Origin: a virus
Reading direction: 5' to 3' (one strand)
IMG/VR virus record: IMGVR_UViG_3300037584_004279
Span: 1 to 56,001 of that record
DNA length: 56,001 nucleotides
Shown here: positions 1 to 56,001 of the stretch, in pieces
Numbering within the stretch: position 1 is the first letter of the stretch
Layout of the letters: the number at the start of each line of letters is the position of its first letter
The notes under the pieces: generated by a model
What the model was told of the DNA's origin: nothing
The model's input: only the letters and a program-made list of their open reading frames with translations
The model's database searches: none
Program-made: the position numbers and the translations under genes

Positions 1-3000
1 GCCAAGTCTAAACTCTCTAATATCTGATTTCAATGCTATTTCTGCATAACTAGCACTCTCAGCTTGTTCAATCATTATTCCTCTTACATCACCTGAAGAA
101 TTTTTTACGTGAAGCGTATGAGTTGGATTTGTGGTTCCGATTCCTACGTATCCTGAATCTGTTATAATCATTTTTGTAGATTGACCTGCGCCTGTAGCAC
201 CTGTATCAAACGCTAAATCTCCAGTGTCAAATAATCTTAAAACCCCTACACCATTGCTTCCGCTATTTCTTTGCATAGCTATAAAAGGTTCAACATTTGT
301 AGATGTTCTTACAATTATTCCGTCACTAGTAGAGTTTTGTACATGTAACCTAGCAGCAGGCGAAGTTGTTCCAATCCCTACATTACCACTGTTTTGTAGC
401 CATAATGGAATTATATCACTACCATCAACAGCTCTAAGAGTAAAAGACATATGGTTTAAGTTAGAGGCCTCATACTCATGCTGGATTTGCCCAACCATTA
501 TGTCTGCAACAGTAAATTTTATATTTGATTGTAAACCTGGATTGTTAGGTCTTGCTAACTGAAGCAGTGTTACTTTACCACTGCCGCCTTGGAATATTTC
601 TAAAGGAGAGCTAGGCGAAGTAGTTCCGATTCCTACACGACCTGAACTATCTATATTTAAAGGTGTAGTTCCACCACCATAACCGCCTAATCCTAAATAA
701 CTACTGCCATCTGCAAAAATATGATAGTAATCACCTCCAACAAAATCACCATTTACTCCATCTAAAAATATTGCAGCTCCATTAGAATATTCTTGTAATG
801 TTATAGAACTTGAACCATCTGAAACTTCAAATTTAGCTACAGGCGAAGTCGTTCCAATTCCTACCGAACCTGCAAAAGTTGAGCTTGTACCACTAACTTC
901 TATACCTGTACTTGTTGTTTGTAATTTTTGTACATTGTCATAATATAGTTTCACTTCTGCATCAGCAATAAATCTAGCCATAACCTCAGTGTTAGCTTGA
1001 TTTGTTATAAAAACATTATTAGCATTAAGTGATAACTGTCTGTCTGATAATGAACTTATATGATTTACATTAGTTGTTGAATTATGATAAATTTCATAAT
1101 CTGGTAGAGCACCAAAATTTAATTTTTTATCATCTCCTAAACTTACATTACCTGCAAAAGTTGCGTTTTTACTATCGTGGTCTAAACTTAAAATATCAGT
1201 AGCACCATCGTTTTGGTTAATTGTTAAAAGTTCTCCACTAATAGCAACAACAAAATCTTTATTTGTGTCTCCCTCTATTCTTATACTTGGTTCTGTTGTG
1301 GTTTTTGAAATTGTAACTGTGTCTCCAGACGAACCATTTACTATTAAATTACCTGTTACAGTAGCGCCTGTACTTGTAGTTTCAAGCTTTTGAATATTGT
1401 CGTGATATAATTTTACTGCACCATTTTCAATAATAAGAATTCCATTTTCATTTGTTTTCGGTCTTAATGCTATTGCGCCAGATGCTTGTTCAATAACAAG
1501 AGAGCCTGTATTGTTTTGTATAAAACTATTATTACCTGTACCATCGTGGTATATCTGTAGGTCGTTTGAATTACCAAACTTTGCTTTAACATTGTCAAAA
1601 AGGTGAGCATCTTTACTAAACTGAATTTCCTCATCACTACCCTCAATAGTTAAATAAGTAGTATGAGCTCCTGAACCATTATCTGCTCTAAAATAAATAT
1701 CTCCATCAACCACTTCTTGGTCGATAAATAAACCGCCTGTAAAGTTTCTTATAACGGAATCTGTTCCATTATGTGCAATTCTTAAATCATTACCAGCACC
1801 AAAAATTAATGTATCATCTGTGCCAATTGCACCCGAATCTCCAAAAATAATATTATTACCACCTGTGGTATTACCATTAGTCAATATTTCAGATAATGTA
1901 TCTACTGTGCCTACTTGCGTATCCACATAATCTTTTATTGCCGCACTCGTAGGTATAGTTGTATCATTATCATTTGACGCAATACCATCTGCTTCATCTA
2001 CAAACTTTGTAATAGTTATACTTTCACCTGTGTCTGTTAAAGAACCCCACGATAAGTTTCCTACAACCGTTCCATCACCTGCGACTGATAAATTCCCAGA
2101 GTTTCCAATAGTTACAGTCGTACCATCATCAGTAATTAATCCTGTTCCTAAAGTACTTGGCCCTGTCCATTTAGCTATTGCATTATTTGTTCCTGTCCCA
2201 GTAATAGCCGAAGTGTTATCTATTTTTTGCCATGTATCAGTTGCACCAGATTCAATAAAAATAGCCCAGTCTCCTACTTGCCAATCTGTAATTCCATCTA
2301 GGTTGGTACTACCCGCAACAGCTACAATATAAAACTGACCTGTTGTTCCAGTACCACTAGTTAGTGTTGGTGTATTAGTGTTTGCATTCCATGTTCCACT
2401 ATATACCAAACCTTGTGGTAATTGAGTTATTTGAGCTTGTAAATATCCAAATGCTTCAAGTATAGTGTCTGTTGCTGCAATGTTTTGCGATGTTCCTAAA
2501 TTAACACCTGTTATTAGTTTTCCTGTTACCGTAGTGTCTGATATACTTGTATTAATTGCGATGTCCCCACCCGATGTGTAGGATACACCGCTAGTAGAGG
2601 TAGTATCTCCCGTTAAGGTAATATTACCTGATGTTTGCAAGGATGAAGCTGTTGATGCATTTCCTGTTAATGCTCCAACAAAAGAACTAAATGTAGCAGT
2701 TCCCCCACCTGAGATATTATTACCACCCATGGCAATATTACCACCCATGGTTCCACCAGCAAGAGGTAAATAATTACCAGCTTCAGTATCGACATATTCT
2801 GTTGTCGCTACTTTTGTGCTGTTATTATTTGCAGATTGAGTAATTGCTGTAGTATTAGTGCTAATTGTTCCATTGAGCTGTCCTGCAAAAGTAGTCCCAG
2901 TATATGTTCCACTAATTGTTACATCATTAGGTAATCCTATTGTAACTTCTTGCGCACTAACTGCAACTGTAGTTTCATTGGCTGTTTCACTAAATGTTAA

Positions 3001-4398
3001 AGTTTGACTATCTAGGTCAACACTTGAATTATTAGTTCCATCAGTAATGTCTAAGTCTTGTGCAGTAACTAACCCATCTACATATCCTTTTGAAGCTGCA
3101 TCTGTTGCTGCAACAGGAGTAGTTGGTATGGTTACTTGACCACCAAAACTACTCTGATTAGTCCCTGAAACAGTTAATTCTCCTGTAACTGTTACATCAT
3201 CTGGAAGTCCAATAGTAATAGTTTGACCAGAACCGCTTGTCTCTATTTCATTTAAAGTACCTGCTAAAGTTAATGCTTGACTATTTAATAATACTGAACC
3301 TCCACCACTGCCTGTTATAAAATCTAAATCCTGTGAGTCATCTATATTTCTAGCAAACGCTGTTGTTGCTATTTTAGTTGAATTATCACTTGCTGATTGA
3401 GTTGTTCCTGTAACTCCATCTATCAATATAGAAGTTGCTGTAACATTCCCAGTTAAATCCCCTGTCACATTTCCAGTAACATTACCAGTTAAATCCCCAG
3501 TAACATTACCTGTTACATCTCCTTGTAGGTTTCTATGTACTGTTGTGGGTAAACTAATATTTAGTGTTTGGTTAGTTGCACTAGTAGTAACTTGATTTGT
3601 AGTACCTGTAATACCTAATGACTGACTATCTAAATCAACCGAACCTGTACCTGTGTCCCCACCAAAATCTAAATCCTGTGCAGTAACTTGGCTATCTACA
3701 TAAGCTGTTGTAGCAACTTTTGTACTATTGTCATCAGAACTTTGTGTTGTTGCAGTAACACCATTAGCAAGGACAGATGTAGCAGTAATAGTTCCTGTTA
3801 GATTTCCTGTTACATTTCCTGTTACATTTCCTGTTACATTTCCTGTTACATCTCCAACTAAATTAACACTAATTGAACTAGGTAAACCAATTTGTAATTG
3901 TTGATTATTAGCTGTTGTTTCTATTTCATTAGTTGTACCTATAATAGCAAATGTTTGTGAATCTAAGTCTATTGACCCATTTCCACTATCTCCACTAAAA
4001 TCTAAATCCTGAACAGTTATTTGACCATCAACATAATTTTTACTTGCTGCATCTGTTCCAGCAACAGGCGTGGAGGGAATAGTAACCTGTCCTCCAAATG
4101 AAGACTGTCCACTTCCAGAAACAGTAAGTTCGCCATTAATTGTTACATCATTGGTTAAACCTATTGTTATGGTTTGATTAGCACCAGATGTTTGAATCTG
4201 ATTACTAGAGCCTACTATTGTAAAAGACTGTGTACCTAAATCTACTGTTCCGCTCCCAGAATTTGTTATAAAATTTAAGCTTGAAAAGGTTCCAACTAAA
4301 TCACTTGGACTTATTCTAAAGTTTTGTAATCCTTTAAATCCAACTATAAAATCTATTTGCGATGTATTTACCGCTATGTTAAATTCTGAAAACTTCAT
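1..4398 (-). CDS. tail fibre / receptor-binding protein, N-terminal 1466 residues (cut by window edge)
   Basis: An uninterrupted reading frame of 1466 codons runs from ATG at 4398 to the window edge, where a codon ends exactly at base 1. The N-terminal half repeats a block of about 100 residues built on AQDLDF..., ...VDLDSQ..., TTNEIET and IGLP. Runs of GNVTG follow, as do several copies of ATDAASKNYVDG-type phage fibre segments. The second half carries repeated GNVGIGTTSPAARLHV-like motifs, which usually precede a C-terminal S74 intramolecular chaperone. That domain is not reached here, but its C-terminus appears at the right edge of the window (55841-56001). Role: adsorption to the host surface as a trimeric fibre. 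It is the first long gene downstream of the chaperonin and small-protein block, all on the minus strand. Confident as a fibre; receptor unknown. Confidence 0.9.
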   Translation of the reverse strand, partial: MKFSEFNIAVNTSQIDFIVGFKGLQNFRISPSDLVGTFSSLNFITNSGSGTVDLGTQSFTIVGSSNQIQTSGANQTITIGLTNDVTINGELTVSGSGQSSFGGQVTIPSTPVAGTDAASKNYVDGQITVQDLDFSGDSGNGSIDLDSQTFAIIGTTNEIETTANNQQLQIGLPSSISVNLVGDVTGNVTGNVTGNVTGNLTGTITATSVLANGVTATTQSSDDNSTKVATTAYVDSQVTAQDLDFGGDTGTGSVDLDSQSLGITGTTNQVTTSATNQTLNISLPTTVHRNLQGDVTGNVTGDLTGNVTGNVTGDLTGNVTATSILIDGVTGTTQSASDNSTKIATTAFARNIDDSQDLDFITGSGGGSVLLNSQALTLAGTLNEIETSGSGQTITIGLPDDVTVTGELTVSGTNQSSFGGQVTIPTTPVAATDAASKGYVDGLVTAQDLDITDGTNNSSVDLDSQTLTFSETANETTVAVSAQEVTIGLPNDVTISGTYTGTTFAGQLNGTISTNTTAITQSANNNSTKVATTEYVDTEAGNYLPLAGGTMGGNIAMGGNNISGGGTATFSSFVGALTGNASTASSLQTSGNITLTGDTTSTSGVSYTSGGDIAINTSISDTTVTGKLITGVNLGTSQNIAATDTILEAFGYLQAQITQLPQGLVYSGTWNANTNTPTLTSGTGTTGQFYIVAVAGSTNLDGITDWQVGDWAIFIESGATDTWQKIDNTSAITGTGTNNAIAKWTGPSTLGTGLITDDGTTVTIGNSGNLSVAGDGTVVGNLSWGSLTDTGESITITKFVDEADGIASNDNDTTIPTSAAIKDYVDTQVGTVDTLSEILTNGNTTGGNNIIFGDSGAIGTDDTLIFGAGNDLRIAHNGTDSVIRNFTGGLFIDQEVVDGDIYFRADNGSGAHTTYLTIEGSDEEIQFSKDAHLFDNVKAKFGNSNDLQIYHDGTGNNSFIQNNTGSLVIEQASGAIALRPKTNENGILIIENGAVKLYHDNIQKLETTSTGATVTGNLIVNGSSGDTVTISKTTTEPSIRIEGDTNKDFVVAISGELLTINQNDGATDILSLDHDSKNATFAGNVSLGDDKKLNFGALPDYEIYHNSTTNVNHISSLSDRQLSLNANNVFITNQANTEVMARFIADAEVKLYYDNVQKLQTTSTGIEVSGTSSTFAGSVGIGTTSPVAKFEVSDGSSSITLQEYSNGAAIFLDGVNGDFVGGDYYHIFADGSSYLGLGGYGGGTTPLNIDSSGRVGIGTTSPSSPLEIFQGGSGKVTLLQLARPNNPGLQSNIKFTVADIMVGQIQHEYEASNLNHMSFTLRAVDGSDIIPLWLQNSGNVGIGTTSPAARLHVQNSTSDGIIVRTSTNVEPFIAMQRNSGSNGVGVLRLFDTGDLAFDTGATGAGQSTKMIITDSGYVGIGTTNPTHTLHVKNSSGDVRGIMIEQAESASYAEIALKSDIREFRLG
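3441..3523. repeat. degenerate 12-bp tandem repeat in the fibre gene
   Basis: About seven degenerate copies of a 12-base unit related to TTTCCTGTTACA encode successive four-residue GNVT/GNLT units on the minus strand. The period is a multiple of three, so changes in copy number keep the reading frame. Confidence 0.7.
3790..3853. repeat. near-perfect 12-bp tandem repeat in the fibre gene
   Basis: Five near-identical copies of the unit TTTCCTGTTACA encode GNVT repeats on the minus strand. This array is more homogeneous than the related one at 3441-3523, which suggests recent slippage or recombination between fibre repeat blocks. Confidence 0.8.
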
Positions 4399-4403
4399 AT
4401 ATA

Positions 4404-4559
4404 TTATCTGTCGTAGGGAAAAATTCTGTTTAAGCTGTCTCGTCTTTTTCCGCACCCGCAATCTTTTCCAGTTGCTTTACTAACAGTATCAACAACTTTT
4501 TTAATTCCCGTTGCTTTTGTTATTTTTTCTATAGTATCGCCTAAGCCTCTCGATTTCAT
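4404..4559 (-). CDS. small cysteine-containing phage protein (51 aa)
   Basis: A 51-codon ORF with ATG at 4559. It starts MKSRGLGDTIEKITKATG, repeats a KATG motif (residues 15-18 and 29-32), carries a CGC pair in KDCGCGKRR, and ends in an NRIFPY-type tail. From memory, short proteins with a GLGDTIEKITKATG start and a CGC...R...LN.LFPY end are common in phages of Bacteroidota near fibre genes; their function is unknown to me. The two close cysteines could bind metal. It lies five bases upstream of the fibre start on the same strand, so probably on the same transcript. Confidence 0.75.
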   Translation of the reverse strand: MKSRGLGDTIEKITKATGIKKVVDTVSKATGKDCGCGKRRDSLNRIFPYDR

Positions 4560-4661
4560 TTTATTTACATTTACATAGTTTATAAGGGCAACTACTAACG
4601 TTTATTGTTAGCTTTAACATTAAAGCATTCCACAAACATTGTAGTCTGAAAAATAATTTTT

Positions 4662-4880
4662 TCATTTTTTTATAATCTTCATTAAATGCTCATGTACTTT
4701 TCCGTCTTTGATGCACTTATGCTCGTAGCTCATAGAATGGTCTCCGCCATATGCGTGGCCATAATCTTTTTTGCTCATAGCTTTACTTTCATCTCTTCTA
4801 TCTTTATAAGATTGAGACTTTTTACCATTTTTTGAACCTAGTGATTCGTCTAGTCTTGAATTGTATCCTTGTTTCATCAT
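4662..4880 (-). CDS. small basic phage protein (72 aa)
   Basis: A 72-codon ORF rich in Lys, Asp, Ser and Gly. It begins MMKQGYNSRLDESLG and has a charged, low-complexity centre (SQSYKDRRDESKAMSKK). The MKQGYNxRLDESLG start recurs in my memory in small uncharacterised proteins of marine phages. There is no membrane segment or signal. It belongs to the run of tiny basic genes between 4404 and 6818. The 100 bases between this gene and 4559 hold no convincing ORF. Confidence 0.7.
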   Translation of the reverse strand: MMKQGYNSRLDESLGSKNGKKSQSYKDRRDESKAMSKKDYGHAYGGDHSMSYEHKCIKDGKVHEHLMKIIKK

Positions 4881-4970
4881 AATTTTAATACTTTGTGAGC
4901 ATTTAAAGGTTTTGCAAAATTTAGACCTTTACAACACTCGGGTTTATCTTTTTTGTATAAAGCAAAGATA

Positions 4971-5261
4971 CTAATATTTTCCTTGTCTACTTTTTGGTGA
5001 AGATTTTTTTGAACCGCCTGGTCCAGCCCATAATTTTTTACACGCCCAGTAGCGTGCGGTTAGTTTTGATTTTGCAGTACTACACTTGTGTCTTGCCCTA
5101 AAAGATTTACGAGCAGCAGCTGAATAATTGTGGCCATAACCTTTTGCCCCAAAGTGTATTAATTTTTCTCTACCTCCTTCGCAAGCTTTGACCATTTTTT
5201 TTTTGCCAGGCCTATCGCTTCTCATGACAACATTACACTTCATGTTTTTTTTGTTGGCCAT
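4971..5261 (-). CDS. small basic protein with HFGAKGYGHNY motif (96 aa)
   Basis: A 96-residue protein with high Lys/Arg content and four cysteines. A conserved-looking core, EKLIHFGAKGYGHNYSAAA, is followed by K.F.ARHKC and ARYWACKKLW. This matches a recurrent pattern of small phage proteins (HFG..GY...RH...W..K.LW) that I know only as of unknown function. Charge and size would suit a nucleic-acid-binding or internal virion protein; that is inference. The start is ATG at 5261, three bases after the stop of the 207-residue gene. Confidence 0.75.
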   Translation of the reverse strand: MANKKNMKCNVVMRSDRPGKKKMVKACEGGREKLIHFGAKGYGHNYSAAARKSFRARHKCSTAKSKLTARYWACKKLWAGPGGSKKSSPKSRQGKY

Positions 5262-5264
5262 GAT

Positions 5265-5888
5265 TTATATAGTATTGAAATCTTGTATAGCGTATTCTAC
5301 TTTAAATGTAATTTTAGCGTCCCCTGTATTTATTGCTGTGGGTCCAGCATATATTGATTTAAAATATAATGCAGGAAAAGAAGTTGTATAATTAAAATAG
5401 CCATTTTTTACAAAAGAATGATTGTCTGGACTAATTGTTTCAACAACTCCATTTGAACTTTGACCTGCTGTTAATCCAATCCCTTCCCAGTTTTTTAACT
5501 CTACTCCTGCAACTTCTTGATAAGCCGCTCCATCATATGAAACTTGTCCTGATTGAATAAGTAAATCATCACTAGCATTTCTAGGATATGCAGTATTTAC
5601 AAACTGTGTATTTACTAACACTCTATGTATTAATAACACTGAATTGTCAGGTATAGACAAACTAAGTATTGGTGTTCTTATTGTGGTACCAGGCGTTGTG
5701 CTGAATAAATTATATATTTCAGAACCCGTCATAGTCCATGTGTATGAATCAAAAAGAATAGAAGAGTCTATTTGACTAAACTTACAAGTCTTCGTATTGT
5801 TATTGTCTGATACATCTGTAAATATAAGCATATCACTGTTCGCTGGAACAGCATTTGGATATGATGAAGTGTTACTAATTTTTCCCAT
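5265..5888 (-). CDS. probable virion appendage / baseplate-type structural protein (207 aa)
   Basis: A 207-residue protein rich in Ser, Thr, Asn and Gly, with the beta-rich look of phage appendage proteins. The N-terminus MGKISNTSSYPNAVPANSDM followed by LIFTDVSDNNNTKTCKFSQI resembles the leader used by many tail-appendage proteins to attach a C-terminal module. The central part (residues about 60-130) has alternating hydrophobic strands typical of trimeric beta domains. There is no signal peptide. It sits among the small basic genes downstream of groES and upstream of the fibre. Structural role likely; exact position in the virion unknown. Confidence 0.65.
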   Translation of the reverse strand: MGKISNTSSYPNAVPANSDMLIFTDVSDNNNTKTCKFSQIDSSILFDSYTWTMTGSEIYNLFSTTPGTTIRTPILSLSIPDNSVLLIHRVLVNTQFVNTAYPRNASDDLLIQSGQVSYDGAAYQEVAGVELKNWEGIGLTAGQSSNGVVETISPDNHSFVKNGYFNYTTSFPALYFKSIYAGPTAINTGDAKITFKVEYAIQDFNTI

Positions 5889-5898
5889 TTTTTTATTT

Positions 5899-6135
5899 TT
5901 ATCTTGTTACTCTTGCCGCTGACGTATTAGAAACAAATTGTCTTCTACGACCTGTTCTTTTTTTCTTTCTAGCCGTTGCTGCTCTTTGAGCTTTTGTTAA
6001 GCTTCTAGCTTTATTTAATGGTAAACATCTATCAGGATTTTTTTTATCTTTACTAGTACCGCAAGCTCCCAGTATAGAGCCATCGGTTCCAATACGAACC
6101 CATTTTTGTTCCCTCCATTTTTTTAATTCGCCCAT
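5899..6135 (-). CDS. small basic protein with CG...CLP motif (78 aa)
   Basis: A 78-residue protein that begins MGELKKWREQKWVRIG and carries CGTSKDKKNPDRCLPLNKAR followed by a C-terminal KKKRTGRRR stretch. The pattern W..IG...G..CG.......RC.P..KA......A..RKKKR is shared, from memory, with small proteins of cyanophages and other marine viruses; their function is unknown. The two cysteines could form a small knuckle. It abuts the stop of the preceding 37-codon gene at 6136. Confidence 0.75.
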   Translation of the reverse strand: MGELKKWREQKWVRIGTDGSILGACGTSKDKKNPDRCLPLNKARSLTKAQRAATARKKKRTGRRRQFVSNTSAARVTR

Positions 6136-6249
6136 TTATTTTTTTTTATGTTTTTCAACAAGATTTTTAAATATTTTTTTCTTTACTGTTTTAGGTAATA
6201 TCCTTTGAGCAGGAGATAAATATTTATCGCTATAGTGAATCTTTTCCAC
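6136..6249 (-). CDS. tiny lysine-rich protein, GTG start (37 aa)
   Basis: A 37-codon ORF starting with GTG at 6249. It reads (M)EKIHYSDKYLSPAQRIL followed by a lysine-rich tail ending in KHKKK. Support comes from exact packing: it begins two bases after the preceding stop (6252) and its stop touches the next start (6135). No homologue recognised. Very basic, like its neighbours. Confidence 0.5.
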   Translation of the reverse strand: MEKIHYSDKYLSPAQRILPKTVKKKIFKNLVEKHKKK

Positions 6250-6251
6250 TA

Positions 6252-6395
6252 TTAATAGCTCTTCTTTTCCATTCCGTATCCTGGGTTCATTTTTATTTTT
6301 CCTTTATGCATTTTTGCATAAGAGTCTGCTTGAGCCTTACCAACTGCATTATAAGGAAAAACTTTTTTACCATTTTTTGTTTTTACTGTAGGCAT
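6252..6395 (-). CDS. small conserved phage protein, MPTVKTKNGKKVFPY type (47 aa)
   Basis: A 47-residue ORF beginning MPTVKTKNGKKVFPYNA with an AYAKMHKGK-like helix and an MNPGYG end. Short proteins of the form MP.V....KKFPY...G...A..YAK..G..M..NPGY are among the commonest tiny ORFs in marine phages as I remember them; no function is established. Lysine-rich and probably soluble. Confidence 0.75.
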   Translation of the reverse strand: MPTVKTKNGKKVFPYNAVGKAQADSYAKMHKGKIKMNPGYGMEKKSY

Positions 6396-6400
6396 AATTT

Positions 6401-6550
6401 CTATTTTTTACTATTTGCTATAAATTTTGCTTTTGGGTCTGCTGCTGTAACATTAGGATTATTATCTAATCCGTATATTACACTTTGCATACCTAAATCA
6501 CTTTTACCATTTTTTTTTCTAGGTCGGTTTCCTTTTGCTAATTTACTCAT
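6401..6550 (-). CDS. tiny basic protein (49 aa)
   Basis: A 49-residue ORF with ATG at 6550. It starts MSKLAKGNRPRKKNGKSDLG and ends in AKFIANSKK. Its ATGA overlap with the preceding gene (stop 6547-6549) implies translational coupling. No recognised domain; basic in charge like the rest of the cluster. Confidence 0.65.
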   Translation of the reverse strand: MSKLAKGNRPRKKNGKSDLGMQSVIYGLDNNPNVTAADPKAKFIANSKK

Positions 6551-6663
6551 TTCTTTTTCTTTAATGATTTTAGCATGTTATCTATTTTTAAAGCTTGCCC
6601 TTTATGCATAGCTGAAGCTTTTTTTAATTCGCTTGAAATTTTTTTTAATTTTTTTGCATCCAT
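6547..6663 (-). CDS. tiny lysine-rich helical protein (38 aa)
   Basis: A 38-residue ORF reading MDAKKLKKISSELKKAS... and ending KSLKKKK, almost all predicted helix with about one third lysine. It is coupled on both sides: its ATG shares a base with the upstream stop at 6663, and its stop overlaps the next ATG at 6550. Function unknown; the composition recalls small nucleic-acid-binding peptides. Confidence 0.6.
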   Translation of the reverse strand: MDAKKLKKISSELKKASAMHKGQALKIDNMLKSLKKKK

Positions 6664-6818
6664 TATTTCTTACTTTTTTTTGCGTAATTAGGGTCTTTGC
6701 AATATTTGCTTGCCGCCATATTTGCATAAGCACTAGGGTATCTATCAAAAGTTCTTTTGGCCCAAGCTATTCCAGCTGGACATATTTTGTTTTTCTTCTT
6801 TTTAGTTCTACCCGCCAT
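6663..6818 (-). CDS. small basic protein with two cysteines (51 aa)
   Basis: A 51-residue ORF, MAGRTKKKKNKICPAGIAWA... with ...ASKYCKDPNYAKKSKK at the end. The pattern CPAGIAWAKRTFDRYPSAYAN..ASKYCKDP resembles small proteins repeatedly seen in marine phages; their function is unknown to me. It is the promoter-proximal gene of the small basic cluster, 37 bases from the divergent plus-strand gene at 6856. Confidence 0.7.
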   Translation of the reverse strand: MAGRTKKKKNKICPAGIAWAKRTFDRYPSAYANMAASKYCKDPNYAKKSKK

Positions 6819-6823
6819 TTTAT

Positions 6824-6842
6824 TAACTTTGTTACAAATTTA
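6824..6842. promoter_or_regulatory. divergent promoter region between 6663-6818 (minus) and 6856-7290 (plus)
   Basis: Two TAnnTTTG-type -7 boxes of the Bacteroidota primary sigma factor lie in 37 bases: TAACTTTG on the plus strand at 6824-6831, and TAAATTTG on the minus strand (6842 to 6835). A good upstream TTG element at the usual spacing is not visible for the plus box; for the minus box a TTTG lies 16 bases upstream. Suggestive rather than proven. Confidence 0.4.
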
Positions 6843-6855
6843 CAAAAATTAATTT

Positions 6856-7290
6856 ATGCAAAATAATTATCTAAAATATTGGAGAGTAATTCGTCAATAT
6901 ATAAAAATTAAATATAATTTATCTCAATCTGACTTAGATATACTTTTGTTTTTAAAATCTGAAGACTACTTTTCTAAAGACAAATTTCAAGAGTTCAATG
7001 AGATATTAAGCTGGGATAAACAAAGGTTTGAAAAGCTTAGACAACTTGGATGGATAGAAGTATTTAGAAAAAGAGTAGGTAAGCACAAAGCTTTATATCA
7101 ATTGTCTTTTAAAGCAAAAAGAATGCTGACCTCTATTTACAAAAAATTAAATGGAGAAGAAATACCGACCAGCCCCTCACAAAATAAAATGTTTGCTAAA
7201 AATGTGTCGTACTCAGACAAGGTATATAGGAATATGATTATAGAAATGAATAATACTATAAAACAACAACGACATCTCGCTCTTGAGTGA
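6856..7290 (+). CDS. winged-helix-like protein, possible regulator (144 aa)
   Basis: A 144-residue protein on the opposite strand from its neighbours. Residues about 20-100 (LSQSDLDILLFL..., then FSKDKFQEF..., LSWDKQRFEKLRQLGWIEVF and KALYQLSFKAKRML) have the helix-helix-recognition-helix-wing order of MarR-like or replication-type winged-helix domains. The C-terminal 40 residues are polar with an SYSDKVYRNMI segment. It has its own TAnnTTTG box and converges on groES, overlapping its 3' end by 35 bases. A transcriptional regulator of the late or chaperonin genes is a reasonable guess, not shown by sequence. Confidence 0.65.
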   Translation: MQNNYLKYWRVIRQYIKIKYNLSQSDLDILLFLKSEDYFSKDKFQEFNEILSWDKQRFEKLRQLGWIEVFRKRVGKHKALYQLSFKAKRMLTSIYKKLNGEEIPTSPSQNKMFAKNVSYSDKVYRNMIIEMNNTIKQQRHLALE

Positions 7291-7513
7291 TTGTAACTTG
7301 TTCGCCTTTTATTATCATGGTGTAAGATTGTCTTTTGTCAAAATAAATAGTGTCCTTTTTTTTGATAACAGTTACATCACTACCTGGCTCTATGACTTCT
7401 GCTTTTTGATAACGCAATCCTTTTGCATCTTCTTGAGACAGCAATAGCCCTGAATCTGTTTCAATCTCTTCTTCAATTATTTTTACAACTATATTTTTAC
7501 CTATCGCTTTCAT
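7256..7513 (-). CDS. groES: co-chaperonin GroES (phage-encoded, 85 aa)
   Basis: An 85-residue GroES family protein: N-terminal strand MKAIGKNIVVKIIEEE, then TDSGLLLSQEDAKGLRYQKAE covering the mobile-loop region, then a GSDV...KKKDTIYFDKRQ core and a C-terminal DVVVVL strand. It is slightly shorter than bacterial GroES (about 95). It acts as the heptameric lid of GroEL. It starts 17 bases inside the groEL 3' end, so it is translationally coupled, but the order is groEL then groES, the reverse of the usual bacterial operon. It probably helps fold capsid or fibre proteins. Its 3' end overlaps the convergent 6856-7290 gene. Confidence 0.9.
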   Translation of the reverse strand: MKAIGKNIVVKIIEEEIETDSGLLLSQEDAKGLRYQKAEVIEPGSDVTVIKKKDTIYFDKRQSYTMIIKGEQVTITQERDVVVVL

Positions 7514-9104
7514 ATGAACGTGCCATTGTTATTATTGCATTAGTAGAAAGAATAGTTACTGCTACACTCACTGCATTTTGAAGCGCACACTTTGTAACTT
7601 TCATTGGGTCTATGACTCCCATTTTTATTAAGTCACCATACTTTTCATTTTTCAAGTCATAACCTTTTTTCCAACCTTTCACATCTTTATAAATTTCTTC
7701 TACATTTAATCCTGCATTTTCTAGTATCTGGGTCAAAGGAGACTTTAGAGAGTGCGCTAAAATTGCGTAAGCAATTTTTAAATTTTTGTCTTTAGTCTTC
7801 TTTTTTTCAAAATCTTGCGAAATTCGGTACAAAGCTAGTCCACTGCCAGGCAATATACCTTCCTCTAGTGCTGACTTCACAGCACAGACTGCATCATCTA
7901 CTCTATCATACAACTCTTTTTGTTCTAAGTCTGTATTGCCTCCTACATATATAACGCCTATTCCACCCGTCAAAGATGCAATCCTTGATTCAATAAATTC
8001 CTTATCTGCTTTTTTACTTGCATTCTCATGAGCAATCCATAATTCTTTTACTCTTTCTTCAATCTGAGATTCGTTAGTTTTTGTTTCATCTTTAAGGATG
8101 ACCGTTGAGTCTCGACTAACTATCACCTTAGCCGCATGACCCAAATCAGTAAAATTAATAATACTCAAGTCATCCCCTGTCTTCTCGCTGAAGTATGTTG
8201 CCCCCACAGATAAAGCTATATCTTGCATTAACTCATGTTGCTTGTATCCAAAAGAAGGAGGCGTGATAGAACATATTTTTAAGTTTCTTTTCATTACGTT
8301 TGCTGCCAAAGTGTTTGTCACATTGGTTGAGCATGGAGCAATGATTAATAATTTTTTATTGTCGGCTATTATAGGTTTAAGAATATTTTCTATTTGAAGT
8401 ATATTGTTTATCTCTGCATCCGACACCATGATATAAACATCTTCTAGTACACACTCATCTTTTTTCTGGTCATTTATAAATAGAGGGGATAAATAACCTC
8501 TGTCTACTTTAATACCATTTGTGGTTTCAAAATAAGTATCGCTGGTTTGTGATTTTTCCACAGTAACAATTCCGTCTTGACCTACACTTTCGTATACATC
8601 AGCGATTATTTTTCCAATCTCATTATCATTATTGGCCGATATAACAGCTACATCTCTAAGCTTACTCTTATCTATTTCGTGGCTTTTACTTTTCAACTCC
8701 TCTACAACTAATTTCGTTTGGTCAACTAAACACTTTAAAACTTCGGTTCTATTTATATCCTCACCCATTGTGCAAGTCCCATGTTCTACTAAAGCTTCAG
8801 TTAAAACAATAGCTGTAGTCGTACCATCACCTGCTAAAGTAGCAGTCTTATCTGCCGCTTCTTTCATCATGCGAACTGCAAGGTTTTCAACTGGGTCCAT
8901 GAGAGATATAGATTTCGCCACAGTAACTCCATCTTTTGTTACAGTTATACCATGAGTATGGTCTTGAGATTCTATTAATACAGTATTACCTCTAGGGCCT
9001 AATGTACTCTTTACAGCCTTAGCAATTTTTGCTATGCCTTGTGTTAATTGATTTCTTGCTGGTTGTGAAAAATGTAGTTCTTTAGGAGTATAGCCTGGAT
9101 TCAT
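7497..9104 (-). CDS. groEL: chaperonin GroEL (phage-encoded, 535 aa)
   Basis: A near full-length 60-kDa chaperonin. Visible features: GPRGNTVLIES (nucleotide-binding loop), VTKDGVTVAKSI, the ATPase motif AGDGTTTAIVLTEAL, apical-domain segment DRGYLSPLFI, GGIGVIYVGG, and RVDDAVCAVKSALEEGILPG with the conserved aspartates of the catalytic site. It lacks the C-terminal GGM repeats of bacterial GroEL and ends MARSYESDR. Many positions differ from host-type GroEL, as expected of a long-standing phage lineage. It has its own strong promoter upstream (9128-9158) and runs into groES with a 17-base overlap. Phage GroELs are known from several marine and giant phages; substrate here unknown. Confidence 0.95.
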   Translation of the reverse strand: MNPGYTPKELHFSQPARNQLTQGIAKIAKAVKSTLGPRGNTVLIESQDHTHGITVTKDGVTVAKSISLMDPVENLAVRMMKEAADKTATLAGDGTTTAIVLTEALVEHGTCTMGEDINRTEVLKCLVDQTKLVVEELKSKSHEIDKSKLRDVAVISANNDNEIGKIIADVYESVGQDGIVTVEKSQTSDTYFETTNGIKVDRGYLSPLFINDQKKDECVLEDVYIMVSDAEINNILQIENILKPIIADNKKLLIIAPCSTNVTNTLAANVMKRNLKICSITPPSFGYKQHELMQDIALSVGATYFSEKTGDDLSIINFTDLGHAAKVIVSRDSTVILKDETKTNESQIEERVKELWIAHENASKKADKEFIESRIASLTGGIGVIYVGGNTDLEQKELYDRVDDAVCAVKSALEEGILPGSGLALYRISQDFEKKKTKDKNLKIAYAILAHSLKSPLTQILENAGLNVEEIYKDVKGWKKGYDLKNEKYGDLIKMGVIDPMKVTKCALQNAVSVAVTILSTNAIITMARSYESDR

Positions 9105-9127
9105 TTGAATTTAATTTAATTAATATG

Positions 9128-9158
9128 CAAAGGTAAACAAATAATTGAATTAATACAA
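9128..9158 (-). promoter_or_regulatory. promoter of groEL-groES (TTG-N20-TACCTTTG)
   Basis: On the minus strand TTG (9158-9156) is separated by 20 bases from TACCTTTG (9135-9128), an excellent match to the Bacteroidota -33/-7 consensus. The groEL ATG lies 24 bases downstream of the -7 box, so the leader is short. Confidence 0.7.
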
Positions 9159-9364
9159 TATGAGCAGTTCAGCCCCTCATACTCTATATATATATATTAT
9201 TAACACACATATATCGTTTCCATATACGAGGCTTCAAACTTAACATTTCTGACATTTTTAATTTAATAAACTGATTTACAATAACTTATGTTTTAAAAGT
9301 CTACATAAACTGTACACAAACTATACATATTATAATAAAAGCTGACATAAAATAGAATAAAAAA
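9159..9364. other. AT-rich non-coding stretch upstream of groEL
   Basis: No ORF worth calling. It holds a (TA)n run near 9183-9199 and two similar tracts around 9301-9330 (CATAAACTGTACACAAACTATACA region) with TACACAAACTATACAT-like repeats. It could hold regulatory or origin-related sequence, but I see no recognisable site other than the groEL promoter next to it. Confidence 0.4.
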
Positions 9365-9384
9365 AGAGGACCCTAGAGTCCTCT
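9365..9384 (-). terminator. rho-independent terminator after the 70-aa gene
   Basis: A perfect 7-bp stem AGAGGAC/GTCCTCT with a 6-base loop. On the minus strand it is followed by a T tract (complement of the A run at 9359-9365). It sits 34 bases past the stop of the 9418-9630 gene, so it closes that transcript before the groEL promoter. Confidence 0.75.
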
Positions 9385-9417
9385 CAAACCAAACACTACC
9401 AATAAAGGGAAGTATCT

Positions 9418-9630
9418 TTAAATACCTTTGATGATATTTTTAATGTTTTTTCTATCTTCAGCTAGCTCGATACCTAGTGCGATGTCTTGAGTTAATGTTC
9501 TGCTCTTCATTTCTTTTCTCATGATTGCAGCTTTTGAAATTCCAGAAACTAATTCTGGAGCATCATTAATTAATCTTCCATCTTGAACTCTGTATCCTAA
9601 CTCTGAAGGTTTTATATCCTTGTAATGCAT
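9418..9630 (-). CDS. small soluble protein of unknown function (70 aa)
   Basis: I place the start at ATG 9630 (MHYKDIKPSELGYRVQDGRL). The frame is open further upstream but reads through the poly-T/GC-rich intergenic patch with implausible composition. The product has a GYRVQDGRLINDAPELVSGI core and a helical, charged C-terminus (ALGIELAEDRKNIKNIIKGI). No family recognised. It is a single-gene minus-strand unit with its own terminator, next to the divergent early region; such isolated genes at the early/late boundary are sometimes regulators, but nothing in the sequence shows this. Confidence 0.7.
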   Translation of the reverse strand: MHYKDIKPSELGYRVQDGRLINDAPELVSGISKAAIMRKEMKSRTLTQDIALGIELAEDRKNIKNIIKGI

Positions 9631-9871
9631 AACTGATTCTTTTATGTAAAGATACAAATTTATTTTAGATATATAGAGGCTGGAGGTTATATATCGCCAC
9701 ACGCACAAATCTAAAAAAAATAAAATGACTTTTTTTTTACGGGGCGGGGGTCTGTTTCGTCTCGGGTTGGCCAAATTTTTTAGCTTTTTATCCTACCTCT
9801 GTCAAATGCAATTGTTTTGAGTATTGTACAGGCCTTTATTCTCTTTTATATTGCATTTTCCCCCCTTTAAA

Positions 9872-9887
9872 GTGTCTTTGAAGACAC
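9872..9887. repeat. dispersed palindrome copy 1 (GTGTCTTTGAAGACAC)
   Basis: A 16-base near-perfect inverted repeat, arms GTGTCTT/AAGACAC around TG, in the non-coding region upstream of the early operon. Same family as the copies at 11788, 13335, 15867, 22912 and 43451. Confidence 0.8.
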
Positions 9888-10033
9888 CTTTTGACCTTTC
9901 CCTCATACAGAGAAAAGAAAGGTAATAACCCGCTCCAGGAAAATACACGCTAATATTTTACAATAATTAGACCCCATCTAACAGAAAGAAAATCAATTAT
10001 TTAACTAAAATCTAAATAAAAAGAAAAAAAAAC

Positions 10034-10064
10034 TTGCGTGCTAATATGAAATAAACTATATTTA
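10034..10064 (+). promoter_or_regulatory. promoter candidate for the early operon
   Basis: TTG at 10034-10036, a 20-base spacer, and TATATTTA at 10057-10064 (seven of eight matches to TAnnTTTG), 40 bases before the ATG at 10105. The spacing equals that of the groEL and 13277 promoters. Confidence 0.55.
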
Positions 10065-10104
10065 AACCATAATTAAAAAATAATTAAACTAAATAATAAA
10101 AATC

Positions 10105-10704
10105 ATGAATAATTTAAACCAAATCGAACAAGAGTTTTTATCTCATACTGGGGTACGAAATCATGTTCCGATTAACACAATTCAAAACCTATCTCAACAG
10201 ATAGGAGATGCGAAAAAAAGTAAGTTTGAAAAATCGTTGAAACTTGCTAAAATCGTAAACAAGGCCAATGACTGGTACAAATCAGAGGAAGCGAAAAACC
10301 TCATGAACACTGAGGGCGTAGACTGGGTAAATGTTGAAATATTTGCCGAGAGAGTTTTCGGTTGGAAAAAATCATATTTTTTCAAAATGGTTAAAGCGGG
10401 TAAATTACTCGAGGAAAATCCACAGGTTGTAACGAAATTCAAAAGAGAGTGTACACAGGCAGAGAACAATGGCGAAAGCACTTCAAGAAGCCTTGAAAGT
10501 TTACACAAATTCGCAAAGGCGGAACTAACAGAGGGGAATGCTCAAGTAATCGAAAGACCAAAAGCAATTTTAACCCTTAAAGGAACTGGACAATTTTCTC
10601 ATATAAAATTCGAAATTTTCCCAGATGAGGTTAAAACCTCAAACGAAGTTGCCCAGTTAACTGAGGTAATGAATTTGATTAACTTAAAAATTTCAGAGCT
10701 ATGA
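10105..10704 (+). CDS. unknown early protein, possible DNA-binding helix-turn-helix (199 aa)
   Basis: Not recognised. Residues about 65-110 (GVDWVNVEIFAERVFGWKKSYFF...) look helical and could form a helix-turn-helix of the kind that recognises a partner motif or DNA. The segment around residues 150-185 (ILTLKGTGQFSHIKFEIFP) is strand-rich and may be a second small domain. It is the first gene of the early operon, and its TGA overlaps the ATG of the amidoligase gene (ATGA at 10701-10704), so the two are coupled. Codons such as CGA, GCG and GAG are commoner here than in the late genes. Confidence 0.6.
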   Translation: MNNLNQIEQEFLSHTGVRNHVPINTIQNLSQQIGDAKKSKFEKSLKLAKIVNKANDWYKSEEAKNLMNTEGVDWVNVEIFAERVFGWKKSYFFKMVKAGKLLEENPQVVTKFKRECTQAENNGESTSRSLESLHKFAKAELTEGNAQVIERPKAILTLKGTGQFSHIKFEIFPDEVKTSNEVAQLTEVMNLINLKISEL

Positions 10705-11786
10705 TTGATACAGGAGTAAAATTTGAAATTACTGGGGACACCGCTCGAGGAGTAGTCCGAGGGTATCATGGAAGCCCTGAGCCTGAGTTCATCAACAAAG
10801 CTAAAAAGGTTGATTTGCGAGGGATAAAAACAACAAACATTGTTGAAACATATGAGGGCACACAATGGGATGACCCGAACGAAATTCAAAGTAAATTTAA
10901 TATCGGTTTTGAAATTGAAAAGCTAAGATTTCACAGAAGGGCGGTCATGGAATACCCTCTGTTTAAAGGTTTTGAAACTGATTCTAGTTGCGGAGTTGAA
11001 GCGGTTACTCATGTGCTTCCTCTGTTGCCAAAATCACTTTGGAGGACGAAAGTTTTTAACATGTTTGTTGAAGCTAAGAAAATTATCTCTGATGAGTTTA
11101 GCCCATCCGATAGAAGTTGCGGGGGTCATATCACTTTGAGTGTTCATGGTTTGAGCGGTCAAGAAGTTGCCGAGAAAATCAGAAAAAACTTCGGTATATT
11201 TTACGCTATTTTCAGAAAGAGATTACCCAATAATTATTGCAGTCGAAATCTTTCAATAATTCCTTTAGAATACGAAAGCAGTTTAAATAGTTTTTTAGGT
11301 GGTAGACACAACAAGTATTGCCCTGTAAAAATCATGGACCACGCTATCGAGTTGAGACTCCCGAGCAGAGTTCAGAGCGTCAAGCAGATGATGAGGAGGT
11401 ACGAGCTCTGTTATCATCTGTTAGACTTTTCAATTAATAATCCGAACGGAACTCACAAAAAATTTCTTAAGATTATTAGACCTGTACTCATGAGCATGTA
11501 CGAGGGGAACGCTGAAAAAGTGGACTGGTTAGAAACGCTTGCGGGACATTTTAGAAGAATGATTTTGACTCATAAATTTAACAGGTATGTCATCCCCTAC
11601 GTAGAGGGGTGGAAATGGATTAAAAGCCAGTACGCCAGCAGAGGTGCTTTTGTAAGGGGCAGAGAACTATTTCACCACGCTCATTTAACATGGTTTGACA
11701 CAGACTTAAAAAGGAACTACGATGTATTAGCTGATGAGTGGGAGGATAGAGTCCGAGGGTCTGAGGTTAATGTATATATGCCCTAG
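10701..11786 (+). CDS. amidoligase family enzyme (ATP-grasp-like COOH-NH2 ligase, 361 aa)
   Basis: Motifs match the Amidoligase_2 family: NIGFEIEKL (residues 67-75) for the first conserved strand with its glutamates; TDSSCGVEAVTHVLPLLP (93-110), the acidic-S..GVE-V...L element; DRSCGGHITLSVHG (137-150), the CG.H motif; then a KRLPNNYCSRN stretch and a late strand AIELRLPSRVQ that resembles the family's EFR motif. The family is predicted to join a carboxylate to an amine using ATP (Iyer and co-workers' analysis of amidoligases), often beside class II glutamine amidotransferase and gamma-glutamylcyclotransferase genes. A fused version of exactly those two domains lies at 13373-14497. Substrate unknown; peptide tagging of a protein or of a cell-wall or nucleotide substrate are possibilities. 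Confidence 0.75.
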   Translation: MIDTGVKFEITGDTARGVVRGYHGSPEPEFINKAKKVDLRGIKTTNIVETYEGTQWDDPNEIQSKFNIGFEIEKLRFHRRAVMEYPLFKGFETDSSCGVEAVTHVLPLLPKSLWRTKVFNMFVEAKKIISDEFSPSDRSCGGHITLSVHGLSGQEVAEKIRKNFGIFYAIFRKRLPNNYCSRNLSIIPLEYESSLNSFLGGRHNKYCPVKIMDHAIELRLPSRVQSVKQMMRRYELCYHLLDFSINNPNGTHKKFLKIIRPVLMSMYEGNAEKVDWLETLAGHFRRMILTHKFNRYVIPYVEGWKWIKSQYASRGAFVRGRELFHHAHLTWFDTDLKRNYDVLADEWEDRVRGSEVNVYMP

Positions 11787-11805
11787 AGTGTCTTTAAAGA
11801 CACTC
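11786..11805. repeat. dispersed palindrome copy 2 (20-bp perfect)
   Basis: GAGTGTCTTTAAAGACACTC is a perfect 20-bp palindrome that starts on the last base of the amidoligase stop codon. As RNA it would fold into a hairpin, but no T tract follows, so it is not a classical terminator. Confidence 0.85.
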
Positions 11806-11807
11806 TC

Positions 11808-11852
11808 AGAGCGTTTTGGAAATTTAGAGGGGTTCGACTCCCCTCACGCTCT
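11808..11852 (+). ncRNA. tRNA-like minihelix (acceptor stem plus T arm only)
   Basis: AGAGCGT (11808-11814) pairs perfectly with ACGCTCT (11846-11852), a 7-bp acceptor-like stem. Inside, GAGGGG/CCCCTC closes a 7-base TTCGACT loop at 11827-11845. This contains a perfect B-box match, GGTTCGACTCC, as in tRNA T arms. Only 12 bases separate the 5' acceptor strand from the T stem, so the D and anticodon arms are absent. It may be a tRNA remnant, a tRNA 3'-end capture, or a functional tRNA mimic. It sits between the amidoligase-end palindrome and a small membrane-protein gene. Confidence 0.55.
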
Positions 11853-11874
11853 CTAACTTTTTAAAACAATTATT

Positions 11875-12018
11875 ATGAAATACTTACTAAAATCAATTTG
11901 GAATGACACAAACCCACTTTTAGCATTGTTTATTTACAAGCTAATGTTGATGAGTTTTACAGGCATTCTTTTTATACTATATCAAACTATTTTTAATGGC
12001 GTAACAATTAACTTTTAA
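11875..12018 (+). CDS. small single-pass membrane protein (47 aa)
   Basis: A 47-codon ORF with ATG at 11875 after an AT-rich leader (ttattATG) identical in style to that of the next gene. It reads MKYLLKSIWNDTNPLLALFI... and continues with a hydrophobic stretch (about residues 15-42) containing LMSFTGILFILYQTI, long enough for one or two passes. No family recognised. Its position in the amidoligase module suggests a membrane-linked role for part of this module, but that is speculation. Confidence 0.6.
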   Translation: MKYLLKSIWNDTNPLLALFIYKLMLMSFTGILFILYQTIFNGVTINF

Positions 12019-12030
12019 ATTATTATTATT

Positions 12031-12432
12031 ATGAAATACTTAAACGATTACACAGAACAAGCACAAACAAACCTGTTCAAACAAAGAAAAGTTTTCTTTG
12101 CCTTCAGTAACGAACAATTCATTGAAGGCATGAGAAAACATTTCCTAACAAAGCAAGACCAAATCACTGGACTGGGCTCGGGTATGTATTGCCCAAGAAA
12201 TCAAGCGAAAAAAGTTTTAAAAGAACTTAACAAGATTTATACTAATGCAATAAAACAAGACATTGCAGAGAATGGAATCGAAAGAATTATCAAAAGAGAA
12301 CTTTCAAACCATGAATGTTATTACACTGGGGACACGATTGATTGTATAGAAAAATTAAAAGATTACCCCAATATAACAGAGGATTTAATTAATAAAATAT
12401 TTTACAAAAATTTAAAAAAATATCATGAATAG
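12031..12432 (+). CDS. conserved phage protein of unknown function (133 aa)
   Basis: A 133-residue protein with KVFFAFSNEQFIEGMRKH near residue 20 and GLGSGMYCPRNQAKKVL near 50, followed by helices. The order FFAFS.EQF.EG..K, then a loop LG.G.Y.P......., is one I associate with small hypothetical proteins of Bacteroidota phages and prophages; no biochemical role is known to me. One HECYYTGD segment could be a binding loop. Its stop overlaps the next gene's ATG region (12425-12432). Confidence 0.65.
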   Translation: MKYLNDYTEQAQTNLFKQRKVFFAFSNEQFIEGMRKHFLTKQDQITGLGSGMYCPRNQAKKVLKELNKIYTNAIKQDIAENGIERIIKRELSNHECYYTGDTIDCIEKLKDYPNITEDLINKIFYKNLKKYHE

Positions 12433-12568
12433 ACACAGAATAGAAAACAACATTTTACACCACGCAAAAGCGAGGAGAGAAAACAGGAGGTTAATGAGAA
12501 TTAAAAACCTGATGGATAAGTTTGGCCTAACAAGAGAACAAGCCGAAAAGAAAGTCGCCAATATTTAG
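12425..12568 (+). CDS. small basic protein (47 aa)
   Basis: A 47-codon ORF, MNRHRIENNILHHAKARREN..., ending LTREQAEKKVANI. Arg/Lys-rich and helical, with a C-terminal MDKFGLTREQAEKKV helix-turn-helix-like hairpin. It overlaps the upstream gene by 8 bases and ends nine bases before the first hammerhead ribozyme. No family recognised. Confidence 0.6.
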   Translation: MNRHRIENNILHHAKARRENRRLMRIKNLMDKFGLTREQAEKKVANI

Positions 12569-12576
12569 TTTAATTA

Positions 12577-12644
12577 GTTACTCTGATGAGCAACACAGAA
12601 AGGTGGCGAAACAGAGGGGATTAAAAACCCCCTTTGTCAGTAAC
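12577..12644 (+). ncRNA. hammerhead ribozyme 1 (type I topology)
   Basis: All conserved core bases are present. Stem I is GTTACT (12577-12582) with AGTAAC (12639-12644). Then come core CTGATGA (12583-12589), stem II (12590-12607, GC..CAC/GTGGC with an AA bulge), core GAAA (12608-12611), and stem III ACAGAGGGG (12611-12619) with CCCCTTTGT (12629-12637, one G.T pair). The predicted cleavage site is after C12638 of GTC. Both ends emerge from stem I, which makes it type I. It lies between the 12425-12568 gene and the HAD phosphatase gene. Self-cleavage would give the HAD mRNA a 5'-hydroxyl end 22 bases before its ATG. Confidence 0.85.
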
Positions 12645-12660
12645 AATTAAAATTAAAATT

Positions 12661-13182
12661 ATGAATCTAAAACACTTAAATAGAAAATACAATAAAGTAA
12701 TAATATTTGACTTAGATGGAACACTTGCCGATATAAGCAAAAGAAGGGAAGTGTCCAGTAAGCCAGATGGCAAGATTGATTGGGACAAATTCTATGACCC
12801 GAACAATATCAAACTTGACAGGCCAAATTACCCAGTGGTAGAAGTTGCGAAGCACCTATGGAGAGATTACAGGATAATAATATTTAGCGGTCGTTCAGCG
12901 GGAACGCAAGAAGCGACTGAGCAGTGGTTGGAGAAGTACAACATATTTTATGACGATATAAAGATGAGACCCACAAGCCAGTTGATGAAACCCGATGATG
13001 TTTTAAAAGAGGAATGGTTGGACGAACTCATAGAGCAAGAGCAAGAAATTACTGATGAATGGGACGACCCAAGTTTTGCTATGTACAGAATTATGTGCGT
13101 CTTTGATGACAGGGATAAAGTCGTTAAGATGTGGCGAAGGAGAGGATTAAAATGTTTTCAAGTTGCAGAAGGAAACTTTTAA
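12661..13182 (+). CDS. HAD-superfamily phosphatase, polynucleotide 3'-phosphatase-like (173 aa)
   Basis: Start taken as ATG 12661 (MNLKHLNRKY); the frame is open to a TTG at 12634 inside the ribozyme. Motif I is KVIIFDLDGTLADI with the catalytic DxD pair (D17, D19), motif II is IIIFSGRS, a conserved lysine lies downstream, and the acidic motif CVFDDRDKVV is near the C-terminus. The FSGR, KMRPTSQLMKPD and FDDR.KVV.MWR..G.....VA.G arrangement is that of the phosphatase domain of T4 Pnkp. It would remove 3'-phosphates (or cyclic phosphates) from nucleic acid ends. Hammerhead cleavage leaves a 2',3'-cyclic phosphate, and this gene lies between two hammerheads: a notable coincidence. Confidence 0.8.
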   Translation: MNLKHLNRKYNKVIIFDLDGTLADISKRREVSSKPDGKIDWDKFYDPNNIKLDRPNYPVVEVAKHLWRDYRIIIFSGRSAGTQEATEQWLEKYNIFYDDIKMRPTSQLMKPDDVLKEEWLDELIEQEQEITDEWDDPSFAMYRIMCVFDDRDKVVKMWRRRGLKCFQVAEGNF

Positions 13183-13201
13183 TGCGAAAGAATATTTCGC
13201 A
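13183..13201 (+). other. 7-bp hairpin directly after the HAD gene
   Basis: TGCGAAA/TTTCGCA with a 5-base loop, starting on the base after the stop codon and ending three bases before hammerhead 2. No T tract follows, so it is more likely an RNA structural or protective element than a terminator. Confidence 0.55.
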
Positions 13202-13204
13202 ATA

Positions 13205-13262
13205 GATAATCTGATGAGAGTTGTGTACTCGAAAGGGTGGATTTATTTCCGCCCTCATTATC
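13205..13262 (+). ncRNA. hammerhead ribozyme 2 (type I topology)
   Basis: A textbook fold. Stem I is GATAAT (13205-13210) with ATTATC (13257-13262). Core CTGATGA is at 13211-13217, stem II is GAGT/ACTC (13218-13221 with 13227-13230, loop TGTGT), and core GAAA is at 13231-13234. Stem III is AGGGTGG (13234-13240) with CCGCCCT (13249-13255, one T.G pair). The predicted cleavage site is after C13256 of CTC. Every core base matches the consensus. It sits after the HAD gene and before the promoter of the GATase-GGCT gene, so it would trim the 3' end of the upstream transcript. Confidence 0.9.
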
Positions 13263-13276
13263 AAGCAACAGAGGTA

Positions 13277-13308
13277 TTTGGATATGTCGATAGAATGTCG
13301 TACCTTTG
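13277..13308 (+). promoter_or_regulatory. strong promoter of the GATase-GGCT gene (TTTG-N20-TACCTTTG)
   Basis: TTTG at 13277-13280, exactly 20 bases, then TACCTTTG at 13301-13308: the best Bacteroidota-type promoter in the window. The start of transcription should fall near 13315, so the dispersed palindrome at 13335-13350 lies in the 5' leader of the resulting mRNA. Confidence 0.75.
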
Positions 13309-13334
13309 TTTAAATTATGTTTAACCTTAGGGCA

Positions 13335-13350
13335 GTGTCTTCAAAGACAC
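13335..13350. repeat. dispersed palindrome copy 3 (GTGTCTTCAAAGACAC)
   Basis: A 16-base inverted repeat, arms GTGTCTT/AAGACAC around CA, 22 bases before the ATG of the GATase-GGCT gene and just downstream of its promoter. The position would suit an operator or a leader hairpin. Confidence 0.8.
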
Positions 13351-13372
13351 CCCACTTAAATACTTAAAACAA

Positions 13373-14497
13373 ATGTGTATAATAATAATAAAACAAAAGC
13401 GAAACAAGATTTCGCAACAAGTCCTGAAAAACTCAGCGAGAAAAAACCCTCATGGATTGGGGATAGTATGGTTAGATACTTTCAAAGTATCTTATCATGA
13501 ATCAAAAGATTACAAAAAACTAAATACAACAAGACCCTTCATTGCTCATTTTAGATACGCAACGATTGGGAAAATATGTAAAGAAAACACGCATCCATTT
13601 AAATGCGGTAAGAAGCACAACGAACTGCTGATGATGAATGGAACTATTAGCGAGTTGGGAAACAAGAACATGACCGACACTCAAGATTTAGCCATCAAGC
13701 TAGGCAGAATTGAAAGACATATTTGGAAGCAAAAACTTGCTCAGTATTCTTTGGTTAGGTTTGCAACCATTAACACAAGAAACAGAACTTTCCAAATATA
13801 CAACAAGCACCTTTGGACACACAAAGATAAAGTTTGGTACTCTAAAGACAATGTGTTCACAACCTACAAAACACCTAGTTGGGTATCAAGATTTGCGGGT
13901 AATGTAGGAGTTGGTACCAGCACCCCAAGTGAATTTGTTTTTGAAAACCACAATGAATTTGAGGATGAGTTTGATTGGAAAAATGAAAGCAATGTTTGTG
14001 TTCAATGCACCAACGATTTGATGTATGATGAAAGCGAGTTATCGGAGAACAAATACTATTGTGTAAGTTGTGATAAAAGTTTTTCTAAAGAACAAGTAAT
14101 GGACTTTACAGAGTTTGATACACCGAAGTACGAGGGTAACAAAGAACTTGTCGCAGTGTATGGAACTTTGAAAAGAGGGTTTGGAAACCACCGAAACTTT
14201 TTGCAAGACCAAGAGTTTGTCGGTAGCGGAACGACTCAAGATAGGTACCCCTTAATTGTTAAGGGGTTACCATTTCTTTTGAATGAGAAAGGCAAAGGCC
14301 ATAATGTAGAAGTAGATGTGTTCAATGTAGATATGCCAACCTTAGAAAGTTTAGACGCTTTGGAAAACCACCCGACATGGTACAGACGAAAAGAAATAAA
14401 CATACTCTTGAATGGAAGTGCAAAAAAGTGTTGGATTTACTTTAACATAACAGAGCAATCAAAAGGAGAGAAGTATCACAAAACATTTAAATATTAG
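13373..14497 (+). CDS. class II glutamine amidotransferase - zinc ribbon - gamma-glutamylcyclotransferase fusion (374 aa)
   Basis: Three domains in one chain. Residues 1-170: Ntn-type glutamine amidotransferase with the catalytic cysteine right after the initiator Met (MCIIII), NPHGLGIVW (25-33), RPFIAHFRYATIG (54-66), NTHPF (72-76) and MMNGTI (87-92). Residues 205-240: zinc ribbon with CxxC pairs at C209/C212 and C230/C233. Residues 255-374: GGCT/AIG2 fold with VAVYGTLKRG (260-269) and the acidic LDALE (327-331), whose glutamate matches the catalytic acid. The first would release ammonia from glutamine, the last would handle gamma-glutamyl amides. With the amidoligase at 10701-11786 this suggests a pathway that makes or recycles an amide-linked product. 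Fusion of these two enzymes with a zinc ribbon is unusual. Own promoter. Confidence 0.85.
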   Translation: MCIIIIKQKRNKISQQVLKNSARKNPHGLGIVWLDTFKVSYHESKDYKKLNTTRPFIAHFRYATIGKICKENTHPFKCGKKHNELLMMNGTISELGNKNMTDTQDLAIKLGRIERHIWKQKLAQYSLVRFATINTRNRTFQIYNKHLWTHKDKVWYSKDNVFTTYKTPSWVSRFAGNVGVGTSTPSEFVFENHNEFEDEFDWKNESNVCVQCTNDLMYDESELSENKYYCVSCDKSFSKEQVMDFTEFDTPKYEGNKELVAVYGTLKRGFGNHRNFLQDQEFVGSGTTQDRYPLIVKGLPFLLNEKGKGHNVEVDVFNVDMPTLESLDALENHPTWYRRKEINILLNGSAKKCWIYFNITEQSKGEKYHKTFKY

Positions 14498-14502
14498 AAA
14501 TT

Positions 14503-14709
14503 ATGTCAAAAGTAAAATTAAACACACACGACAAAAAAACAAAAGTAATAGAAAAATGCAGAGAAAAAATAATTAACTGCGCTGATACTATTATAGATAA
14601 TTTAGAATTAATGCAATATGTTTATGATGAATTCGGTCATGACATTGATGTTCATGATGCTGAACGATTAGCTAACATAGTTTATTCACAAATAAAATTA
14701 AGAATGTAA
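14503..14709 (+). CDS. small helical protein of unknown function (68 aa)
   Basis: A 68-residue acidic/basic mixed helical protein (MSKVKLNTHDKKTKVIEKCR...) with a DEFGHDIDVHDAERLANIVYSQIK end. It begins five bases after the GATase-GGCT stop, so it is on the same transcript. No family recognised. Confidence 0.6.
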   Translation: MSKVKLNTHDKKTKVIEKCREKIINCADTIIDNLELMQYVYDEFGHDIDVHDAERLANIVYSQIKLRM

Positions 14710-14711
14710 TA

Positions 14712-14855
14712 ATGAACAGCATGAAAAATAAAGATTATATAATTGGTAAACTCAAAGATTTGAGAGATGATACACCCTGTATAGAGGATTCACAAACTAC
14801 CTGTGGGTGCGAAAAGTTTGATGAGATAATAGATTTAATACAAGAAAACCTATGA
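14712..14855 (+). CDS. tiny protein with cysteine motif (47 aa)
   Basis: A 47-codon ORF with ATG 14712, two bases after the previous stop. It carries TPCIEDSQTTCGCEKFDEI, three cysteines that could bind a metal or form a disulfide. Its stop overlaps the next ATG (ATGA at 14852-14855). No homologue recognised; support is packing and composition. Confidence 0.55.
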   Translation: MNSMKNKDYIIGKLKDLRDDTPCIEDSQTTCGCEKFDEIIDLIQENL

Positions 14856-14980
14856 CTGAACAAGAAGCAGAACTTCATGCAAAAGTGGAGTGGTATAAAA
14901 AATATGGGGACTACATAAACAGAGTGTACCCGATTATAGATGCCGAAGCAAGCGGGTACGCAGATGGAAATATTTTCTAA
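14852..14980 (+). CDS. tiny acidic protein (42 aa)
   Basis: A 42-codon ORF coupled by ATGA to the previous gene. It reads MTEQEAELHAKVEWYKKYGD and ends ASGYADGNIF. Acidic and helical with no known domain. A promoter follows 13 bases after its stop. Confidence 0.5.
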   Translation: MTEQEAELHAKVEWYKKYGDYINRVYPIIDAEASGYADGNIF

Positions 14981-14993
14981 CCCCACAATTAAA

Positions 14994-15025
14994 TTTGCAA
15001 TTGTCTAAATATTGTCGTACATTGG
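14994..15025 (+). promoter_or_regulatory. promoter candidate (TTTG-N20-TACATTGG)
   Basis: TTTG at 14994-14997, a 20-base spacer and TACATTGG at 15018-15025 (one mismatch to TAnnTTTG), followed 20 bases later by the ATG at 15046. The 65-base gap here is the only real gap between 14503 and 16443. Confidence 0.55.
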
Positions 15026-15045
15026 TATAAACCAAACATAACACT

Positions 15046-15204
15046 ATGAAAGCAATAGGATATATCATCAAAAATTTTTTCAAAAAAGAGCCAAAGTATT
15101 GGTTTTGTTTTCCCGAATATGTGGAGAGCGATAAAGAAAAGGTTAAGTGGAAAAGAAAAATAAGAATATTTATGGAACAAAACATGAAAGTCAAAAAGAA
15201 ATGA
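15046..15204 (+). CDS. small basic protein (52 aa)
   Basis: A 52-codon ORF, MKAIGYIIKNFFKKEPKYWF..., ending in a lysine-rich helix (FMEQNMKVKKK). It is first downstream of the 14994 promoter. Its TGA overlaps the ATG of the next gene at 15201. The short hydrophobic-aromatic N-terminus and basic tail would suit membrane-surface binding; no family recognised. Confidence 0.55.
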   Translation: MKAIGYIIKNFFKKEPKYWFCFPEYVESDKEKVKWKRKIRIFMEQNMKVKKK

Positions 15205-15494
15205 ACAACATGATAAAACTTAACGATAGCATTTGGTTAGACACAACCAAACAATGTCAGCAGGGACAAACCTATATACAAGAGATTATGAACAACTTTA
15301 GATTGTTTGTTCTGTATGACGACAACACCTACCAGGAAGTAGAGTTTGTTGAAGAAGTAATTGAAGCAATTTCTTTGAACTTAAAAGTGCTCATATATGT
15401 GGGCAAACAAAAGAAAGAAAATTGGTTTCACCAAGCAAAAAAAATCTTAAACAATGGGTACTGGTATGTACGAGTATCCGACTTAAAACCATGA
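15201..15494 (+). CDS. unknown early protein (97 aa)
   Basis: Start chosen at ATG 15201 because it overlaps the previous stop (ATGA); the frame is open to 15147. The product begins MNNMIKLNDSIWLDTTKQCQ and is strand-rich (FRLFVLYDDNTYQEVEF, LKVLIYVGKQ) with a final NGYWYVRVSDLKP. No known domain recognised. Its stop overlaps the next ATG (15491). Confidence 0.6.
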   Translation: MNNMIKLNDSIWLDTTKQCQQGQTYIQEIMNNFRLFVLYDDNTYQEVEFVEEVIEAISLNLKVLIYVGKQKKENWFHQAKKILNNGYWYVRVSDLKP

Positions 15495-15709
15495 TAGAAA
15501 TAAGTTTCACAATAACTATTCAAGATGTGAAAAACATATGCGATAGCAAAGGATATTCGTTTGATGAAAAAGATTACATAAAAATATTGAAGGACATAAA
15601 AAGAATTTATGAACTGAATATAAAGCAAGATATAAACGAATATATTGAGGGACAAGCATTTAATCATATGGCAAACATTACATATAAAAAACGCAAGAGC
15701 TTTCGTTAG
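15491..15709 (+). CDS. unknown small protein (72 aa)
   Basis: Start ATG 15491 by ATGA overlap with the preceding gene. A 72-residue protein, MIEISFTITIQDVKNICDSK, mostly helical after residue 12, with a basic end (ANITYKKRKSFR). The SKGYSFDEKDYIKILKDIKRI region recalls small helical proteins that regulate nucleases or kinases, but I cannot assign it. Confidence 0.55.
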   Translation: MIEISFTITIQDVKNICDSKGYSFDEKDYIKILKDIKRIYELNIKQDINEYIEGQAFNHMANITYKKRKSFR

Positions 15710-15754
15710 GTGGTTACTCTTAAAAAACAAACCGCCTTTTTTAAAACTAAAACT

Positions 15755-16108
15755 ATGAATATATTTAAAACAGAAGCAGAAGCAGAAAAGCTTCGCCCAA
15801 AACCCGACAGACATTATATCAGCAGACTGCTAAGATATGCAGACGATGAAAAGCCCCTATCAATAAGTGTCTTTAAAGACACTGGGAGATTGTTAACCCG
15901 AGAGGAATATGAGAACTGGTTTAAAGATGTGCCACTGCACAAAGAATGTGTGGCAGTGATGTGCTACATTGGTGGACTAAAGATTGAAATGTTGGAAAGT
16001 GGAAATTGGTATTTAAATTATGGGGAAAAAGACCAAATGGAAACAAGGGATTTTAAAATGTTAGAGAGCGACTTGTATTACACAACCTATAAGATGTTAG
16101 GGGTATGA
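15755..16108 (+). CDS. unknown early protein containing an embedded palindrome copy (117 aa)
   Basis: Start placed at ATG 15755 (MNIFKTEAEAEKLRPKPDRH); an upstream GTG at 15710 is less likely. The centre YISRLLRYADDEKPLSISVF runs into KDTGRLL, where the dispersed palindrome encodes SVFKDT, followed by a WF..VPLHKECVAVMCYIGG strand-rich segment. No known family. It overlaps the DUF1599 gene by four bases (ATGA). Confidence 0.6.
   Translation: MNIFKTEAEAEKLRPKPDRHYISRLLRYADDEKPLSISVFKDTGRLLTREEYENWFKDVPLHKECVAVMCYIGGLKIEMLESGNWYLNYGEKDQMETRDFKMLESDLYYTTYKMLGV
15866..15883. repeat. dispersed palindrome copy 4, inside a coding sequence
   Basis: AGTGTCTTTAAAGACACT, a perfect 18-bp palindrome read in frame as SVFKDT within the 15755-16108 gene. 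Confidence 0.85.
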
Positions 16109-16443
16109 AAAAAACAACAGAGGAATATATAAAACAAGTGGCACGAGATGTTGTGTTGCTTTTATTAGAGAAGAACAAAAACTATGGAGACACTGCAAAC
16201 AACCCTCCACATATCTTTTCAAAACTAAACGCAACAGAAGGTTTGTGCGCAAGAATAGATGACAAATTGTCCCGCATAAAAACCTTAGGGATAAACAAGT
16301 GCAGTGGTATTGCCTCAAGCGAGGACACCATAAAAGATTTAATTGGATACTTAATCTTACTAAAAGTTGAGATGGAAAAAGAAAACGACAAGATAAGAGC
16401 TAAAATTATTAAGAAAAAAGACCAAGTAAAATTTGGACAATAG
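16105..16443 (+). CDS. DUF1599 / nucleotide-modification-associated domain protein (112 aa)
   Basis: A 112-residue protein that matches the DUF1599 pattern: an N-terminal helix, LEKNKNYGDTANNPPHIFSK (residues 22-41), an ARIDDKLSRIKTL helix (49-61) and SEDTIKDLIGYLILLKVEM (72-90). The family has been predicted to act with nucleotide-modifying enzymes in phages; its biochemistry is not settled. It is coupled to the preceding gene by ATGA. Full length for the family. Confidence 0.8.
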   Translation: MKKTTEEYIKQVARDVVLLLLEKNKNYGDTANNPPHIFSKLNATEGLCARIDDKLSRIKTLGINKCSGIASSEDTIKDLIGYLILLKVEMEKENDKIRAKIIKKKDQVKFGQ

Positions 16444-16480
16444 TTAAACATTTTATAAATTTATCAAACCAAACATTTAC

Positions 16481-16618
16481 TATGCACAAACAAACTTTAC
16501 AGAAGCTTATGACCGACATGTACGATGGTATGTTAAAGGGTCAAAAACAATTTAAACATTATCAAAATAAACAAAATGAAAATAAGAATATTCAATCAGT
16601 ATGTAGAAAAAGTAACTA
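16481..16618 (+). CDS. possible tiny protein (45 aa), overlapping the DnaA-like gene
   Basis: ATG 16481 opens MHKQTLQKLMTDMYDGMLKG... for 45 codons, ending 43 bases inside the next gene in another frame. The first 26 codons fill an otherwise empty gap, and the N-terminal sequence looks like a real helical peptide. The overlapping tail is low complexity. Weak call. Confidence 0.35.
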
Positions 16619-16884
16619 ATCTTTTCGGCATAGATACAGACGAGTTATTTGACAAAACTAAAAAAAGAAAAGTCGTAGACGCAAGACATTTGTTATACTA
16701 CCTGTGTTATACGAGGCCTATGAGATTAAGATATATCCAAGACTATATGTCGGGGAATGGTTATGATGTGGGGCACTCTTCCATCTTACATGGAATTGCT
16801 CAAGTAGAAAAAAAAATCGAAGAGGACGCAGATTATAGCAATATAATATCCAACATAGTATTAGAAAACCAAGATGTATTTTAA
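16576..16884 (+). CDS. DnaA domain IV-like DNA-binding protein (102 aa)
   Basis: Residues about 33-80 match the C-terminal DNA-binding domain of DnaA: VDARHLLYYLCYTRPMRL (DARH/RQ..MYL helix), YIQDYMSGNGYDVGHSSILH (signature G.R.H.TV/SILH helix-turn-helix) and IAQVEKKIEED. The ATPase domains are absent, so it is a stand-alone DnaA-box-type binder of 102 residues. It lies ahead of the recombination genes and could mark the phage origin or compete with host DnaA. The stop overlaps the next ATG (TAATG). Confidence 0.75.
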   Translation: MKIRIFNQYVEKVTNLFGIDTDELFDKTKKRKVVDARHLLYYLCYTRPMRLRYIQDYMSGNGYDVGHSSILHGIAQVEKKIEEDADYSNIISNIVLENQDVF

Positions 16885-17285
16885 TGGAATACAGAATGAA
16901 AGATATATTTGAACAAGCGGTACAAGACCCTTACGCAGTCAACTTAAACGGACCAGAATATAAAGCAAGAATGGTATTCGGCTGTAAAATACTTAAAGAT
17001 AATAATACAGGAGAAACAAGTATTTTTAACACCGCTTTGGGTGGTCATCACTATAAAAAACTAACCGAGAATCAACTACTTGCTTTTTTTGAGGGCGGTT
17101 GGAGGCATGGGTGTTATATGCTTGCGCTTGACAACTATAAAATCAAACTAAAAAGAATTGAAGTTTCAATAAAATTAGAAATGAACGGCAAAAAAAATCC
17201 AAAGCAAATACAATCTTTAAAAAACTCAAGAGAAAGATTGATGAATAAATATAAATTAATAACCGATAAACTACTAAAATTATGA
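16884..17285 (+). CDS. unknown protein in the replication/recombination operon (133 aa)
   Basis: Start ATG 16884 is supported by TAATG overlap with the previous stop. A 133-residue protein: a mixed N-terminal region with GCKILKDNNTGETSIFNTAL and GGHHYKKLTENQLLAFFEGG, then a basic helical C-terminal half (IKLKRIEVSIKLEMNGKKN). No family recognised. Coupled at its 3' end to the annealing-type protein (overlap 17282-17285). Confidence 0.6.
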   Translation: MEYRMKDIFEQAVQDPYAVNLNGPEYKARMVFGCKILKDNNTGETSIFNTALGGHHYKKLTENQLLAFFEGGWRHGCYMLALDNYKIKLKRIEVSIKLEMNGKKNPKQIQSLKNSRERLMNKYKLITDKLLKL

Positions 17286-17809
17286 ATAAATTAAAAACAA
17301 TAAGCATAAAGGGAAAGGACTATGTTGAAGTCCATGAAAGATTAAAACATTTCAGAAAATATTTCAACAGATACACACTTGAAAGCAAAGTGTTAGACAA
17401 GACAGACACTACAATTCTTATCAAAGCAATTATCAAAGATGAGGAAGGCAGAACAATAGCTACTGGACTTGCAGAGGAAAGTAAAGGAAGTACTTTTATA
17501 AACAAAACAAGTTATGTAGAAAATTGCGAGACTTCAGCTTGGGGTAGAGCTTTAGGTAACTTTGGTATTGGATTAGACACCTCAGTAGCATCAGCCAACG
17601 AGGTAGCCAATGCTATCGCACAACAAGAAGCACCCCAAACAACAACTGTTTATGATTTAAATATTGGAGATGAAAACTGGGACAAGGTTTTAAGTTATGT
17701 GGTAGCAAATAAAAATTTGGGAATTGCAAAGCTTGTTTCTAATCTTCAAAAGAAATACAAGATAAAAGCAAATGTGAAAAAAGAAATCTCTAATGTAATC
17801 AAGACATGA
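17282..17809 (+). CDS. ERF/RecT-type single-strand annealing protein candidate (175 aa)
   Basis: The 175-residue product has a beta-rich N-terminal half (ISIKGKDYVEVHERLKHFRK..., TILIKAIIKDEEGRTIATG) followed by the motif YVENCETSAWGRALGNFGIG (residues about 79-98), which is characteristic of ERF-like phage annealing proteins and their relatives (ETSA.GRAL...GIG). It precedes a PD-(D/E)XK exonuclease and an SSB-like gene, the usual company of a Red-type recombination system. It would anneal complementary strands at phage DNA ends or during concatemer formation. Subfamily uncertain. Confidence 0.65.
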   Translation: MNKLKTISIKGKDYVEVHERLKHFRKYFNRYTLESKVLDKTDTTILIKAIIKDEEGRTIATGLAEESKGSTFINKTSYVENCETSAWGRALGNFGIGLDTSVASANEVANAIAQQEAPQTTTVYDLNIGDENWDKVLSYVVANKNLGIAKLVSNLQKKYKIKANVKKEISNVIKT

Positions 17810-18540
17810 AAAAAATATTAGAGAAACTTTTAGACGACAACGAATATTATAATGGGGTTGGGAAGAATTATCTTTCCAACTCCGACATAGGAACTTTGCT
17901 AAGAAATCCAAAAGAGTTTGGAGTGTCTCGTCCCGACACTAAAGAATTTGCGGTTGGAAGATTTTTCCATCAGCTTATTTTAGAGCCCGAAAAAGCAAAA
18001 CAATTTCCAGTGGTTGATGTAGCTACCAGGAACAACAAAGCATACAGAGAGTTTGTTGCTGAACAAAAAATCGAAATAGCATTGTTACAAAAAGAAGTTG
18101 ATGATGTTCATTCATGGGTTAGTGCAATAAATAGTAACATTATTTTTTTTGATGAATTATATTCGCCCGATAACCAATATGAAGTGCCGATGATTAAAGA
18201 AATCAAAGGACTAATGTGGAAGGGCAAAGCGGATATACTTGGCCAGAATCAAATTATTGATTTAAAATCATCAAGCAATATCAATGACTTTAAAAGAAAA
18301 GCAACACTATATAATTACGATAGTCAGTGTTACATATATCAATGTTTGTTTGACAGGCCACTTGTTTTTTATGTGGTGGACAAACTAACACAGATGGTTG
18401 GCATGTTTGAGCCAGAACAATCCTTTATAGATAGAGGAGAGGAAAAGGTTGAGAAAGCAATTGAAATATATCAAAAGTTTTATGGCGATAATCCGACTGA
18501 AGATATAGAAAACTATTTTATATATGATAAACTTATTTAA
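17806..18540 (+). CDS. PD-(D/E)XK exonuclease, RecE/Cas4/YqaJ-like (244 aa)
   Basis: The nuclease core is visible as GRFFHQLILEPEKA (helix with conserved H), MIKEIKGLMWKGKADILG with the E and catalytic D, IIDLKSSSNINDFKRKA (the D-LKS motif), and YNYDSQCYIYQ, the Q..Y helix of RecB-type nucleases. It would resect DNA 5' ends to load the neighbouring annealing protein; ATGA overlap at 17806-17809 couples the two. Length suits the exodeoxyribonuclease VIII-like PD-(D/E)XK group. Confidence 0.8.
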   Translation: MKKILEKLLDDNEYYNGVGKNYLSNSDIGTLLRNPKEFGVSRPDTKEFAVGRFFHQLILEPEKAKQFPVVDVATRNNKAYREFVAEQKIEIALLQKEVDDVHSWVSAINSNIIFFDELYSPDNQYEVPMIKEIKGLMWKGKADILGQNQIIDLKSSSNINDFKRKATLYNYDSQCYIYQCLFDRPLVFYVVDKLTQMVGMFEPEQSFIDRGEEKVEKAIEIYQKFYGDNPTEDIENYFIYDKLI

Positions 18541-18691
18541 AAAAAAGAAAGATTTTTTTCAAGTGGATGTTCCAACTACTTGTAAAAATCAACAAGAAAA
18601 GAGTCAAATCATTTCTGAAACATTAAGATTATTGGAACAAAAATTAATAATTAATAAACAATATGAAAAACAATCAACAAGTGCAAGATGA
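18524..18691 (+). CDS. possible small overlapping gene (55 aa)
   Basis: ATG 18524 opens a 55-codon frame beginning MINLFKKKKDFFQVDVPTTC and ending inside the next gene. It spans the 122-base gap between the exonuclease and the SSB-like gene, overlapping each slightly. The first 40 codons look protein-like (a KSQIISETLRLLEQKLII helix). No family recognised. Confidence 0.45.
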   Translation: MINLFKKKKDFFQVDVPTTCKNQQEKSQIISETLRLLEQKLIINKQYEKQSTSAR

Positions 18692-18941
18692 CCCTATCTT
18701 TGCAGATGGGTTTTCTTTTAAAAGGAAGCCAAATGCACCCGACTTCGTAGTTGGAAGCATGAGTGTAAAAGTAGACGATGCTATTGCGTTCTTAAATGCT
18801 AACAAAAAAAAGGGTTGGGTAAACATAGATGTAAAGACTGCCAAATCAGGTAATATTTATATGCAATTAGACACATGGGAGCCAACACCGAAGGTAGAGG
18901 AACAACAAACTGCTGAAGGTGGAGACGGACTACCTTTTTAA
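18663..18941 (+). CDS. single-stranded-DNA-binding-like protein (92 aa)
   Basis: A compact 92-residue protein with FADGFSFKRKPNAPDFVVGS, MSVKVDDAIAFLN, KKGWVNIDVKTAKSGNIYMQ and LDTWEP strands, followed by a short acidic-polar linker ending in GDGLPF. A C-terminal acidic tip ending (D/G)LPF is the hallmark through which SSBs recruit partner proteins. The size and strand pattern fit a small OB-like SSB common in Bacteroidota phages. Last gene before a strong terminator. Confidence 0.6.
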   Translation: MKNNQQVQDDPIFADGFSFKRKPNAPDFVVGSMSVKVDDAIAFLNANKKKGWVNIDVKTAKSGNIYMQLDTWEPTPKVEEQQTAEGGDGLPF

Positions 18942-18960
18942 AACTAAAGTTTTATACACA

Positions 18961-18990
18961 AAAAGGGGGATTAAACTCCCCTTTTTTTTT
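18961..18990 (+). terminator. rho-independent terminator of the first early operon
   Basis: AAAGGGG, an 11-base interior and CCCCTTT with nine or more T residues following at 18981-18990, 20 bases past the SSB-like stop. The bases from 18991 to 19149 hold an AT-rich leader with a (TA)n run and no ORF. Confidence 0.85.
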
Positions 18991-19149
18991 ACCTTACAAA
19001 TGCTCGCTTTTTATTGTGCAATGATATATATATATTTACTATAACATTATTTTTTTTTCCCACATACATAAGGAAAAGTTAACAAAGTATGCAACTAACT
19101 GAAAATCAAAGAGATTGACAACATAAACTTAACACAAACCCAACACAAG

Positions 19150-21567
19150 ATGACACCAAACATAACAATATTTCAAAATATAAAAGAGACAGACACTCCA
19201 TTTCATAGGACAATGGATAGTATTTTAGAGAGAATCAAACACGGAGCAAGCAAAGAACTTGTCAAAAGTATCCGCCTCGAAAAGAGAAAAGATGAGAGAA
19301 ATGAAATGAAGAAAAACTTACCCGCTATTTGCTTTTCAGGAATATTTACTAAAAGAAACGATAGTTCGATACAGCATCATTCAGGTTTTATTTGTTTGGA
19401 CTTTGATGGATATGAAAAAAACAAAGAGTTATTACAGGACAAAGAACAACTAACCAAAAATCCTTATGTGTATTCGGTGTTTATATCTCCTTCGGGAAAA
19501 GGACTTAAGGTATTGGTAAAGATACCGCAAGATGTAGATAATCATGTGAAGTATTTTAATTCATTGCAATCTCATTTTGACAACCCACACTTTGACCCGA
19601 CTTGTAAAAATGTATCAAGAGTTTGTTATGAAAGCTACGACCCATTGCTTTACATTAATGAAAACTCAAGTGTTTGGGATAAGATTGAAGAGAAAGATTA
19701 TGAAGAGAAACATATAATTAAAGATTTACCAACCATTCCAATTACAGATGAAAACAAGATTGTAGATATACTTTTAATTTGGTGGAAGAAAAAATACCCT
19801 ATGATAGAAGGGCAAAGAAACAATAATTGTTTCGTTTTAGCTAGTGCTTTTAACGACTTTGGGATAAATAAATCATTAGCAGGCTATGTTCTTTCAAACT
19901 ATAAGACCAAAGATTTTAACGAGGCAGAGATAACACGAACAATTGATTCGGCCTACTCAAACACGGCAAATTTTGGTACGAAATACTATGAGGACGAGGA
20001 CAGATTGAACAACATAAAAGTAAAATTGAAACGAGGCTCTTCTAAAAACGAAATCAAACAACAACTACAAGATGAAGAGGTTGAAGACAGAACTATTGAT
20101 TCAGTTTTAAAAAGATTAGATGAAGAAAATCAAGAGGAAAAATTTTGGAGCAAAACAGATAAAGGGGTAATTAAAATTATACATATACTTTTCAAACATT
20201 TTTTAGAGGACAACGGGTTTTATAAGTATTGCCCCGAAGGAGGAAAGAACTATGTGTTCGTGAAAGTTACCAACAACTTAATAGACCACACTGACGAAAA
20301 ACAAATAAAGGATTTTATTTTAAACCACTTGATTGAAGATGACGATATGTCTATCTATAATTATTTTGCAGACAATACTCGTTTTTTTAAAGAGGAGTTT
20401 TTGTCTATGCTATCAACCATAGATATTTATTTTATTGAAGACACTAAAGAAACTTCTTACTTGTATTATAAAAATTGTGCAGTAAAAATTACCAAGAACG
20501 AAATAGTGCCCATAGATTATTTAGATTTAGGAGGATATGTTTGGAAAGACCATGTGATAAATAGAAACTTTAATTTGTGTGGAGTGCAAGAGGACGGTTA
20601 CTACCAAACTTTTATCAAAAACATATGTGGTCAAGAAGAAAGCAGAGTGTCGTCAATGGAATCTACTATTGGTTTTCTAATGCATGGCTACAAAAATTTA
20701 TCTTACTGTCCCGCAGTAATTTTAAATGATGAGGTAATATCAGATAACCCAGAGGGTGGTACAGGAAAGGGATTATTTATGACCGCTTTAGCTCATATGA
20801 AAAAAATTGTTACAATTGACGGGAAGTCTTTTATGTTTGAAAGGTCTTTTGCCTATCAACTTGTGTCGGCAGACACGCAGATACTTGTGTTTGATGATGT
20901 TAAAAAATATTTTGACTTTGAAAGATTGTTCTCAGTCGTTACAGAAGGACTTACATTGGAAAAGAAAAACAAAGACGCAATTAAGATACCTTTCAGCAAG
21001 TCGCCCAAGATAGCAATTACCACAAACTATGCTATTAAAGGTGCGGGAAATTCCTTTGCAAGAAGAAAGTGGGAGCTCGAACTTCATCAGCATTATAATA
21101 AAAACTTTACACCACTTGATGAATTTGGCAAGCTGATGTTTGGAGATTGGAATGATGATGAGTGGTGCGATTTTGACAACTACATGATAAGGTGTTTGCA
21201 AGATTATTTGACAAACGGGCTGGTTGAAAGCAAGTTTGTAAACTTAAAAATAAGACAACTATCAGCAGAAACCTGTCACGATTTTATAGAGTGGTGTGGA
21301 TTGATAAATGGAAACCAACCAAATACAGCATTGGTGGTAGACCATAGAATACATTTTCAAGATTGTTATTTTAATTTTATAGACGAATACCCAGACTACG
21401 GGCCAAGAGCAAAAATGTCTATTAGTAGAATTAGATTTAATAAGTGGATGGTTTCTTATGCGAGGTATAAAACAGGTGTAACCCCAGAGGAGGGAAGAGA
21501 CCAAAAGGGAAAGTGGATGAGAATGAAAAGATTAGATGAAATAAATTATCAAAGAAAGCTTTTATGA
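19150..21567 (+). CDS. primase-helicase: VirE-N/BT4734-like primase domain plus SF3/VapE-like helicase (805 aa)
   Basis: Residues about 55-180 resemble the BT4734/VirE N-terminal primase-type domain: LPAICFSGIF, GFICLDFDGYEKN (the acidic pair in a hydrophobic strand), YSVFISPSGKGLKVLVKIP and NVSRVCYESYDP. A linker with a primase C-terminal-like helical section follows. The helicase has Walker A NPEGGTGKGLFM (about 532-543), Walker B TQILVFDDVKKYF (576-588) and a sensor KIAITTNYAIKGAGNSFARR. It would unwind and prime phage DNA for host polymerase, as no phage polymerase is present. It starts a second early transcript and overlaps the next gene by four bases. Confidence 0.85.
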   Translation: MTPNITIFQNIKETDTPFHRTMDSILERIKHGASKELVKSIRLEKRKDERNEMKKNLPAICFSGIFTKRNDSSIQHHSGFICLDFDGYEKNKELLQDKEQLTKNPYVYSVFISPSGKGLKVLVKIPQDVDNHVKYFNSLQSHFDNPHFDPTCKNVSRVCYESYDPLLYINENSSVWDKIEEKDYEEKHIIKDLPTIPITDENKIVDILLIWWKKKYPMIEGQRNNNCFVLASAFNDFGINKSLAGYVLSNYKTKDFNEAEITRTIDSAYSNTANFGTKYYEDEDRLNNIKVKLKRGSSKNEIKQQLQDEEVEDRTIDSVLKRLDEENQEEKFWSKTDKGVIKIIHILFKHFLEDNGFYKYCPEGGKNYVFVKVTNNLIDHTDEKQIKDFILNHLIEDDDMSIYNYFADNTRFFKEEFLSMLSTIDIYFIEDTKETSYLYYKNCAVKITKNEIVPIDYLDLGGYVWKDHVINRNFNLCGVQEDGYYQTFIKNICGQEESRVSSMESTIGFLMHGYKNLSYCPAVILNDEVISDNPEGGTGKGLFMTALAHMKKIVTIDGKSFMFERSFAYQLVSADTQILVFDDVKKYFDFERLFSVVTEGLTLEKKNKDAIKIPFSKSPKIAITTNYAIKGAGNSFARRKWELELHQHYNKNFTPLDEFGKLMFGDWNDDEWCDFDNYMIRCLQDYLTNGLVESKFVNLKIRQLSAETCHDFIEWCGLINGNQPNTALVVDHRIHFQDCYFNFIDEYPDYGPRAKMSISRIRFNKWMVSYARYKTGVTPEEGRDQKGKWMRMKRLDEINYQRKLL

Positions 21568-21797
21568 CAACGGAAGAACAAATAGATTTAGCTCACAGGA
21601 ACTCTTACTATATAATTATAAATAAAGTCCCAGTTGAAGATATAATTATGTCTATCTATCCATATGTAATGCATAATCCAGGTGAGAAAATCAAAAAAAA
21701 AACCGTAGTCAATCTTTTAAATTATTTTGAAAACATGGAGGAATATGAAAAATGTAAAAAAATTAAAAAACACATTGATGATAAATTCAAACAATAA
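21564..21797 (+). CDS. unknown small protein (77 aa)
   Basis: A 77-residue helical, charged protein (MTTEEQIDLAHRNSYYIIIN, then MSIYPYVMHNPGEKIKKKTV) coupled by ATGA to the primase-helicase. The NPGEKIKKKTVVNLLNYFENMEEYEKCKKI region could be a small binding module. No family recognised. Confidence 0.6.
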   Translation: MTTEEQIDLAHRNSYYIIINKVPVEDIIMSIYPYVMHNPGEKIKKKTVVNLLNYFENMEEYEKCKKIKKHIDDKFKQ

Positions 21798-21963
21798 AAA
21801 AAAGAATTACTTAGAATATCTAAATGAAAATTATTTTAAAGAAAAAGGGTTTGTTCAAGTAAAAAGTAAATTAAATGAGTTAGAAATAGACCCTAAACTT
21901 TACCACAAAACATTGCCCACAAAAGTTGCGTTTCGTAGTGTGTGGGATTATTTTAAAACATGA
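21778..21963 (+). CDS. unknown small protein (61 aa)
   Basis: Start chosen at ATG 21778 to limit overlap with the previous gene; ATG 21745 or 21727 would add residues. The product contains NYLEYLNENYFKEKGFVQVK and ends LPTKVAFRSVWDYFKT. Its TGA overlaps the ATG of the SF2 helicase (21960-21963). No family recognised. Confidence 0.5.
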   Translation: MINSNNKKKNYLEYLNENYFKEKGFVQVKSKLNELEIDPKLYHKTLPTKVAFRSVWDYFKT

Positions 21964-23192
21964 TAAAACTTAGACCATATCAAAAAAAAATTGTAACACA
22001 GGGCGTAGACCTTGTAACACGCTATGGTTTTTGTTATTTAGCAATGGAAGTTAGGACTGGTAAAACTCTTACCAGCCTTAGCATCTGCCAGCGTTTGAAG
22101 GTTGTTAACGCTTTATTTATTACTAAAAAGAAAGCCATATCAAGTATAGAATCGGATATGCAAAAACTCGGGGAACCGTTTAAGTTAACGGTAATTAATT
22201 ATGAGTCGCTTCACAAGGTAGATTTAGTTAATATTGATGTGATTATTTGTGATGAAGCTCACGGAATGGGAGCGTTCCCTAAGCCAAGTAAACGAGCTTT
22301 ACAAGTAAAAAAGTTAATTGAAAAAAACAAACCCTATGTTATGTTGTTGTCAGGCACACCAACCCCAGAATCTTATTGCCAAATGTATCATCAGGTTTAT
22401 GGGATACCTAACAACCCTTATAAAAAATACAAAAACTTCTATAGGTTTTGCGATGATTATGTAAATGTAAAAGAAAGAATTATAAACTCACTTAGAATTA
22501 GGGACTACAGCAATGGGCTACTTACAATACTTGACGAAATGAAACCCTACACAATAAGCTACTCTCAAAAAGAAGCGGGGTTTGTAGTTAAAACTGAAGA
22601 AAAAATATTAGAGGTACAAATGAAACCTGAAACTTACAATCTTGCCACAAGATTAAAAAAAGATTTAGTCGTGCAAGGGAAAGAAGAAGTTATATTGGCA
22701 GACACGCCCGTCAAACTTATGCAGAAGCTTCACCAGATATATAGCGGAACTATCATATTTGAAAGCGGAAACTCTATGGTTGTGGATAACAGCAAGGCAG
22801 AGTTTATAAAAAGAAAGTTTAAAAATAAAAAGATTGCTATATTTTATAAGTTTAAAAAAGAACTAGATGTCTTGAAAGAAACTTTTTTAGAATCAATAAC
22901 TACAGACATCGGTGTCTTTAAAGACACTAATAAAAATATAGCCCTACAAATTGTTTCAGGAAGAGAAGGAATAAGCTTGCGCCATGCAGAAGCTCTGGTG
23001 TATTTTAATATTGATTTTTCGGCAACAAGTTATTGGCAAAGCAGGGATAGAATGACAACCAAAAACAGAATGTATAATAAAATTTATTGGGTATTTTCAA
23101 ACAAGGGTATAGAAAAAAAAATTTATAAAGCAGTAGTAAAGAAGAAAGATTATACATTAAAACACTTCAAAAGGGATTTGCTATCTTTGTAA
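21960..23192 (+). CDS. SF2 helicase, SNF2/DEAH-type (410 aa)
   Basis: Motifs in order: LRPYQKKIV (Q-like), Walker A AMEVRTGKTLTSL (residues 28-40), Ia LFITKKKAISSI, motif II VIICDEAHGMG (DEAH, about 95-105), motif III LLSGTPTPESY, motif V IVSGREGISLRHAEALVYFN, and motif VI SYWQSRDRMTTKNR. Length is typical of compact phage SF2 helicases. It may act in recombination-dependent replication or replisome repair. Codons around residue 320 contain a perfect copy of the dispersed palindrome (GVFKDT), in a loop between motifs. Confidence 0.9.
   Translation: MIKLRPYQKKIVTQGVDLVTRYGFCYLAMEVRTGKTLTSLSICQRLKVVNALFITKKKAISSIESDMQKLGEPFKLTVINYESLHKVDLVNIDVIICDEAHGMGAFPKPSKRALQVKKLIEKNKPYVMLLSGTPTPESYCQMYHQVYGIPNNPYKKYKNFYRFCDDYVNVKERIINSLRIRDYSNGLLTILDEMKPYTISYSQKEAGFVVKTEEKILEVQMKPETYNLATRLKKDLVVQGKEEVILADTPVKLMQKLHQIYSGTIIFESGNSMVVDNSKAEFIKRKFKNKKIAIFYKFKKELDVLKETFLESITTDIGVFKDTNKNIALQIVSGREGISLRHAEALVYFNIDFSATSYWQSRDRMTTKNRMYNKIYWVFSNKGIEKKIYKAVVKKKDYTLKHFKRDLLSL
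22912..22927. repeat. dispersed palindrome copy 5, inside the SF2 helicase gene
   Basis: GTGTCTTTAAAGACAC in frame as VFKDT, the same frame and peptide as copy 4. Confidence 0.85.
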
Positions 23193-23201
23193 AAAGAGGT
23201 T

Positions 23202-23441
23202 TTGACAGAACAACAAATACAGAAGAAAAGAATTAAGGAGCTTGAGGAAAAAGGTTACTATGTTATAAAACTTATAAAAACAAATAAAAACGGGATACCA
23301 GATTTAATTGCTATACCTCCTGGTTCCGATGTTTTGTTTAGTGAAATAAAAACAAAAAAAGGCAGGGTTTCAAAACTACAAGAATACAGATTAGAAGAAT
23401 TAAAAAAATATGCAAAGGTCGAAATACACAAAGAGAAATGA
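23202..23441 (+). CDS. VRR-NUC domain nuclease (79 aa)
   Basis: TTG start at 23202, nine bases after the helicase stop and preceded by AAAGAGG. The core EKGYYVIKLIKTNKNGIPDL matches VRR-NUC: catalytic D in the GIPDLIAIP element, then LFSEIKTKKGRVSKLQEYRL with the E.K pair and the conserved Q. Stand-alone VRR-NUC proteins occur beside helicases in phages and resolve branched DNA. Full length for the phage version. Confidence 0.85.
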   Translation: MTEQQIQKKRIKELEEKGYYVIKLIKTNKNGIPDLIAIPPGSDVLFSEIKTKKGRVSKLQEYRLEELKKYAKVEIHKEK

Positions 23442-23784
23442 AGACTACGAAGTGGATGATTACTTTGTGGAAAAAATAAGAGAATTACCAGTAAAACTAG
23501 GACTAGATATAGCGCAACAAATTGACCGTGAAATTGAAGAGTTGCCAGAAGCAAATGGGTGGTCTCAAAGATTAGCTGGGGTTTCTAACGCACTTGACAG
23601 CCCTTATTTTTTTATTGTTGAGTTTTTAAAACAAATAGAAGAAAACCCTGTGTTTTTAGATTGCGAAGAAATAAATTCTGATGAATATTTAGATTATTAT
23701 ATTGAAAATAAAATCTTAAAGACAAAAAACAAACCAAAAGAACAGGCTAAAACAAAAAAAATAGCACCGAATTTTGATGTATAA
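23410..23784 (+). CDS. unknown acidic protein (124 aa)
   Basis: Starts at ATG 23410 inside the VRR-NUC 3' end (32-base overlap). A 124-residue acidic protein with KIRELPVKLGLDIAQQIDRE, a DSPYFFIVEFLKQIEENPVF segment and a basic C-terminal tail (KTKNKPKEQAKTKKI). No family recognised; possibly a nuclease partner given the tight overlap. The following 116 bases contain no gene. Confidence 0.6.
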   Translation: MQRSKYTKRNEDYEVDDYFVEKIRELPVKLGLDIAQQIDREIEELPEANGWSQRLAGVSNALDSPYFFIVEFLKQIEENPVFLDCEEINSDEYLDYYIENKILKTKNKPKEQAKTKKIAPNFDV

Positions 23785-23900
23785 ATATCTAAAACAAGTG
23801 TTTTGTCAAGAAATGGTAATAAAAATTACGAAAATTTGTTTAAATTTATAAAAACAGAAGGCGCAGAGTTATTGGTGCCATCGTAATAAATTTAAAAATC

Positions 23901-24050
23901 ATGTCGATAAGTAATTCAATATTTGAAGCGCATAGAAAAAAAGAAAGAACAAAAAAACAACTATTATCAACAAATGATACAATGCCTATTTCTAACGAAA
24001 TATTTGAAAGATATAGGATAGAACAAAAACTGAAAAAATCAGTGGAATAA
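23901..24050 (+). CDS. tiny protein with internal repeat (49 aa)
   Basis: A 49-codon ORF. The motif (P)ISN(S/E)IFE..R occurs twice: SISNSIFEAHRKKER at the N-terminus and PISNEIFERYRIEQK near the C-terminus, so it is two copies of a short helix. Small and charged; no family recognised. It ends three bases before the next gene. Confidence 0.55.
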   Translation: MSISNSIFEAHRKKERTKKQLLSTNDTMPISNEIFERYRIEQKLKKSVE

Positions 24051-24053
24051 ATA

Positions 24054-24245
24054 ATGGCTAGAATATCTGCTATTGATAATGAACGGGTAAAACACGTCAA
24101 TTTTGTGATGGACGAACTATACACCCTTAACTCGGATTTGTATGAGGCATTGATAGACAGAGAAGATGTTGATACCAAAAAAACCATCAAAAAAATCATG
24201 GACAAATTAAAAACAGTAAATGAGTCCTTTGAAGAAGACTTGTAA
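24054..24245 (+). CDS. unknown small protein (63 aa)
   Basis: A 63-residue acidic helical protein beginning MARISAIDNERVKHVNFVMD and ending KLKTVNESFEEDL. It overlaps the HNH endonuclease start by 26 bases. No family recognised. Confidence 0.6.
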   Translation: MARISAIDNERVKHVNFVMDELYTLNSDLYEALIDREDVDTKKTIKKIMDKLKTVNESFEEDL

Positions 24246-24621
24246 GCATTGTGAAAAATCTAAACCAGTAAAAGATTTTTTTTCAGCTGGAAGAAGAAAA
24301 GACGGCACCGTAATACCTCGTCTTAAATGTAAGGTTTGCTATAATCTTGTAAAAAGAAAAAGAAAAAAAAGAATAAGAGAGTGGTTGTATGATATAAAAA
24401 AAGAAATGCATTGCAACATATGTGGCTATTCTCAGGAAACTCATGAAAATTTTAAAACCAACGCCTTAGAGTTTCATCATATAAATAACGACAAATCTTT
24501 TTCTATAGGGGATGCGTTATGCCAGGGCTTAGGAAAAGAAACAATCTTAAAGGAAATAGAAAAATGCGTGGTGTTATGTGCAAGATGCCACGCTGAAATA
24601 CATAGCTTTGACTCTAATTAG
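24220..24621 (+). CDS. HNH endonuclease with zinc ribbon (133 aa)
   Basis: The N-terminal CKHCEKSKPVKDFF and LKCKVC cysteine pairs form a zinc ribbon typical of phage HNH enzymes. The nuclease core carries CNICGY, ALEFHHINNDKSFSIGD (catalytic H-H-N) and KCVVLCARCHAEIH. It may be a free-standing homing-type nuclease or part of DNA packaging/recombination. Flanking genes overlap it on both sides, which argues for an integrated gene rather than a recent homing insertion. Confidence 0.85.
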   Translation: MSPLKKTCKHCEKSKPVKDFFSAGRRKDGTVIPRLKCKVCYNLVKRKRKKRIREWLYDIKKEMHCNICGYSQETHENFKTNALEFHHINNDKSFSIGDALCQGLGKETILKEIEKCVVLCARCHAEIHSFDSN

Positions 24622-25003
24622 AAACACAAATCAAGTAAAACAATCCATAGATTTTGCAGGCGTAGAATCAGGTAATGTGCACCCCACAGATATAGATGCG
24701 GTTTTGGAATTTGACAATAAAATATTAATTTTGATAGAGGTTAAGCGCAAAGGAAATGATTTGCCTTTAGGTCAAAGACTATTACTAGAAAGGCTTACCG
24801 ACTCGTGGCATACGGGGAAATCAATATCTTTATTGGTAGAGCATACTTTTAAAAATGACCACAAGGATATACCGTTGGCTGAGTGTTATGTTACAAAAGC
24901 TTATTACAAAAACAAATGGACAAAAAAAACCAAACCATTACTAGAAACACTAAAAGATATAGCAGATAAATGGGACATCAAAAAATTAAAGAACTTGCCA
25001 TAA
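24578..25003 (+). CDS. PD-(D/E)XK-like nuclease candidate (131-141 aa)
   Basis: The region DIDAVLEFDNKILILIEVKR (residues about 38-57) shows a D-(X)n-E-V-K signature with flanking strands, then LPLGQRLLLERL, as in PD-(D/E)XK nucleases. The ATG at 24578 gives 141 residues but a 44-base overlap with the HNH gene; a TTG at 24608 is an alternative start giving 131 residues. No closer assignment possible by eye. Confidence 0.6.
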   Translation: MQDATLKYIALTLIRNTNQVKQSIDFAGVESGNVHPTDIDAVLEFDNKILILIEVKRKGNDLPLGQRLLLERLTDSWHTGKSISLLVEHTFKNDHKDIPLAECYVTKAYYKNKWTKKTKPLLETLKDIADKWDIKKLKNLP

Positions 25004-25338
25004 AAAAATTTGTAGATAGGTTTAAGGGCTCTTACAAAAAAATGGGCATTAATGATGTAGACTATCGTGTTTTTGATGCATCAAAAAATCTTATATCTTA
25101 CGCTGAAGTTGTTGTTATAAACAAAACAATCAATACCGCATATCCACTAGAGGTAAAAGCCAACAACGTGGTTAGAGTTTGTAACAAAAGATTAAACCCA
25201 GTGGTTTTGTGGGCCTGTGTTGATGGGTTAATATATGGTAAACCCCATGAAATTATAGGTCAAGTTTCTTGGAAAGACAATGAGCTTATATTGACTTATC
25301 CAAAACAAAAAACATTAAAATATTTGAAGTATTATTAA
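24970..25338 (+). CDS. nuclease-like protein of unknown type (122 aa)
   Basis: A 122-residue protein coupled to the preceding gene (34-base overlap). The strand-rich middle YAEVVVINKTINTAYPLEVK contains an E-V-K that could be catalytic, with D40-region acidic residues upstream (INDVDYRVFDAS), and PVVLWACVDGLIYGK follows. This resembles a second small PD-(D/E)XK-type fold, unproven. Its TAA shares bases with the stop of the convergent minus-strand gene at 25335. Confidence 0.5.
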   Translation: MGHQKIKELAIKKFVDRFKGSYKKMGINDVDYRVFDASKNLISYAEVVVINKTINTAYPLEVKANNVVRVCNKRLNPVVLWACVDGLIYGKPHEIIGQVSWKDNELILTYPKQKTLKYLKYY

Positions 25339-25499
25339 CCAAGCCTTCTTTTTCGAGGGCGTAATCCTTTAGGCTTCCTTGGCTTTCTGCGTTTCTTTTT
25401 AAACCCATCAGTTGCATAATACAGCCTCACTTGTGCGTCAGTAAATATTCTACCGCTTGGGCTTTGGTTTCGGTTCTTTCCTATTTTTTTAAAGGGCAT
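25335..25499 (-). CDS. small highly basic protein (54 aa)
   Basis: A 54-codon ORF, MPFKKIGKNRNQSPSGRIFT..., with an Arg/Lys-rich tail (KKKRRKPRKPKGLRPRKRRL). Very strongly basic. It begins two bases after the stop of the 2161-residue virion protein, so it is the last gene of the late transcript, and its stop interlocks with the convergent plus-strand stop (TTAA at 25335-25338). Possibly a DNA-binding packaged peptide; function unknown. Confidence 0.65.
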   Translation of the reverse strand: MPFKKIGKNRNQSPSGRIFTDAQVRLYYATDGFKKKRRKPRKPKGLRPRKRRLG

Positions 25500-25501
25500 A
25501 A

Positions 25502-28500
25502 TTATTTTGTTGCTTCTCTTATTTCTTTTCTAAGAGCTTTTTTTTCTTTTTCTATGTCTTCTAGTGCACCACCTTTACCATACAAATCTTCATACAAGTC
25601 AGGTAGAAGTTTTTTCATATCTGTTTTAGACATGGGTTTTCTTTTCTTAGGAGCATCTTGGTCTGGTCCTTCAATCTGATATTCAGAGTAGTTTAATAAT
25701 CTTAAAATATCTTTACCAACATCTCCGTCTTTACCTAAGTTTTCCATATTCTTAACAAACTTTTGTATTTGTATAGCGGGAATACCAGGGATAGATGCTA
25801 CTTCTGCAAGTAGTCTTTCTAATGCTTCTTGTTTTTTAATTGGGTCCTTAGTCTTTTCCCATCTATCATAAAGCTGCCATACTCTTGAGGTTACCATCAA
25901 CGGAGCAATATTTCTGAAATTTTTCCCCGCATAAGGCTTTCCTTGAACCTTATCCGCAAGATTATTAATAAGCTCTCCCATTATAAACAGTGCGTTTAGG
26001 TTTCCTATAAGTGCTGCTCTTATTAAATCTTCATCATCATCATCTCTAAAACCTCTCAGTATTCCTGGAAGCCCTAGTGCTACATATTGAAATAAAACAG
26101 GAGCAAATAAATGATAAGTAAGTAATGTTCTGAAATTTTCAGTCAAATTACCCTTACCTACTTTGCTATCCCAAGCTTTTGCTTTTCTGTATAAGTTTCT
26201 AGCACCTTGAATTTCTTTTCTTAAATACTGTTTTGGCGTAGTTAAGAACATATTCATACCTCTTACCCATGCAGAGCCTGTTTGGAAATAGTCTTTGTCT
26301 TGCAAGTCTTGAGACTGCTGAGTTCTTTTAGTATCTCTTTCAAATTTTTTAATTGCAATCTTAATAGCTTCTTTTTCTGTTTTTCCTTCTTTTAACGCTT
26401 GCTTTTTGTAATATATATAGTTAGGCATTCCTCCTAAGAAAATTGCCGCTCTATCACCAAATTTAGTAGGGTACATTACAAAGTTTACAAAATTATCATA
26501 ATATCTACCGCCTACAAACTTTACCATCTTTTTATCAGAATAAGCCTCAATAATTCTAGTGATAGATACTCTGTTTCTGTCTGTCATATAGGTAGAATTT
26601 TCACTTATTTCTTTCCAAGTTTTTCTTATTTTAGGAATATTTGTTAAACCATGCTTCAACCAATTTACATAACCTATATCATTCGCATAAGTTATCATAG
26701 AGGTAAGCTGCTTTAAAGTAATGGTTGGGTTGGCACCAATTCTTCCTACTAAGAAAAAGTTATTTAAAGTATTTATAAATGAATCAGCTACATTTGTCCT
26801 TACACCTTTGTTTGCAATTTTTCCAATCATGTTATCAATAAGCTCATTAACATAATCACCATGGATATTAGATATAGCGTCTTTAACTGCTGGTTCAGAA
26901 AACATTTTATTAATATCTCTAATTGTTTCACCATACGCAGCAAAGTATTCCATGTCTCTTAAATAAGTAGCCATAACATCTACAGCATTCATTATTTTAA
27001 TCTCTGCATTAGTATCTGTTCTAGCTTTTGTAGAGCTTGACCCTACAGAGTTGTTTATTGAAAAAGGATTTCCTAACATATCTGGTGGCTCACGCTCAAT
27101 ATTTTCCCTATATATCATACCAGAATAAAATTCATTATACGGCATATCCGTTCTAAACAAAGCTTTGTATGTTTTGTTATAGTGATTGTACAATGACGGA
27201 TAAAAATCATTCACTAACCAATCAGCAAATTGTTTTGCTTTGGGGTCAAGCTTATTTTCTATTTCATTTAAAATTCTTTTATAGTCTGGACCAAATGTTT
27301 TTTCAAAAGCTGCATCATTTGCTGGGTCTTTAGCAAGATTATATACATAAATTATTTGATTTTGAGATAAAAATTTTAAATTCAAATCTTTTGCTTTATC
27401 TAGCTTTGCTTTATTTTCTTTTGTTGGGTTAGATTCGTAATCTTTATATGCTTGGTTGTAAGCTTTTTCGTTTCTAATATATGTTGGTTCGTTAGGTAAA
27501 TTATTGTTTTTTCTAACCTCGCTTCTCCATTTTTTACCATACAATTTTTCAAAAAAATTAGCAAGAGTTAACTCATTCTGAATAGTTCTTTCTTTGAATA
27601 TAATACTAGATTCATCCACTCTTTCTGTAACCATTTCTTGCAATATACCTCCAAACATATCACCAGGAGTTTTTGAAATTAAATCCATCAATCCATCTAA
27701 CGCTTCTGCTTGATTAAAAAAAGCTTTGATTTTAGTATTGATTGTAGTAAAGAATTTTTTAATAACATTTTGTGTTTGTTCTTTTCTCTTTTTTAAATCT
27801 TTTACATCTTTAAGCTCTAATCTTAATTCTTGTTTAGCCTGAGGGTCAGAAAAATCTATTTTTTTTCCTGTTATTTGTCTAAAAACAATACCAATAGCTC
27901 CCGCATATTTTTTTGAAGCCTGAGTAAGTTCTTCTTTTAATTCAGACCTTCCTTCTTCTATCATTTGCTCAAGAGGTGTTGCTGCATTTGACAATGCTTT
28001 TGTTTTATTGATGTCATTATTTTCCATCAACAAAGAATTATTTAAATTGAGAAGTATTGTTAAATCAACCATTTCATTTAAGTCTGAATCTGTTTTAACA
28101 GTTTTTGCGTCTAACTCATTAATTCTTTCTAGCAGTTCTTTATTTGTGTTAAACACTACACCAACATCAACCCCTGGTTTTAAACGCCTAGAATTTATGC
28201 TTGCAATTCTTTTTCTCATTTCATTATCAATACCTTTAGCTTTGACTTTACCGCCTTCTGTTTTTTGATACTTGTCTGTAAGAATATTATTGATTTGTTT
28301 TTCTAATTTTACATTTACCTTTTGGTTTACTACTTGTTGTATTTCTTTAAATATTTTATCAATATTATTTTCATTAGCTCTTTGTACTTTTCTGGTTATC
28401 TTTAAAACCTCTGGCTTGCTGTATACATCTGCTGGTAAAGATTCTTTTAAGAATTTTATAACAGCTTTTTTTGCGTCTTGTAAAGCTTTTCTTCCTTGTG

Positions 28501-31500
28501 CTCTTTTAGTTATTTTATTTTCAGCTTCATTTAAAGCTTGCATAACCACATTACTTTCATTAACTACTTTAGGTTGTTGAACTTCTGGCTCTACACCTCC
28601 AGATTTTATAGGTAGTTGTAGTACAAATGTTGGAGCTCCAAAAGCAGATTTGCCCTTTGGTTTCACCCTAACCTTAAAAGAAATTGTTCCAGAACCAGCA
28701 GCTTTTGTCGTTTCGGGAATTATTCGAGCTTCTTGTATATCTAAGTCTACATCTACATCTTCATCAATAAGTCCATCTTCTATGAGTTGTTCTCTAAGCT
28801 CTTGTTCTCTATCACTAAATTCAGTTTCTCCAACAGGAACCGTGGCTTTTTTTATTTTTCTACCAGAATTATTCTTTTGCCCTACATATTCTACTTTTTT
28901 TACACCTGTAGTTTGTTCATCACCCTCTACTGTTTCATCGGTTACAACCTGTTTGTAGGTAAAAACATCACCTTTTTGGGATTTCCTAGTAAATTCAATA
29001 TCTGTTTCTCCTTCTTCAAATATTTTAGTTTCAGCCTCCTCAGTTACTTCCGTGTCTACATCTGATTCAGTTTGCTCTTGCTCCATCTTCTTTTTCATTT
29101 CCTCAACTTCTTGAAAAAACTGGTCGGGGTTTGACTTGTAAAGGTTGTCTGCATAATCCTCACCCTTTTCATCCTTAAGCCTTCTCAATGCGTCAAAGTC
29201 TTTTGAAACTCTTGATTCACGTTGCTCTTGCTCCATTTTCTTTTTCATGTTATCAAACTCTTCTTGAGTATAAACATCGCTATCTTTTTCAGTTGTAATT
29301 CTTTCTATTACTTGTTCATCAGTAATAGCTTGCGGGGTTTGTTCTAACTCTGGCTCGACTTCGGAGTCAACTTGTTTATTAGCATCTACTTTTTTTCTAA
29401 TATTTTCTCTTATACCCTCTATTTCATTATCTATTTCTGCATGAAAAGCTTTATCTAGTTTCTTTTTCTTTTGCTCAAGTCTGTTTATTTCATTTAAATC
29501 TTGCATAACTTCAAGACCCGTTTGTGAAGATAAATTGGTAGGTATGCTGTTTATACTATTTCTATATACTTCAATGTCAGATAGAATTTTGTTTACTTGT
29601 TGTTCCGTATATAAACCTTTAGCAACTTGACTGTTTAATAATTCAGTAGTTTTATCTACATCTTCAGCCAATATGGATAATAACTGAAGCTTATCAGTAC
29701 CATCTACACCACCTCCTCTACCTGTAGCTTTACTAAAAACATCACCACCAAAAGGCATAAGAAATCCAGCAGCGTATGATAATATAGAAGTGTTTAAAAA
29801 TTCTTGAAGTGAAATTGTATCTCTTATTATTTCTTTTCCCGCTACTTTATTAATATTAGGAGCAACAACAAAAGCTTCTCCGCCTTGTTGTACGTTTTCT
29901 TGAAACATTTCTGCTAAACCTTGTTTATTATAAAACAACACTTTACCTAAATATTTTTTAGCTACTTCTTGAAAACCTTGTGGCCCCTTTGAAACATAAG
30001 CATCCAACATTTCTTTACTTATTTTTTTAGTAGCTTCTTTACCGAATATTTTATTCATAGCATACATTTGTGGAGATAGTGGGGCTGTTAATGCACCCAA
30101 CGTAAATCCTTGTTTTGCAGCCATGGCAGAAATTTCATCTGCTTTTTCTACAGACAACCCTTGTTCTAAAGCTCTTGTTTTTGTCTCAGCATATAAATTA
30201 GTGGAAAACAAAGTTCCTTGTCCTATTATAATACCAGACATGTCTCTTTTCATAGGTATTTTTGCAAGCAAATCCCCAGCTTTTTTAACGCCACCTCCTA
30301 CATTTGAAGTCAGCGAAGCACCTCCTTTTAAAAGAGTTGATGCGTTTCTTTGAACTGCCAACTGTAATAACATATCTGATAAAACACCTGTTGTTTCCAC
30401 AGTTAAGCCGATTCCGCTAAATGAATAAGTATCTTTACCTTCAAGCTTCGCTGCTTGTGTAATAGACTTATATTCTCCTGGACTTAAAACGTGAGTTACT
30501 CTAAGTTTATGAGCTGTAGAATATACTTGTCCCGTATCATCTACTAAATATTTAACACCATCTACTTCCACCTCTTTTCCATTAGCTAAAACATATCGCA
30601 TCAAATCAGTCCTGTTAAGCTTAGTTTCAGCAGAGTTCATTCTAACTTCATCAGCAACACCATCAAGGCCTACAAAATTATAAAACCCCTCTGATAAGGT
30701 GTCTATTCTATCGTTTAATGCACGAGCTCCTTGGGTAACAGAATCTACAAACAAATCCCCAGCTACATCCCAATTCCATATTGTATCTTTTTTTCTTTCT
30801 TGCCATAGTTCTTGATTTTTAGCATCTTGTGCTTTTAATTTTTGAACATATCTTGGAAATTTTTCTTGTATAAATTCTTTTACTTTTTCAGTATCCACAC
30901 CTGATGAATAACTTAATTCTACACCATCTAAACTTGGCATACTGCCATCATTTTCTTCTTGGTATTTTAATTTTTGAAAGTCCACATTTCTTTCTACTTG
31001 ATTATTTAAATAATTGTTTAAATAAGTAAACAGCAATCTTTCTGCTGCAAGCGAAGGATTAAAATTACCCGATATATCATACTCTCTTCCATCAAGCGAA
31101 ATAGTTTCATCCTCTAAATATTTTTTAAATTGTTTTTTATATCCTTGTTCTGATAAATATCCATCAAAATCTTTTATATTTATTTTTCCTTTAGGGCCGT
31201 CAATTTTTTTTAAATCATCAACACCGTACATTTCATCTATACTTATTTCATCAAGATTCATTTTGACTTGATTTAAGTTATCATCTAATCCTGAGCTTTC
31301 TTCATAAGCAAAAACTTTATTTAATCTTTTATTTGTATAAGAGTCTCTTATTTCCTTTGGTGTTCTTCTGGTTACGCTTTGTATTTTTTTAAGCATAACT
31401 TCATCACCATCAACAAAAGCTTTTTTTATATCCTCTTCAGTTATTAAATTTTTCTCTAATGCTTTTTGAATATTAGGGTCTAAAGTTATCTTTGATAAAA

Positions 31501-31987
31501 CCTCTTCATCTACTTTAAATTCTGGTTTACTAAAAACTTTAGGTTGCTGAATTACATTAATACCTAAACCTGTCCCTGCCCCTACATTTTGTTGAAAAGA
31601 ATATTTTTCTTGTTGTTCTGTAGGCTCTCTTGTTTCAATGAAGTTATCTATTTCTTGTCTTGGAGTTTTTTCTCCATATATAAAATAGTCTTGAGGCATT
31701 GGTTCACCAAATACTTCAGGCATAACAAAAGGTTTTGGAGAATCTTCTTGAGGTATGAGTTCTTTTTTAGGCTGCTGTTGAGTATTGTCTTTTTTTTTTA
31801 AACCTACATTTGAGGACCAAGTTTCTAAATCATTTTTAGTCATCCCATTTTTAAACAAATAAGTATGAACATTTTGTTGAATCTCTTCGCTACCTGCAAA
31901 ATTATTCTTCCAAGTTTCAAAATCACTGGTTGTTGCACCATCAGCTGTAAGTTGATTCCAAATATTTTTTAATATCTCTTCGTTCAT
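25502..31987 (-). CDS. giant internal virion / ejection-type protein (2161 aa)
   Basis: 2161 residues. The N-terminus has two similar helical units (IWNQLTADGATTSDFETWKN and YLFKNGMTKNDLETW). Residues about 500-760 contain amphipathic and hydrophobic helices (GVLSDMLLQLAVQ, ILSYAAGFLMPFGGDVF). Residues about 830-1040 are acidic coiled coil with a repeated MKKKMEQEQ unit. The last 500 residues resemble the C-terminal domain of large polyvalent phage proteins (TNP/NPTITLKQLTSMITYAND, YPTKFGDRAAIFLGG, WVRGMNMFLTTPKQYLRKE) plus a hydrophobic stretch FAPVLFQYVALGLPGIL. Its position after the portal-to-tail genes and before the operon end suggests it is packaged and ejected with DNA. No enzymatic motif seen. 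Confidence 0.7.
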   Translation of the reverse strand: MNEEILKNIWNQLTADGATTSDFETWKNNFAGSEEIQQNVHTYLFKNGMTKNDLETWSSNVGLKKKDNTQQQPKKELIPQEDSPKPFVMPEVFGEPMPQDYFIYGEKTPRQEIDNFIETREPTEQQEKYSFQQNVGAGTGLGINVIQQPKVFSKPEFKVDEEVLSKITLDPNIQKALEKNLITEEDIKKAFVDGDEVMLKKIQSVTRRTPKEIRDSYTNKRLNKVFAYEESSGLDDNLNQVKMNLDEISIDEMYGVDDLKKIDGPKGKINIKDFDGYLSEQGYKKQFKKYLEDETISLDGREYDISGNFNPSLAAERLLFTYLNNYLNNQVERNVDFQKLKYQEENDGSMPSLDGVELSYSSGVDTEKVKEFIQEKFPRYVQKLKAQDAKNQELWQERKKDTIWNWDVAGDLFVDSVTQGARALNDRIDTLSEGFYNFVGLDGVADEVRMNSAETKLNRTDLMRYVLANGKEVEVDGVKYLVDDTGQVYSTAHKLRVTHVLSPGEYKSITQAAKLEGKDTYSFSGIGLTVETTGVLSDMLLQLAVQRNASTLLKGGASLTSNVGGGVKKAGDLLAKIPMKRDMSGIIIGQGTLFSTNLYAETKTRALEQGLSVEKADEISAMAAKQGFTLGALTAPLSPQMYAMNKIFGKEATKKISKEMLDAYVSKGPQGFQEVAKKYLGKVLFYNKQGLAEMFQENVQQGGEAFVVAPNINKVAGKEIIRDTISLQEFLNTSILSYAAGFLMPFGGDVFSKATGRGGGVDGTDKLQLLSILAEDVDKTTELLNSQVAKGLYTEQQVNKILSDIEVYRNSINSIPTNLSSQTGLEVMQDLNEINRLEQKKKKLDKAFHAEIDNEIEGIRENIRKKVDANKQVDSEVEPELEQTPQAITDEQVIERITTEKDSDVYTQEEFDNMKKKMEQEQRESRVSKDFDALRRLKDEKGEDYADNLYKSNPDQFFQEVEEMKKKMEQEQTESDVDTEVTEEAETKIFEEGETDIEFTRKSQKGDVFTYKQVVTDETVEGDEQTTGVKKVEYVGQKNNSGRKIKKATVPVGETEFSDREQELREQLIEDGLIDEDVDVDLDIQEARIIPETTKAAGSGTISFKVRVKPKGKSAFGAPTFVLQLPIKSGGVEPEVQQPKVVNESNVVMQALNEAENKITKRAQGRKALQDAKKAVIKFLKESLPADVYSKPEVLKITRKVQRANENNIDKIFKEIQQVVNQKVNVKLEKQINNILTDKYQKTEGGKVKAKGIDNEMRKRIASINSRRLKPGVDVGVVFNTNKELLERINELDAKTVKTDSDLNEMVDLTILLNLNNSLLMENNDINKTKALSNAATPLEQMIEEGRSELKEELTQASKKYAGAIGIVFRQITGKKIDFSDPQAKQELRLELKDVKDLKKRKEQTQNVIKKFFTTINTKIKAFFNQAEALDGLMDLISKTPGDMFGGILQEMVTERVDESSIIFKERTIQNELTLANFFEKLYGKKWRSEVRKNNNLPNEPTYIRNEKAYNQAYKDYESNPTKENKAKLDKAKDLNLKFLSQNQIIYVYNLAKDPANDAAFEKTFGPDYKRILNEIENKLDPKAKQFADWLVNDFYPSLYNHYNKTYKALFRTDMPYNEFYSGMIYRENIEREPPDMLGNPFSINNSVGSSSTKARTDTNAEIKIMNAVDVMATYLRDMEYFAAYGETIRDINKMFSEPAVKDAISNIHGDYVNELIDNMIGKIANKGVRTNVADSFINTLNNFFLVGRIGANPTITLKQLTSMITYANDIGYVNWLKHGLTNIPKIRKTWKEISENSTYMTDRNRVSITRIIEAYSDKKMVKFVGGRYYDNFVNFVMYPTKFGDRAAIFLGGMPNYIYYKKQALKEGKTEKEAIKIAIKKFERDTKRTQQSQDLQDKDYFQTGSAWVRGMNMFLTTPKQYLRKEIQGARNLYRKAKAWDSKVGKGNLTENFRTLLTYHLFAPVLFQYVALGLPGILRGFRDDDDEDLIRAALIGNLNALFIMGELINNLADKVQGKPYAGKNFRNIAPLMVTSRVWQLYDRWEKTKDPIKKQEALERLLAEVASIPGIPAIQIQKFVKNMENLGKDGDVGKDILRLLNYSEYQIEGPDQDAPKKRKPMSKTDMKKLLPDLYEDLYGKGGALEDIEKEKKALRKEIREATK

Positions 31988-31996
31988 AAAATATAA

Positions 31997-33880
31997 TTAT
32001 CCAAGATTAGGATTAGGTTTATTTGGGGCAGATTGCCCTCCTGGGATTTCAACATTTCTTGTACCTTTTTGTCTTTTACCCAAAGTATACTGTGCTTTTT
32101 GGTCTAAGTTTGTTACGTTTTTCGACAAATCATATAATGCTTCTATATATTTAGCTTCATCAAATGGGTCATCCAAGTCAAATCTTAGCACTTCTATATC
32201 TTTTTCATTTTTAATCACAACAGTATCTCTTGTTAAATCCGTGCTTTCTGCACTATATCCGTCAAGTCCTGGAAGTCGTACTAAAAGTACATTAAGATTT
32301 TTTGCTACCTGCGCCTCATCGTCTTCTATAAAAGTATTTGCTGGAATAGGAAGCTCTTCTCTAATTATTCTATCAAACGCATCAGGAATTGGCTCTTGTA
32401 CTTGCTCAGTTGGACCGCCAAAACCTGTCTTATCACTTAACGTTTTACTTAAATCAATTTTGTTTCTACCTGCAACCTCATTTATATTCTTAATCTTATC
32501 TTTGTCTGACAAGAAGAAGTTAGCACTTCCTTTAACCCACTGGTCTTGTGGAATAATCTCTCCACCGTCTGTTTTAAATGAAAGATTTTCAGTTTTTCCT
32601 GTAGCTTGATTAAAAATTGTTACTCCGTCTTTATCTCTATTAATAACTAAATCTGGATATAAACCTCTAATGTTATTTATAGCCTCAGTGATTTGAGATT
32701 CATCCCCATAATAAAGTTGAGAAATGTTACTGTAAACTGTGTCTTGAGCTTTACCTATAGCTCTTTGTTTATTTTCTTCAGAAGTAGGTTTGTCAGGGTC
32801 TACTCTAGTTCTAAATGTTTCCTTGTATGGAAGTTGAGCATGCATCTCTTGTTTTAAAACATCTCTGACTCTTTCTTTTTGTTTATCAGTAAAATCAAGT
32901 TCTCTTAAACCACTATCACCATTAGTTCTAATAACAATCATATCTTCAGTTCGTGCATCTCCAACCTTTTTTCCAGAACGAGCATCTACATAACCAATAA
33001 CATTTCCGTCCCCATCAAATTCTTCTGAAACATAATAGTATGCTTTATTATCAGATGTTTCTATAATATCATCAGTTAATATAGATGATATATTAAATTG
33101 GTTTTCCATCATGCTGTCGGTTTGTAGATTTAACCAATTATTATAATCTTTGAATTGAGTAAAATCTTCAACTTCACCAAACATTACTTTACCATACTTA
33201 CTTTCAAATTCTTTGAATTTAATTTTAGCTGGTAAACTATTCACTCTTTTATCTATAGTTTCTTTGTAATTATAATAATCATATTGAGATTTTATTCTAT
33301 TTCTTAACTCTGAAACACTTACTGGAGACACCATTTTATCTACACCATCTTCTCCCTTAACAACTTTTCCCAGCGATAAACTGCCATCTGTGGGGTTAAT
33401 ATATCCTTTATGGTTTCCAAGTTTTGCATAACCTTCTAGTGAAGCTAATAAAGTTTGTTCTAATTTTTGTGAACTTGCATTTGGGTCATTGCTTTTTAGT
33501 CTTTCCATAGCTGTAGCATATTGCTCGCTATATTCTTTAGATAAATTAAAAAGATTTTGTGTGCCTGTTTGAAGGTTTTGCATCATCAAGGTATATTCTC
33601 TAGGGTCAAGATTACCAGACTTTAATAAATTATCTACCATTAAATGATATTGTCTAGCATCATCAGCATAATTGGTTGTGAATCTGTTTATTAATTCAGA
33701 ATCACCCATAGGGGCATCTGTTAGTTTTTGAGCATATTCTCTTGATGCTTTATCCAGAGCGTCTCTTTTATCTTGTTTGAGCTTTTTTTGCTCGTCAAGC
33801 ATATTTGTCATGTCTCGTGTAATCTTGCCCCAGTTTACTTGAGAGTCAGCATCACGCTCCGCATATTTATAATAACTCAT
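31997..33880 (-). CDS. internal virion / structural protein (627 aa)
   Basis: 627 residues, almost wholly soluble and helical at the start (MTNMLDEQKKLKQDKRDALD), where residues 20-160 are coiled-coil rich, then mixed strands with many Asp/Lys. No membrane segment. It lies between the 325-residue protein and the 2161-residue protein, ten bases from the latter; together they resemble the three-protein internal (ejection) sets of podoviruses. No known domain recognised. Confidence 0.6.
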   Translation of the reverse strand: MSYYKYAERDADSQVNWGKITRDMTNMLDEQKKLKQDKRDALDKASREYAQKLTDAPMGDSELINRFTTNYADDARQYHLMVDNLLKSGNLDPREYTLMMQNLQTGTQNLFNLSKEYSEQYATAMERLKSNDPNASSQKLEQTLLASLEGYAKLGNHKGYINPTDGSLSLGKVVKGEDGVDKMVSPVSVSELRNRIKSQYDYYNYKETIDKRVNSLPAKIKFKEFESKYGKVMFGEVEDFTQFKDYNNWLNLQTDSMMENQFNISSILTDDIIETSDNKAYYYVSEEFDGDGNVIGYVDARSGKKVGDARTEDMIVIRTNGDSGLRELDFTDKQKERVRDVLKQEMHAQLPYKETFRTRVDPDKPTSEENKQRAIGKAQDTVYSNISQLYYGDESQITEAINNIRGLYPDLVINRDKDGVTIFNQATGKTENLSFKTDGGEIIPQDQWVKGSANFFLSDKDKIKNINEVAGRNKIDLSKTLSDKTGFGGPTEQVQEPIPDAFDRIIREELPIPANTFIEDDEAQVAKNLNVLLVRLPGLDGYSAESTDLTRDTVVIKNEKDIEVLRFDLDDPFDEAKYIEALYDLSKNVTNLDQKAQYTLGKRQKGTRNVEIPGGQSAPNKPNPNLG

Positions 33881-33885
33881 AAATT

Positions 33886-34863
33886 TTATTTTTTCTTGAA
33901 GATATTTCTAAATAGATTACCTAATTTACTACCACCTTCTTTTTTACCAAAAGTAGTTTTGAAGAATGCGCCCAGCCCTTGGTCTTTATAATCTCCTGTT
34001 CCAAGAAAAGGATTATTGCTAAAAAATTGAGGTATGTTACCAACAGCATCTAAAATATCTGAAGGTATGTCCATAACTTCTTCTCCTAAATTATCTATAA
34101 ATTTTCTCACAGCAGAAGTTCCGCCTAATTCTTCTATATCTTCTATAGACTGTCCTTGTAAAAAATTCAGTAATTCTTTTGGGTCTCGAGCTTGAGAAAT
34201 TTTTAACTCTACACCATCTTTTTTAATTCCAAGCCCTTGGTCTCCAAACTTGTTTACAATAGCATCTTTAAATTCATCAAAACCTCCTGCTTTACGCTGT
34301 GCTCTTGTAAGCATTCTTCCTTTTTGACCTTTTCCATATATTGGAGTTGCTTCAAATATTTCTTCACCTAAAACTTGCGCTGCTTCAGCACCTCCTGTAA
34401 TAGCTTGTGCTTCAGCAATATCTGCTGCTGCCGCAGCCAGACCCGCACCTGTTGCAACATCACCTCTTATACCCACTCCCATATCTCTTAATCGTGATGC
34501 TTCTTTAGCTTCAGCCTTTTCTAATTCTAATAATTCACTGGCCATGTCTGTTCTCATTTTTCCACCACTTTGTGTAAGACCAGCTAATACTCTACCAGGG
34601 GCTACACTTGTAGCTCTGACACCAGCTTCTTGAGCTGCCGATATAGCTTGCTCTCCAGCAGTTTTTAAAATATCTGCTTGTAAATCGTAAGTTTCTTTGG
34701 GAATTGCTATGCCTTCATAAAAGTTTTTTTCTAAAAGCATTTTGGCTTCTTTCAACTGTTTTTCTGCTTCAAATTCTGCTTTTCTCTGCTCGTCTCTAGC
34801 TTTTGCGGCTTGGTCAAAAGAAAGTCCCATTCCTACTAAGCCTGTAATAATATCAAATGGCAT
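33886..34863 (-). CDS. internal virion protein, podovirus ejection-protein-like (325 aa)
   Basis: 325 residues. A short hydrophobic N-terminus (MPFDIITGLVGMGLSFDQAA) leads into a long Ala/Glu/Lys helix, then an alanine-rich region GVGIRGDVATGAGLAAAAAD with EAQAITGGAEAAQVLG, and a basic C-terminal helix (GNLFRNIFKKK). This layout is that of the gp14-like or P22 gp7-like internal proteins that form part of the ejection channel. It starts next to a palindromic operator-like site (34889-34905) and is followed five bases later by the 627-residue gene. Confidence 0.6.
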   Translation of the reverse strand: MPFDIITGLVGMGLSFDQAAKARDEQRKAEFEAEKQLKEAKMLLEKNFYEGIAIPKETYDLQADILKTAGEQAISAAQEAGVRATSVAPGRVLAGLTQSGGKMRTDMASELLELEKAEAKEASRLRDMGVGIRGDVATGAGLAAAAADIAEAQAITGGAEAAQVLGEEIFEATPIYGKGQKGRMLTRAQRKAGGFDEFKDAIVNKFGDQGLGIKKDGVELKISQARDPKELLNFLQGQSIEDIEELGGTSAVRKFIDNLGEEVMDIPSDILDAVGNIPQFFSNNPFLGTGDYKDQGLGAFFKTTFGKKEGGSKLGNLFRNIFKKK

Positions 34864-34888
34864 AATCTAAAAATTTTTATAATTAAAA

Positions 34889-34920
34889 GTGTATACAGTA
34901 TACACCTCATTGCAAAGATA
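34889..34920 (-). promoter_or_regulatory. promoter box with operator-like palindrome before the internal-protein genes
   Basis: On the minus strand TATCTTTG (34920-34913), a TAnnTTTG-type -7 box, is followed seven bases later by the 17-base palindrome GTGTATACTGTATACAC (34905-34889), which would cover the start of transcription of the 325/627/2161-residue genes. No clear -33 element at 20-base spacing. Confidence 0.5.
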
Positions 34921-34928
34921 CTAATTTT

Positions 34929-35741
34929 TTAAGGATAACTTTTCATTATATCGGATTCTACAGCAAACAGTTCTGTAGGAGTTGTAGATGTGTTTTCTAG
35001 CTCAAATATGCAATAATGACCTAATACTCCGTGAGATTCTGCTATAGGATTCTTTATATAAAAAATAAAAGCATTTTGTATGGGTATAGGATTTGTTGTC
35101 CCTGGCTGTGTTGTAGAGTCAATAACTAATTTGTTTACACTATTGGGTAAATCTACATTTATATTAGTAACTACACCAGCAAAAACAGGTGTATCAAATG
35201 ATGGTGGAAGACTATAATATAAGAAATCTCCAACGCTAATAATACTACCAATATCAGTACTTAAAGGAAAATTAATTTCATAAGAAGCAGCAGTACCTGA
35301 TGTACTGGCACTTTTACCTATACCATTTAAAGACCTTAATTCCCATTCAGCTTGATTTGTATTTGCTCCAGTTGGGCCATTATTTCTTATAAAAGCAAAC
35401 CACGATGCTTCCTTTTTTTCAAAATATGAACTATCAATAAACCCTGTTAGTTGTATATCCGTGGTTAAAGTTGCTTGCCAAGCTCCATCGCTCTCTAGGT
35501 TTAAAGTTTTAAATAGTTTATTTTGTAAAGGGTTTGGATTAAAAACACTTGTTATTTTAGAATTATATTGTACCCCATAGTAATTATTTCTAGTATTATT
35601 TGTGTTGTGTCTAAATAAATTACCCCCTTTAAATGAATAAAAATATTGATTCATTCCAACCATAATATCAGGAATGTACGAATAAAAAGATGGAAATCCT
35701 TTTACTCCTTCGCTATATGATAATGTATAATTTATTGACAT
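34929..35741 (-). CDS. conserved tail/virion protein (270 aa)
   Basis: Start placed at ATG 35741 (MSINYTLSYSEGVKGFPSFY); the frame is open to 35792 but that stretch overlaps the preceding gene's C-terminus. The motif SEGVKGFPSFYSYIPDIMVG, followed by NQYFYSFKGGNLFRHN, is one I recall from structural proteins of Bacteroidota podoviruses. The rest is beta-rich with a TGAN/STSGTA loop. Likely a tail-tip or stabilising component; no enzymatic motif. Confidence 0.65.
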   Translation of the reverse strand: MSINYTLSYSEGVKGFPSFYSYIPDIMVGMNQYFYSFKGGNLFRHNTNNTRNNYYGVQYNSKITSVFNPNPLQNKLFKTLNLESDGAWQATLTTDIQLTGFIDSSYFEKKEASWFAFIRNNGPTGANTNQAEWELRSLNGIGKSASTSGTAASYEINFPLSTDIGSIISVGDFLYYSLPPSFDTPVFAGVVTNINVDLPNSVNKLVIDSTTQPGTTNPIPIQNAFIFYIKNPIAESHGVLGHYCIFELENTSTTPTELFAVESDIMKSYP

Positions 35742-35751
35742 AATTTTAAAT

Positions 35752-38700
35752 TTAACAATTTGCTGGGTATCCCGATGAAACCACACCTGCATTTCCCATT
35801 ATTCTTATATATTGTCTGTTACCCATTCCTGAAGTCCCACCTATAGTATAATAAAACGCAGATAAAGGTGTTGTGCCTGCTGCATCTTCATAACAAGTAT
35901 CTCCTGAAACTGGTAATGCATTTGCTCCGTCATGATAATAAATTTGATTTATTGGGTTTATATTTCCATTAATATTACAAGTTCCATTAAACACAGTTCC
36001 TGTAGAAGAATTAAACATTCTTAAAGAACCTCCGCCTCCGCATGAAGGACAAGACTGCTGAGGTAACAATAAACCTGAGCTTTGCTGTCTCACATTACCA
36101 CCTGAACTATAAAATCCGTCTGCTGCTTTTGTAGTTAAATTAGCATCTGTATATACTGCTGTAGCATTTGCTAAAGAATTACCATCAATAAAATAAGTAG
36201 CTTGAGTCCCACAAGTACAACATGAAGCTAAAGCTGTTGAAGAATCATAACATAATGTAATTGCTAGACCATTTCTATAATCATATATTAAATATAAATA
36301 TTGTCCGCTTGCTGGCATCGTAAAGGATGCTTGAAATGTATTTAATGTTCCACTAATTGGGGTTGCTAAAGTAGAAGCACTTAGTAAACTTGTTATATCT
36401 GAAGTTGTATTTGTATAAAGAGTGTTTGTTCTTAAAAACCTAAATTCATCCACCGTATTATCAAAAACAAAATTATCTGTAGGCGGTATTTTATTAGATA
36501 TAATACTTACGGTTGCACCATCAGCAGGTATAACTCCACCACCTTGCTGCCCTTGAATTGATTCATACTGTGATACTAAAGGGCTTTCAGTGCCTGTAGC
36601 TAATTCAACTTGAGTGCTATGAAGAGGAGACACAAACGTCCCGTCAACCCACCTATATTGATTATGAATTAGTTCACCAGCTTCTGAATTATTTGAAATA
36701 CATATTTGAAATATCCTTATAATATCTGGGTCTGGACAACTGACTGTTATTTCTACTGTAGCTGTTCCAGTTGAAGTAGTAACATCCATCTCGCATATCT
36801 CTTTGCTTACCGAGTCTTTAGTGAAAGTATAAGAACCAGAAGTATTAACATTTCCAGAACTAGTGGTTGTAGAATTATACAAGTTACTAATGTTAATTGT
36901 TCCGTCAGCACTTACAATATTATATGAGACTGTAACAGTTCCTACAAATGGTCCAACATCTACATTAAATTCAGTTGTTGTGCCAGCTTTTACTAAAAAC
37001 GTTTTTGTTACGCCACATGCTATTGGTTGACTAACCAAAGGCACTTTAGTCTGATTTGAACTCAAAACAAATTCATTCATATAAGGGTCATAGCCACCTA
37101 GTTTTTGTGTATCAAAAGAATCTATAAACAAGTCTCTAAACCAAGACCTCATTCCTCTTTCAGAAATAACTGTGAGTTGTTCGTTTCTGAATGAACCTCC
37201 TTTTAATTGTATAACGGCTCCTCTTTTTGAATCTGTAAAATATTTATCATATCCCCATTTTACATAACTTTCTGGGTTAAAACTTATGCCGTATTTTTCT
37301 ATTCGTGCAATTTGAGTTCCCAACACTTCTGGTATTGAAGTAATTGCTCCTCCTGCCGCTGCATCAGATAGTAAATTTTTACCAGCTAATACATAAGATA
37401 TTTTATCCTCTTGTAATGTAAGTATGTCTGTTTCTCTTCCATCTATTAATTGTATTTCACCAAAAGTATCTTCAAGTGGTTTAAAGTTAGATAAACCTAA
37501 ATTAAATTCATTTAATTTATTAATGTTAGTTTCGTCATTAAAAACACCACTATATGTTAAATCAGCAAACCTATGCGCTTCTTTGTAATCAACATTTGAA
37601 ACAGCAGTAACTCTATTGCCTAATTTTAAAGGTTGTCCTATTAAAGAGTCTCTTATTTTAAAACTCTCTACGCCATTACCATAAGTAAAACAATTAAAAA
37701 AAGCAGAATCAATAATTGCGCTTTGACTCGTGCTTATGTCTTGATTTTGTACATTACCAGAATGATTTCCGTTTGCATCAATACTATAAGATGTAGAAGA
37801 TTCGTACCATATATCTAAAGACTCTGAAGACGGGTCTGTTTCAAAAACACACAGTTGAGTAGCTCTAGTTATATCAAATCTTGCAGTTATACTAGCTCTA
37901 TTTTTTTTGAATGTACGAGAACCTTCACACGACCTTGTTCCAGATATTAATAAAACTTGTTCACCCGTGGGTGAAGCAGTAAAAAATTTATAATACATTT
38001 CACATAAAGCTGTAGAAATATCTGTTTTAGAAGTGGCATTTGCTGGTTCATATTCACTTTCTAATCCATCTGGAGTACAAGTTGTTTCTAAAGTTTCAAC
38101 ACCTGCGTTATTTATTGAAGCAATAACGTTGTCTCCTTCAAACCATTCTTTAAAGCTATCATAATCTTGAGAAGCCACTAGAGATAAATCGTCTACCTCG
38201 TATTTTACTTCTGGACATGCAAAAGGTCCATTCCTTCCAGGTCTATCAAAATCTAAATTTATTACTATAATAGACCCAGCTGGTATTGAAACCTCATCAT
38301 ACTGACTTGTATCATTATTAAAAACTCTTGTAAGTAGATTTTGCAATATAACAAAGTTGTCTCCTTTTCTTTGTGTTGCTGTGTCTTTTAAAGTCAAAGA
38401 TTGATTATCGCTTCTTTCAGCTGTAAAATTATTAGCTCTTATTTTCATATAAGTCCCTGGAGGAACTGTTATATTGTTACCCGCACTATCTTGAGGCGGT
38501 GGGTCAAATTCTTTGGAGGTGCTGTCTAGTGCTCTTTTATCTAATACTGTTGCATATTCACACCTTAAAAGAGGACCTTGCGTATCTGCTTTTACTTTAT
38601 ATCTGTCTCCTACTTCAACTTTTCTTTGATTTTCACCTTCTAATAAAAAGTATGTAGCGTTTTCTTGAGTAGAGTAAAAAAACACATTACTGTAAATTGT

Positions 38701-40638
38701 TTCGTAATCTTCTTTGTTAGGTTTACAAACTAATTTATATCTACTCGCCCAATGAGGTGCTACTTGCTGTGGGGGGATTGTAACTCTTGCAATGTTTTGT
38801 GTAATTGAGTTTGAACATGGAACATGAATAGAATTGTTTTCACTAACCAAAGCTGTAGTAGCTCGATTAAATTCATCCATATATACAATACCAATTTCAT
38901 AATCTCTATCACTATGTAAACTTGTTGAATTAGCTATTTTAACATATCCACCTTCAGCAAAAGTTATTTGGTAATACTCATAAACATTCACTGTAGGGGT
39001 TGACAAGTTATTTACAAACCTTACTGCTAATAATTGTATGCCAATGCTACTGCTTGATGGAGTTGTTATTACACTAAGAGGTTGTCCACCCCCTGAAATT
39101 CCACTATCAAACTTATTAAAGGTGTCCAATGTGGCTGGTATTGCGCAATTAAACTCATCTGTTAAAGTTTCCCCACTACAAGAAGTTGGATTGGTAGCAT
39201 GATATACTGGTTTTATATTTGCTGCTGTACCAATTTTTTCCTGAAAATCTGTGCTGCTAGCTAACTCAAAAACTGATGAAAAATTTTGAGGTAAAACATA
39301 ATTTAGTTCAATGCTAGTAGAACCCGTGGTTTCCGTAGGGCTCGCACCTCCTGTAAATTGAGAGTGTTGAAATCTAATAGTAAAATTTAATGAAGCACCT
39401 TGCACTAAATCAAGTCCTGATAAATCAAAACTTACTATAGAATCATTAACTGTAACTGACCCGTCAATAGTATAGTTACCATTACTGTTGGTGTCAGTTA
39501 TAGATTGTTCTGAAATTTCATTAGTAACTAAACTAGTTTCATATTCAAACTTTACAGGCTGACTATTAGCATCTAATAAATCATAACCTTCAAAATAATT
39601 TCCATAAATTAATCTATTGCCCATTAAAGTTTGAGCTTTAGCTTTTAAAGGAACATTGTCATAAAGCCTGAGTATTTCACTTTCAGGTAATAAAGTAAAT
39701 ATTTTATTTGATGCAAAATTATATACATAATCTGTATTATCTGCATACCCAAGGTCAAGTTTATTTAACTTTTCTATAGACTTAATAATATTACTATTCA
39801 TGTCTTTGTATAAAAGTTCTATTTCTTTTACCAATGGGCCACCTGTGTTAAATGTAATGTTTGCTTGGTTTACTAAGTTTTCAAACCCTTCATTTGTATA
39901 AGACTCTGTAGTAAAATTAAACGCTTTAGGAATAAAAGCTGGTGCGCTAAACTGTGAAGTAGCTGAATATTCATTATCTTCATATTTGTATCTATATGCA
40001 AAAGATAAAAACTTGTCTTCCAATAAATTTTCTTGTGAATTTGTAGTTAAGGTTTGTACTACAGGCGAGTTTGTTGGAGGTTTTTTTACAACCAATAAAC
40101 TTTCTGCGCTAAACTGGTCAATATTAGAAGCTGGATTATCATAATTTCTTGTAATATTTATAAACCTAGGTGCGTTAAAGTTATCTGTAAACAACAATAA
40201 ATTATCTACTAAATTAATTCCGTTAACTAAATATAGAGGATTAAAATTTAAAGTAGTATTTACTCCAGCACCATCATTTATGCTAATAACGTGATAAGTT
40301 AAAACCTTGGTGTCTGTTTTAAAAGAAACAATTAAGTCTAATTTTCCTGTAGCTCCAACACTGAATGATGAATCATGTATAAACCAATATATTGTTTCGT
40401 TTGCTCCATCTTCAAAAGCACCAATACATTTAGCATTATTACTCAATGCAGTGCCATTAAATTGAAGTTGTGTAAGCTGTTCGTTACCTTTTGAGTTTTC
40501 TACTGAACCTATTTCAGTTTCTTCCGTTGAACCTAATCTAACATTTAAAGCATCTATATATTCTCCATTTGGGACAAGGCGTTCATCAACGCCTTTATTC
40601 ATTCGTCCTGCAATAAAATTTCTTTGTATGTTGGCCAT
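35752..40638 (-). CDS. large tail stabilisation/tail-hub-type protein (1628 aa)
   Basis: 1628 residues. The N-terminus NFIAGRMNKGVDERLVPNGE followed by YIDALNVRLG and GSVENSKGNEQL is the signature start of long virion proteins of crAss-like and related marine podoviruses that wrap the tail barrel. The middle is a long beta-rich series with several C-x-n-C pairs. The C-terminus carries a YFIDG...ALANATAVYTDANL segment, then YYHDGANALPVSGDTCYEDA and RIMGNAGVVSSGY, a small cysteine-containing domain also found in the 99-residue protein at 54566-54865. It follows the connector genes with a one-base gap. Confidence 0.75.
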   Translation of the reverse strand: MANIQRNFIAGRMNKGVDERLVPNGEYIDALNVRLGSTEETEIGSVENSKGNEQLTQLQFNGTALSNNAKCIGAFEDGANETIYWFIHDSSFSVGATGKLDLIVSFKTDTKVLTYHVISINDGAGVNTTLNFNPLYLVNGINLVDNLLLFTDNFNAPRFINITRNYDNPASNIDQFSAESLLVVKKPPTNSPVVQTLTTNSQENLLEDKFLSFAYRYKYEDNEYSATSQFSAPAFIPKAFNFTTESYTNEGFENLVNQANITFNTGGPLVKEIELLYKDMNSNIIKSIEKLNKLDLGYADNTDYVYNFASNKIFTLLPESEILRLYDNVPLKAKAQTLMGNRLIYGNYFEGYDLLDANSQPVKFEYETSLVTNEISEQSITDTNSNGNYTIDGSVTVNDSIVSFDLSGLDLVQGASLNFTIRFQHSQFTGGASPTETTGSTSIELNYVLPQNFSSVFELASSTDFQEKIGTAANIKPVYHATNPTSCSGETLTDEFNCAIPATLDTFNKFDSGISGGGQPLSVITTPSSSSIGIQLLAVRFVNNLSTPTVNVYEYYQITFAEGGYVKIANSTSLHSDRDYEIGIVYMDEFNRATTALVSENNSIHVPCSNSITQNIARVTIPPQQVAPHWASRYKLVCKPNKEDYETIYSNVFFYSTQENATYFLLEGENQRKVEVGDRYKVKADTQGPLLRCEYATVLDKRALDSTSKEFDPPPQDSAGNNITVPPGTYMKIRANNFTAERSDNQSLTLKDTATQRKGDNFVILQNLLTRVFNNDTSQYDEVSIPAGSIIVINLDFDRPGRNGPFACPEVKYEVDDLSLVASQDYDSFKEWFEGDNVIASINNAGVETLETTCTPDGLESEYEPANATSKTDISTALCEMYYKFFTASPTGEQVLLISGTRSCEGSRTFKKNRASITARFDITRATQLCVFETDPSSESLDIWYESSTSYSIDANGNHSGNVQNQDISTSQSAIIDSAFFNCFTYGNGVESFKIRDSLIGQPLKLGNRVTAVSNVDYKEAHRFADLTYSGVFNDETNINKLNEFNLGLSNFKPLEDTFGEIQLIDGRETDILTLQEDKISYVLAGKNLLSDAAAGGAITSIPEVLGTQIARIEKYGISFNPESYVKWGYDKYFTDSKRGAVIQLKGGSFRNEQLTVISERGMRSWFRDLFIDSFDTQKLGGYDPYMNEFVLSSNQTKVPLVSQPIACGVTKTFLVKAGTTTEFNVDVGPFVGTVTVSYNIVSADGTINISNLYNSTTTSSGNVNTSGSYTFTKDSVSKEICEMDVTTSTGTATVEITVSCPDPDIIRIFQICISNNSEAGELIHNQYRWVDGTFVSPLHSTQVELATGTESPLVSQYESIQGQQGGGVIPADGATVSIISNKIPPTDNFVFDNTVDEFRFLRTNTLYTNTTSDITSLLSASTLATPISGTLNTFQASFTMPASGQYLYLIYDYRNGLAITLCYDSSTALASCCTCGTQATYFIDGNSLANATAVYTDANLTTKAADGFYSSGGNVRQQSSGLLLPQQSCPSCGGGGSLRMFNSSTGTVFNGTCNINGNINPINQIYYHDGANALPVSGDTCYEDAAGTTPLSAFYYTIGGTSGMGNRQYIRIMGNAGVVSSGYPANC

Positions 40639-40639
40639 A

Positions 40640-41563
40640 TTACTTTATCCATTTAGCCTGGCCTCTTAAATTCATTAATAATCTTCCAGGATGTATATTG
40701 CTAATTCTAATTTTTGCATTTCTTAAAAGAGCTTGTTTTCTTTTTCTTGCTCTTGTTACTATATATTCTTGAACACCTAATTTGGAATTTAAAATAGCAA
40801 ACTCAATATATGCATATACATATTCTTCAAACATTTTATTCACAGTTATTTTACTGTTTTTTCCATTTTCCATCCCATCAGAAACATATTCTACAATACA
40901 AAACTTGTCTGACATATCAGAACTAAAATTAATAACACCATTCTTGCTGTCAATTTTAAATGTAGCATTGAAGTTGGCTGTTTCGGTATTCAAACCAAAT
41001 TGAGAACCAATAGTATAATCAAAATACCATAGACCATCGTAATAATAACCTTCTGTATTATCAAAAGGACTATCTTGATTTAAATAAATACTTTTTTTAA
41101 CACCTGTTATTCTATCATAATCAATTTGAGAAGTTTCAGGATTCAATACACTCCCATCTTCATCAAACAAAATCCTGTATTTATTGTCTTGTAAATAAGC
41201 GTCAGAATAATTTGTTTGTATATTTTCTGTAAGAGGTTTTAAGCATCCATTTTCATACAAAGATACTCGAACCCAGTTTACATAATCTGGTGGTAAAACA
41301 TATTTTAAAGTATCTGAAACTTGTAATTCTAATATTTTTATTTCTTTAAAGGCATCATAATTTAACTCTTGTATTGCTCTTTTTGCATGAAACAAAACTT
41401 TAAATCTTTGCTCATTGTTAACTAAACTATGATTGCCAGCATACATTAACATAAAATTATTTACAATATCATACAAGCTCACATATTGATATGAACCCCA
41501 ATTTGCACTTTCAGGGCTTAATCCTGAGTTTTCATAATATTGATATTGACTTATATATGCCAT
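40640..41563 (-). CDS. head-tail interface / tail adaptor protein (307 aa)
   Basis: 307 residues beginning MAYISQYQYYENSGLSPESA, with helices NNFMLMYAGNHSLVNNEQRF and FHAKRAIQELNYDAFKEIKI, then YVLPPDYVNWVRVSLYENGC. The LPPDYVNWVRV element and the helical start are familiar from adaptor-type proteins placed between capsid and tail genes in Bacteroidota phages. The C-terminus is basic (RARKRKQALLRNAKIRIS) and may touch DNA or the portal. It shares a six-base junction with the upstream 313-residue gene. Confidence 0.65.
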   Translation of the reverse strand: MAYISQYQYYENSGLSPESANWGSYQYVSLYDIVNNFMLMYAGNHSLVNNEQRFKVLFHAKRAIQELNYDAFKEIKILELQVSDTLKYVLPPDYVNWVRVSLYENGCLKPLTENIQTNYSDAYLQDNKYRILFDEDGSVLNPETSQIDYDRITGVKKSIYLNQDSPFDNTEGYYYDGLWYFDYTIGSQFGLNTETANFNATFKIDSKNGVINFSSDMSDKFCIVEYVSDGMENGKNSKITVNKMFEEYVYAYIEFAILNSKLGVQEYIVTRARKRKQALLRNAKIRISNIHPGRLLMNLRGQAKWIK

Positions 41564-41569
41564 AATTTA

Positions 41570-42511
41570 TTATTTTTCATTTTGATTTTCTAATTGTTCT
41601 TGTGCCTGTCCAAATTGAACGACTTGTATTTCTCTGATAGACATACCAGCGAACTGTAATATTTTCATTACAAGTGATGGCTCATCGTCTTTAGTCAATT
41701 CAAAATCTTGATAATCAGACTGAGAGTCGTCAAATACAGGCTCACCTCCAGTTAAGGACACAAAGGTCCATTTTGGTGGTTTAGGATACCTAATATATTG
41801 ACATTGTACTGCGCCCATATTATTTATGGTAGCAGGAAAAATTGTAAGCTTATTGGCTTGGTGAGTATATGCTGGAAACAAATCACTAGGAGCTGTAAGC
41901 ATAGAGTTGTTGAGCATAGTTATTTTGCTATTAGTAACTTTTTCTGCTTCATTTACTACAGCATCATCATAAACCACGTATGGTTCAGGAGTTGCTGTAA
42001 AAATATTTGCTGACAATCCTAAATTAGTATTAGTAACACTAGTTACTATAGCTATTTTGTTAGTTGAGGTGTTAGACACTATATCACCTATCTGAACGCC
42101 TGCACTACTAAATGTAGCACCAGCATCTTGTAATTCATTTGAAACAATAGCTGTATTATTACCACTAGCTAGTAATCTTGTATAACACAGTATTTTATTT
42201 AAAAGATAAAAATCATTACCCGTAGTTAAAGGGCTAGGTGTAAAAAAACTATTTGCGCTATCGTGTATTAAAAAATCAGTAACAGAAAATATATCAATAA
42301 CTTCTTCATAACCTTTTTTTATATCTGCATAACCCGTTCCTGATTGACGAGCATTTTCTTTACTTAATTGATAATTGTATTGATAAAAATAATCTTCAAA
42401 AATATCTAATTGAGCTTGTTTTGCAAACAAATTAAAATCAGATGGAGAAAGATACCCATAGTTGTTTTTATTAAGTATTGCTAGCACAGTATTTCTTACT
42501 GAATTTATCAT
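41570..42511 (-). CDS. head-tail connector/neck protein (313 aa)
   Basis: 313 residues; MINSVRNTVLAILNKNNYGY followed by LSPSDFNLFAKQAQLDIFED is a recurrent N-terminus of neck proteins in Bacteroidota podoviruses. A long beta-rich middle (ASGNNTAIVSNEL..., GDIVSNTSTNKIAIVTSV) and an acidic end (ELTKDDEPSLVMKILQFAGM) follow. It lies between the capsid-proximal 248-residue gene and the 307-residue adaptor, with its own promoter box after a terminator. Confidence 0.65.
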   Translation of the reverse strand: MINSVRNTVLAILNKNNYGYLSPSDFNLFAKQAQLDIFEDYFYQYNYQLSKENARQSGTGYADIKKGYEEVIDIFSVTDFLIHDSANSFFTPSPLTTGNDFYLLNKILCYTRLLASGNNTAIVSNELQDAGATFSSAGVQIGDIVSNTSTNKIAIVTSVTNTNLGLSANIFTATPEPYVVYDDAVVNEAEKVTNSKITMLNNSMLTAPSDLFPAYTHQANKLTIFPATINNMGAVQCQYIRYPKPPKWTFVSLTGGEPVFDDSQSDYQDFELTKDDEPSLVMKILQFAGMSIREIQVVQFGQAQEQLENQNEK

Positions 42512-42528
42512 ATTTAAAATTCTTTATA

Positions 42529-42556
42529 CAAAGATAACTAAAAAAAAAGAGGCAAA
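42529..42556 (-). promoter_or_regulatory. promoter candidate for the connector genes
   Basis: TATCTTTG at 42536-42529 on the minus strand with TTTG 16 bases upstream (42556-42553), just downstream of the terminator at 42562-42580 and 18 bases before the ATG at 42511. The spacing is shorter than at the other promoters. Confidence 0.45.
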
Positions 42557-42580
42557 AAAAAAGGCTCTGAAACAGAACCT
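42553..42580 (-). terminator. rho-independent terminator downstream of the 248-aa gene
   Basis: On the minus strand AGGTTCTG (from 42580) and CAGAGCCT (to 42562) form a hairpin with one mismatch and a 3-base loop, followed by a run of nine T. It separates the capsid-side genes from the connector genes. The remaining bases up to 42668 hold no ORF. Confidence 0.7.
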
Positions 42581-42668
42581 CTCCTTTTATAAAACAACTA
42601 AAATAATAATTACTCTAAATACCTAAACTCTTATTATGAATAACAATTTAAAGATACAAAAAATATTA

Positions 42669-43415
42669 TTACTTAGATTTTTTTTCTAAAAACTTTAATA
42701 TTTCTACTCCTTCATCTGACTTAAAGTACCCACACAATATGTTAATTGGGTCTTCACCATAAGGAATAGTCATAAGTTTTTTCTTATTAGAATCTAAATT
42801 GAAGTATACATCTCTTTTATTATTTCTAAAAGATAAAAATTTGTTGTCAAAAAAACTTTGCACAGTTGACTGAAGCTTCAACATTGGGTCGTTAATAGCT
42901 TCTAAAAAAATCTGCGGTTGTTTTTTTGCGTAAATTAACAAATCTCTTTTTAATTCAGAAGATGAAACCATTGATGGGTCTTGAGCAAAAAGGACTCTGT
43001 ATAAAGTTTCTGATTGCTCTATAGTTAATTCTTTAGCTTGAACCAATGCTTCTACCTCTAAATTTAAACTTTCTATTTCTACTTCAGCCGTTTTAGATTC
43101 ATTTACTTCAATAAATCTTTTACCGTTATAGGGATGATAGTGTAAAAATTTTTGTAAAACTTGATTTGTTCTAGGAACAGTCAAGAACCCGTCTTCAAAA
43201 ATTACAGGTTCAACTATTGCATTTCCATCCTGTTCGTCTTCAAAAGGAGACCTTTGATTCCTAGCATATCTTAATGCTCTGTTTTGTCCTATTGATTCAT
43301 CAAAATATAATAAAGGGAATCTTTTAGAATTTCTTGTTGGCAGCATAAAAGAAAGTGGTGCCGCCTCTTTTGTAAGTCTGTAGAGCTTGTCTACATATAT
43401 TTCGTTTTTTTTCAT
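42669..43415 (-). CDS. capsid-associated/structural protein of unknown type (248 aa)
   Basis: Start at ATG 43415 (MKKNEIYVDKLYRLTKEAAP); the frame opens through the palindrome upstream, which is not coding-like. Characteristic parts are LSFMLPTRNSKRFPLLYFDE, RALRYARNQRSPFEDEQDG, FEDGFLTVPRTNQVLQKFL, and HYHPYNGKRFIEVN. The MLPTRN...RFPLL.FD...G.NR.LRY..NQ.S.FEDEQ pattern is frequent next to capsid genes of marine phages as I recall. It ends with a helical, basic C-terminus. It could be a head-completion or decoration protein. Confidence 0.65.
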   Translation of the reverse strand: MKKNEIYVDKLYRLTKEAAPLSFMLPTRNSKRFPLLYFDESIGQNRALRYARNQRSPFEDEQDGNAIVEPVIFEDGFLTVPRTNQVLQKFLHYHPYNGKRFIEVNESKTAEVEIESLNLEVEALVQAKELTIEQSETLYRVLFAQDPSMVSSSELKRDLLIYAKKQPQIFLEAINDPMLKLQSTVQSFFDNKFLSFRNNKRDVYFNLDSNKKKLMTIPYGEDPINILCGYFKSDEGVEILKFLEKKSK

Positions 43416-43449
43416 TTGATTTAATTTAAATTTTAAAATTAAAAAGAGA

Positions 43450-43467
43450 GGTGTCTTTAAAGACACC
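43450..43467 (-). terminator. dispersed palindrome copy 6, terminator-like after the capsid gene
   Basis: GGTGTCTTTAAAGACACC, a perfect 18-bp palindrome 17 bases after the capsid stop. On the minus strand the stem extends (GGGGTGTC.../...GACACCTC) and is followed by CTCTTTTTAATTTT. That is a hairpin plus a short T tract, so here it can act as a terminator or as a 3'-end stabiliser of the capsid mRNA. Same 16-base core as the five early-region copies. Confidence 0.65.
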
Positions 43468-43484
43468 CCTTCTTTTATTAAATA

Positions 43485-44933
43485 CTAGTCTTCAAAAATG
43501 AAGAAATTGTTTGCACCCATAGTACATACACATCTTTCAGATAAGAAGTGAACCTCCATAGCGTCTAAATCGCTATTCATAGCTCCACCCGCAGAACCTG
43601 TAATCCAAGTTTTGTATTTTCTATCTTCAGTTTCTGACGCTCTATATCTTACGTGCAAGAATGGTCTTTTTGCATTCTTACCTAAGATTTGGTCATAAAC
43701 AGAAGTAGAACCTGCTGGAACTAATAGTCCATTGATTGTACCTGAATTTGCTCCTGATGGTAAACCACCTCTCATTGTTGGGTCATTTAAATATTTCCAG
43801 TCAGACTTGTAAAAGTCGTAGCCTCTTCTAAATCCAGTGAATCCTAGATTAAGAGCCATTTCTGAATCATTGTCAAATAAACCATAAGAAGTACCGTTTG
43901 CTCCATAAGAATTTGTTGAAGCTAACATATCATCAATATCAAAGCTAAATTCTCTGTTTAAGAAAATTACATTTTCTTCAATAGCACCTTGCTTATCTAA
44001 TCTTCCGATAACTGAATCAAATTCAGCTAGAGTAGATGGGTTTCCACCACCCCATACATTTCCTCTTGTTTGAACAACATAGAAAATACCATCGGAACCT
44101 TTGTTACCGAAAGTTGGGTTAGCTGCTGCGTCAACTACACCTGAGTTAGCCTCAGCTGGAACTGCTTCAATCATTGCTACTTCAAGGTAATCATCAAATC
44201 TAAGCCTTGTTTCATGCTCTGATTTTAAATACCATAAATAGCCTGTAGCACCATTTTCTGTAGTTACTTCTATCCACCCAATTTGAGCCATATCTGAACC
44301 ACTGACTGAGTATTTATCTTTTATGATAATCGGTGAGTTATCAAAGATAACGTCATCTGCTTCTAATGAACCAGACATACCTACTGTACCTTTTTTAAAC
44401 TCTGAACCATAAATCCATACTGTAACGTCAGCGTTACCTACACCTGTACCAGCGGTAACTAAACCACCTGCTTCATAGAAAGCTGCTGTAAACTGATTGT
44501 TGCTAACATCTACTGCTGTAACAATACCTTTATTTACACCTGTACCGCCATTTTGAACAATAACAACTGTTTGTCCTGGTCTTAATGCGATACCATTACT
44601 TCCACTGAATGCTGGAACACCCGTGTCATTTACTTGAAATGTAGCTGAGTCAGCAGCTGCTGAAGCCGCTGTACCTACACTTGAGTATTTAGTGTGAAGT
44701 CTACCTTGTTCTGCCCATTTTACTAAGTCAGAATTTGAAGGAAGCTCCGCACCTACTAGTCTTAGAAACGAACTAATTGTTCTGTTTCCGTATCTTTCAA
44801 ACTCCTTTTCATAAGTATCTGGTAGATACTGATTTAAGAAGTTAAAGTTTGTGATATAATTTGTAGCCAATGGCACCTGTTGTGATGATGGCTGCAAATC
44901 AAATCCTGGAGTTGCTTGAACTGAACCTGCCAT
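43485..44933 (-). CDS. major capsid protein (482 aa)
   Basis: 482 residues; starts MAGSVQATPGFDLQPSSQQV and LATNYITNFNFLNQYLPDTY, contains a helix EFERYGNRTISSFLRLVGAE (HK97-fold N-arm/spine region by position), a Gly/Ala-rich beta domain around residues 85-180 and ends LSERCVCTMGANNFFIFED. The C-terminal SER...T.GANNF..F motif and length match capsid proteins of crAss-like and Cellulophaga podoviruses as I remember them. It follows the scaffold gene as expected, and is followed by a terminator-like palindrome, consistent with a need for high expression. Confidence 0.8.
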   Translation of the reverse strand: MAGSVQATPGFDLQPSSQQVPLATNYITNFNFLNQYLPDTYEKEFERYGNRTISSFLRLVGAELPSNSDLVKWAEQGRLHTKYSSVGTAASAAADSATFQVNDTGVPAFSGSNGIALRPGQTVVIVQNGGTGVNKGIVTAVDVSNNQFTAAFYEAGGLVTAGTGVGNADVTVWIYGSEFKKGTVGMSGSLEADDVIFDNSPIIIKDKYSVSGSDMAQIGWIEVTTENGATGYLWYLKSEHETRLRFDDYLEVAMIEAVPAEANSGVVDAAANPTFGNKGSDGIFYVVQTRGNVWGGGNPSTLAEFDSVIGRLDKQGAIEENVIFLNREFSFDIDDMLASTNSYGANGTSYGLFDNDSEMALNLGFTGFRRGYDFYKSDWKYLNDPTMRGGLPSGANSGTINGLLVPAGSTSVYDQILGKNAKRPFLHVRYRASETEDRKYKTWITGSAGGAMNSDLDAMEVHFLSERCVCTMGANNFFIFED

Positions 44934-44962
44934 AATTTTAAATTTTTTTTAATTTATTAATA

Positions 44963-46069
44963 TTACTTTTTACTTTTAATGCGCAAACCTCGGCCTGAGC
45001 TTTGGTTTAACGCTCTAATTTGCACTCCATCCTTTTTTGCAATTTCAGGGGTTTTTCTATCACTCATATTTACATTTTTAATTTTACGAGTAACATCCTC
45101 TGTTGCATCTGAAAGACCTTGCTCGTAAAAAAACTTTGCAAATCTTTCAGGATTTTGTGCTATAGTCAATGCCTTATGAAAACCTTTTGCGTCTTCGAGT
45201 AAACCCTCTTTATTCATGAATTTTGTAAAAAATTTATTTACATCTGAATTAGATTCTTTTAACTCGTCTACATTTGTAGGCTTGTAACTAACAACTTTGT
45301 CTTCATTAATCTTGAAATCAAAACCTTTGAAATCATTAAAAACTTCTTTCGTTTTGGTTAAAAACCAATCACGTTTTTTGTTAGTTTCTTCCTCATAAGT
45401 CTTAGACCTTTTTACATATTGCTGATATGCTTCTAGTGCTTCTTTGTCCTCTTTAGAAACTCCAACCGTTCTTGACTCAAGTGGTTGTTTATACATCTCC
45501 TTTTGTTCATTGAAAAACTTTTTAGCTTTTGCAATTGCTTTCTTCTTTGCTAACTTAATTTTTTTAACCTCTTTTTCCTCATCAACTTCCGCATCAAAGT
45601 CAAACTCGCTGAGAAATATATCTAAATCTTCCTCATCTAAAGCTTGTTCAGTAGCTAAATAATATTCTTTTAGCAAAGACTCTTCATTCATGGAATTAAA
45701 ATCTCTATTTAATTTAACGTAATCATTAATTCCACGTCCTGTTTTTTCTTTATAGTCTAAATAAGCAGCTACATCTTGTGGCAATTCTTTATTTTCTTGC
45801 TTTGTTTCAAAGAGTTGCTCAACAGAATCTATCTGCTTATCGTATCTTTTTTTAATATATGAAAGAACGTCTTCCTCGTTTAACTCTGAGGATTGAGCTG
45901 GAGCACTTGGTTCTAAAGTTTCACCTTCTACTTTAACCTGTGACTCCGTTTTTTCTTCCACCTGAGTTTCCTCATGTGATTTATCTTCTGCTTTATCAAG
46001 CAGTTCTTGTTCAACTTCTTGAACAGATTTTTCTTCTACGCCATCTAAGGCTTTTACTTTTAATTCCAT
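44963..46069 (-). CDS. capsid scaffolding protein candidate (368 aa)
   Basis: 368 residues, very acidic and low-complexity at the start (KSVQEVEQELLDKAEDKSHE), then a lysine/glutamate coiled coil (KIKLAKKKAIAKAKKFFNEQ, SKEDKEALEAYQQYVKRS), and a basic helix-turn-helix-like C-terminus ending SSGRGLRIKSKK. Acidic N-terminus, coiled coil and short basic C-terminus that binds capsid subunits are the hallmarks of phage scaffolds. Its place between portal and capsid genes agrees. A TACCTTTG box lies 20 bases upstream (46095-46088). Confidence 0.75.
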   Translation of the reverse strand: MELKVKALDGVEEKSVQEVEQELLDKAEDKSHEETQVEEKTESQVKVEGETLEPSAPAQSSELNEEDVLSYIKKRYDKQIDSVEQLFETKQENKELPQDVAAYLDYKEKTGRGINDYVKLNRDFNSMNEESLLKEYYLATEQALDEEDLDIFLSEFDFDAEVDEEKEVKKIKLAKKKAIAKAKKFFNEQKEMYKQPLESRTVGVSKEDKEALEAYQQYVKRSKTYEEETNKKRDWFLTKTKEVFNDFKGFDFKINEDKVVSYKPTNVDELKESNSDVNKFFTKFMNKEGLLEDAKGFHKALTIAQNPERFAKFFYEQGLSDATEDVTRKIKNVNMSDRKTPEIAKKDGVQIRALNQSSGRGLRIKSKK

Positions 46070-46122
46070 TTGATTTAATTTTAGTTACAAAGGTAACAAT
46101 AAATATGGTTTATTTTTTTCAG

Positions 46123-48558
46123 TTATTTTGGTTCAAATTCTGCTAGGTCAAATCCATCAAGTGAGTCTTCATTGGATTCAAATCTTTGAGGAGGTAAATT
46201 ATTTTTTCTCTGTGAAATTAATTGAGATTGTTCAGAATTTTGTTGACTTATTCTATCAGACTTAGCTTTTTCTCTTGACTTTTCTCTTTCTGCTAAAGCT
46301 CCTTCTGAAATACCTCTAAGTTGTTGGTTGTAATCAAATTCCTGTTGCATTAACTGACTTTTTAGCAAAGCTTCATTTTTTTGTTTTTCAATTTCAAAAG
46401 CAATTTCGGCTTGTTTTAATTGAATTTTACCTTGAATTTCTGCTTGTTGTTTTTGCATAGCAGTTTGTGAAGCCATCTGTTGAGATTGTAGTTGTTGTTG
46501 AGCAACCATAGCTTGTTTTTTCATTTCACGTTGCTCTAGTTGTTCTTGTTTTTGTTTTCTTTTTAATTTTAATAATTGGTTAGCTAGTTTTATATTTTTA
46601 ATTTCTCTAATATCTATAGCATCTTCCAAGTTAATATCTTGTTTTGAAAGAGCCATTTGAATATTCTGCTCTAGTTTAGCTTTTTCCTCTTCATCTGGAG
46701 CAACTTCAATAAAAATACCAAAGTCATATACATATAAATCGGATATATCATTAAGAATACTTACATTAAATTTTCCAATTTTATTTACAAAATCATCTTT
46801 AAAATCTGCATATTCTAATATATCAGCAACCCTATAAGTAAGTGCTTCAGATATACTTCTATATATATAAAGACTGCCGTCTAAAATATGTCTAGTAGCC
46901 GTGTTTGAATTTAATGCTGCTAGTTTTTGTAATCCAACTAAAGCATTTGCATCAGGTGTGGAAGCGTCTCTCGCTTCATTTAAACCTGTGACTGTTCTAA
47001 TCATATTAAGATAATGATTATAATTAGTGATTAACATTTGAGTTTTTGATGCTCCTGAATTAGAAGTTAATTGCTGTATCGGCACTCTTGCATTGTTAAA
47101 TTCACCCTCTTGCGTGTACGACCTACCAATAACAGAACCTGTTTGAAAGTATAATCTTAGTGCATCTTCAGGATTATATGCATTTCCTGTTCCTAAATCT
47201 ACTTCATTCAATCCATCTGCATCAATATACACCCCGTCTGGTACCACTCGAGAAATAACTTGTTGTAGTTTCAAGTGTGTCATTTGAATTAAATCTGTAA
47301 AAGGTATCATTCTTCTAACTAAAGACTCAATAACCCCTTTATACATTCTCGGAGCTACAGCAACATAATTAGGTAAAGCATGCTGGCTTGCTGATTTTGG
47401 TCTAACCATGTTTTGAGCCAGCTCCCATTTCAAAACAATGTTTGTGCCCATAACCATTACACCATTATACCAAACATCAATAGTTTTTGAAATTTTTTCA
47501 AATCTTCCTTCTTCCATCATTTCTTCTGGTGGATTAAACTGGTCGTCTTTTTCTATTAATTTACTACCACCTGTTTCTAATATTTTCTTTTTATAAACCA
47601 TCTTTTTAGTAGTCTTATAATTAAAATACATTAAAGTACAAGTGTCTCTGTAAAATATATCATTTTCATAAAACTGCGCAGTATTATAATAATCATACCA
47701 ACTTTGACTGTATTTACTAATTTCTTCAAGTTGTTCTCTAGTTAATGTTGGGTCTATTTTCACCAGTTCAGTAATAGGTAAAGTTTTGATTTCACCCCAA
47801 TAAAAACAATCTTTAAAATGAGGGTCTTCAGTATAACTATACACTACATTAGCTGGGTCTACATAAGATATTTCAACTCCAGCTCCAGGCAAAAACTCAT
47901 GTTTAGCCACAGATATACCCAACACAGTTAAGTCATAATCAAACCTTTTTCTTAAATCTATGTAATGATTTTCTTCTAATATTGTATTGATTGCTTCTTC
48001 TTCAGCAATCTCAATGGCAGGCTTGTAGTTTAATTGCATATACAGTGAAAGCTCTTCATCAGTCTGAGGTAAATCATCTTGTGGTAAAACAAAAGGGTTA
48101 ACACCTGATTCTTTTTGTATAATTTGTAATGTGGGTTTGGCAAGCATTTCTCCTTTTACTAAATCTTGATACTTGCTTCTTTTTGATTGAGACATTGCAT
48201 CTTGTGCATAAGCTTTTACTTTAAAAAGCCTATCAGACATTCCATTAACCACTATATCAACAAACTTCGGTATCACAGGAACAGGTGTCCAGTCTAAATT
48301 TAAATAAGACAAATCACCGTCAATTGCTAATTCATTTTTGTATTTTTTTATTGACTGCTCTCCTCTTGCGTATAAACGAAGTTTATGAAAATCTCTCCAT
48401 TGATTATAATATCTGCACTGATTTCCATCTTTTTTAAACCACTCATATTGTATGGCTTGACCAATCTGTAAGCCAAATTCCATCGTAGCTTTTTCTGCGT
48501 CCGATACAAACTGACTTGGAAACCCTACAGATGAAATTTTTATTTTTACATCTTTCAT
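46123..48558 (-). CDS. portal protein (811 aa)
   Basis: 811 residues. LNLDWTPVPVIPKFVDIVVN (about 94-113) with GMSDRLFKVKAYA, FDYDLTVLGISVAKHEFLPG, YVDPANVVYSYTEDPHFKDC and VRRMIPFTDLIQMTHLKLQQ are portal-type helices and wing segments; the DWTPVPVIPKFVD and Y.DP.N..YS elements are familiar from Bacteroidota podovirus portals. The last 170 residues are a glutamine/lysine-rich coiled coil (QQQLQSQQMASQTAMQKQQA), an unusually long barrel-like tail. It overlaps the terminase gene by four bases (ATGA). Confidence 0.85.
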   Translation of the reverse strand: MKDVKIKISSVGFPSQFVSDAEKATMEFGLQIGQAIQYEWFKKDGNQCRYYNQWRDFHKLRLYARGEQSIKKYKNELAIDGDLSYLNLDWTPVPVIPKFVDIVVNGMSDRLFKVKAYAQDAMSQSKRSKYQDLVKGEMLAKPTLQIIQKESGVNPFVLPQDDLPQTDEELSLYMQLNYKPAIEIAEEEAINTILEENHYIDLRKRFDYDLTVLGISVAKHEFLPGAGVEISYVDPANVVYSYTEDPHFKDCFYWGEIKTLPITELVKIDPTLTREQLEEISKYSQSWYDYYNTAQFYENDIFYRDTCTLMYFNYKTTKKMVYKKKILETGGSKLIEKDDQFNPPEEMMEEGRFEKISKTIDVWYNGVMVMGTNIVLKWELAQNMVRPKSASQHALPNYVAVAPRMYKGVIESLVRRMIPFTDLIQMTHLKLQQVISRVVPDGVYIDADGLNEVDLGTGNAYNPEDALRLYFQTGSVIGRSYTQEGEFNNARVPIQQLTSNSGASKTQMLITNYNHYLNMIRTVTGLNEARDASTPDANALVGLQKLAALNSNTATRHILDGSLYIYRSISEALTYRVADILEYADFKDDFVNKIGKFNVSILNDISDLYVYDFGIFIEVAPDEEEKAKLEQNIQMALSKQDINLEDAIDIREIKNIKLANQLLKLKRKQKQEQLEQREMKKQAMVAQQQLQSQQMASQTAMQKQQAEIQGKIQLKQAEIAFEIEKQKNEALLKSQLMQQEFDYNQQLRGISEGALAEREKSREKAKSDRISQQNSEQSQLISQRKNNLPPQRFESNEDSLDGFDLAEFEPK

Positions 48559-50801
48559 CTGATAATCTGACTTAAATTGCCTGTATTAGTATACCTTGCA
48601 AAGTTAACTTTTATTTTTGACTCTTTTTTTTCAGGCTGATATAAATTCTTTTGACAAGCCATAATTGCAAGTCCTGAACTTATGGTTGCATCAAATTTAG
48701 TTCTTTTATTAATATCGAACCTAGCCCAATCTTCTAAAGTTCTTGTAAATGGCATGCTTCCCATATCGTCTGTGTCTCTAAATATACCATTTAAATCTAT
48801 TCCAACATATTTTTCTATATAAGACTCTACAGCTGATGCGTGAGCCTGTTTTACATCTTCACTACTATTGGGTATACCCCCTAACTCTCGTTCTGATTTA
48901 GATAATTTATTATATAATTTATCAGGTCTGTTCATGCTAAAACCTCTATAGCCCCTATTTTTAAAATGATATAGTAATCTAGGTTTGTTATTTTCAACTA
49001 ATATAGGCATACCATAAAACACACACGCCATTAATACTTCTTCAAAAAATATTTCAGCCGTCTGAGGTCTGGATATATATTCTAAAAAAAACTCATTAGA
49101 CGGAGCTTCATCCATGTTAAACTTAGTCAAACCATGTAATGAGCCATTTGAACCTCTTCCGCCTACAGTACCTGATATATCATAGCTATCACAACCAAAA
49201 GCACCTATGTGTTCATTGCCAGGATATTTTATCCCTCCTCTATTAATTACATTGTTTTGCAAAGATTTATTTGGTGTCCATGAAATTAAAAACCTACCTC
49301 TTGTATCTGGAGTCCATATTACTTTTGTGTCTTTTATACCGTCTTTCCAATGAAACGAACCTTTAGTTAAAAAATGTTCTTTTATCATTGAGTCATTATA
49401 ATCTATTTGTTGATATAATTTTGTTAAGTTAAAAAGTGAAGATTTACTTTCATCTCTAAATGCATGGGATTCAGTTCTAGGAAATTGCCTATAAAATTCA
49501 TTTAAAGCATCAGCGTCATTTTTTAAAGAATCAACTTCGCCTTTCCAATAATTTATAGCTCCTTTATAAATATTTTCCCCATCAACACCTAAAACAGAAT
49601 GTTCAGGAGTTTTCAAAACAGGCATACCATGTTTGTCTATAAACCCTTCCATATTCCACTCCATGGGTATGAATAAACTATACAAACCGCTTTTAGTTTG
49701 TCCATTTGAATTTCTTAATAGTGGATTTGAGTCATCATATAGTTTTTTAAAATTATTTCCTCCTTTATCTAACGCATTTGATGTGGAACCCATCATGCAC
49801 TTACCAATAATTTTACTACCTAATCGCAAACAAGTTTTTGTAACACGCCAGTTATTTAAAATATTATTAGGCTTTATCCATTTTCCACTTTCATCATGTA
49901 CTAATAATAATAATTTTTCACCGTCATAAGAGTTATCATCTGTATTTTTCCAGTCTATTGTGGTGTCTAATCCATCCATTTCATCTTCATCTATTTCATA
50001 CATATTTTTCTTTGTAATCTTTGATGCAGGAACTCTATATGCTAATTCTGTTTTTGGTTTATCCATACCATCTTGAATAGGCTTGAAAAAAAATGGCAGT
50101 CTATTTGAAATAGGAACTACTTTGTCTGTGAACATTTTTTTTGCATCAGAACCTGTTTTAGAAAGTATACCTACTCTTGAATCTCTGGCTAACGTACCCG
50201 TGTTTACGCACTCAGATGAACCCATAAACGAAAATCCTGAACGTCTTATCTTTAAATATATCATTCCAAAACTTCTTTTGTCTGCCTTACAAGCCTCCCA
50301 ATAAATAAAAAATATTCTATTTGCTTCTCTGTAATCGGGATAACCTACATCAATACTAGTCCATTGTAAATACATATAATGAGCTCCAGTAACATAAGTA
50401 GAAATACCTTTATTTTTAAACCAATATCCTTGTTCTCGATTGTCAAACTCTCCTTCAATATAATCAACCCATTGATTTTTAAACTCACCAGGCATTTCAT
50501 TCCATTGAAATATAGATTGTATTCGTAATAAAACTTTGGGAAGTTCATGTCTTTCCCAATATTGATTTTCTTTTTTTTTATGTCTTTCAAAACATTCTTT
50601 AGGTGTTTTGGGTAAAGCAATATGAAGACCACTAATATTGTATATGTCTCCAATCTCTCCAGATTTAGAAATTATAACAACATCATATTTAGGGTTATAT
50701 CCATAAATCCAACTTTTGTTTCTGTTTTTATTAGAAACCACTGATTTGGGAATATAGTTTTTAACTACAATGTATAAACTATTTGGACCTTCTTTCTGCA
50801 A
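48555..50801 (-). CDS. terminase large subunit (748 aa)
   Basis: 748 residues. A variant Walker A LKIRRSGFSFMGSSE near residue 185 (arginine-rich rather than GKT), Walker B LLLLVHDESGKW near 300, motif III KCMMGSTSNALDKGG, and a nuclease domain that starts IGAFGCDSYDISG near 537 with the first catalytic aspartate. It packages DNA into the procapsid from the portal; the length suits the large terminases of crAss-like phages. It overlaps the 93-residue gene by 23 bases upstream and the portal by four bases downstream. Confidence 0.9.
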   Translation of the reverse strand: MQKEGPNSLYIVVKNYIPKSVVSNKNRNKSWIYGYNPKYDVVIISKSGEIGDIYNISGLHIALPKTPKECFERHKKKENQYWERHELPKVLLRIQSIFQWNEMPGEFKNQWVDYIEGEFDNREQGYWFKNKGISTYVTGAHYMYLQWTSIDVGYPDYREANRIFFIYWEACKADKRSFGMIYLKIRRSGFSFMGSSECVNTGTLARDSRVGILSKTGSDAKKMFTDKVVPISNRLPFFFKPIQDGMDKPKTELAYRVPASKITKKNMYEIDEDEMDGLDTTIDWKNTDDNSYDGEKLLLLVHDESGKWIKPNNILNNWRVTKTCLRLGSKIIGKCMMGSTSNALDKGGNNFKKLYDDSNPLLRNSNGQTKSGLYSLFIPMEWNMEGFIDKHGMPVLKTPEHSVLGVDGENIYKGAINYWKGEVDSLKNDADALNEFYRQFPRTESHAFRDESKSSLFNLTKLYQQIDYNDSMIKEHFLTKGSFHWKDGIKDTKVIWTPDTRGRFLISWTPNKSLQNNVINRGGIKYPGNEHIGAFGCDSYDISGTVGGRGSNGSLHGLTKFNMDEAPSNEFFLEYISRPQTAEIFFEEVLMACVFYGMPILVENNKPRLLYHFKNRGYRGFSMNRPDKLYNKLSKSERELGGIPNSSEDVKQAHASAVESYIEKYVGIDLNGIFRDTDDMGSMPFTRTLEDWARFDINKRTKFDATISSGLAIMACQKNLYQPEKKESKIKVNFARYTNTGNLSQIIR

Positions 50802-51060
50802 AACCTCTTTTTGTTTCTACTTTAACATTTACTGTTTCATTACTTGACAAAGCCTCTTTCTCCTGTTCAATACGATTTAATATTTCAAACGCATCAAATA
50901 TCGCAAGCTTTTTAGTGGCAGCGGCATTTTTTAATCTATCTGCTGCCAACTCATCTTCAGGGTCAGGTTTAATTATTTTTTCTTTAGCCACATCAATTAA
51001 TTCTTTAACGGCTCTTTCACCAGCTTTTATAATTTCTAATTTTATTTGTTTATTAGTCAT
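50779..51060 (-). CDS. possible small terminase subunit (93 aa)
   Basis: 93 residues, all helical and charged: MTNKQIKLEIIKAGERAVKE, then PEDELAADRLKNAAATKKLA, IFDAFEILNRIEQEKEAL and a C-terminal ETKRGFAERRSK. It sits directly upstream of the large terminase and overlaps it by 23 bases. Position and helical build suggest a small terminase subunit, but no DNA-binding domain is identifiable by eye. Confidence 0.45.
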   Translation of the reverse strand: MTNKQIKLEIIKAGERAVKELIDVAKEKIIKPDPEDELAADRLKNAAATKKLAIFDAFEILNRIEQEKEALSSNETVNVKVETKRGFAERRSK

Positions 51061-51620
51061 AATACTAAAGAAATTTGATGGTCAAACATTCTATATAACT
51101 TTTCTCCATCGACTATAAATTCATATTCACTATCTGGTTGAAAAGATATTTTATCACCCTCTTTAATTCCTTTTAATTTAAGATAATTATTTGGATATTT
51201 CATGATACCTATTAATGGCTCTTCTGAGAACGGTTTAAATATATAAGATTCTTCAGTAGAAACAGGTTTGACAAAACAATATCTGTCATTAGCATACCAT
51301 TTTTCATCATGTTTATACATAAAAAACTGTTCGTTATCAATAAAAAATAAATCGTCCTTAAAAAAACTCTTACCACTTTTTTCTTGACCCTGCATATCAT
51401 AATAGAATTTAAAAACATTATGATGTACTAATAAAATATCTTCTTTTTGAATAGGCCCTTTATAAACTATAGGTGTTGCTAATACTTTAGCGTAACGATT
51501 AGAAAACTTATGGTCTTCTTGTGAAGTACTTGTAATAAAATCAATCCCTGATATTTTTTTTGTGTTATCATACCTTTTTCCATTTAAAGGTTTAACTATA
51601 AACTGAAATGGGGATTTCAT
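51057..51620 (-). CDS. divergent GroES-like protein (187 aa)
   Basis: The C-terminal part GIKEGDKISFQPDSEYEFIV followed by DGEKLYRMFDHQISLVL (residues 151-187) aligns naturally with the GroES C-terminus (EGDKV.F....G.E...DGEEYLIM...DILAVI). An earlier VLATPIVYKGPIQKEDILLV (about 46-65) matches the GroES beta-barrel strands. A roughly 70-residue insertion (MQGQEKSGKSFFKDDLFFID, NEQFFMYKHDEKWY) interrupts the fold. It is twice the length of GroES. It lies next to terminase, and may be a co-chaperonin for capsid folding or a structural descendant. Distinct from the canonical groES at 7256-7513. Coupled to its neighbours by ATGA and ATG-type overlaps. Confidence 0.55.
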   Translation of the reverse strand: MKSPFQFIVKPLNGKRYDNTKKISGIDFITSTSQEDHKFSNRYAKVLATPIVYKGPIQKEDILLVHHNVFKFYYDMQGQEKSGKSFFKDDLFFIDNEQFFMYKHDEKWYANDRYCFVKPVSTEESYIFKPFSEEPLIGIMKYPNNYLKLKGIKEGDKISFQPDSEYEFIVDGEKLYRMFDHQISLVL

Positions 51621-51844
51621 TAAAAATTTATATTATACTCTATAGAAATAGGAATAGAAGAAGTAAATTCTTTCCATAGTATTACGACATCTTTGTCTTC
51701 AATATAAATTTTAAAAGATTGCTTTTTTTCATCATATTTAATAAGATGAATTGTATGAGAATTATTCAATATCTTTTGGCCAACTATATAATGCATAGCA
51801 CCTGATTTATAATCAGGACCAATAGATATTTTTCTAATATCCAT
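51620..51844 (-). CDS. conserved small protein of the terminase region (74 aa)
   Basis: 74 residues, MDIRKISIGPDYKSGAMHYI..., strand-rich (HTIHLIKYDEKKQSFKIYIE), with a hydrophobic/basic mix. I recall MDIRKISIGPDYKSGAMHY-type starts in several marine phages near terminase; function unknown. Its boundaries touch the neighbouring genes on both sides (51620 and 51844), implying tight coupling. Confidence 0.6.
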   Translation of the reverse strand: MDIRKISIGPDYKSGAMHYIVGQKILNNSHTIHLIKYDEKKQSFKIYIEDKDVVILWKEFTSSIPISIEYNINF

Positions 51845-52104
51845 TACTCTTTACTTTCTTCTTCTTCTTTAGGATTAATTACTCCTGTTTCTAAATTTAT
51901 AACAACGTTATCTCCATATTTTTCAAGCAATTTTTTTTCTTGCTCTTTAAACATATTTTGAATAACATTTAAATTTTTAATAACATTGTTTTTTGATATT
52001 TCAATATCTCCTAATTGATTTTTTATAAGTTGAAAATCTTTGTTTAATTTTTGAAGTATTTCTAATTCTTCTTTATCTAGTTTTTGAGATTTTTTTTCTG
52101 CCAT
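51844..52104 (-). CDS. coiled-coil protein (86 aa)
   Basis: 86 residues, mostly helix: MAEKKSQKLDKEELEILQKL, NIEISKNNVIKNLNVIQNMF and EQEKKLLEKYGDNVVIN, with leucine heptads throughout, ending in an acidic run (KEEEESKE). It may be a scaffold-like or adaptor peptide. A TAACTTTG box (52133-52126) lies 22 bases upstream. Confidence 0.55.
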   Translation of the reverse strand: MAEKKSQKLDKEELEILQKLNKDFQLIKNQLGDIEISKNNVIKNLNVIQNMFKEQEKKLLEKYGDNVVINLETGVINPKEEEESKE

Positions 52105-52130
52105 ATCTATTTAATTTAATTTTTACAAAG

Positions 52131-52205
52131 TTATGAATTTTTATTTATATAATATAAAGCACATCCATATAAGTATGATAATATAAAAAATAAAAATATT
52201 TTCAT
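52131..52205 (-). CDS. tiny lipoprotein-like peptide (24 aa)
   Basis: Twenty-four codons translated as MKIFLFFILSYLYGCALYYI and four more residues. The hydrophobic start followed by LYGC resembles a lipobox, so it might be an outer-spanin-like lipoprotein of the lysis set. Its ATG overlaps the holin stop (TAATG at 52203-52207). Short, so uncertain. Confidence 0.4.
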   Translation of the reverse strand: MKIFLFFILSYLYGCALYYINKNS

Positions 52206-52666
52206 TATTGTTTTTTGAACATTGATGTTGCCTTTTCTGTCGTCCTTCCTCCGAAGTAGGCTAAAACCGTAGCCATCATAACCTTCTCAAAAGTGTCATT
52301 CCAAACTTCATTTATATGAAATGGAACATTATCAATGCTGTCTAATATACCAGCAAATGAAAATATAACTATACACCATACTAAAACTAAAGGTCTTACA
52401 TTTTTGCTCAACCAACTATCACTTGCTGCATCTGCTTGCCAACGAGAAGTTACCGACTCTAATTCTTTATTTTGCTGTTCATAGATAAGTTGTTGTAATT
52501 TAATTTTATCTTCATTGCTAACATCAGATTTACCAATAGCAGCTATAGCATCTTTAGGACTTGTAACTCCTTGTAATACGCTTCCTAGCGTTGGATTTAT
52601 CATTCCCGCTGCTCCTAAAAGGAGTTTTCCTACTGTAGTATTTTTAAATTTCTTTTTTTCAGGCAT
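52205..52666 (-). CDS. holin of the 3-TM family (153 aa)
   Basis: 153 residues. The SRWQADAASDSWLSKNVRPL element followed by two to three hydrophobic helices (VLVWCIVIFSFAGIL, ...FEKVMMATVLAYFGGRTTEK) matches the GTA/phage holin-3TM family. The N-terminal part adds a further hydrophobic helix (KLLLGAAGMINPTLGSVLQG). It would form holes in the inner membrane to release the endolysin encoded just upstream; the two overlap by 8 bases. Confidence 0.8.
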   Translation of the reverse strand: MPEKKKFKNTTVGKLLLGAAGMINPTLGSVLQGVTSPKDAIAAIGKSDVSNEDKIKLQQLIYEQQNKELESVTSRWQADAASDSWLSKNVRPLVLVWCIVIFSFAGILDSIDNVPFHINEVWNDTFEKVMMATVLAYFGGRTTEKATSMFKKQ

Positions 52667-53132
52667 TTGTTATATCTATATATTTTGTTTTACCATCGTC
52701 TCTTACGGCTTTTAAAATTCTGTTTCTGTTTTTATCTTCGCTGACATACGATACATGAACCCAATCGGGGTTTGTTTCTGAACCAAACTCCCAAATCATT
52801 TGGTCAAAATTTACATTTTCTTTTATCCAAGAAAACATTTCAGCGTTAGTTTTATGACCATAAATGTCATCAATATCAATTGCAGATGCACCACCTTTAC
52901 AACAATGCTGAGATTTGGAACTTCCCCCAATAGCTTCATTGAGAGCTGGTGACCTGTACATGCTGTTGATTTTTATTGGACCACCAACCCATTCTCTAAG
53001 GGGTTCAAATACTTTTTCTGCTAATTGTTTCATGTTAGCTATTGCATCACCATTTGGTGTGTTGTCAATGCCTAATCTTAAAGCAGTAACCGACTTGGTT
53101 GCTTCCTTTTCAGAAATATGTTTACTAATCAT
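52659..53132 (-). CDS. endolysin, peptidase M15-type (D-Ala-D-Ala/L-Ala-D-Glu peptidase, 157 aa)
   Basis: 157 residues. Motifs: HISEKEATKSVTALRLGIDN, PLREWVGGPIKINSMYRSPA, NEAIGGSSKSQHCCKGGASA then IDI (H and D of the zinc site), and the second histidine in DWVHVSYVSE. It cleaves peptide cross-links in peptidoglycan. No signal peptide, so it needs the holin downstream. Cysteines replace one or two residues after the first histidine (QHCCKG) compared with the usual QH..G; the metal ligands are intact. Confidence 0.85.
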   Translation of the reverse strand: MISKHISEKEATKSVTALRLGIDNTPNGDAIANMKQLAEKVFEPLREWVGGPIKINSMYRSPALNEAIGGSSKSQHCCKGGASAIDIDDIYGHKTNAEMFSWIKENVNFDQMIWEFGSETNPDWVHVSYVSEDKNRNRILKAVRDDGKTKYIDITNA

Positions 53133-53138
53133 AATTTA

Positions 53139-53492
53139 TTAATTTGTGCTTGACCTTCTTGTAGATTGCATCTTAGACCTATTTATCCATTCTTGAATTT
53201 TTTCTGGCTCAATTTCTAACTTGAAAGATAAATCAGCAGCCCATTGCCCTTTTGGTTTTTGGGTTTTATTATCATATAAAATAATTGTTGGGACTGATTT
53301 TATTTGATTTTTGATTGCTGGGGGTTGGTTCTCTAATTTTACTTTTAATACTTCAACACCTTTTAATTGTTTGAGATATTTGTAATCATTATCAGAGTTC
53401 CATTTTGAATTTATATGTAGTAATGTCATATCTTGTGCGCTTGTTATTGCTGAAATGAATAGGACAAATATTACAAAAATTACATGTTTCAT
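53139..53492 (-). CDS. exported thioredoxin-fold-like protein without CXXC (117 aa)
   Basis: A Sec signal peptide (MKHVIFVIFVLFISAITSAQ, residues 1-20, cleavage likely after SA) is followed by MTLLHINSKWNSDNDYKYLK, LEVLKVKLEN-type strand and KSVPTIILYDNKTQ with a cis-proline, then a helix. The strand/helix order is thioredoxin-like, but where the CXXC should be there is SKWNSDN, so no redox activity is expected. It sits between endolysin and a membrane protein in the lysis region; a periplasmic role is likely. Confidence 0.55.
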   Translation of the reverse strand: MKHVIFVIFVLFISAITSAQDMTLLHINSKWNSDNDYKYLKQLKGVEVLKVKLENQPPAIKNQIKSVPTIILYDNKTQKPKGQWAADLSFKLEIEPEKIQEWINRSKMQSTRRSSTN

Positions 53493-53797
53493 CTTTTATA
53501 AACTTTATCTTCTAATTCTTTTATTGACTCTTTATTGTCTAATATATCCTCTTTTAAACCATCTGTCGATTTTTCAATTTGTATTATGGTGCTCCTCACC
53601 AGCTCGTCTTTTAGCTGGAACTCCATTTTTTGAACAAACTCCTCGCCACTAAAACTATCAATCTTGTTATTTAAATCTTGAATATCTCCTTGTAATGTAA
53701 ACCACATGCTAGCTAAAGAAATAGTTCCAGCTATAATGATTCCGATGGTTTTTAAGTCAACCTGTACATTAGTATCCTCACCGATTTTTGTTGCCAT
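53489..53797 (-). CDS. membrane-anchored coiled-coil protein, inner-spanin or holin candidate (102 aa)
   Basis: 102 residues: an N-terminal transmembrane segment (IGIIIAGTISLASMWFTLQG, about 18-37) followed by a coiled coil (DIQDLNNKIDSFSG, LKEDILDNKESIKELEDKVY). N-in topology with a long periplasmic coiled coil fits an inner spanin. It overlaps the next gene by four bases and lies among lysis genes. Confidence 0.6.
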   Translation of the reverse strand: MATKIGEDTNVQVDLKTIGIIIAGTISLASMWFTLQGDIQDLNNKIDSFSGEEFVQKMEFQLKDELVRSTIIQIEKSTDGLKEDILDNKESIKELEDKVYKR

Positions 53798-53933
53798 TGA
53801 GTTCTTGTGTTTTTTTTATTGTATAGACTATAGTCGCTACTAATAAAATTATTCTTAATATATCTACTACATAGTCTGCAAAAGAAAAAGCTAAAACTAT
53901 TGAATTTATTATGTATAATCTTAAATCTTGCAT
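53778..53933 (-). CDS. small membrane protein (51 aa)
   Basis: Fifty-one codons: MQDLRLYIINSIVLAFSFAD followed by YVVDILRIILLVATIVYTIK and a polar tail. Two hydrophobic stretches (residues 7-20 and 24-40) suggest a hairpin membrane protein. It overlaps the 102-residue membrane gene by 20 bases and shares a base with the upstream stop (TAATG at 53933). A small holin-type protein is possible. Confidence 0.55.
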   Translation of the reverse strand: MQDLRLYIINSIVLAFSFADYVVDILRIILLVATIVYTIKKTQELNGNKNR

Positions 53934-54067
53934 TATCTTCCTTGACCTATGTAAATTTTTTTATAATTTTTACTTCCTTTGCATTTGCTTGTTTTAGTTT
54001 TTGCATGAACACCTGGTCTTCTTTTTTTACTTTTATATCTATGTACAAATGTAAAACCCTTAGCCAT
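53933..54067 (-). CDS. small basic conserved phage protein (44 aa)
   Basis: A 44-codon ORF, MAKGFTFVHRYKSKKRRPGV then HAKTKTSKCKGSKNYKKIYI. The MAKGFTF.HRYK...RPGVHAKTKTSK..SKNYKK..NKQG/GQGR layout is one of the most repeated tiny ORFs in marine phages, to my recollection. Strongly basic; function unknown. It overlaps the tiny gene before it (54060). Confidence 0.7.
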   Translation of the reverse strand: MAKGFTFVHRYKSKKRRPGVHAKTKTSKCKGSKNYKKIYIGQGR

Positions 54068-54137
54068 TGGTATTTATGTATTCATAAACAATTTCAATAT
54101 TACCACCTGAAGTAGTTTGATTTTCTTTTTTAAACAT
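54060..54137 (-). CDS. tiny peptide (25 aa)
   Basis: Twenty-five codons, MFKKENQTTSGGNIEIVYEY and INTNG, coupled to the next gene. Similar TTSGG.IEIVYEYI peptides occur in other phages as I remember. Short, hence uncertain. Confidence 0.4.
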   Translation of the reverse strand: MFKKENQTTSGGNIEIVYEYINTNG

Positions 54138-54207
54138 ATAATACAAAAATAATGTATTTTTCTTAATCTTTTTTTACCTTTTCTTTATACTCTTCAGTAT
54201 TGTATTT

Positions 54208-54537
54208 TTAATTCCAATCTGGCTTTAAGTATTCATCTACAGGATTTTTTTGTAGTTCGATTTGATTGTCAAGATTTAGTTTCTTTGCATCGACATCAAT
54301 ACCAGCTTCTAGCCATCCAACAACATCTGATTTTTTCAAATCTTTGTACTCAATAAAATCTTCACCTTCAACATATTCAACCCCATGTGTGCCAATTAAA
54401 GATGCCATGTATTCATCTGGTTTAGTTTTATCTTTAGCGGTATATGTCCAATGCACTATATAAATAACATTGTCTTTGCCATCTTGTTTTATTTTAGCAT
54501 CTAGCTGATTTATATGCCAGTCGTATGTATTAGCCAT
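54208..54537 (-). CDS. small conserved phage protein, tail region (109 aa)
   Basis: 109 residues beginning MANTYDWHINQLDAKIKQDG, then VIYIVHWTYTAKD. The MANTY.W.I..LD.......VVY.VHW.Y...D pattern followed by a helical DWV.A.ID-type end is common in T4-like cyanophages and other marine phages, usually near fibres and lysis genes. No function proven. There is a 20-base gap to the next gene. Confidence 0.7.
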   Translation of the reverse strand: MANTYDWHINQLDAKIKQDGKDNVIYIVHWTYTAKDKTKPDEYMASLIGTHGVEYVEGEDFIEYKDLKKSDVVGWLEAGIDVDAKKLNLDNQIELQKNPVDEYLKPDWN

Positions 54538-54565
54538 AATTTTTTTTTATAAATATAGTAAATTT

Positions 54566-54865
54566 TTAAGGACTACAAGAATCAATAAAAGATACAACTC
54601 CAGAATTTCCGAACACTGTAAAACTTGTATTGTTGTTTAAACGATATCTCCCGGCAGCTATAGTTGTGGTTCCGGCAGAGTTAGTATATACAACATCATT
54701 AGCCACAGGGAGTGAGCCTGAACCATCATGATAATAAGTTTGATTCAATGGCTGAGTACAACTTATTCCAGTTTCAGCTATTGCTGAAGTAAAAGCCGTA
54801 AGCGTAGAACAGTCTTGGTCGTATCCGTAAAAGTCTGAAAATTTATATGGATAAGCTATTGGCAT
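54566..54865 (-). CDS. small virion appendage protein sharing a domain with the 1628-aa protein (99 aa)
   Basis: 99 residues. QTYYHDGSGSLPVANDVVYT, followed by NSAGTTTIAAGRYRL and FTVFGNSGVVSFIDSC, parallels the C-terminus of the 1628-residue protein (YYHDGANALPVSGDTCYEDA, RIMGNAGVVSSGY). The shared core spans about 60 residues with similar spacing. The last two residues before the stop include a cysteine, as in the other protein. Probably an exposed domain module of the virion. Confidence 0.6.
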   Translation of the reverse strand: MPIAYPYKFSDFYGYDQDCSTLTAFTSAIAETGISCTQPLNQTYYHDGSGSLPVANDVVYTNSAGTTTIAAGRYRLNNNTSFTVFGNSGVVSFIDSCSP

Positions 54866-54875
54866 AATTTATATT

Positions 54876-55346
54876 TTATGAACATGATGGTAAAGTTTGT
54901 ATTTGCCCAGCTCCCCCTTCACTATTTAAACCACTTATAGATGTTCCAGCAGAACATATTGTTGTAGGGGCTGAAGTACCGGTTTGTACACCAAATATAA
55001 TAGTTGCTGGTGTAGACAAACTTGAATCTGTATACAAATAATCTCCTACACTTAAATTACTAGCCGCTCCAATATTTGAATTATAATAATAAGTAGTACT
55101 CCCAGTCCCCATAGCATCCGTAACAGCAGTTAGTTGATTTGAACCTCTGTTTGCTGGATTTGGTAAACAACCTGTATTAACAGTAGGATAAGTATTACCT
55201 GATGTCACTGCGCCACCTGTATTTCCGCCATTTACTAAATTATACATAGATATAGGCCCGGTAATGGTTCCAGAACCATAAGTTCCATATAGACATTCCT
55301 GAGCTATTGATTGCATTGATAAGGTTCCTGAACTAGGTACAGCCAT
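54876..55346 (-). CDS. tail appendage protein, MAVPSSG type (156 aa)
   Basis: 156 residues. The N-terminus MAVPSSGTLSMQSIAQECLY and the ISMYNLVNGG segment belong to a pattern common to tail/baseplate appendage proteins of marine phages (MAVPSSG.LS....A.E). The rest is Ser/Thr/Gly-rich, with a YYYNSNIGAASNLSVGDYLY segment loosely related to the domain in the 99-residue protein next door. Three cysteines near the C-terminus. Host-recognition role plausible. Confidence 0.6.
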   Translation of the reverse strand: MAVPSSGTLSMQSIAQECLYGTYGSGTITGPISMYNLVNGGNTGGAVTSGNTYPTVNTGCLPNPANRGSNQLTAVTDAMGTGSTTYYYNSNIGAASNLSVGDYLYTDSSLSTPATIIFGVQTGTSAPTTICSAGTSISGLNSEGGAGQIQTLPSCS

Positions 55347-55362
55347 GTAGTAAAATTACAAA

Positions 55363-55857
55363 TTATTTAATAAATGCTATTGTTGTATATCTATCTGCTT
55401 TACTTTTATTTTCTATAGCGTGCATAATCCTTGGTTTTGTGTGTAACAAATGAAAAATACCTGTGTGTCTTTTGTTAGGAGCTTCACATAATAATTTTTC
55501 AAATCTATCATAAAATGTTGTTGAATTTACATTATCTATTAAGTTAAAAATTATAAAAGCTTTATGTTCCAACACATCACAATGTGGTACTAATTTAAAC
55601 CCCGGAAGGTCTTTAAATATTTTTATATCAATTTGCGTATAATCAGGTACTTTATTTTTAATATAATTAATATCTAGTAAACCAAGTATTTTATGTTTTA
55701 AATTTTGGTCATGGTTTTCAAAACGTGTAGTAATATCTTTAAATAAACTTCCATCTTGAAGTTTGTAATTTAAATTATAAGGATTAAAATTAAAGCCCTG
55801 TGGTATTTCAACTTCCCATGCAGGCACTTCGGGGTGCAATTTATTCTTTACAATCAC
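55363..55857 (-). CDS. 2OG-Fe(II) oxygenase-like protein (164 aa)
   Basis: 164 residues, GTG start at 55857, 17 bases inside the fibre 3' end. The double-stranded beta-helix metal site is visible: H92-x-D94 in GFKLVPHCDVLEHKAFIIFN, and the distal H146 in KPRIMHAIENKSKADRYTTI with R156 as the likely 2-oxoglutarate ligand. Spacing (52 residues between H-x-D and H, 10 to R) is right for the family. It may hydroxylate a fibre or surface substrate; small phage oxygenases of this type are common in cyanophages. Coupled to the fibre gene. Confidence 0.7.
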   Translation of the reverse strand: MIVKNKLHPEVPAWEVEIPQGFNFNPYNLNYKLQDGSLFKDITTRFENHDQNLKHKILGLLDINYIKNKVPDYTQIDIKIFKDLPGFKLVPHCDVLEHKAFIIFNLIDNVNSTTFYDRFEKLLCEAPNKRHTGIFHLLHTKPRIMHAIENKSKADRYTTIAFIK

Positions 55858-56001
55858 ATTTATGTTTTTTAAGCTCTTCTATCTCTTGTTTTAAATCTTT
55901 TATAGCTTCAATCAAATATCCAGTTAAGTTGCCATAAGCAACACTTAAAGTTCCATCATTATCAGTCACTAATTCTGGTGCTATTTTTTGTATTTCTTGC
56001 G
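55841..56001 (-). CDS. tail fibre C-terminus: S74 intramolecular chaperone (partial, 52 aa)
   Basis: Fifty-two codons enter from the right edge (two extra bases precede the first full codon, CG of an alanine-like codon). They read QEIQKIAPELVTDNDG, LSVAYGNLTGYLIEAIKDLK and a charged end with a CDC motif, closing with TAA at 55841. QEVQ.IAPELV...DG.L.V.Y..L.....AIK.L is the C-terminal signature of peptidase S74 chaperone domains, which trimerise and then cleave off phage fibres. It is most likely the far end of the fibre gene that leaves at position 1. Confidence 0.85.
   Translation of the reverse strand, partial: QEIQKIAPELVTDNDGTLSVAYGNLTGYLIEAIKDLKQEIEELKKHKCDCKE

Follow-up and report, generated by a model that had tools for sequence, protein, structure and literature searches.

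Linked genes for an amidoligase, a GATase and a GGCT have been published as a genomic association (PMC2588565, PMC5498523, PMC10580990), in agreement with what an earlier, sequence-only reading of the DNA studied here had stated. In phages such clusters are widespread, and a "peptidoglycan modification cassette" has been attributed to PaP3, LUZ24, RIO-1 and phiEco32 (Iyer 2009 and Hardies 2013, as cited in PMC5498523). PaP3 carries separate, clustered Amidoligase_2, GATase, ATP-grasp and GGCT genes and also a second ligase (PF14395). The sequence-only reading raised evasion of host defence as a possible purpose; published guesses favor a change of the cell envelope against superinfection; peptidoglycan as the target is a hypothesis in the literature too (PMC5498523), and the literature that we found offers only hypotheses on function and substrate. 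PMC2588565 describes bacterial carboxylate-amine ligase families whose neighbor is either a thiol peptidase resembling GATases or an Aig2 cyclotransferase. The phage amidoligase-GATase-GGCT linkage is thus already known, and the locus described here is a remodelled version of this enzyme set. It occupies positions 10105-14497 of a 56,001-nt stretch (the window) of the aquatic phage IMGVR_UViG_3300037584_004279. All features discussed below are on the + strand, and the module lies 5' of the replication genes, in the same direction.

The open reading frames named in the sequence-only reading are present where it had placed them. One of them, 10701..11786, had been called Amidoligase_2-type. The motifs behind this assignment are there (GFEIE, residues 69-73; CGGH, 140-143; strand motif IELR, 216-219), and the family retains the key residues: E71, E73, E92, D94, E100, H143, E217 and R219 are invariant wherever the relatives' sequence covers them. 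The assignment stands at the level of the superfamily and not of the Pfam family, as by HMM 0 of 25 members reach the gathering threshold of Amidoligase_2 (PF12224). Comparison with an Amidoligase_2-type profile gave an hhalign probability of 92.5 (E 5e-7), with four motifs all in register. For the AlphaFold2 model (pLDDT 80.5), the matches listed by Foldseek and VIA all belong to the GS/GCS superfamily (GS, GmaS, PafA, YbdK); the best Z, 8.8, is modest, and the matches support a GS saddle fold. Apart from the saddle, the features of the carboxylate-amine ligase superfamily are GhExE, acidic residues on strands 2 and 3, [HD]x[NH] and Ex[RK]x2D (PMC2588565). In the ligase, G69-F-E71-I-E73 lies on core strand 1 (66-74), E92 and D94 on strand 2 (88-94) and E100 on strand 3 (98-103). 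On strand 4 the family has HxT, with H143 invariant where covered and the third position mostly Thr, whereas on strand 6 E217xR219 is invariant and Ser replaces Asp. Profile and model together support placing this putative amidoligase in the glutamine-synthetase/carboxylate-amine ligase superfamily, as a divergent family. Directly 5' of it, a 199-aa protein (10105..10704) ends in a stop codon that overlaps the ligase start (ATGA). Of 82 loci, 73 have a homologous cluster member in front of the ligase, and the protein has no match to a Pfam family.

The product of 13373-14497 is a single chain with a class II (Ntn) glutaminase, a zinc ribbon and a cyclotransferase, just as had been read from the sequence: Cys2, the four cysteines (CxxC...CxxC, residues 209-234) and the catalytic Glu331 are all in place. 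The glutaminase/GATase domain (13373..13867; residues 1-165), with Cys2 as its predicted nucleophile, is structurally similar to EgtC (Z 11.8) and to the glutaminase domain of GlmS (Z 11.3). C2, R61, N89 and G90 are found in 94 of 94 relatives and D102 in all 93 that cover it; by analogy with GlmS, C2, R61, N89-G90 and D102 presumably provide the nucleophile and the glutamine site. The C-terminal domain (14141..14494; residues 257-374) has a YGTL motif and matches PF06094 with an E of 1.5e-21 (77.6 bits vs a cut-off of 22.8). Its structure matches human and mouse GGACT with Z 17-18, and Glu331 is aligned to the catalytic Glu82 of the human enzyme. The domain had been read as a GGCT; it is a cyclotransferase, but by sequence and model it is closest to human gamma-glutamylamine cyclotransferase (GGACT) and not to the glutathione-type, classical GGCT. 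Between the two domains, residues 197-245 (13961..14107) match an HMM built from 86 C-terminal ribbons (37.4 bits), ribbon and linker being predicted at low confidence. The catalytic residues of both proteins are invariant where covered, in about 94 and 81 relatives, which supports intact active sites in all three predicted catalytic domains (ligase, glutaminase and GGACT).

The fusion had been taken for a novelty. It is in fact common to >80 aquatic phages, and only the internal position of the ribbon sets the studied phage and two near-twins apart, 86 others having the ribbon at the C-terminus. The pairing expected from the sequence-only reading is borne out: of 93 loci with the ribbon-type fusion, 87 also have the ligase and the remaining six are fragments or contig edges, so that the data support a near-obligate pair. 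Neither of the outcomes that this reading had named as fatal to it, failure to place the ligase in the amidoligase fold or relatives devoid of the GATase-GGCT gene, came up. At loci with a ribbon-less fusion, a true PF12224 ligase occupies the ligase position (E 3.5e-30 in C75C1). Bacterial homologues of the fusion amount to one locus, near the end of a 56-kb contig of a Cytophagales MAG, which is probably a phage contig. The PF14395 ligase had no match at the loci searched, while PaP3 was matched in the same search; a search for the R2K_2 ATP-grasp matched nowhere and is hence uninformative on the presence of an ATP-grasp.

Two further genes lie between ligase and fusion. One encodes an accessory DUF7659 protein (12031..12432; PF24692, E 2e-26) present in the closest records only. 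The other (12661..13182) encodes a T4-Pnkp-like HAD 3'-phosphatase domain without the kinase domain (PF25109, E 2.9e-29; phrog_505, 1.6e-37), for which the ATG at 12661, behind a ribozyme, is a more plausible start than the TTG at 12634. The sequence-only reading had made this phosphatase part of the amide pathway. We rejected this role because the gene is absent from 34 other records, a distribution that marks it as accessory cargo. Since 2',3'-cyclic phosphates are among the groups that the phosphatase of T4 Pnkp takes off, it is tempting to give the HAD protein a general role in healing the ends of mRNA cut by ribozymes. However, other hammerhead-bearing records are without it, and the relation may at most be a local link.

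The RNA elements reported to be interspersed among these genes are two hammerheads, one tRNA-like element and two hairpins. A 9-bp hairpin directly follows the ligase stop codon (11785..11806; part of an element with z -4.4). Next to it is a tRNA-like mini-element (11808..11852) with a 7-bp acceptor-like stem and a T-arm (GGGGTTCGACTCCCC), without an anticodon arm; ARAGORN called no tRNA there. The second hairpin (13330..13353; z -3.0), 5' of the fusion gene, contains GTGTCTTCAAAGACAC, which is also stem III in several relatives' hammerheads. Two predicted type I hammerhead ribozymes flank the HAD gene: one at 12577..12644 (predicted cut 12638/12639; model R1, E 4.4e-11), ending 17 nt before the HAD ATG, and one at 13205..13262 (predicted cut 13256/13257; E 6.2e-13). 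Both have the CUGANGA core, GAAA, an NUH site and three stems, the stems being part of the search rule itself, and the reversed-sequence control gave 0 matches. Rfam missed both and listed three sub-threshold hammerheads in relatives. Altogether, 26 of 96 loci yielded 47 hammerheads, on the coding strand in every case. Within 16 whole records they occur only near amide-operon genes, often 13-28 nt 5' of the next ATG, and several flank single genes or short blocks. The searched stretches of PaP3 and C75C1 gave no hammerhead by the R1-type model. By sequence, a gene-junction layout with predicted self-cutting RNAs recurs in part of this large related phage family.

What might this locus do? From the enzyme families we infer that the phage module forms amide bonds and trims them, a reading to which we give a probability of about 0.65. 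The Ntn glutaminase could use Cys2 to open glutamine or a gamma-glutamyl amide, and so either supply ammonia or remove a gamma-glutamyl cap. The GGACT domain would take gamma-glutamyl groups off amines, releasing them as 5-oxoproline. Two gamma-glutamyl-recognising enzymes would then share one chain, with the ribbon as a movable docking module for substrate or partner. Our guess at the acceptor, drawn from published precedent, is a precursor of the cell envelope, altered so as to keep other phages out, which is conceivable though by itself rather doubtful; most of the remaining probability may fall to a protein or small-molecule acceptor. An envelope-targeting signal was not found, which counts against the amide-module explanation, as do the PF12224 misses, the low confidence of the modelled ribbon and linker, HxT for [HD]x[NH], Ser for the strand-6 Asp, and the fact that PaP3 has an ATP-grasp and a PF14395 ligase, the latter not found here.

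If the acceptor were a host or phage protein, the ligase would add gamma-glutamyl or another amino acid to its lysines or a carboxylate, GGACT would reverse or clean up the reaction, and the ribbon would recruit the target. The closest characterised relatives of the GGACT domain do act on gamma-glutamylamines, the fold matches of the amidoligase include PafA, which ligates Pup, and the 199-aa protein is translationally coupled to the amidoligase. Nevertheless, human GGACT is active on free gamma-glutamyl-lysine and not on folded proteins, and a small modifier protein was not identified; we consider protein modification unlikely. Equally unlikely in our view is small-molecule metabolism by a gamma-glutamyl-amide cycle, whether for the salvage or protection of amines or as a source of glutamate and nitrogen for phage nucleotide synthesis; gamma-glutamyl would then be a temporary cap, as it is in the ergothioneine (EgtA/EgtC) or gamma-glutamylmethylamide pathways. 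The top fold matches, GmaS for the ligase and EgtC for the Ntn domain, are both gamma-glutamyl-cap enzymes on small amines, but they match at fold level with low identity (10-17%), and a dedicated downstream enzyme was not seen nearby. Amidoligases have also been considered for roles in base modification, and the position of the module relative to the replication genes would suit hypermodification of phage DNA bases by an amino acid or amide. Yet the window proteins scanned (part of the ORFs) included no base hydroxylase, base kinase or pyrophosphorylase that we could see, and this option seems very improbable. A broader scheme, in which the hammerheads between genes or ~15 nt before the next start cut the operon into single-gene mRNAs, ribozyme-bounded stretches serve as exchangeable cargo slots, and ligase and fusion perform an undescribed gamma-glutamyl modification, is speculative and we hold it only tentatively.

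As a module for making and trimming amide bonds, this two-gene version, near-obligate in >80 aquatic phages and with the trimming activities on one chain, would be the simplest form for a biochemical test; the ribozymes at gene junctions raise a separate question, namely by what mechanism and to what end a phage would use self-cleaving RNA to cut a single operon. Like the podoviral peptidoglycan modification cassette, the locus clusters an amidoligase, a class II GATase and a GGCT near replication genes, but in the studied locus one chain unites GATase, zinc ribbon and GGACT, the ligase belongs to a divergent family, and the PF14395 ligase is missing from the loci searched. Loci of the C75C1 type (OQ984151) have a 43% identical GATase-GGACT fusion and an amidoligase upstream; however, that fusion is without the ribbon, and its partner is a genuine Amidoligase_2 (PF12224). 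Human GGACT (3jub) and EgtC (4zfk) share the folds, the GGACT catalytic Glu in register and the Ntn Cys2, yet both are stand-alone enzymes, and the identity of EgtC to the fusion is low. The bacterial families (PMC2588565) have a GhExE-signature ligase and the same partner types, one or the other, whereas the studied phage has both domains on one chain. Hammerheads flanking phage genes are known, PaP3 having one as well, and several of those described likewise flank single genes or short blocks (Perreault 2011, PMC3088659); in the related phages compared here, by contrast, the hammerheads keep to a single operon.

The ligase encoded at 10701-11786 (+) finds no match in Pfam when its sequence is searched alone, and PF12224 was not reached by any of the 25 ligase relatives tested by HMM. 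In the alignment with relatives (35-89% identical), the blocks GFE-x-EK, ExDxSCGxEA, CGGH and ExR are invariant. Compared with a profile of nine Amidoligase_2-type proteins, one of which, from phage OQ984151 (C75C1), matches PF12224 at 3.5e-30, the ligase gave a probability of 92.5 (E 5e-7) with all four conserved motifs in register. The 50 matches that each structure-search program listed for its AlphaFold2 model (pLDDT 80.5, pTM 0.82) all fall in the GS/GCS superfamily and include gamma-glutamylmethylamide synthetase, glutamine synthetase, PafA and YbdK; with low TM-scores and a best Z of 8.8, the placement holds at the superfamily level only. Two of the superfamily motifs given for carboxylate-amine ligases in PMC2588565 are altered at their last position here, reading HxT and ExRxxS. 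The sequence-only reading had named failure to place this protein in the amidoligase fold as its refutation; since profile comparison and structure search both place it there, that refutation does not apply. In one related locus (MW202828, L032 11272-13032) the ligase ORF carries an N-terminal extension of ~240 residues without a Pfam match.

The chemistry proposed for the fusion protein (13373-14497, +) is also supported. For residues 1-165, structural alignment scores Z 11.8 to EgtC and Z 11.3 to the GlmS glutaminase domain; Cys2, Arg61, Asn89 and Gly90 are kept in 94 of 94 aligned relatives. Residues 257-374 form a GGACT domain (PF06094, scoring 77.6 bits where the cut-off is 22.8) matching mouse and human gamma-glutamylamine cyclotransferase at Z 17-18; Glu331 aligns to human Glu82, the position that carries Gln in 3jud, a mutant structure of the human enzyme. 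Every relative whose sequence spans them keeps Asp102, the YGTL motif and Glu331. The zinc ribbon is C-terminal in 86 relatives, internal only in the window phage and two near-twins, and absent from the C75C1 fusion. An HMM built from the 86 C-terminal ribbons matches residues 197-245 (37.4 bits), and the window ribbon is, judged by sequence, homologous to them. From its shifted place within the protein we infer a docking rather than a structural role.

Counting each locus with a ribbon-type fusion once, the ligase lies within the fetched flank at 82 loci and at the opposite contig end at five more. It was not found at six (L024, L030, L048, L072, L087, L098): five are contigs of 37-46 kb with the fusion gene no more than ~2.2 kb from an end, and L098 is a 56-kb contig of a MAG with the fusion likewise near an end. 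Upstream of ribbon-less fusions of the C75C1 type, in every case where the sequence reaches far enough, lies a true Amidoligase_2-type gene. This exchange of ligase partners is good evidence of a functional link between ligase and fusion. A 199-aa protein cluster lies directly 5' of the ligase in 73 of the 82 loci, and in the window the stop codon of its gene overlaps the ligase start. The pairing that the sequence-only reading had proposed is supported, whereas its inclusion of the HAD gene (12661-13182), identified by family searches with PNKP phosphatases, is not, as that gene is absent from 34 other records; nor is any particular substrate supported. The DUF7659 gene (12031-12432) is local as well.

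Two type I hammerhead ribozymes were found by core pattern on the plus strand, at 12577-12644 and 13205-13262, against 0.11 expected in the window. Applied to about 100 loci, a rule-based scan gave 38 on the coding strand and one on the opposite strand, and its reversed-sequence control gave none; both-side changes occur at 10 of 11 stem-pair positions, pairing itself being part of the search rule. With a covariance model, 47 hammerheads were recovered from 26 of the 96 sources; every one is on the coding strand, and 39 lie between the ligase and GATase genes. By approximate count, the ORF finder being mechanical, 37 of the 47 end 13-28 nt ahead of an ATG and 38 start at a stop codon or within 5 nt of one. 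Whole records had matches in 16 of 17 cases and, when coordinates were compared with the loci, every strong match fell within the ligase-GATase neighbourhood. Relatives with type I hammerheads at gene junctions include loci L052, L056 and L090; sub-threshold type III hammerheads (RF00008, 38 bits) lie shortly 3' of the ligase gene in L090 (3822-3876) and L091 (338-392). The two window hammerheads flank the HAD gene, with its T4-Pnkp-like phosphatase domain. Cleavage by these hammerheads would leave 2',3'-cyclic phosphate ends, which T4-Pnkp-like phosphatases can remove; such a gene was not found in other hammerhead-bearing records.

In the gap behind a gene, at 11808-11852, lies an element with an acceptor stem and T-arm lacking an anticodon arm. 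Similar short elements occupy gaps behind genes at L044 5969, L065 7685 (L065/L069) and L090 6813, and ARAGORN calls none of them in the window or L090. As a guess, RNase P or RNase Z might recognise the window element as a signal. Longer tRNA-like sequences (L071 11030, L061 5048, L040 9895, L087 6899 and others) sit a few kb 3' of the GATase gene; these odd or degenerate tRNAs combine T-arms with acceptor stems of the AGTCAGG/CCTGACT type, and some also have a leucine-like D-arm. Across the whole window, ARAGORN called no tRNA and nothing in Rfam reached the gathering threshold.

The window spans the full length of its record, a virus contig of 56,001 bases, and every ORF named in the sequence-only reading is present at its coordinates. 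The window also encodes replication genes, an M15 peptidase and, at 7497-9104 (minus strand), GroEL (PF00118), which is 73% identical to GroEL on another contig of the Cytophagales MAG that contains L098. This similarity hints at a Bacteroidota host.

A carboxylate-amine ligase family adjoining either a GATase-like peptidase or an Aig2 cyclotransferase was described in 2008 (PMC2588565), and a 'peptidoglycan modification cassette' is known from RIO-1, phiEco32, LUZ24, PaP3 and others (PMC5498523); we checked the gene order in PaP3 directly. The set is annotated in UFV-P2 (PMC3890496), and marine OM43 phages carry amidoligase and GATase, with the superinfection hypothesis restated (PMC10580990). 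In these papers the function is put forward as a hypothesis. Hammerheads flanking phage genes were likewise already reported, with transcript processing proposed (Perreault 2011, PMC3088659). The arrangement differs in a Bacillus phage, which pairs the amidoligase with a separate GGCT, and in an Arthrobacter phage, which pairs it with a separate GATase. The present module is a variant of this already known cassette, and its ribozyme layout is unusual.

Follow-up and report, generated by a model that had tools for sequence, protein, structure and literature searches.

The window analysed here is a 56,001-nucleotide stretch of viral DNA (IMG/VR record IMGVR_UViG_3300037584_004279). The phage is known from environmental DNA and belongs to a dsDNA family that probably infects Bacteroidota. 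A host in this phylum is suggested by its gene content and by distant relatives among Flavobacterium, Polaribacter and Cellulophaga phages. Positions 11800-14600 match no named phage by DNA similarity.

The region of interest (Table 1) lies in one run of genes, which would be an early operon judging from its replication genes. The region opens with the gene for a 361-aa protein that has no Pfam or PHROG match. (In phage C75C1 a neighbour of the GGACT gene is annotated as an amidoligase, a possible hint for the 361-aa protein.) Further on stands a gene related to polynucleotide 3'-phosphatases, whose product matches PF25109 (2.3e-29), phrog_505 (1.7e-37) and T4 polynucleotide kinase (1ltq, 3e-11). 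This gene sits between the predicted cuts of two hammerhead ribozymes, HHR1 and HHR2, which occupy gene borders on the same strand. Such elements are absent from the majority of the window's gene borders. The first-pass annotation described HHR1 and overlooked HHR2.

Table 1. Positions of genes and RNA elements in and around the two hammerheads of the window.
Feature	Positions	Strand	Predicted cut	Basis or remark
361-aa gene	10701..11786	+		3' boundary is the commonest hammerhead slot of the family
Hairpin AGUGUCUUUAAAGACACU	11787..11804	+		Right behind the 361-aa gene; core precedes many type III hammerheads
tRNA-like minihelix	11809..11851	+		In a type III hammerhead slot; covariation over 12 elements
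47-aa ORF	11875..12018	+		Begins 23 nt past the tRNA-like element; start confirmed
47-aa ORF	12425..12568	+		Ends 8 nt 5' of HHR1; ATG and TAG confirmed
Outer stem I extension, 5' arm UUUAAUU	12569..12575	+		MFE fold of 12569-12652; bulged A12576 is next
HHR1, type I hammerhead ribozyme	12577..12644	+	12638/12639	Core sequence, leave-out covariance model
Outer stem I extension, 3' arm AAUUAAA	12645..12651	+		MFE fold; within the leader of the HAD gene
HAD-type polynucleotide 3'-phosphatase-like gene	12661..13182	+		PF25109; PNKP phosphatase domain without kinase
HHR2, type I hammerhead, triplet CUC	13205..13262	+	13256/13257	Scan and leave-out covariance model
Candidate Bacteroidota-type promoter TTTG-N20-TACCTTTG	13277..13308	+		Between HHR2 and the 374-aa gene
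Hairpin GUGUCUUCAAAGACAC	13335..13350	+		5' of the 374-aa gene
374-aa gene, GATase-II-like N part and GGACT domain	13373..14497	+		PF06094, 1.5e-21; next gene after HHR2

The candidate promoter resembles a Bacteroidota housekeeping promoter, which is suggestive only. A scan of the window for the motif matched 4 times on one strand and 7 times on the other, where shuffles gave about 3. Since the matches are hardly commoner than in shuffles, they are not counted as evidence.

Structure of the Two Hammerheads

HHR1 contains the complete hammerhead core: C3U4G5A6N7G8A9 (as CTGATGA) and G12A13A14 (as GAA), with the A15.1-U16.1 pair and a cleavage triplet of the NUH type, GUC. Its letters run GTTACT, CTGATGA, stem II, GAA, A15.1, C, AGAGGGG..CCCC, C, TTTG, U16.1, C17 and AGTAAC. 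Stem II (GC, AA, CAC, AGAAAG, GTG, GC) consists of GC and CAC/GUG pairing around an AA bulge. Three helices form, with six pairs in stem I and nine in stem III, and 22 bases (12639-12660) would separate the cut from the ATG at 12661. The core bases, triplet, helices, pair counts and 22-base distance stand as the first-pass annotation described them; it gave 12639 for the cut. The type I topology of HHR1 is likewise borne out, both by covariation among 17 type I sequences and by the MFE fold with flanks. HHR2 has the same CTGATGA and GAA, and its triplet is also NUH.

A custom scan for type I hammerheads found HHR1 and HHR2 in the window and nothing in shuffles; descriptor and scan found no type II or III hammerhead in the window. 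A type I covariance model was also trained on other phages, leaving out the window and its relatives L001 and L002. It scored HHR1 at 35.1 bits (E 5e-8) and HHR2 at 49.7 bits (E 2e-12), while the best non-hammerhead place reached 12.7 bits (E 0.31); the E-values of such custom models are rough.

Changes that would destroy the core are absent from the relatives. HHR1 is the same in L001; in L002 its sole differences are position 7 (U to C) and H17 (GUC to GUA), both of which are tolerant positions. HHR2 is altered in L002 only in the stem III loop, and in L001 a stem III U-G becomes U-A.

The covariance search proposed for HHR1 turned out differently depending on the model. The custom model recognised it, as described above, but Rfam scans of the window at gathering and E-value thresholds gave no hammerhead match, and the gathering cut-off of RF00163, Hammerhead_1 (34), was not reached anywhere in the window. 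The elements resemble RF00163 in core, triplet, three helices and the opening at stem I. They differ in that stem I is short (6 bp) and, in most copies, stem II has 4 bp and a UNNNU loop, and the Rfam model misses them. Similarly, RF00008 gives a textbook type III relative (L042) only 23.8 bits against a cut-off of 48.5. Because the models are narrow and also miss canonical relatives, the Rfam result is not taken as a refutation. Annotation based on Rfam undercounts such phage hammerheads.

Folding depends on context. Given flanks of 7-8 nt (12569-12652), the MFE fold of HHR1 is exactly the hammerhead, at -22.6 kcal/mol (z -4.0). The flanks add seven further stem I pairs (12569-12575 with 12645-12651) past the bulged A12576. 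Both outer arms are unvaried in L001 and L002, so that covariation provides no evidence for this outer pairing. For the bare 68-mer, a misfold is favoured over the hammerhead by 2.2 kcal/mol. In HHR2, a misfold is better by 0.5 kcal/mol, and in larger contexts (13190-13280 and 13150-13300) the MFE fold is not the full hammerhead. Candidates for a tertiary contact between stems I and II of HHR1 are the bulged A12576 and the AA bulge or AGAAAG loop; in other hammerheads the UNNNU loop is a candidate partner.

Hammerheads in Related Phages

Related phages were collected by recruiting 108 further IMG/VR loci through the primase and the 374-aa protein, which with L001, L002 and the window made 111 sequences. 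A strict descriptor for hammerhead types I, II and III was applied to all of them. The window and the 110 related loci together contain 90 hammerheads, duplicates counted (65 type III and 25 type I). Unique copies number 57 for type III and 17 for type I, the HHR1 sequence of the window being that of L001. All 90 lie on the plus strand and none on the minus strand. The same descriptor found no match in about 1.7 Mb of Markov shuffles.

Pairing is maintained through compensating changes. In the type III helices 795/795 cells are paired, with 208 double changes against 60 in shuffled data. In the type I stems 97.2% of cells are paired and the covariation score is 0.93, compared with 0.21. Double changes occur among the 17 type I sequences at 13 of 15 pairs, including all six of stem I.

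Hammerheads were detected in 28 of 42 whole records, of which 23 have strong type III matches (E < 1e-10) and five have type I only. A record can hold up to four of each type; many relatives carry several copies and several family genomes carry only one. The custom models detected none in the other 14 records. These records, along with the empty slots described below, indicate that the function is not essential.

A second set of 120 viral loci was selected solely by the type III core pattern, and some of these belong to the same family. Here 150/164 hammerheads lie 10-60 nt 5' of an ATG ORF, all 40 of 40 multi-copy loci are one-stranded, and a hairpin is present at 104/123 type III copies.

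Hairpins and Spacing

Type III copies come directly after a GC-rich hairpin. The hairpin adjoins stem III in most of the 57 unique copies, with a mean z of -3.2 and 81% of values below -2. In L005, L010 and L033, the hairpin core GTGTCTTCAAAGACAC is itself stem III of a type I copy. Because the hairpin precedes the type III hammerhead and is stem III of the type I hammerhead, cutting in either topology would leave a hairpin at the 3' end of the upstream product.

The distance to the next ATG is short as well. Its median is 23 nt for type III and 19 nt for type I, and most copies lie 14-28 nt from the next ATG ORF. With this spacing, the 5' end of the downstream product would lie only a little ahead of a start codon.

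The perfect hairpin or palindrome GTGTCTTTAAAGACAC, sometimes with one change, recurs in the window at 9872, 11788, 13335, 15867, 22912 and 43451. The copies at 15867 and 22912 are apparently intragenic, so it may have a role at the DNA level or a separate role in RNA.

The Slot behind the 361-aa Gene

Homologues of the 361-aa gene are followed by 26 hammerhead copies, and the ORFs downstream of these fall into many unrelated clusters. With the upstream gene kept and the downstream genes variable, the position of the hammerheads is conserved with respect to the upstream gene.

The slot can be followed through 46 distinct loci with the 361-aa gene. A hammerhead stands directly behind the gene in 36 of them, 30 with the canonical core and six (L008, L010, L014, L017, L018 and L025) with variants read by eye. 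In the variants, stem II has U.U (CTGATGATTGC..GCATGAAAC) in place of its usual G10.1-C11.1 pair, or an extra U is present; they are otherwise intact. In three loci (the window, L004 and L032) the slot holds the same hairpin and, behind it, a tRNA-like minihelix in place of a hammerhead, and L053 has a weaker element of similar kind. Nothing was recognised in the slot of the remaining six. The slot holds hammerheads across deeply diverged 361-aa proteins. In a tree of these proteins the clade of the window is one well supported group among hammerhead-bearing lineages, a placement with moderate support (94/90) in a tree whose pattern-selected loci are biased towards hammerheads.

The minihelix of the window has 7-nt acceptor arms, a 12-nt linker with GG, and a T-arm with a TTCGACT loop. 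It lacks a D stem, an anticodon arm and an encoded CCA. ARAGORN found no tRNA in the window, and with its D and anticodon arms absent the element does not qualify as a tRNA gene. L001 and L002 likewise have an ORF of 47 aa, spaced 22-23 nt behind their tRNA-like element.

Twelve such elements could be compared. They keep a coaxial acceptor and T-arm helix with a TTCRANY loop, and they do so through covariation: 137/144 cells are paired and double changes number 59, where shuffles reached at most 28. Two matches in L010 and L023 resemble fragments of complete tRNAs and are not part of this set. A stricter minihelix descriptor found 13 matches, all of them on the plus strand, and no match in shuffles; among the 13, two resemble pieces of complete tRNAs. 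The elements occupy gene borders and frequently have the GTGTCTTTAAAGACAC hairpin in front of them; their linker of 10-12 nt usually contains GG.

Besides the one in the window, minihelices are found at L013:7139, L039:1644, L040:2685, L045:2530, L048:2944, L058:1625, L087:3186, L089:1904 and L102:1395. Just past the 374-aa gene, L019, L020 and L021 have longer tRNA-like stretches with the acceptor CATCGGG/CCCGATG and a T-arm. These are possibly degenerate full tRNAs at another gene border.

In tRNA punctuation and in T-arm minihelices, an acceptor and T-arm helix of tRNA length is cut by RNase P or RNase Z. As in that system, the present helix marks a border in polycistronic RNA. It differs in lacking the D stem and anticodon arm and in filling the ribozyme slot of its relatives, and it is a putative substrate of RNase P or RNase Z.

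Proposed Mechanism

Intact cores, covariation, restriction to one strand, fixed spacing, the upstream hairpin and replacement by a tRNA-like element together point to the cutting of transcripts at gene borders, which would protect the 3' end of the upstream RNA and define the 5' end of the downstream one. HHR1 and HHR2 are thus probably functional type I hammerheads that belong to a set of interchangeable cis-cleaving elements, which mark gene borders in the early operons of this phage family.

While the polycistronic RNA is being made, each element would cut itself just past the upstream gene. The upstream mRNA would then end in a stable hairpin, which in type I is stem III of the hammerhead itself and in type III the separate hairpin directly in front of it. 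The downstream mRNA would start with a 5'-hydroxyl and a short A/U-rich stretch of about 20 nt, followed by the start codon. At 11809-11851, host tRNA enzymes (RNase P and/or RNase Z) would make the cut at the minihelix. The cuts of HHR1 and HHR2 would release a single-gene RNA of 618 nt (12639-13256) encoding the phosphatase. The earlier proposal that HHR1 cuts a polycistronic RNA upstream of the HAD gene is supported as a reading of the sequence. Any benefit to the phage would probably be that the stability and translation of each gene's mRNA can be controlled separately.

The elements may also be seen more generally, as a modular punctuation code. In such a code, a 3'-protective hairpin would be followed by one of several unrelated cutting devices, be it a hammerhead of type I or III or a minimal tRNA-like minihelix that host tRNA enzymes would cut. 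Exchange of these devices in place at a given gene border, in the course of evolution, would leave each early mRNA with defined ends. The case for this wider generalisation is evenly balanced.

Comparison with Known Systems

Clusters of hammerheads have been described in prophages, at the Agrobacterium ardA locus and in Azorhizobium and Clostridium scindens (Perreault et al. 2011, PMC3088659). When arranged in tandem, such hammerheads cut long polycistronic transcripts both in vitro and in E. coli. As in the present family, several hammerheads of different types lie between phage genes on one transcript, and they were proposed to cut long RNAs into mRNAs of operon or gene length (PMC3088659). 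The dsDNA phage family described here, probably of Bacteroidota, differs in its conserved slot behind a conserved upstream gene, its dedicated upstream hairpin and, in one lineage, the tRNA-like replacement.

Theta ribozymes occur in gut Caudoviricetes, whose hosts include Bacteroidota, and are proposed to process phage transcripts (PMC10879173). They too are self-cleaving phage RNAs with a proposed role as transcript processors. Their fold, however, is HDV-like and they lie at the 3' trailers of real tRNAs, whereas the present elements are hammerheads at mRNA borders.

Alternative Explanations

Switches or insulators. RiboJ-type insulators place a hammerhead and a hairpin just before the translation start and standardise the 5' end of the mRNA. 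The phage hammerheads might similarly act, in the main, within the 5' UTR as regulated switches or as insulators for the gene that follows, whether RiboJ-like or controlled by a ligand or salt, with the upstream 3' end as a by-product. The tight spacing of most copies to the next ATG fits this idea, as does the outer extension of stem I in HHR1, one arm of which is part of the leader. In haloviruses HF1 and HF2, moreover, a hammerhead variant lies 13 nt 5' of a helicase start codon (PMC3088659). Yet it is the upstream gene that is conserved, while the downstream genes are diverse and mostly non-orthologous. Unlike in RiboJ, these natural elements have the hairpin on the upstream side and are repeated through the operon. 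HHR2 is 110 nt from the next ATG, possibly with a promoter in between, and no conserved extra ligand-sensing domain was seen. Control of the downstream gene as the main function is therefore unlikely.

Hitchhiking. The hammerheads could be passengers of mobile cassettes of small genes, without any role for the phage beyond moving with their ORFs. The downstream ORFs are indeed short and variable, and L001 has an extra ORF after HHR1. This idea, which appears quite improbable, does not fit a slot that keeps its hammerhead across deeply diverged 361-aa proteins and in which a non-homologous tRNA-like element can substitute in place. In the copies found, moreover, the helices are fully paired and the cores intact, which implies selection on cleavage.

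RNA circles. Pairs of hammerheads might instead excise RNAs that are ligated into circles, as in retrozymes, here a 618-nt circle coding for the phosphatase. HHR1 and HHR2 do lie on either side of one gene with the same orientation, and their cuts would give the intervening fragment 5'-OH and 2',3'-cyclic phosphate ends. There is little to recommend the idea given the family genomes with a single hammerhead, and the copies at gene borders have varied genes between them. In similar arrays, neither circular nor spliced products turned up when Perreault et al. sought them (PMC3088659).

Coupling to the phosphatase. The first-pass annotation laid emphasis on the 3'-phosphatase, and the enzyme could in principle heal the cyclic-phosphate ends that a hammerhead makes. 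The gene does lie between both ribozymes and is of the PNKP phosphatase family. Across the 42 whole records, however, HAD_PNKP (PF25109) is present in three, namely the window and its two nearest relatives, against 28 with hammerheads. In L001, an unrelated 48-aa ORF is inserted between an identical HHR1 and the HAD gene. The link is rejected by this co-occurrence, and the proximity is incidental; a functional coupling is very improbable.

Inactivity. That the motif is hammerhead-like in fold but inactive or decaying in this phage is equally hard to credit, for all the misfolds that compete in the bare sequences and the unusual stem II of HHR1 with two outer pairs and an AA bulge, given that the relatives show permitted changes only and HHR1 with its flanks folds as a hammerhead.

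Significance

The role of bacterial and phage hammerheads is a long-standing open question (PMC6155905, PMC3088659). That clustered phage hammerheads cut long RNAs was already proposed in 2011 (PMC3088659), and the cutting of transcripts at gene borders, as favoured here, extends that proposal. The new points are that the slots are syntenic, that a hairpin module goes with them and that a tRNA-like element can replace the ribozyme. In the open-access journal papers searched, no prior description in Bacteroidota phages or Patescibacteria was found.

The same type III core is seen in 64 prokaryote genome stretches (L231-L294, for example L238, L250, L261, L262, L285, L288 and L293), mostly from MAGs of Patescibacteria (CPR). 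Several of these have 2-4 copies on the same strand within 8 kb, and a hairpin lies just 5' of 62/85 type III copies. The copies may belong to prophages, misbinned phages or host genes.

Hammerheads are also present in two named phages. Cellulophaga phage phi18:3 (KC821620.1) has one at 21904-21958 on the minus strand (E 6e-11). Flavobacterium phage elemoE_10-3D (MT497078.1) has one at 28915-28965, also on the minus strand (E 3.5e-11), as well as a type I-like copy at 27095-27152 (minus strand) with a poorly paired stem II. In the features shown for the two phages, the hammerheads are absent from the annotation. Since both phages are cultured and their hosts recorded (Cellulophaga baltica #18 for phi18:3, Flavobacterium sp. 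BAL314 for elemoE), the question is directly testable in infected cells.

One slot can be traced across diverged phages in which the hairpin and the spacing are kept, the downstream gene is not, and the ribozyme can be replaced. The kept hairpin and spacing, the variable downstream gene and the tRNA-like substitution favour transcript cutting over the other ideas.

Follow-up and report, generated by a model that had tools for sequence, protein, structure and literature searches.

Genes and structured elements at the locus

The window, that is, the whole stretch of 56,001 nucleotides analysed here (positions 1 to 56,001 of the IMG/VR virus record IMGVR_UViG_3300037584_004279), carries a HAD phosphatase gene with a hammerhead ribozyme motif on either side, termed HHR1 and HHR2, located between the operon genes c1 and c0. 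The coordinates of these and of the accompanying structured elements are given in Table 1.

Table 1. Genes and RNA elements around the HAD phosphatase gene of the window
Feature	Position	Strand	Evidence or remark
c1, 361 aa, conserved; possible glutamine-synthetase-fold amidoligase	10701..11786	+	Alignment A4, Foldseek
GTGTCTT/AAGACAC hairpin at the c1 stop codon	11785..11805	+	Repeat and folding
tRNA-like minihelix, 7-bp acceptor-like stem and T-arm, in the c1 downstream slot	11808..11852	+	Folding, comparison
c29, 47-aa ORF	12425..12568	+	Stop 8 nt before HHR1
HHR1, type I hammerhead ribozyme	12577..12644	+	Scanner; predicted cleavage 12638/12639
HAD phosphatase, Pnkp 3'-phosphatase-domain family, 173 aa, without kinase domain	12661..13182	+	PF25109, PHROG, PDB
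7-bp hairpin TGCGAAA-gaata-TTTCGCA	13183..13201	+	Sequence; directly after the HAD stop, before HHR2
HHR2, type I hammerhead ribozyme	13205..13262	+	Scanner; predicted cleavage 13256/13257
Predicted stem, 5' leader of the HHR2 downstream product	13267..13310	+	z -3.2 for 13257-13372
GTGTCT-UCAA-AGACAC hairpin, repeated family-wide	13335..13350	+	22 nt upstream of the c0 start codon
c0, class-II glutamine amidotransferase-like N-terminus and GGACT	13373..14497	+	PF06094 1.5e-21; weak GATase_4 0.0015

The HAD protein was originally predicted to resemble the phosphatase domain of T4 Pnkp, and this was borne out by matches to PF25109 (HAD_PNKP; E 2.3e-29) and to the PHROG polynucleotide kinase family (1.7e-37), with Pnkp1 and polynucleotide kinases as PDB matches. 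Alignment with four phage relatives revealed the DxDGT, SGR and DDR motifs to be retained.

For c1, no Pfam match was obtained, including to any known amidoligase family. Foldseek returned glutamine synthetase/YbdK at a probability of 0.99 with a low TM-score, the AlphaFold model having a mean pLDDT of 67; with values of this kind amidoligase is only a lead, and c1 is possibly such an enzyme. The PF06094 match of c0 corresponds to gamma-glutamyl cyclotransferase (GGACT). On the minus strand, a GroEL-like chaperonin gene is found at 7497-9104 with a GroES-like gene adjoining it (7256-7513), both assigned from sequence and from synteny with MW202828, whose copies are annotated.

Structure and detection of HHR1 and HHR2

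HHR2 reads GATAAT-CTGATGA-GAGT(TGTGT)ACTC-GAAA-GGGTGG(ATTTATTT)CCGCCC-TC/ATTATC (13205-13262), where the slash marks the predicted cleavage site. It is composed of an open, 6-bp stem I (GATAAT/ATTATC; type I), a canonical core of CUGAUGA and GAAA, a 4-bp stem II (GAGT/ACTC) and a 6-bp stem III (GGGTGG/CCGCCC) plus the closing A15.1-U16.1 pair, with CUC as cleavage triplet. HHR1 follows the same plan, except that its stem II contains a single A·G mismatch (GC-A-AC/GT-G-GC).

A simple core pattern search was discarded as a detector because, with 74 overlapping matches in the window, it was too permissive. Using our own scanner, HHR1 and HHR2 were the sole strong hammerhead candidates across the 56 kb, and first-order Markov shuffles of the window gave comparable matches at a rate of 0.01 per 56 kb. 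With the Rfam hammerhead models, neither the curated cut-off nor a relaxed threshold (E up to 10) yielded a usable call in the window, and HHR1 and HHR2 were both missed. Energy-only folding, in which core contacts are uncounted, favoured alternative conformers over the hammerhead fold by about 2.7-2.8 kcal/mol.

Judged by its sequence, HHR2 looks like a real hammerhead, for which self-cleavage is predicted; the canonical core, the presence of all stems, the low chance rate and its persistence in two relatives confirm the call made for 13205-13262. HHR2 had been described as a second perfect hammerhead with different helices, which holds for HHR2 itself and for the helices; these all differ between the two ribozymes, which are thus not a recent duplication. 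Perfection does not extend to HHR1, given its stem II mismatch.

The closest relatives of the window are two IMG/VR contigs, L001/L009 and L002/L008, whose HAD proteins are 94-95% identical to that of the window. Both ribozymes are kept at the same places in each of them (three close sequences only), and the five ribozyme substitutions in total all fall at consensus-free sites or keep the pair: HHR1 of L002 differs from the window only at the consensus-free positions N7 (T to C) and H17 (C to A), HHR2 of L001 has a single stem III substitution with pairing kept (U·G to U-A), and both changes in HHR2 of L002 are in loop III. The bracketing of the HAD gene by HHR1 and HHR2, as initially proposed, applies to the window and to L002/L008, whereas in L001/L009 an additional 48-aa ORF follows HHR1 ahead of the HAD gene, which is therefore not always the sole gene enclosed. 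The segment comprising the HAD-stop hairpin and HHR2 (13180-13262) gave a fold z of -4.3. The leader at 13267-13310, between HHR2 and c0, is almost unchanged across the three close phages.

Hammerheads across the phage family

Via the downstream gene c0, 28 relatives were collected, resulting in a set of 29 phages with the window included. In these, 70 hammerheads were found, all in sense orientation, against a shuffled background of 2 in 1.08 Mb. The canonical copies number 31 for type III and 11 for type I; a further 18 type III copies have U·U at 10.1-11.1 and 6 have A·A there, and the remaining 4 copies carry a U inserted after A9. This insertion, between A9 and stem II, was seen in L015 after c1, in L024 after c2 and at about 4535, and in L025 at about 2750.

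Hammerheads usually come just after the stop of an upstream gene, c1 and c0 being the commonest, and start a median of 33 nt past a stop codon. Predicted cleavage sites lie outside called ORFs in 62 of the 70 copies, compared with 14% of random positions, and 22 of the 70 fall at most 75 nt after the c1 stop, compared with 0.75% of random positions. The downstream start codon follows a median of 65 nt past the predicted cut. Entropy was 2.9 bits for the upstream genes versus 4.2 bits for the downstream genes, i.e., few kinds of genes precede the hammerheads and varied ones follow them.

At least two hammerheads are present at 24 of the 29 loci. Hammerhead-generated ends are substrates of RtcB, and paired cuts at such loci could allow host RtcB to circularise the excised mRNA. 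We consider this very improbable, since the remaining five loci have a single copy, the spacing and the enclosed genes are variable, and the window is without a ligase family. Moreover, tandem hammerheads of prophages gave no circular or spliced products when these were looked for (Perreault et al., PMC3088659).

A second locus set was retrieved by protein similarity to c1 alone, without regard to ribozymes. Hammerheads were present at 69 of these 78 loci, with a total of 161 copies, every one of them in sense. For searches of whole IMG/VR records, a covariance model (R1) was built from type III copies only, because MAFFT (alignment A2) had misplaced stem I of the type I copies; the model gave 59 hits in 26 records, all within the c1/c0 region as judged from hit coordinates versus locus ranges.

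The alignment of 49 type III copies contained 209 double-change cells versus 64 in shuffles, a count that is inflated because the rows were picked by a scanner that requires pairing. At 10.1-11.1, the same 49 copies have G-C in 27 cases and a non-standard pair in 22, and non-canonical pairs at this position make up 22-60% of the variant type III copies. A hammerhead with a U10.1-U11.1 mismatch has been reported to be active (PMC3088659); for A·A at this position, no activity report was found in the open-licence literature, preprints excluded. Independent support came from Rfam RF00008, with L025 over the curated cut-off and L014 and L033 below it (E 2.9e-07 to 0.026). The curated Rfam cut-offs miss most type III copies in the relatives and overlook most ribozymes of this family.

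In the cultured Flavobacterium phage vB_FspP_elemoE_6-9C (L039), a type III hammerhead is located at 18099-18151 (-) and a type I hammerhead at about 16253-16316 (-), both in sense relative to its leftward genes. With two hammerheads in a phage grown on Flavobacterium sp. BAL314, elemoE_6-9C offers a directly testable system, though without a detected c0 or c1 homologue. The nearest named record, MW202828 (c1 41% and c0 56% identical), was free of hammerheads in the scanned part and of type III hits over its full length, and a distant blastn search of positions 10000-16500 against INPHARED phages gave no match.

Hairpins adjoining the ribozymes

The commonest order in the c1-retrieved loci is stop codon, strong hairpin, ribozyme. 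The hairpin adjoins the type III ribozymes on their upstream side, with a mean MFE of -14.4 kcal/mol, a z of -3.6 and a median gap of 0 nt over 146 copies, compared with a mean MFE of -5.7 and a z of -0.3 for the coding control. A GTGTC..GACAC hairpin is present before 104 of the 146 type III copies, and the 40 nt following the ribozymes contain little structure. Type I ribozymes mostly come straight after the stop and carry their own long stem III, which in the type I copies of L010 and L015 is the family-wide GTGTCTTCAAAGACAC hairpin. From this anatomy we infer that both designs would leave a hairpin near the new 3' end of the upstream mRNA.

In the window, GTGTCTTYRAAGACAC occurs six times (expected 0), at 9872, 11788, 13335, 15867, 22912 and 43451; the copies at 15867 and 22912 are inside ORFs, where they encode VFKDT in frame, and another follows a late-gene stop. 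GTGTCTT..AAGACAC was at first considered as a DNA operator, but its symmetry-breaking loops (GUGA, UUAU, ACAA) and the variation in its lower stems make an RNA hairpin the likelier form.

The same data bear on whether the elements might mainly serve the downstream leader by exposing or stabilising its 5' end. After type III cutting, stems I and II would stay on the downstream RNA, the start codon follows at a short median distance past the cut, and a conserved structured leader is found after HHR2. Such a 5' role is nevertheless quite unlikely, as the upstream genes are much less varied than the downstream ones and the strong structure is upstream of the type III ribozymes, the 40 nt that follow them being poorly structured.

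tRNA-like elements in the downstream slots of c1 and c0

Among 82 distinct slots downstream of c1, 66 are occupied by a type III and 1 by a type I hammerhead, 9 by a tRNA-like element and 4 by a hairpin only, with nothing found in 2; eight tRNA-like elements were counted initially, and the ninth, in L142, was recognised afterwards among three slots in which nothing had been found. The c0 downstream slots contain hammerheads in 37 cases, tRNA-like elements in 5 and a hairpin only in 12, with nothing found in 17. The tRNA-like slot elements were identified with a home-made filter.

The c1 slot of the window itself (11785-11852) consists of a hairpin and a tRNA-like minihelix with a fold z of -4.9, where most relatives have a hammerhead. 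The acceptor stem of the minihelix shows a compensatory change in L008, from T-A to G-C. ARAGORN called no tRNA at 11808-11852 or at the other tRNA-like slot elements, and the window element has no full cloverleaf. Minihelix-like elements are also present in several relatives. After c0, a hairpin followed by near-complete tRNA-like structures was observed in L024, L025, L026 and L146, with two such structures in tandem in L025, one of which exceeds the Rfam tRNA cut-off.

We read the hammerheads and the tRNA-like elements as exchangeable cutting elements, the latter of which would depend on host RNase P. This exchange also bears on the notion that the ribozymes belong to selfish or mobile elements, retrozyme-like or repeats, which sit between genes by chance. 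While similar copies within several genomes (L033, L025) and the recurrence of the GTGTCTT..AAGACAC hairpin even within coding sequence would suit such elements, their involvement is unlikely: every ribozyme copy is in sense and at fixed gene ends, the stems are highly diverged yet paired, type III hits are restricted to the operon, and one and the same slot can contain either a ribozyme or a tRNA-like element, depending on the genome.

Relationship between the ribozymes and the phosphatase gene

According to the original prediction, the two ribozymes and the HAD gene form a self-processing cassette. From the sequence, cuts at HHR1 and HHR2 would indeed free an mRNA with a 5'-OH and a 2',3'-cyclic phosphate end, as had been proposed. 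The T4 Pnkp homologue strips 3' ends of this hammerhead-product type (2',3'-cyclic phosphate), and the excised phosphatase mRNA would, in such a cassette, encode an enzyme acting on the ribozyme ends, e.g., blocking re-ligation by host RtcB. The clear Pnkp-type phosphatase with its catalytic motifs and the bracketing in the window and in L008 are in line with this idea.

The comparative data point the other way. All 28 relatives carry hammerheads, but HAD_PNKP is present in only two of them (both 94-95% like the window), leaving 26 with hammerheads and without the phosphatase. Conversely, 0 of 79 other viral HAD_PNKP loci contained a hammerhead when searched with the same scanner to a distance of approximately 4 kb where the contig allowed (602 kb). 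HAD_PNKP is, in addition, widespread among phages, with 3025 INPHARED records matched. The AAA_33 kinase, RtcB, Rnl1 and Rnl2 families had no match anywhere in the window, and when whole records of the relatives were searched for HAD_PNKP as well as for kinase, RNA ligase and RtcB matches, HAD_PNKP alone was retrieved, in the two closest. Together with the ORF intruding into the bracket in L001/L009, these results speak against the ribozymes and the HAD gene being one functional cassette, which we regard as highly unlikely. Across the related phages, the hammerheads track the c1/c0 operon and not the phosphatase gene. We conclude that a ribozyme-phosphatase partnership is unlikely, that the hammerhead association is with the c1/c0 operon, and that the HAD gene is variable cargo between HHR1 and HHR2 in the window.

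Proposed mechanism

The reading we prefer, at a probability of roughly two in three, is that HHR2 is one of many sense self-cleaving ribozymes that would cut a long early transcript just past the stops of upstream genes. The proposed module consists of a stop codon, a strong hairpin and a cutting element, the last being a type III hammerhead with the hairpin ahead of it, a type I hammerhead whose long stem III takes the place of the hairpin, or a tRNA-like element presumably cut by host RNase P. Cleavage in the cell would provide the upstream mRNA with a hairpin-capped and probably protected 3' end and would start a new mRNA downstream, so that the expression or decay of neighbouring genes could be uncoupled. 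Applied to the window, this would make HHR1 the punctuation mark of c29 and HHR2 that of the HAD gene. Counter to this punctuation, some junctions hold a hairpin alone, or nothing.

Extended to the phage family, the proposal is one of modular 3'-end formation at set gene ends within a single early operon, in which a protective hairpin is combined with an exchangeable cutter, either a hammerhead, including those with A·A or U·U, or a tRNA-like substrate of RNase P. This general form is tentative, and we would place it slightly below even odds. The occupied junction, the abutting hairpin and the tRNA-like swaps point to mRNA-end formation and not to one enclosed gene.

Comparison with known systems

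Ribozyme-flanked phage genes are already known. Clustered hammerheads of prophages flank single genes or short blocks, and cutting of long transcripts into gene-length mRNAs has been proposed for them (Perreault et al. 2011, PMC3088659); cleavage has been demonstrated for three of these clusters in vitro and for one in E. coli (PMC3088659). Ribozymes also cluster near particular phage genes (PMC10085705). For hammerheads in the phages studied here, no account was found in the open-licence literature, preprints excluded, and within the same scope a fixed slot of stop, hairpin and ribozyme that tRNA-like elements can also occupy appears undescribed.

Like the prophage hammerheads, those of the present family are in sense, intergenic and several per locus. 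In contrast to the inconstant flanked genes there, the junction after c1 is filled in most family members, and the family adds the abutting hairpin and, in some genomes, tRNA-like substitutes. With Rfam RF00008 type III, the family copies share the core, the stems and the cleavage position, with L025 exceeding the curated cut-off, but the 10.1-11.1 pair is U·U or A·A in many of them. HHR1 and HHR2 have the open stem I and the canonical core of type I hammerheads and differ in their long stem III and in being uncalled by Rfam. The window HAD resembles the T4 Pnkp 3'-phosphatase domain (PF25109) in sequence family and catalytic motifs; it differs in standing alone, without a kinase domain, in a window without an RNA ligase match.

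In tRNA punctuation of polycistronic RNA, RNase P cuts at intercistronic tRNA-like structures. The phage slots resemble this arrangement in that structured tRNA-like elements lie between genes, where they could direct endonucleolytic cutting. They differ in that the elements are mostly reduced acceptor/T-arm minihelices, which share their slots with hammerheads and on which RNase P would be the likely processing enzyme.
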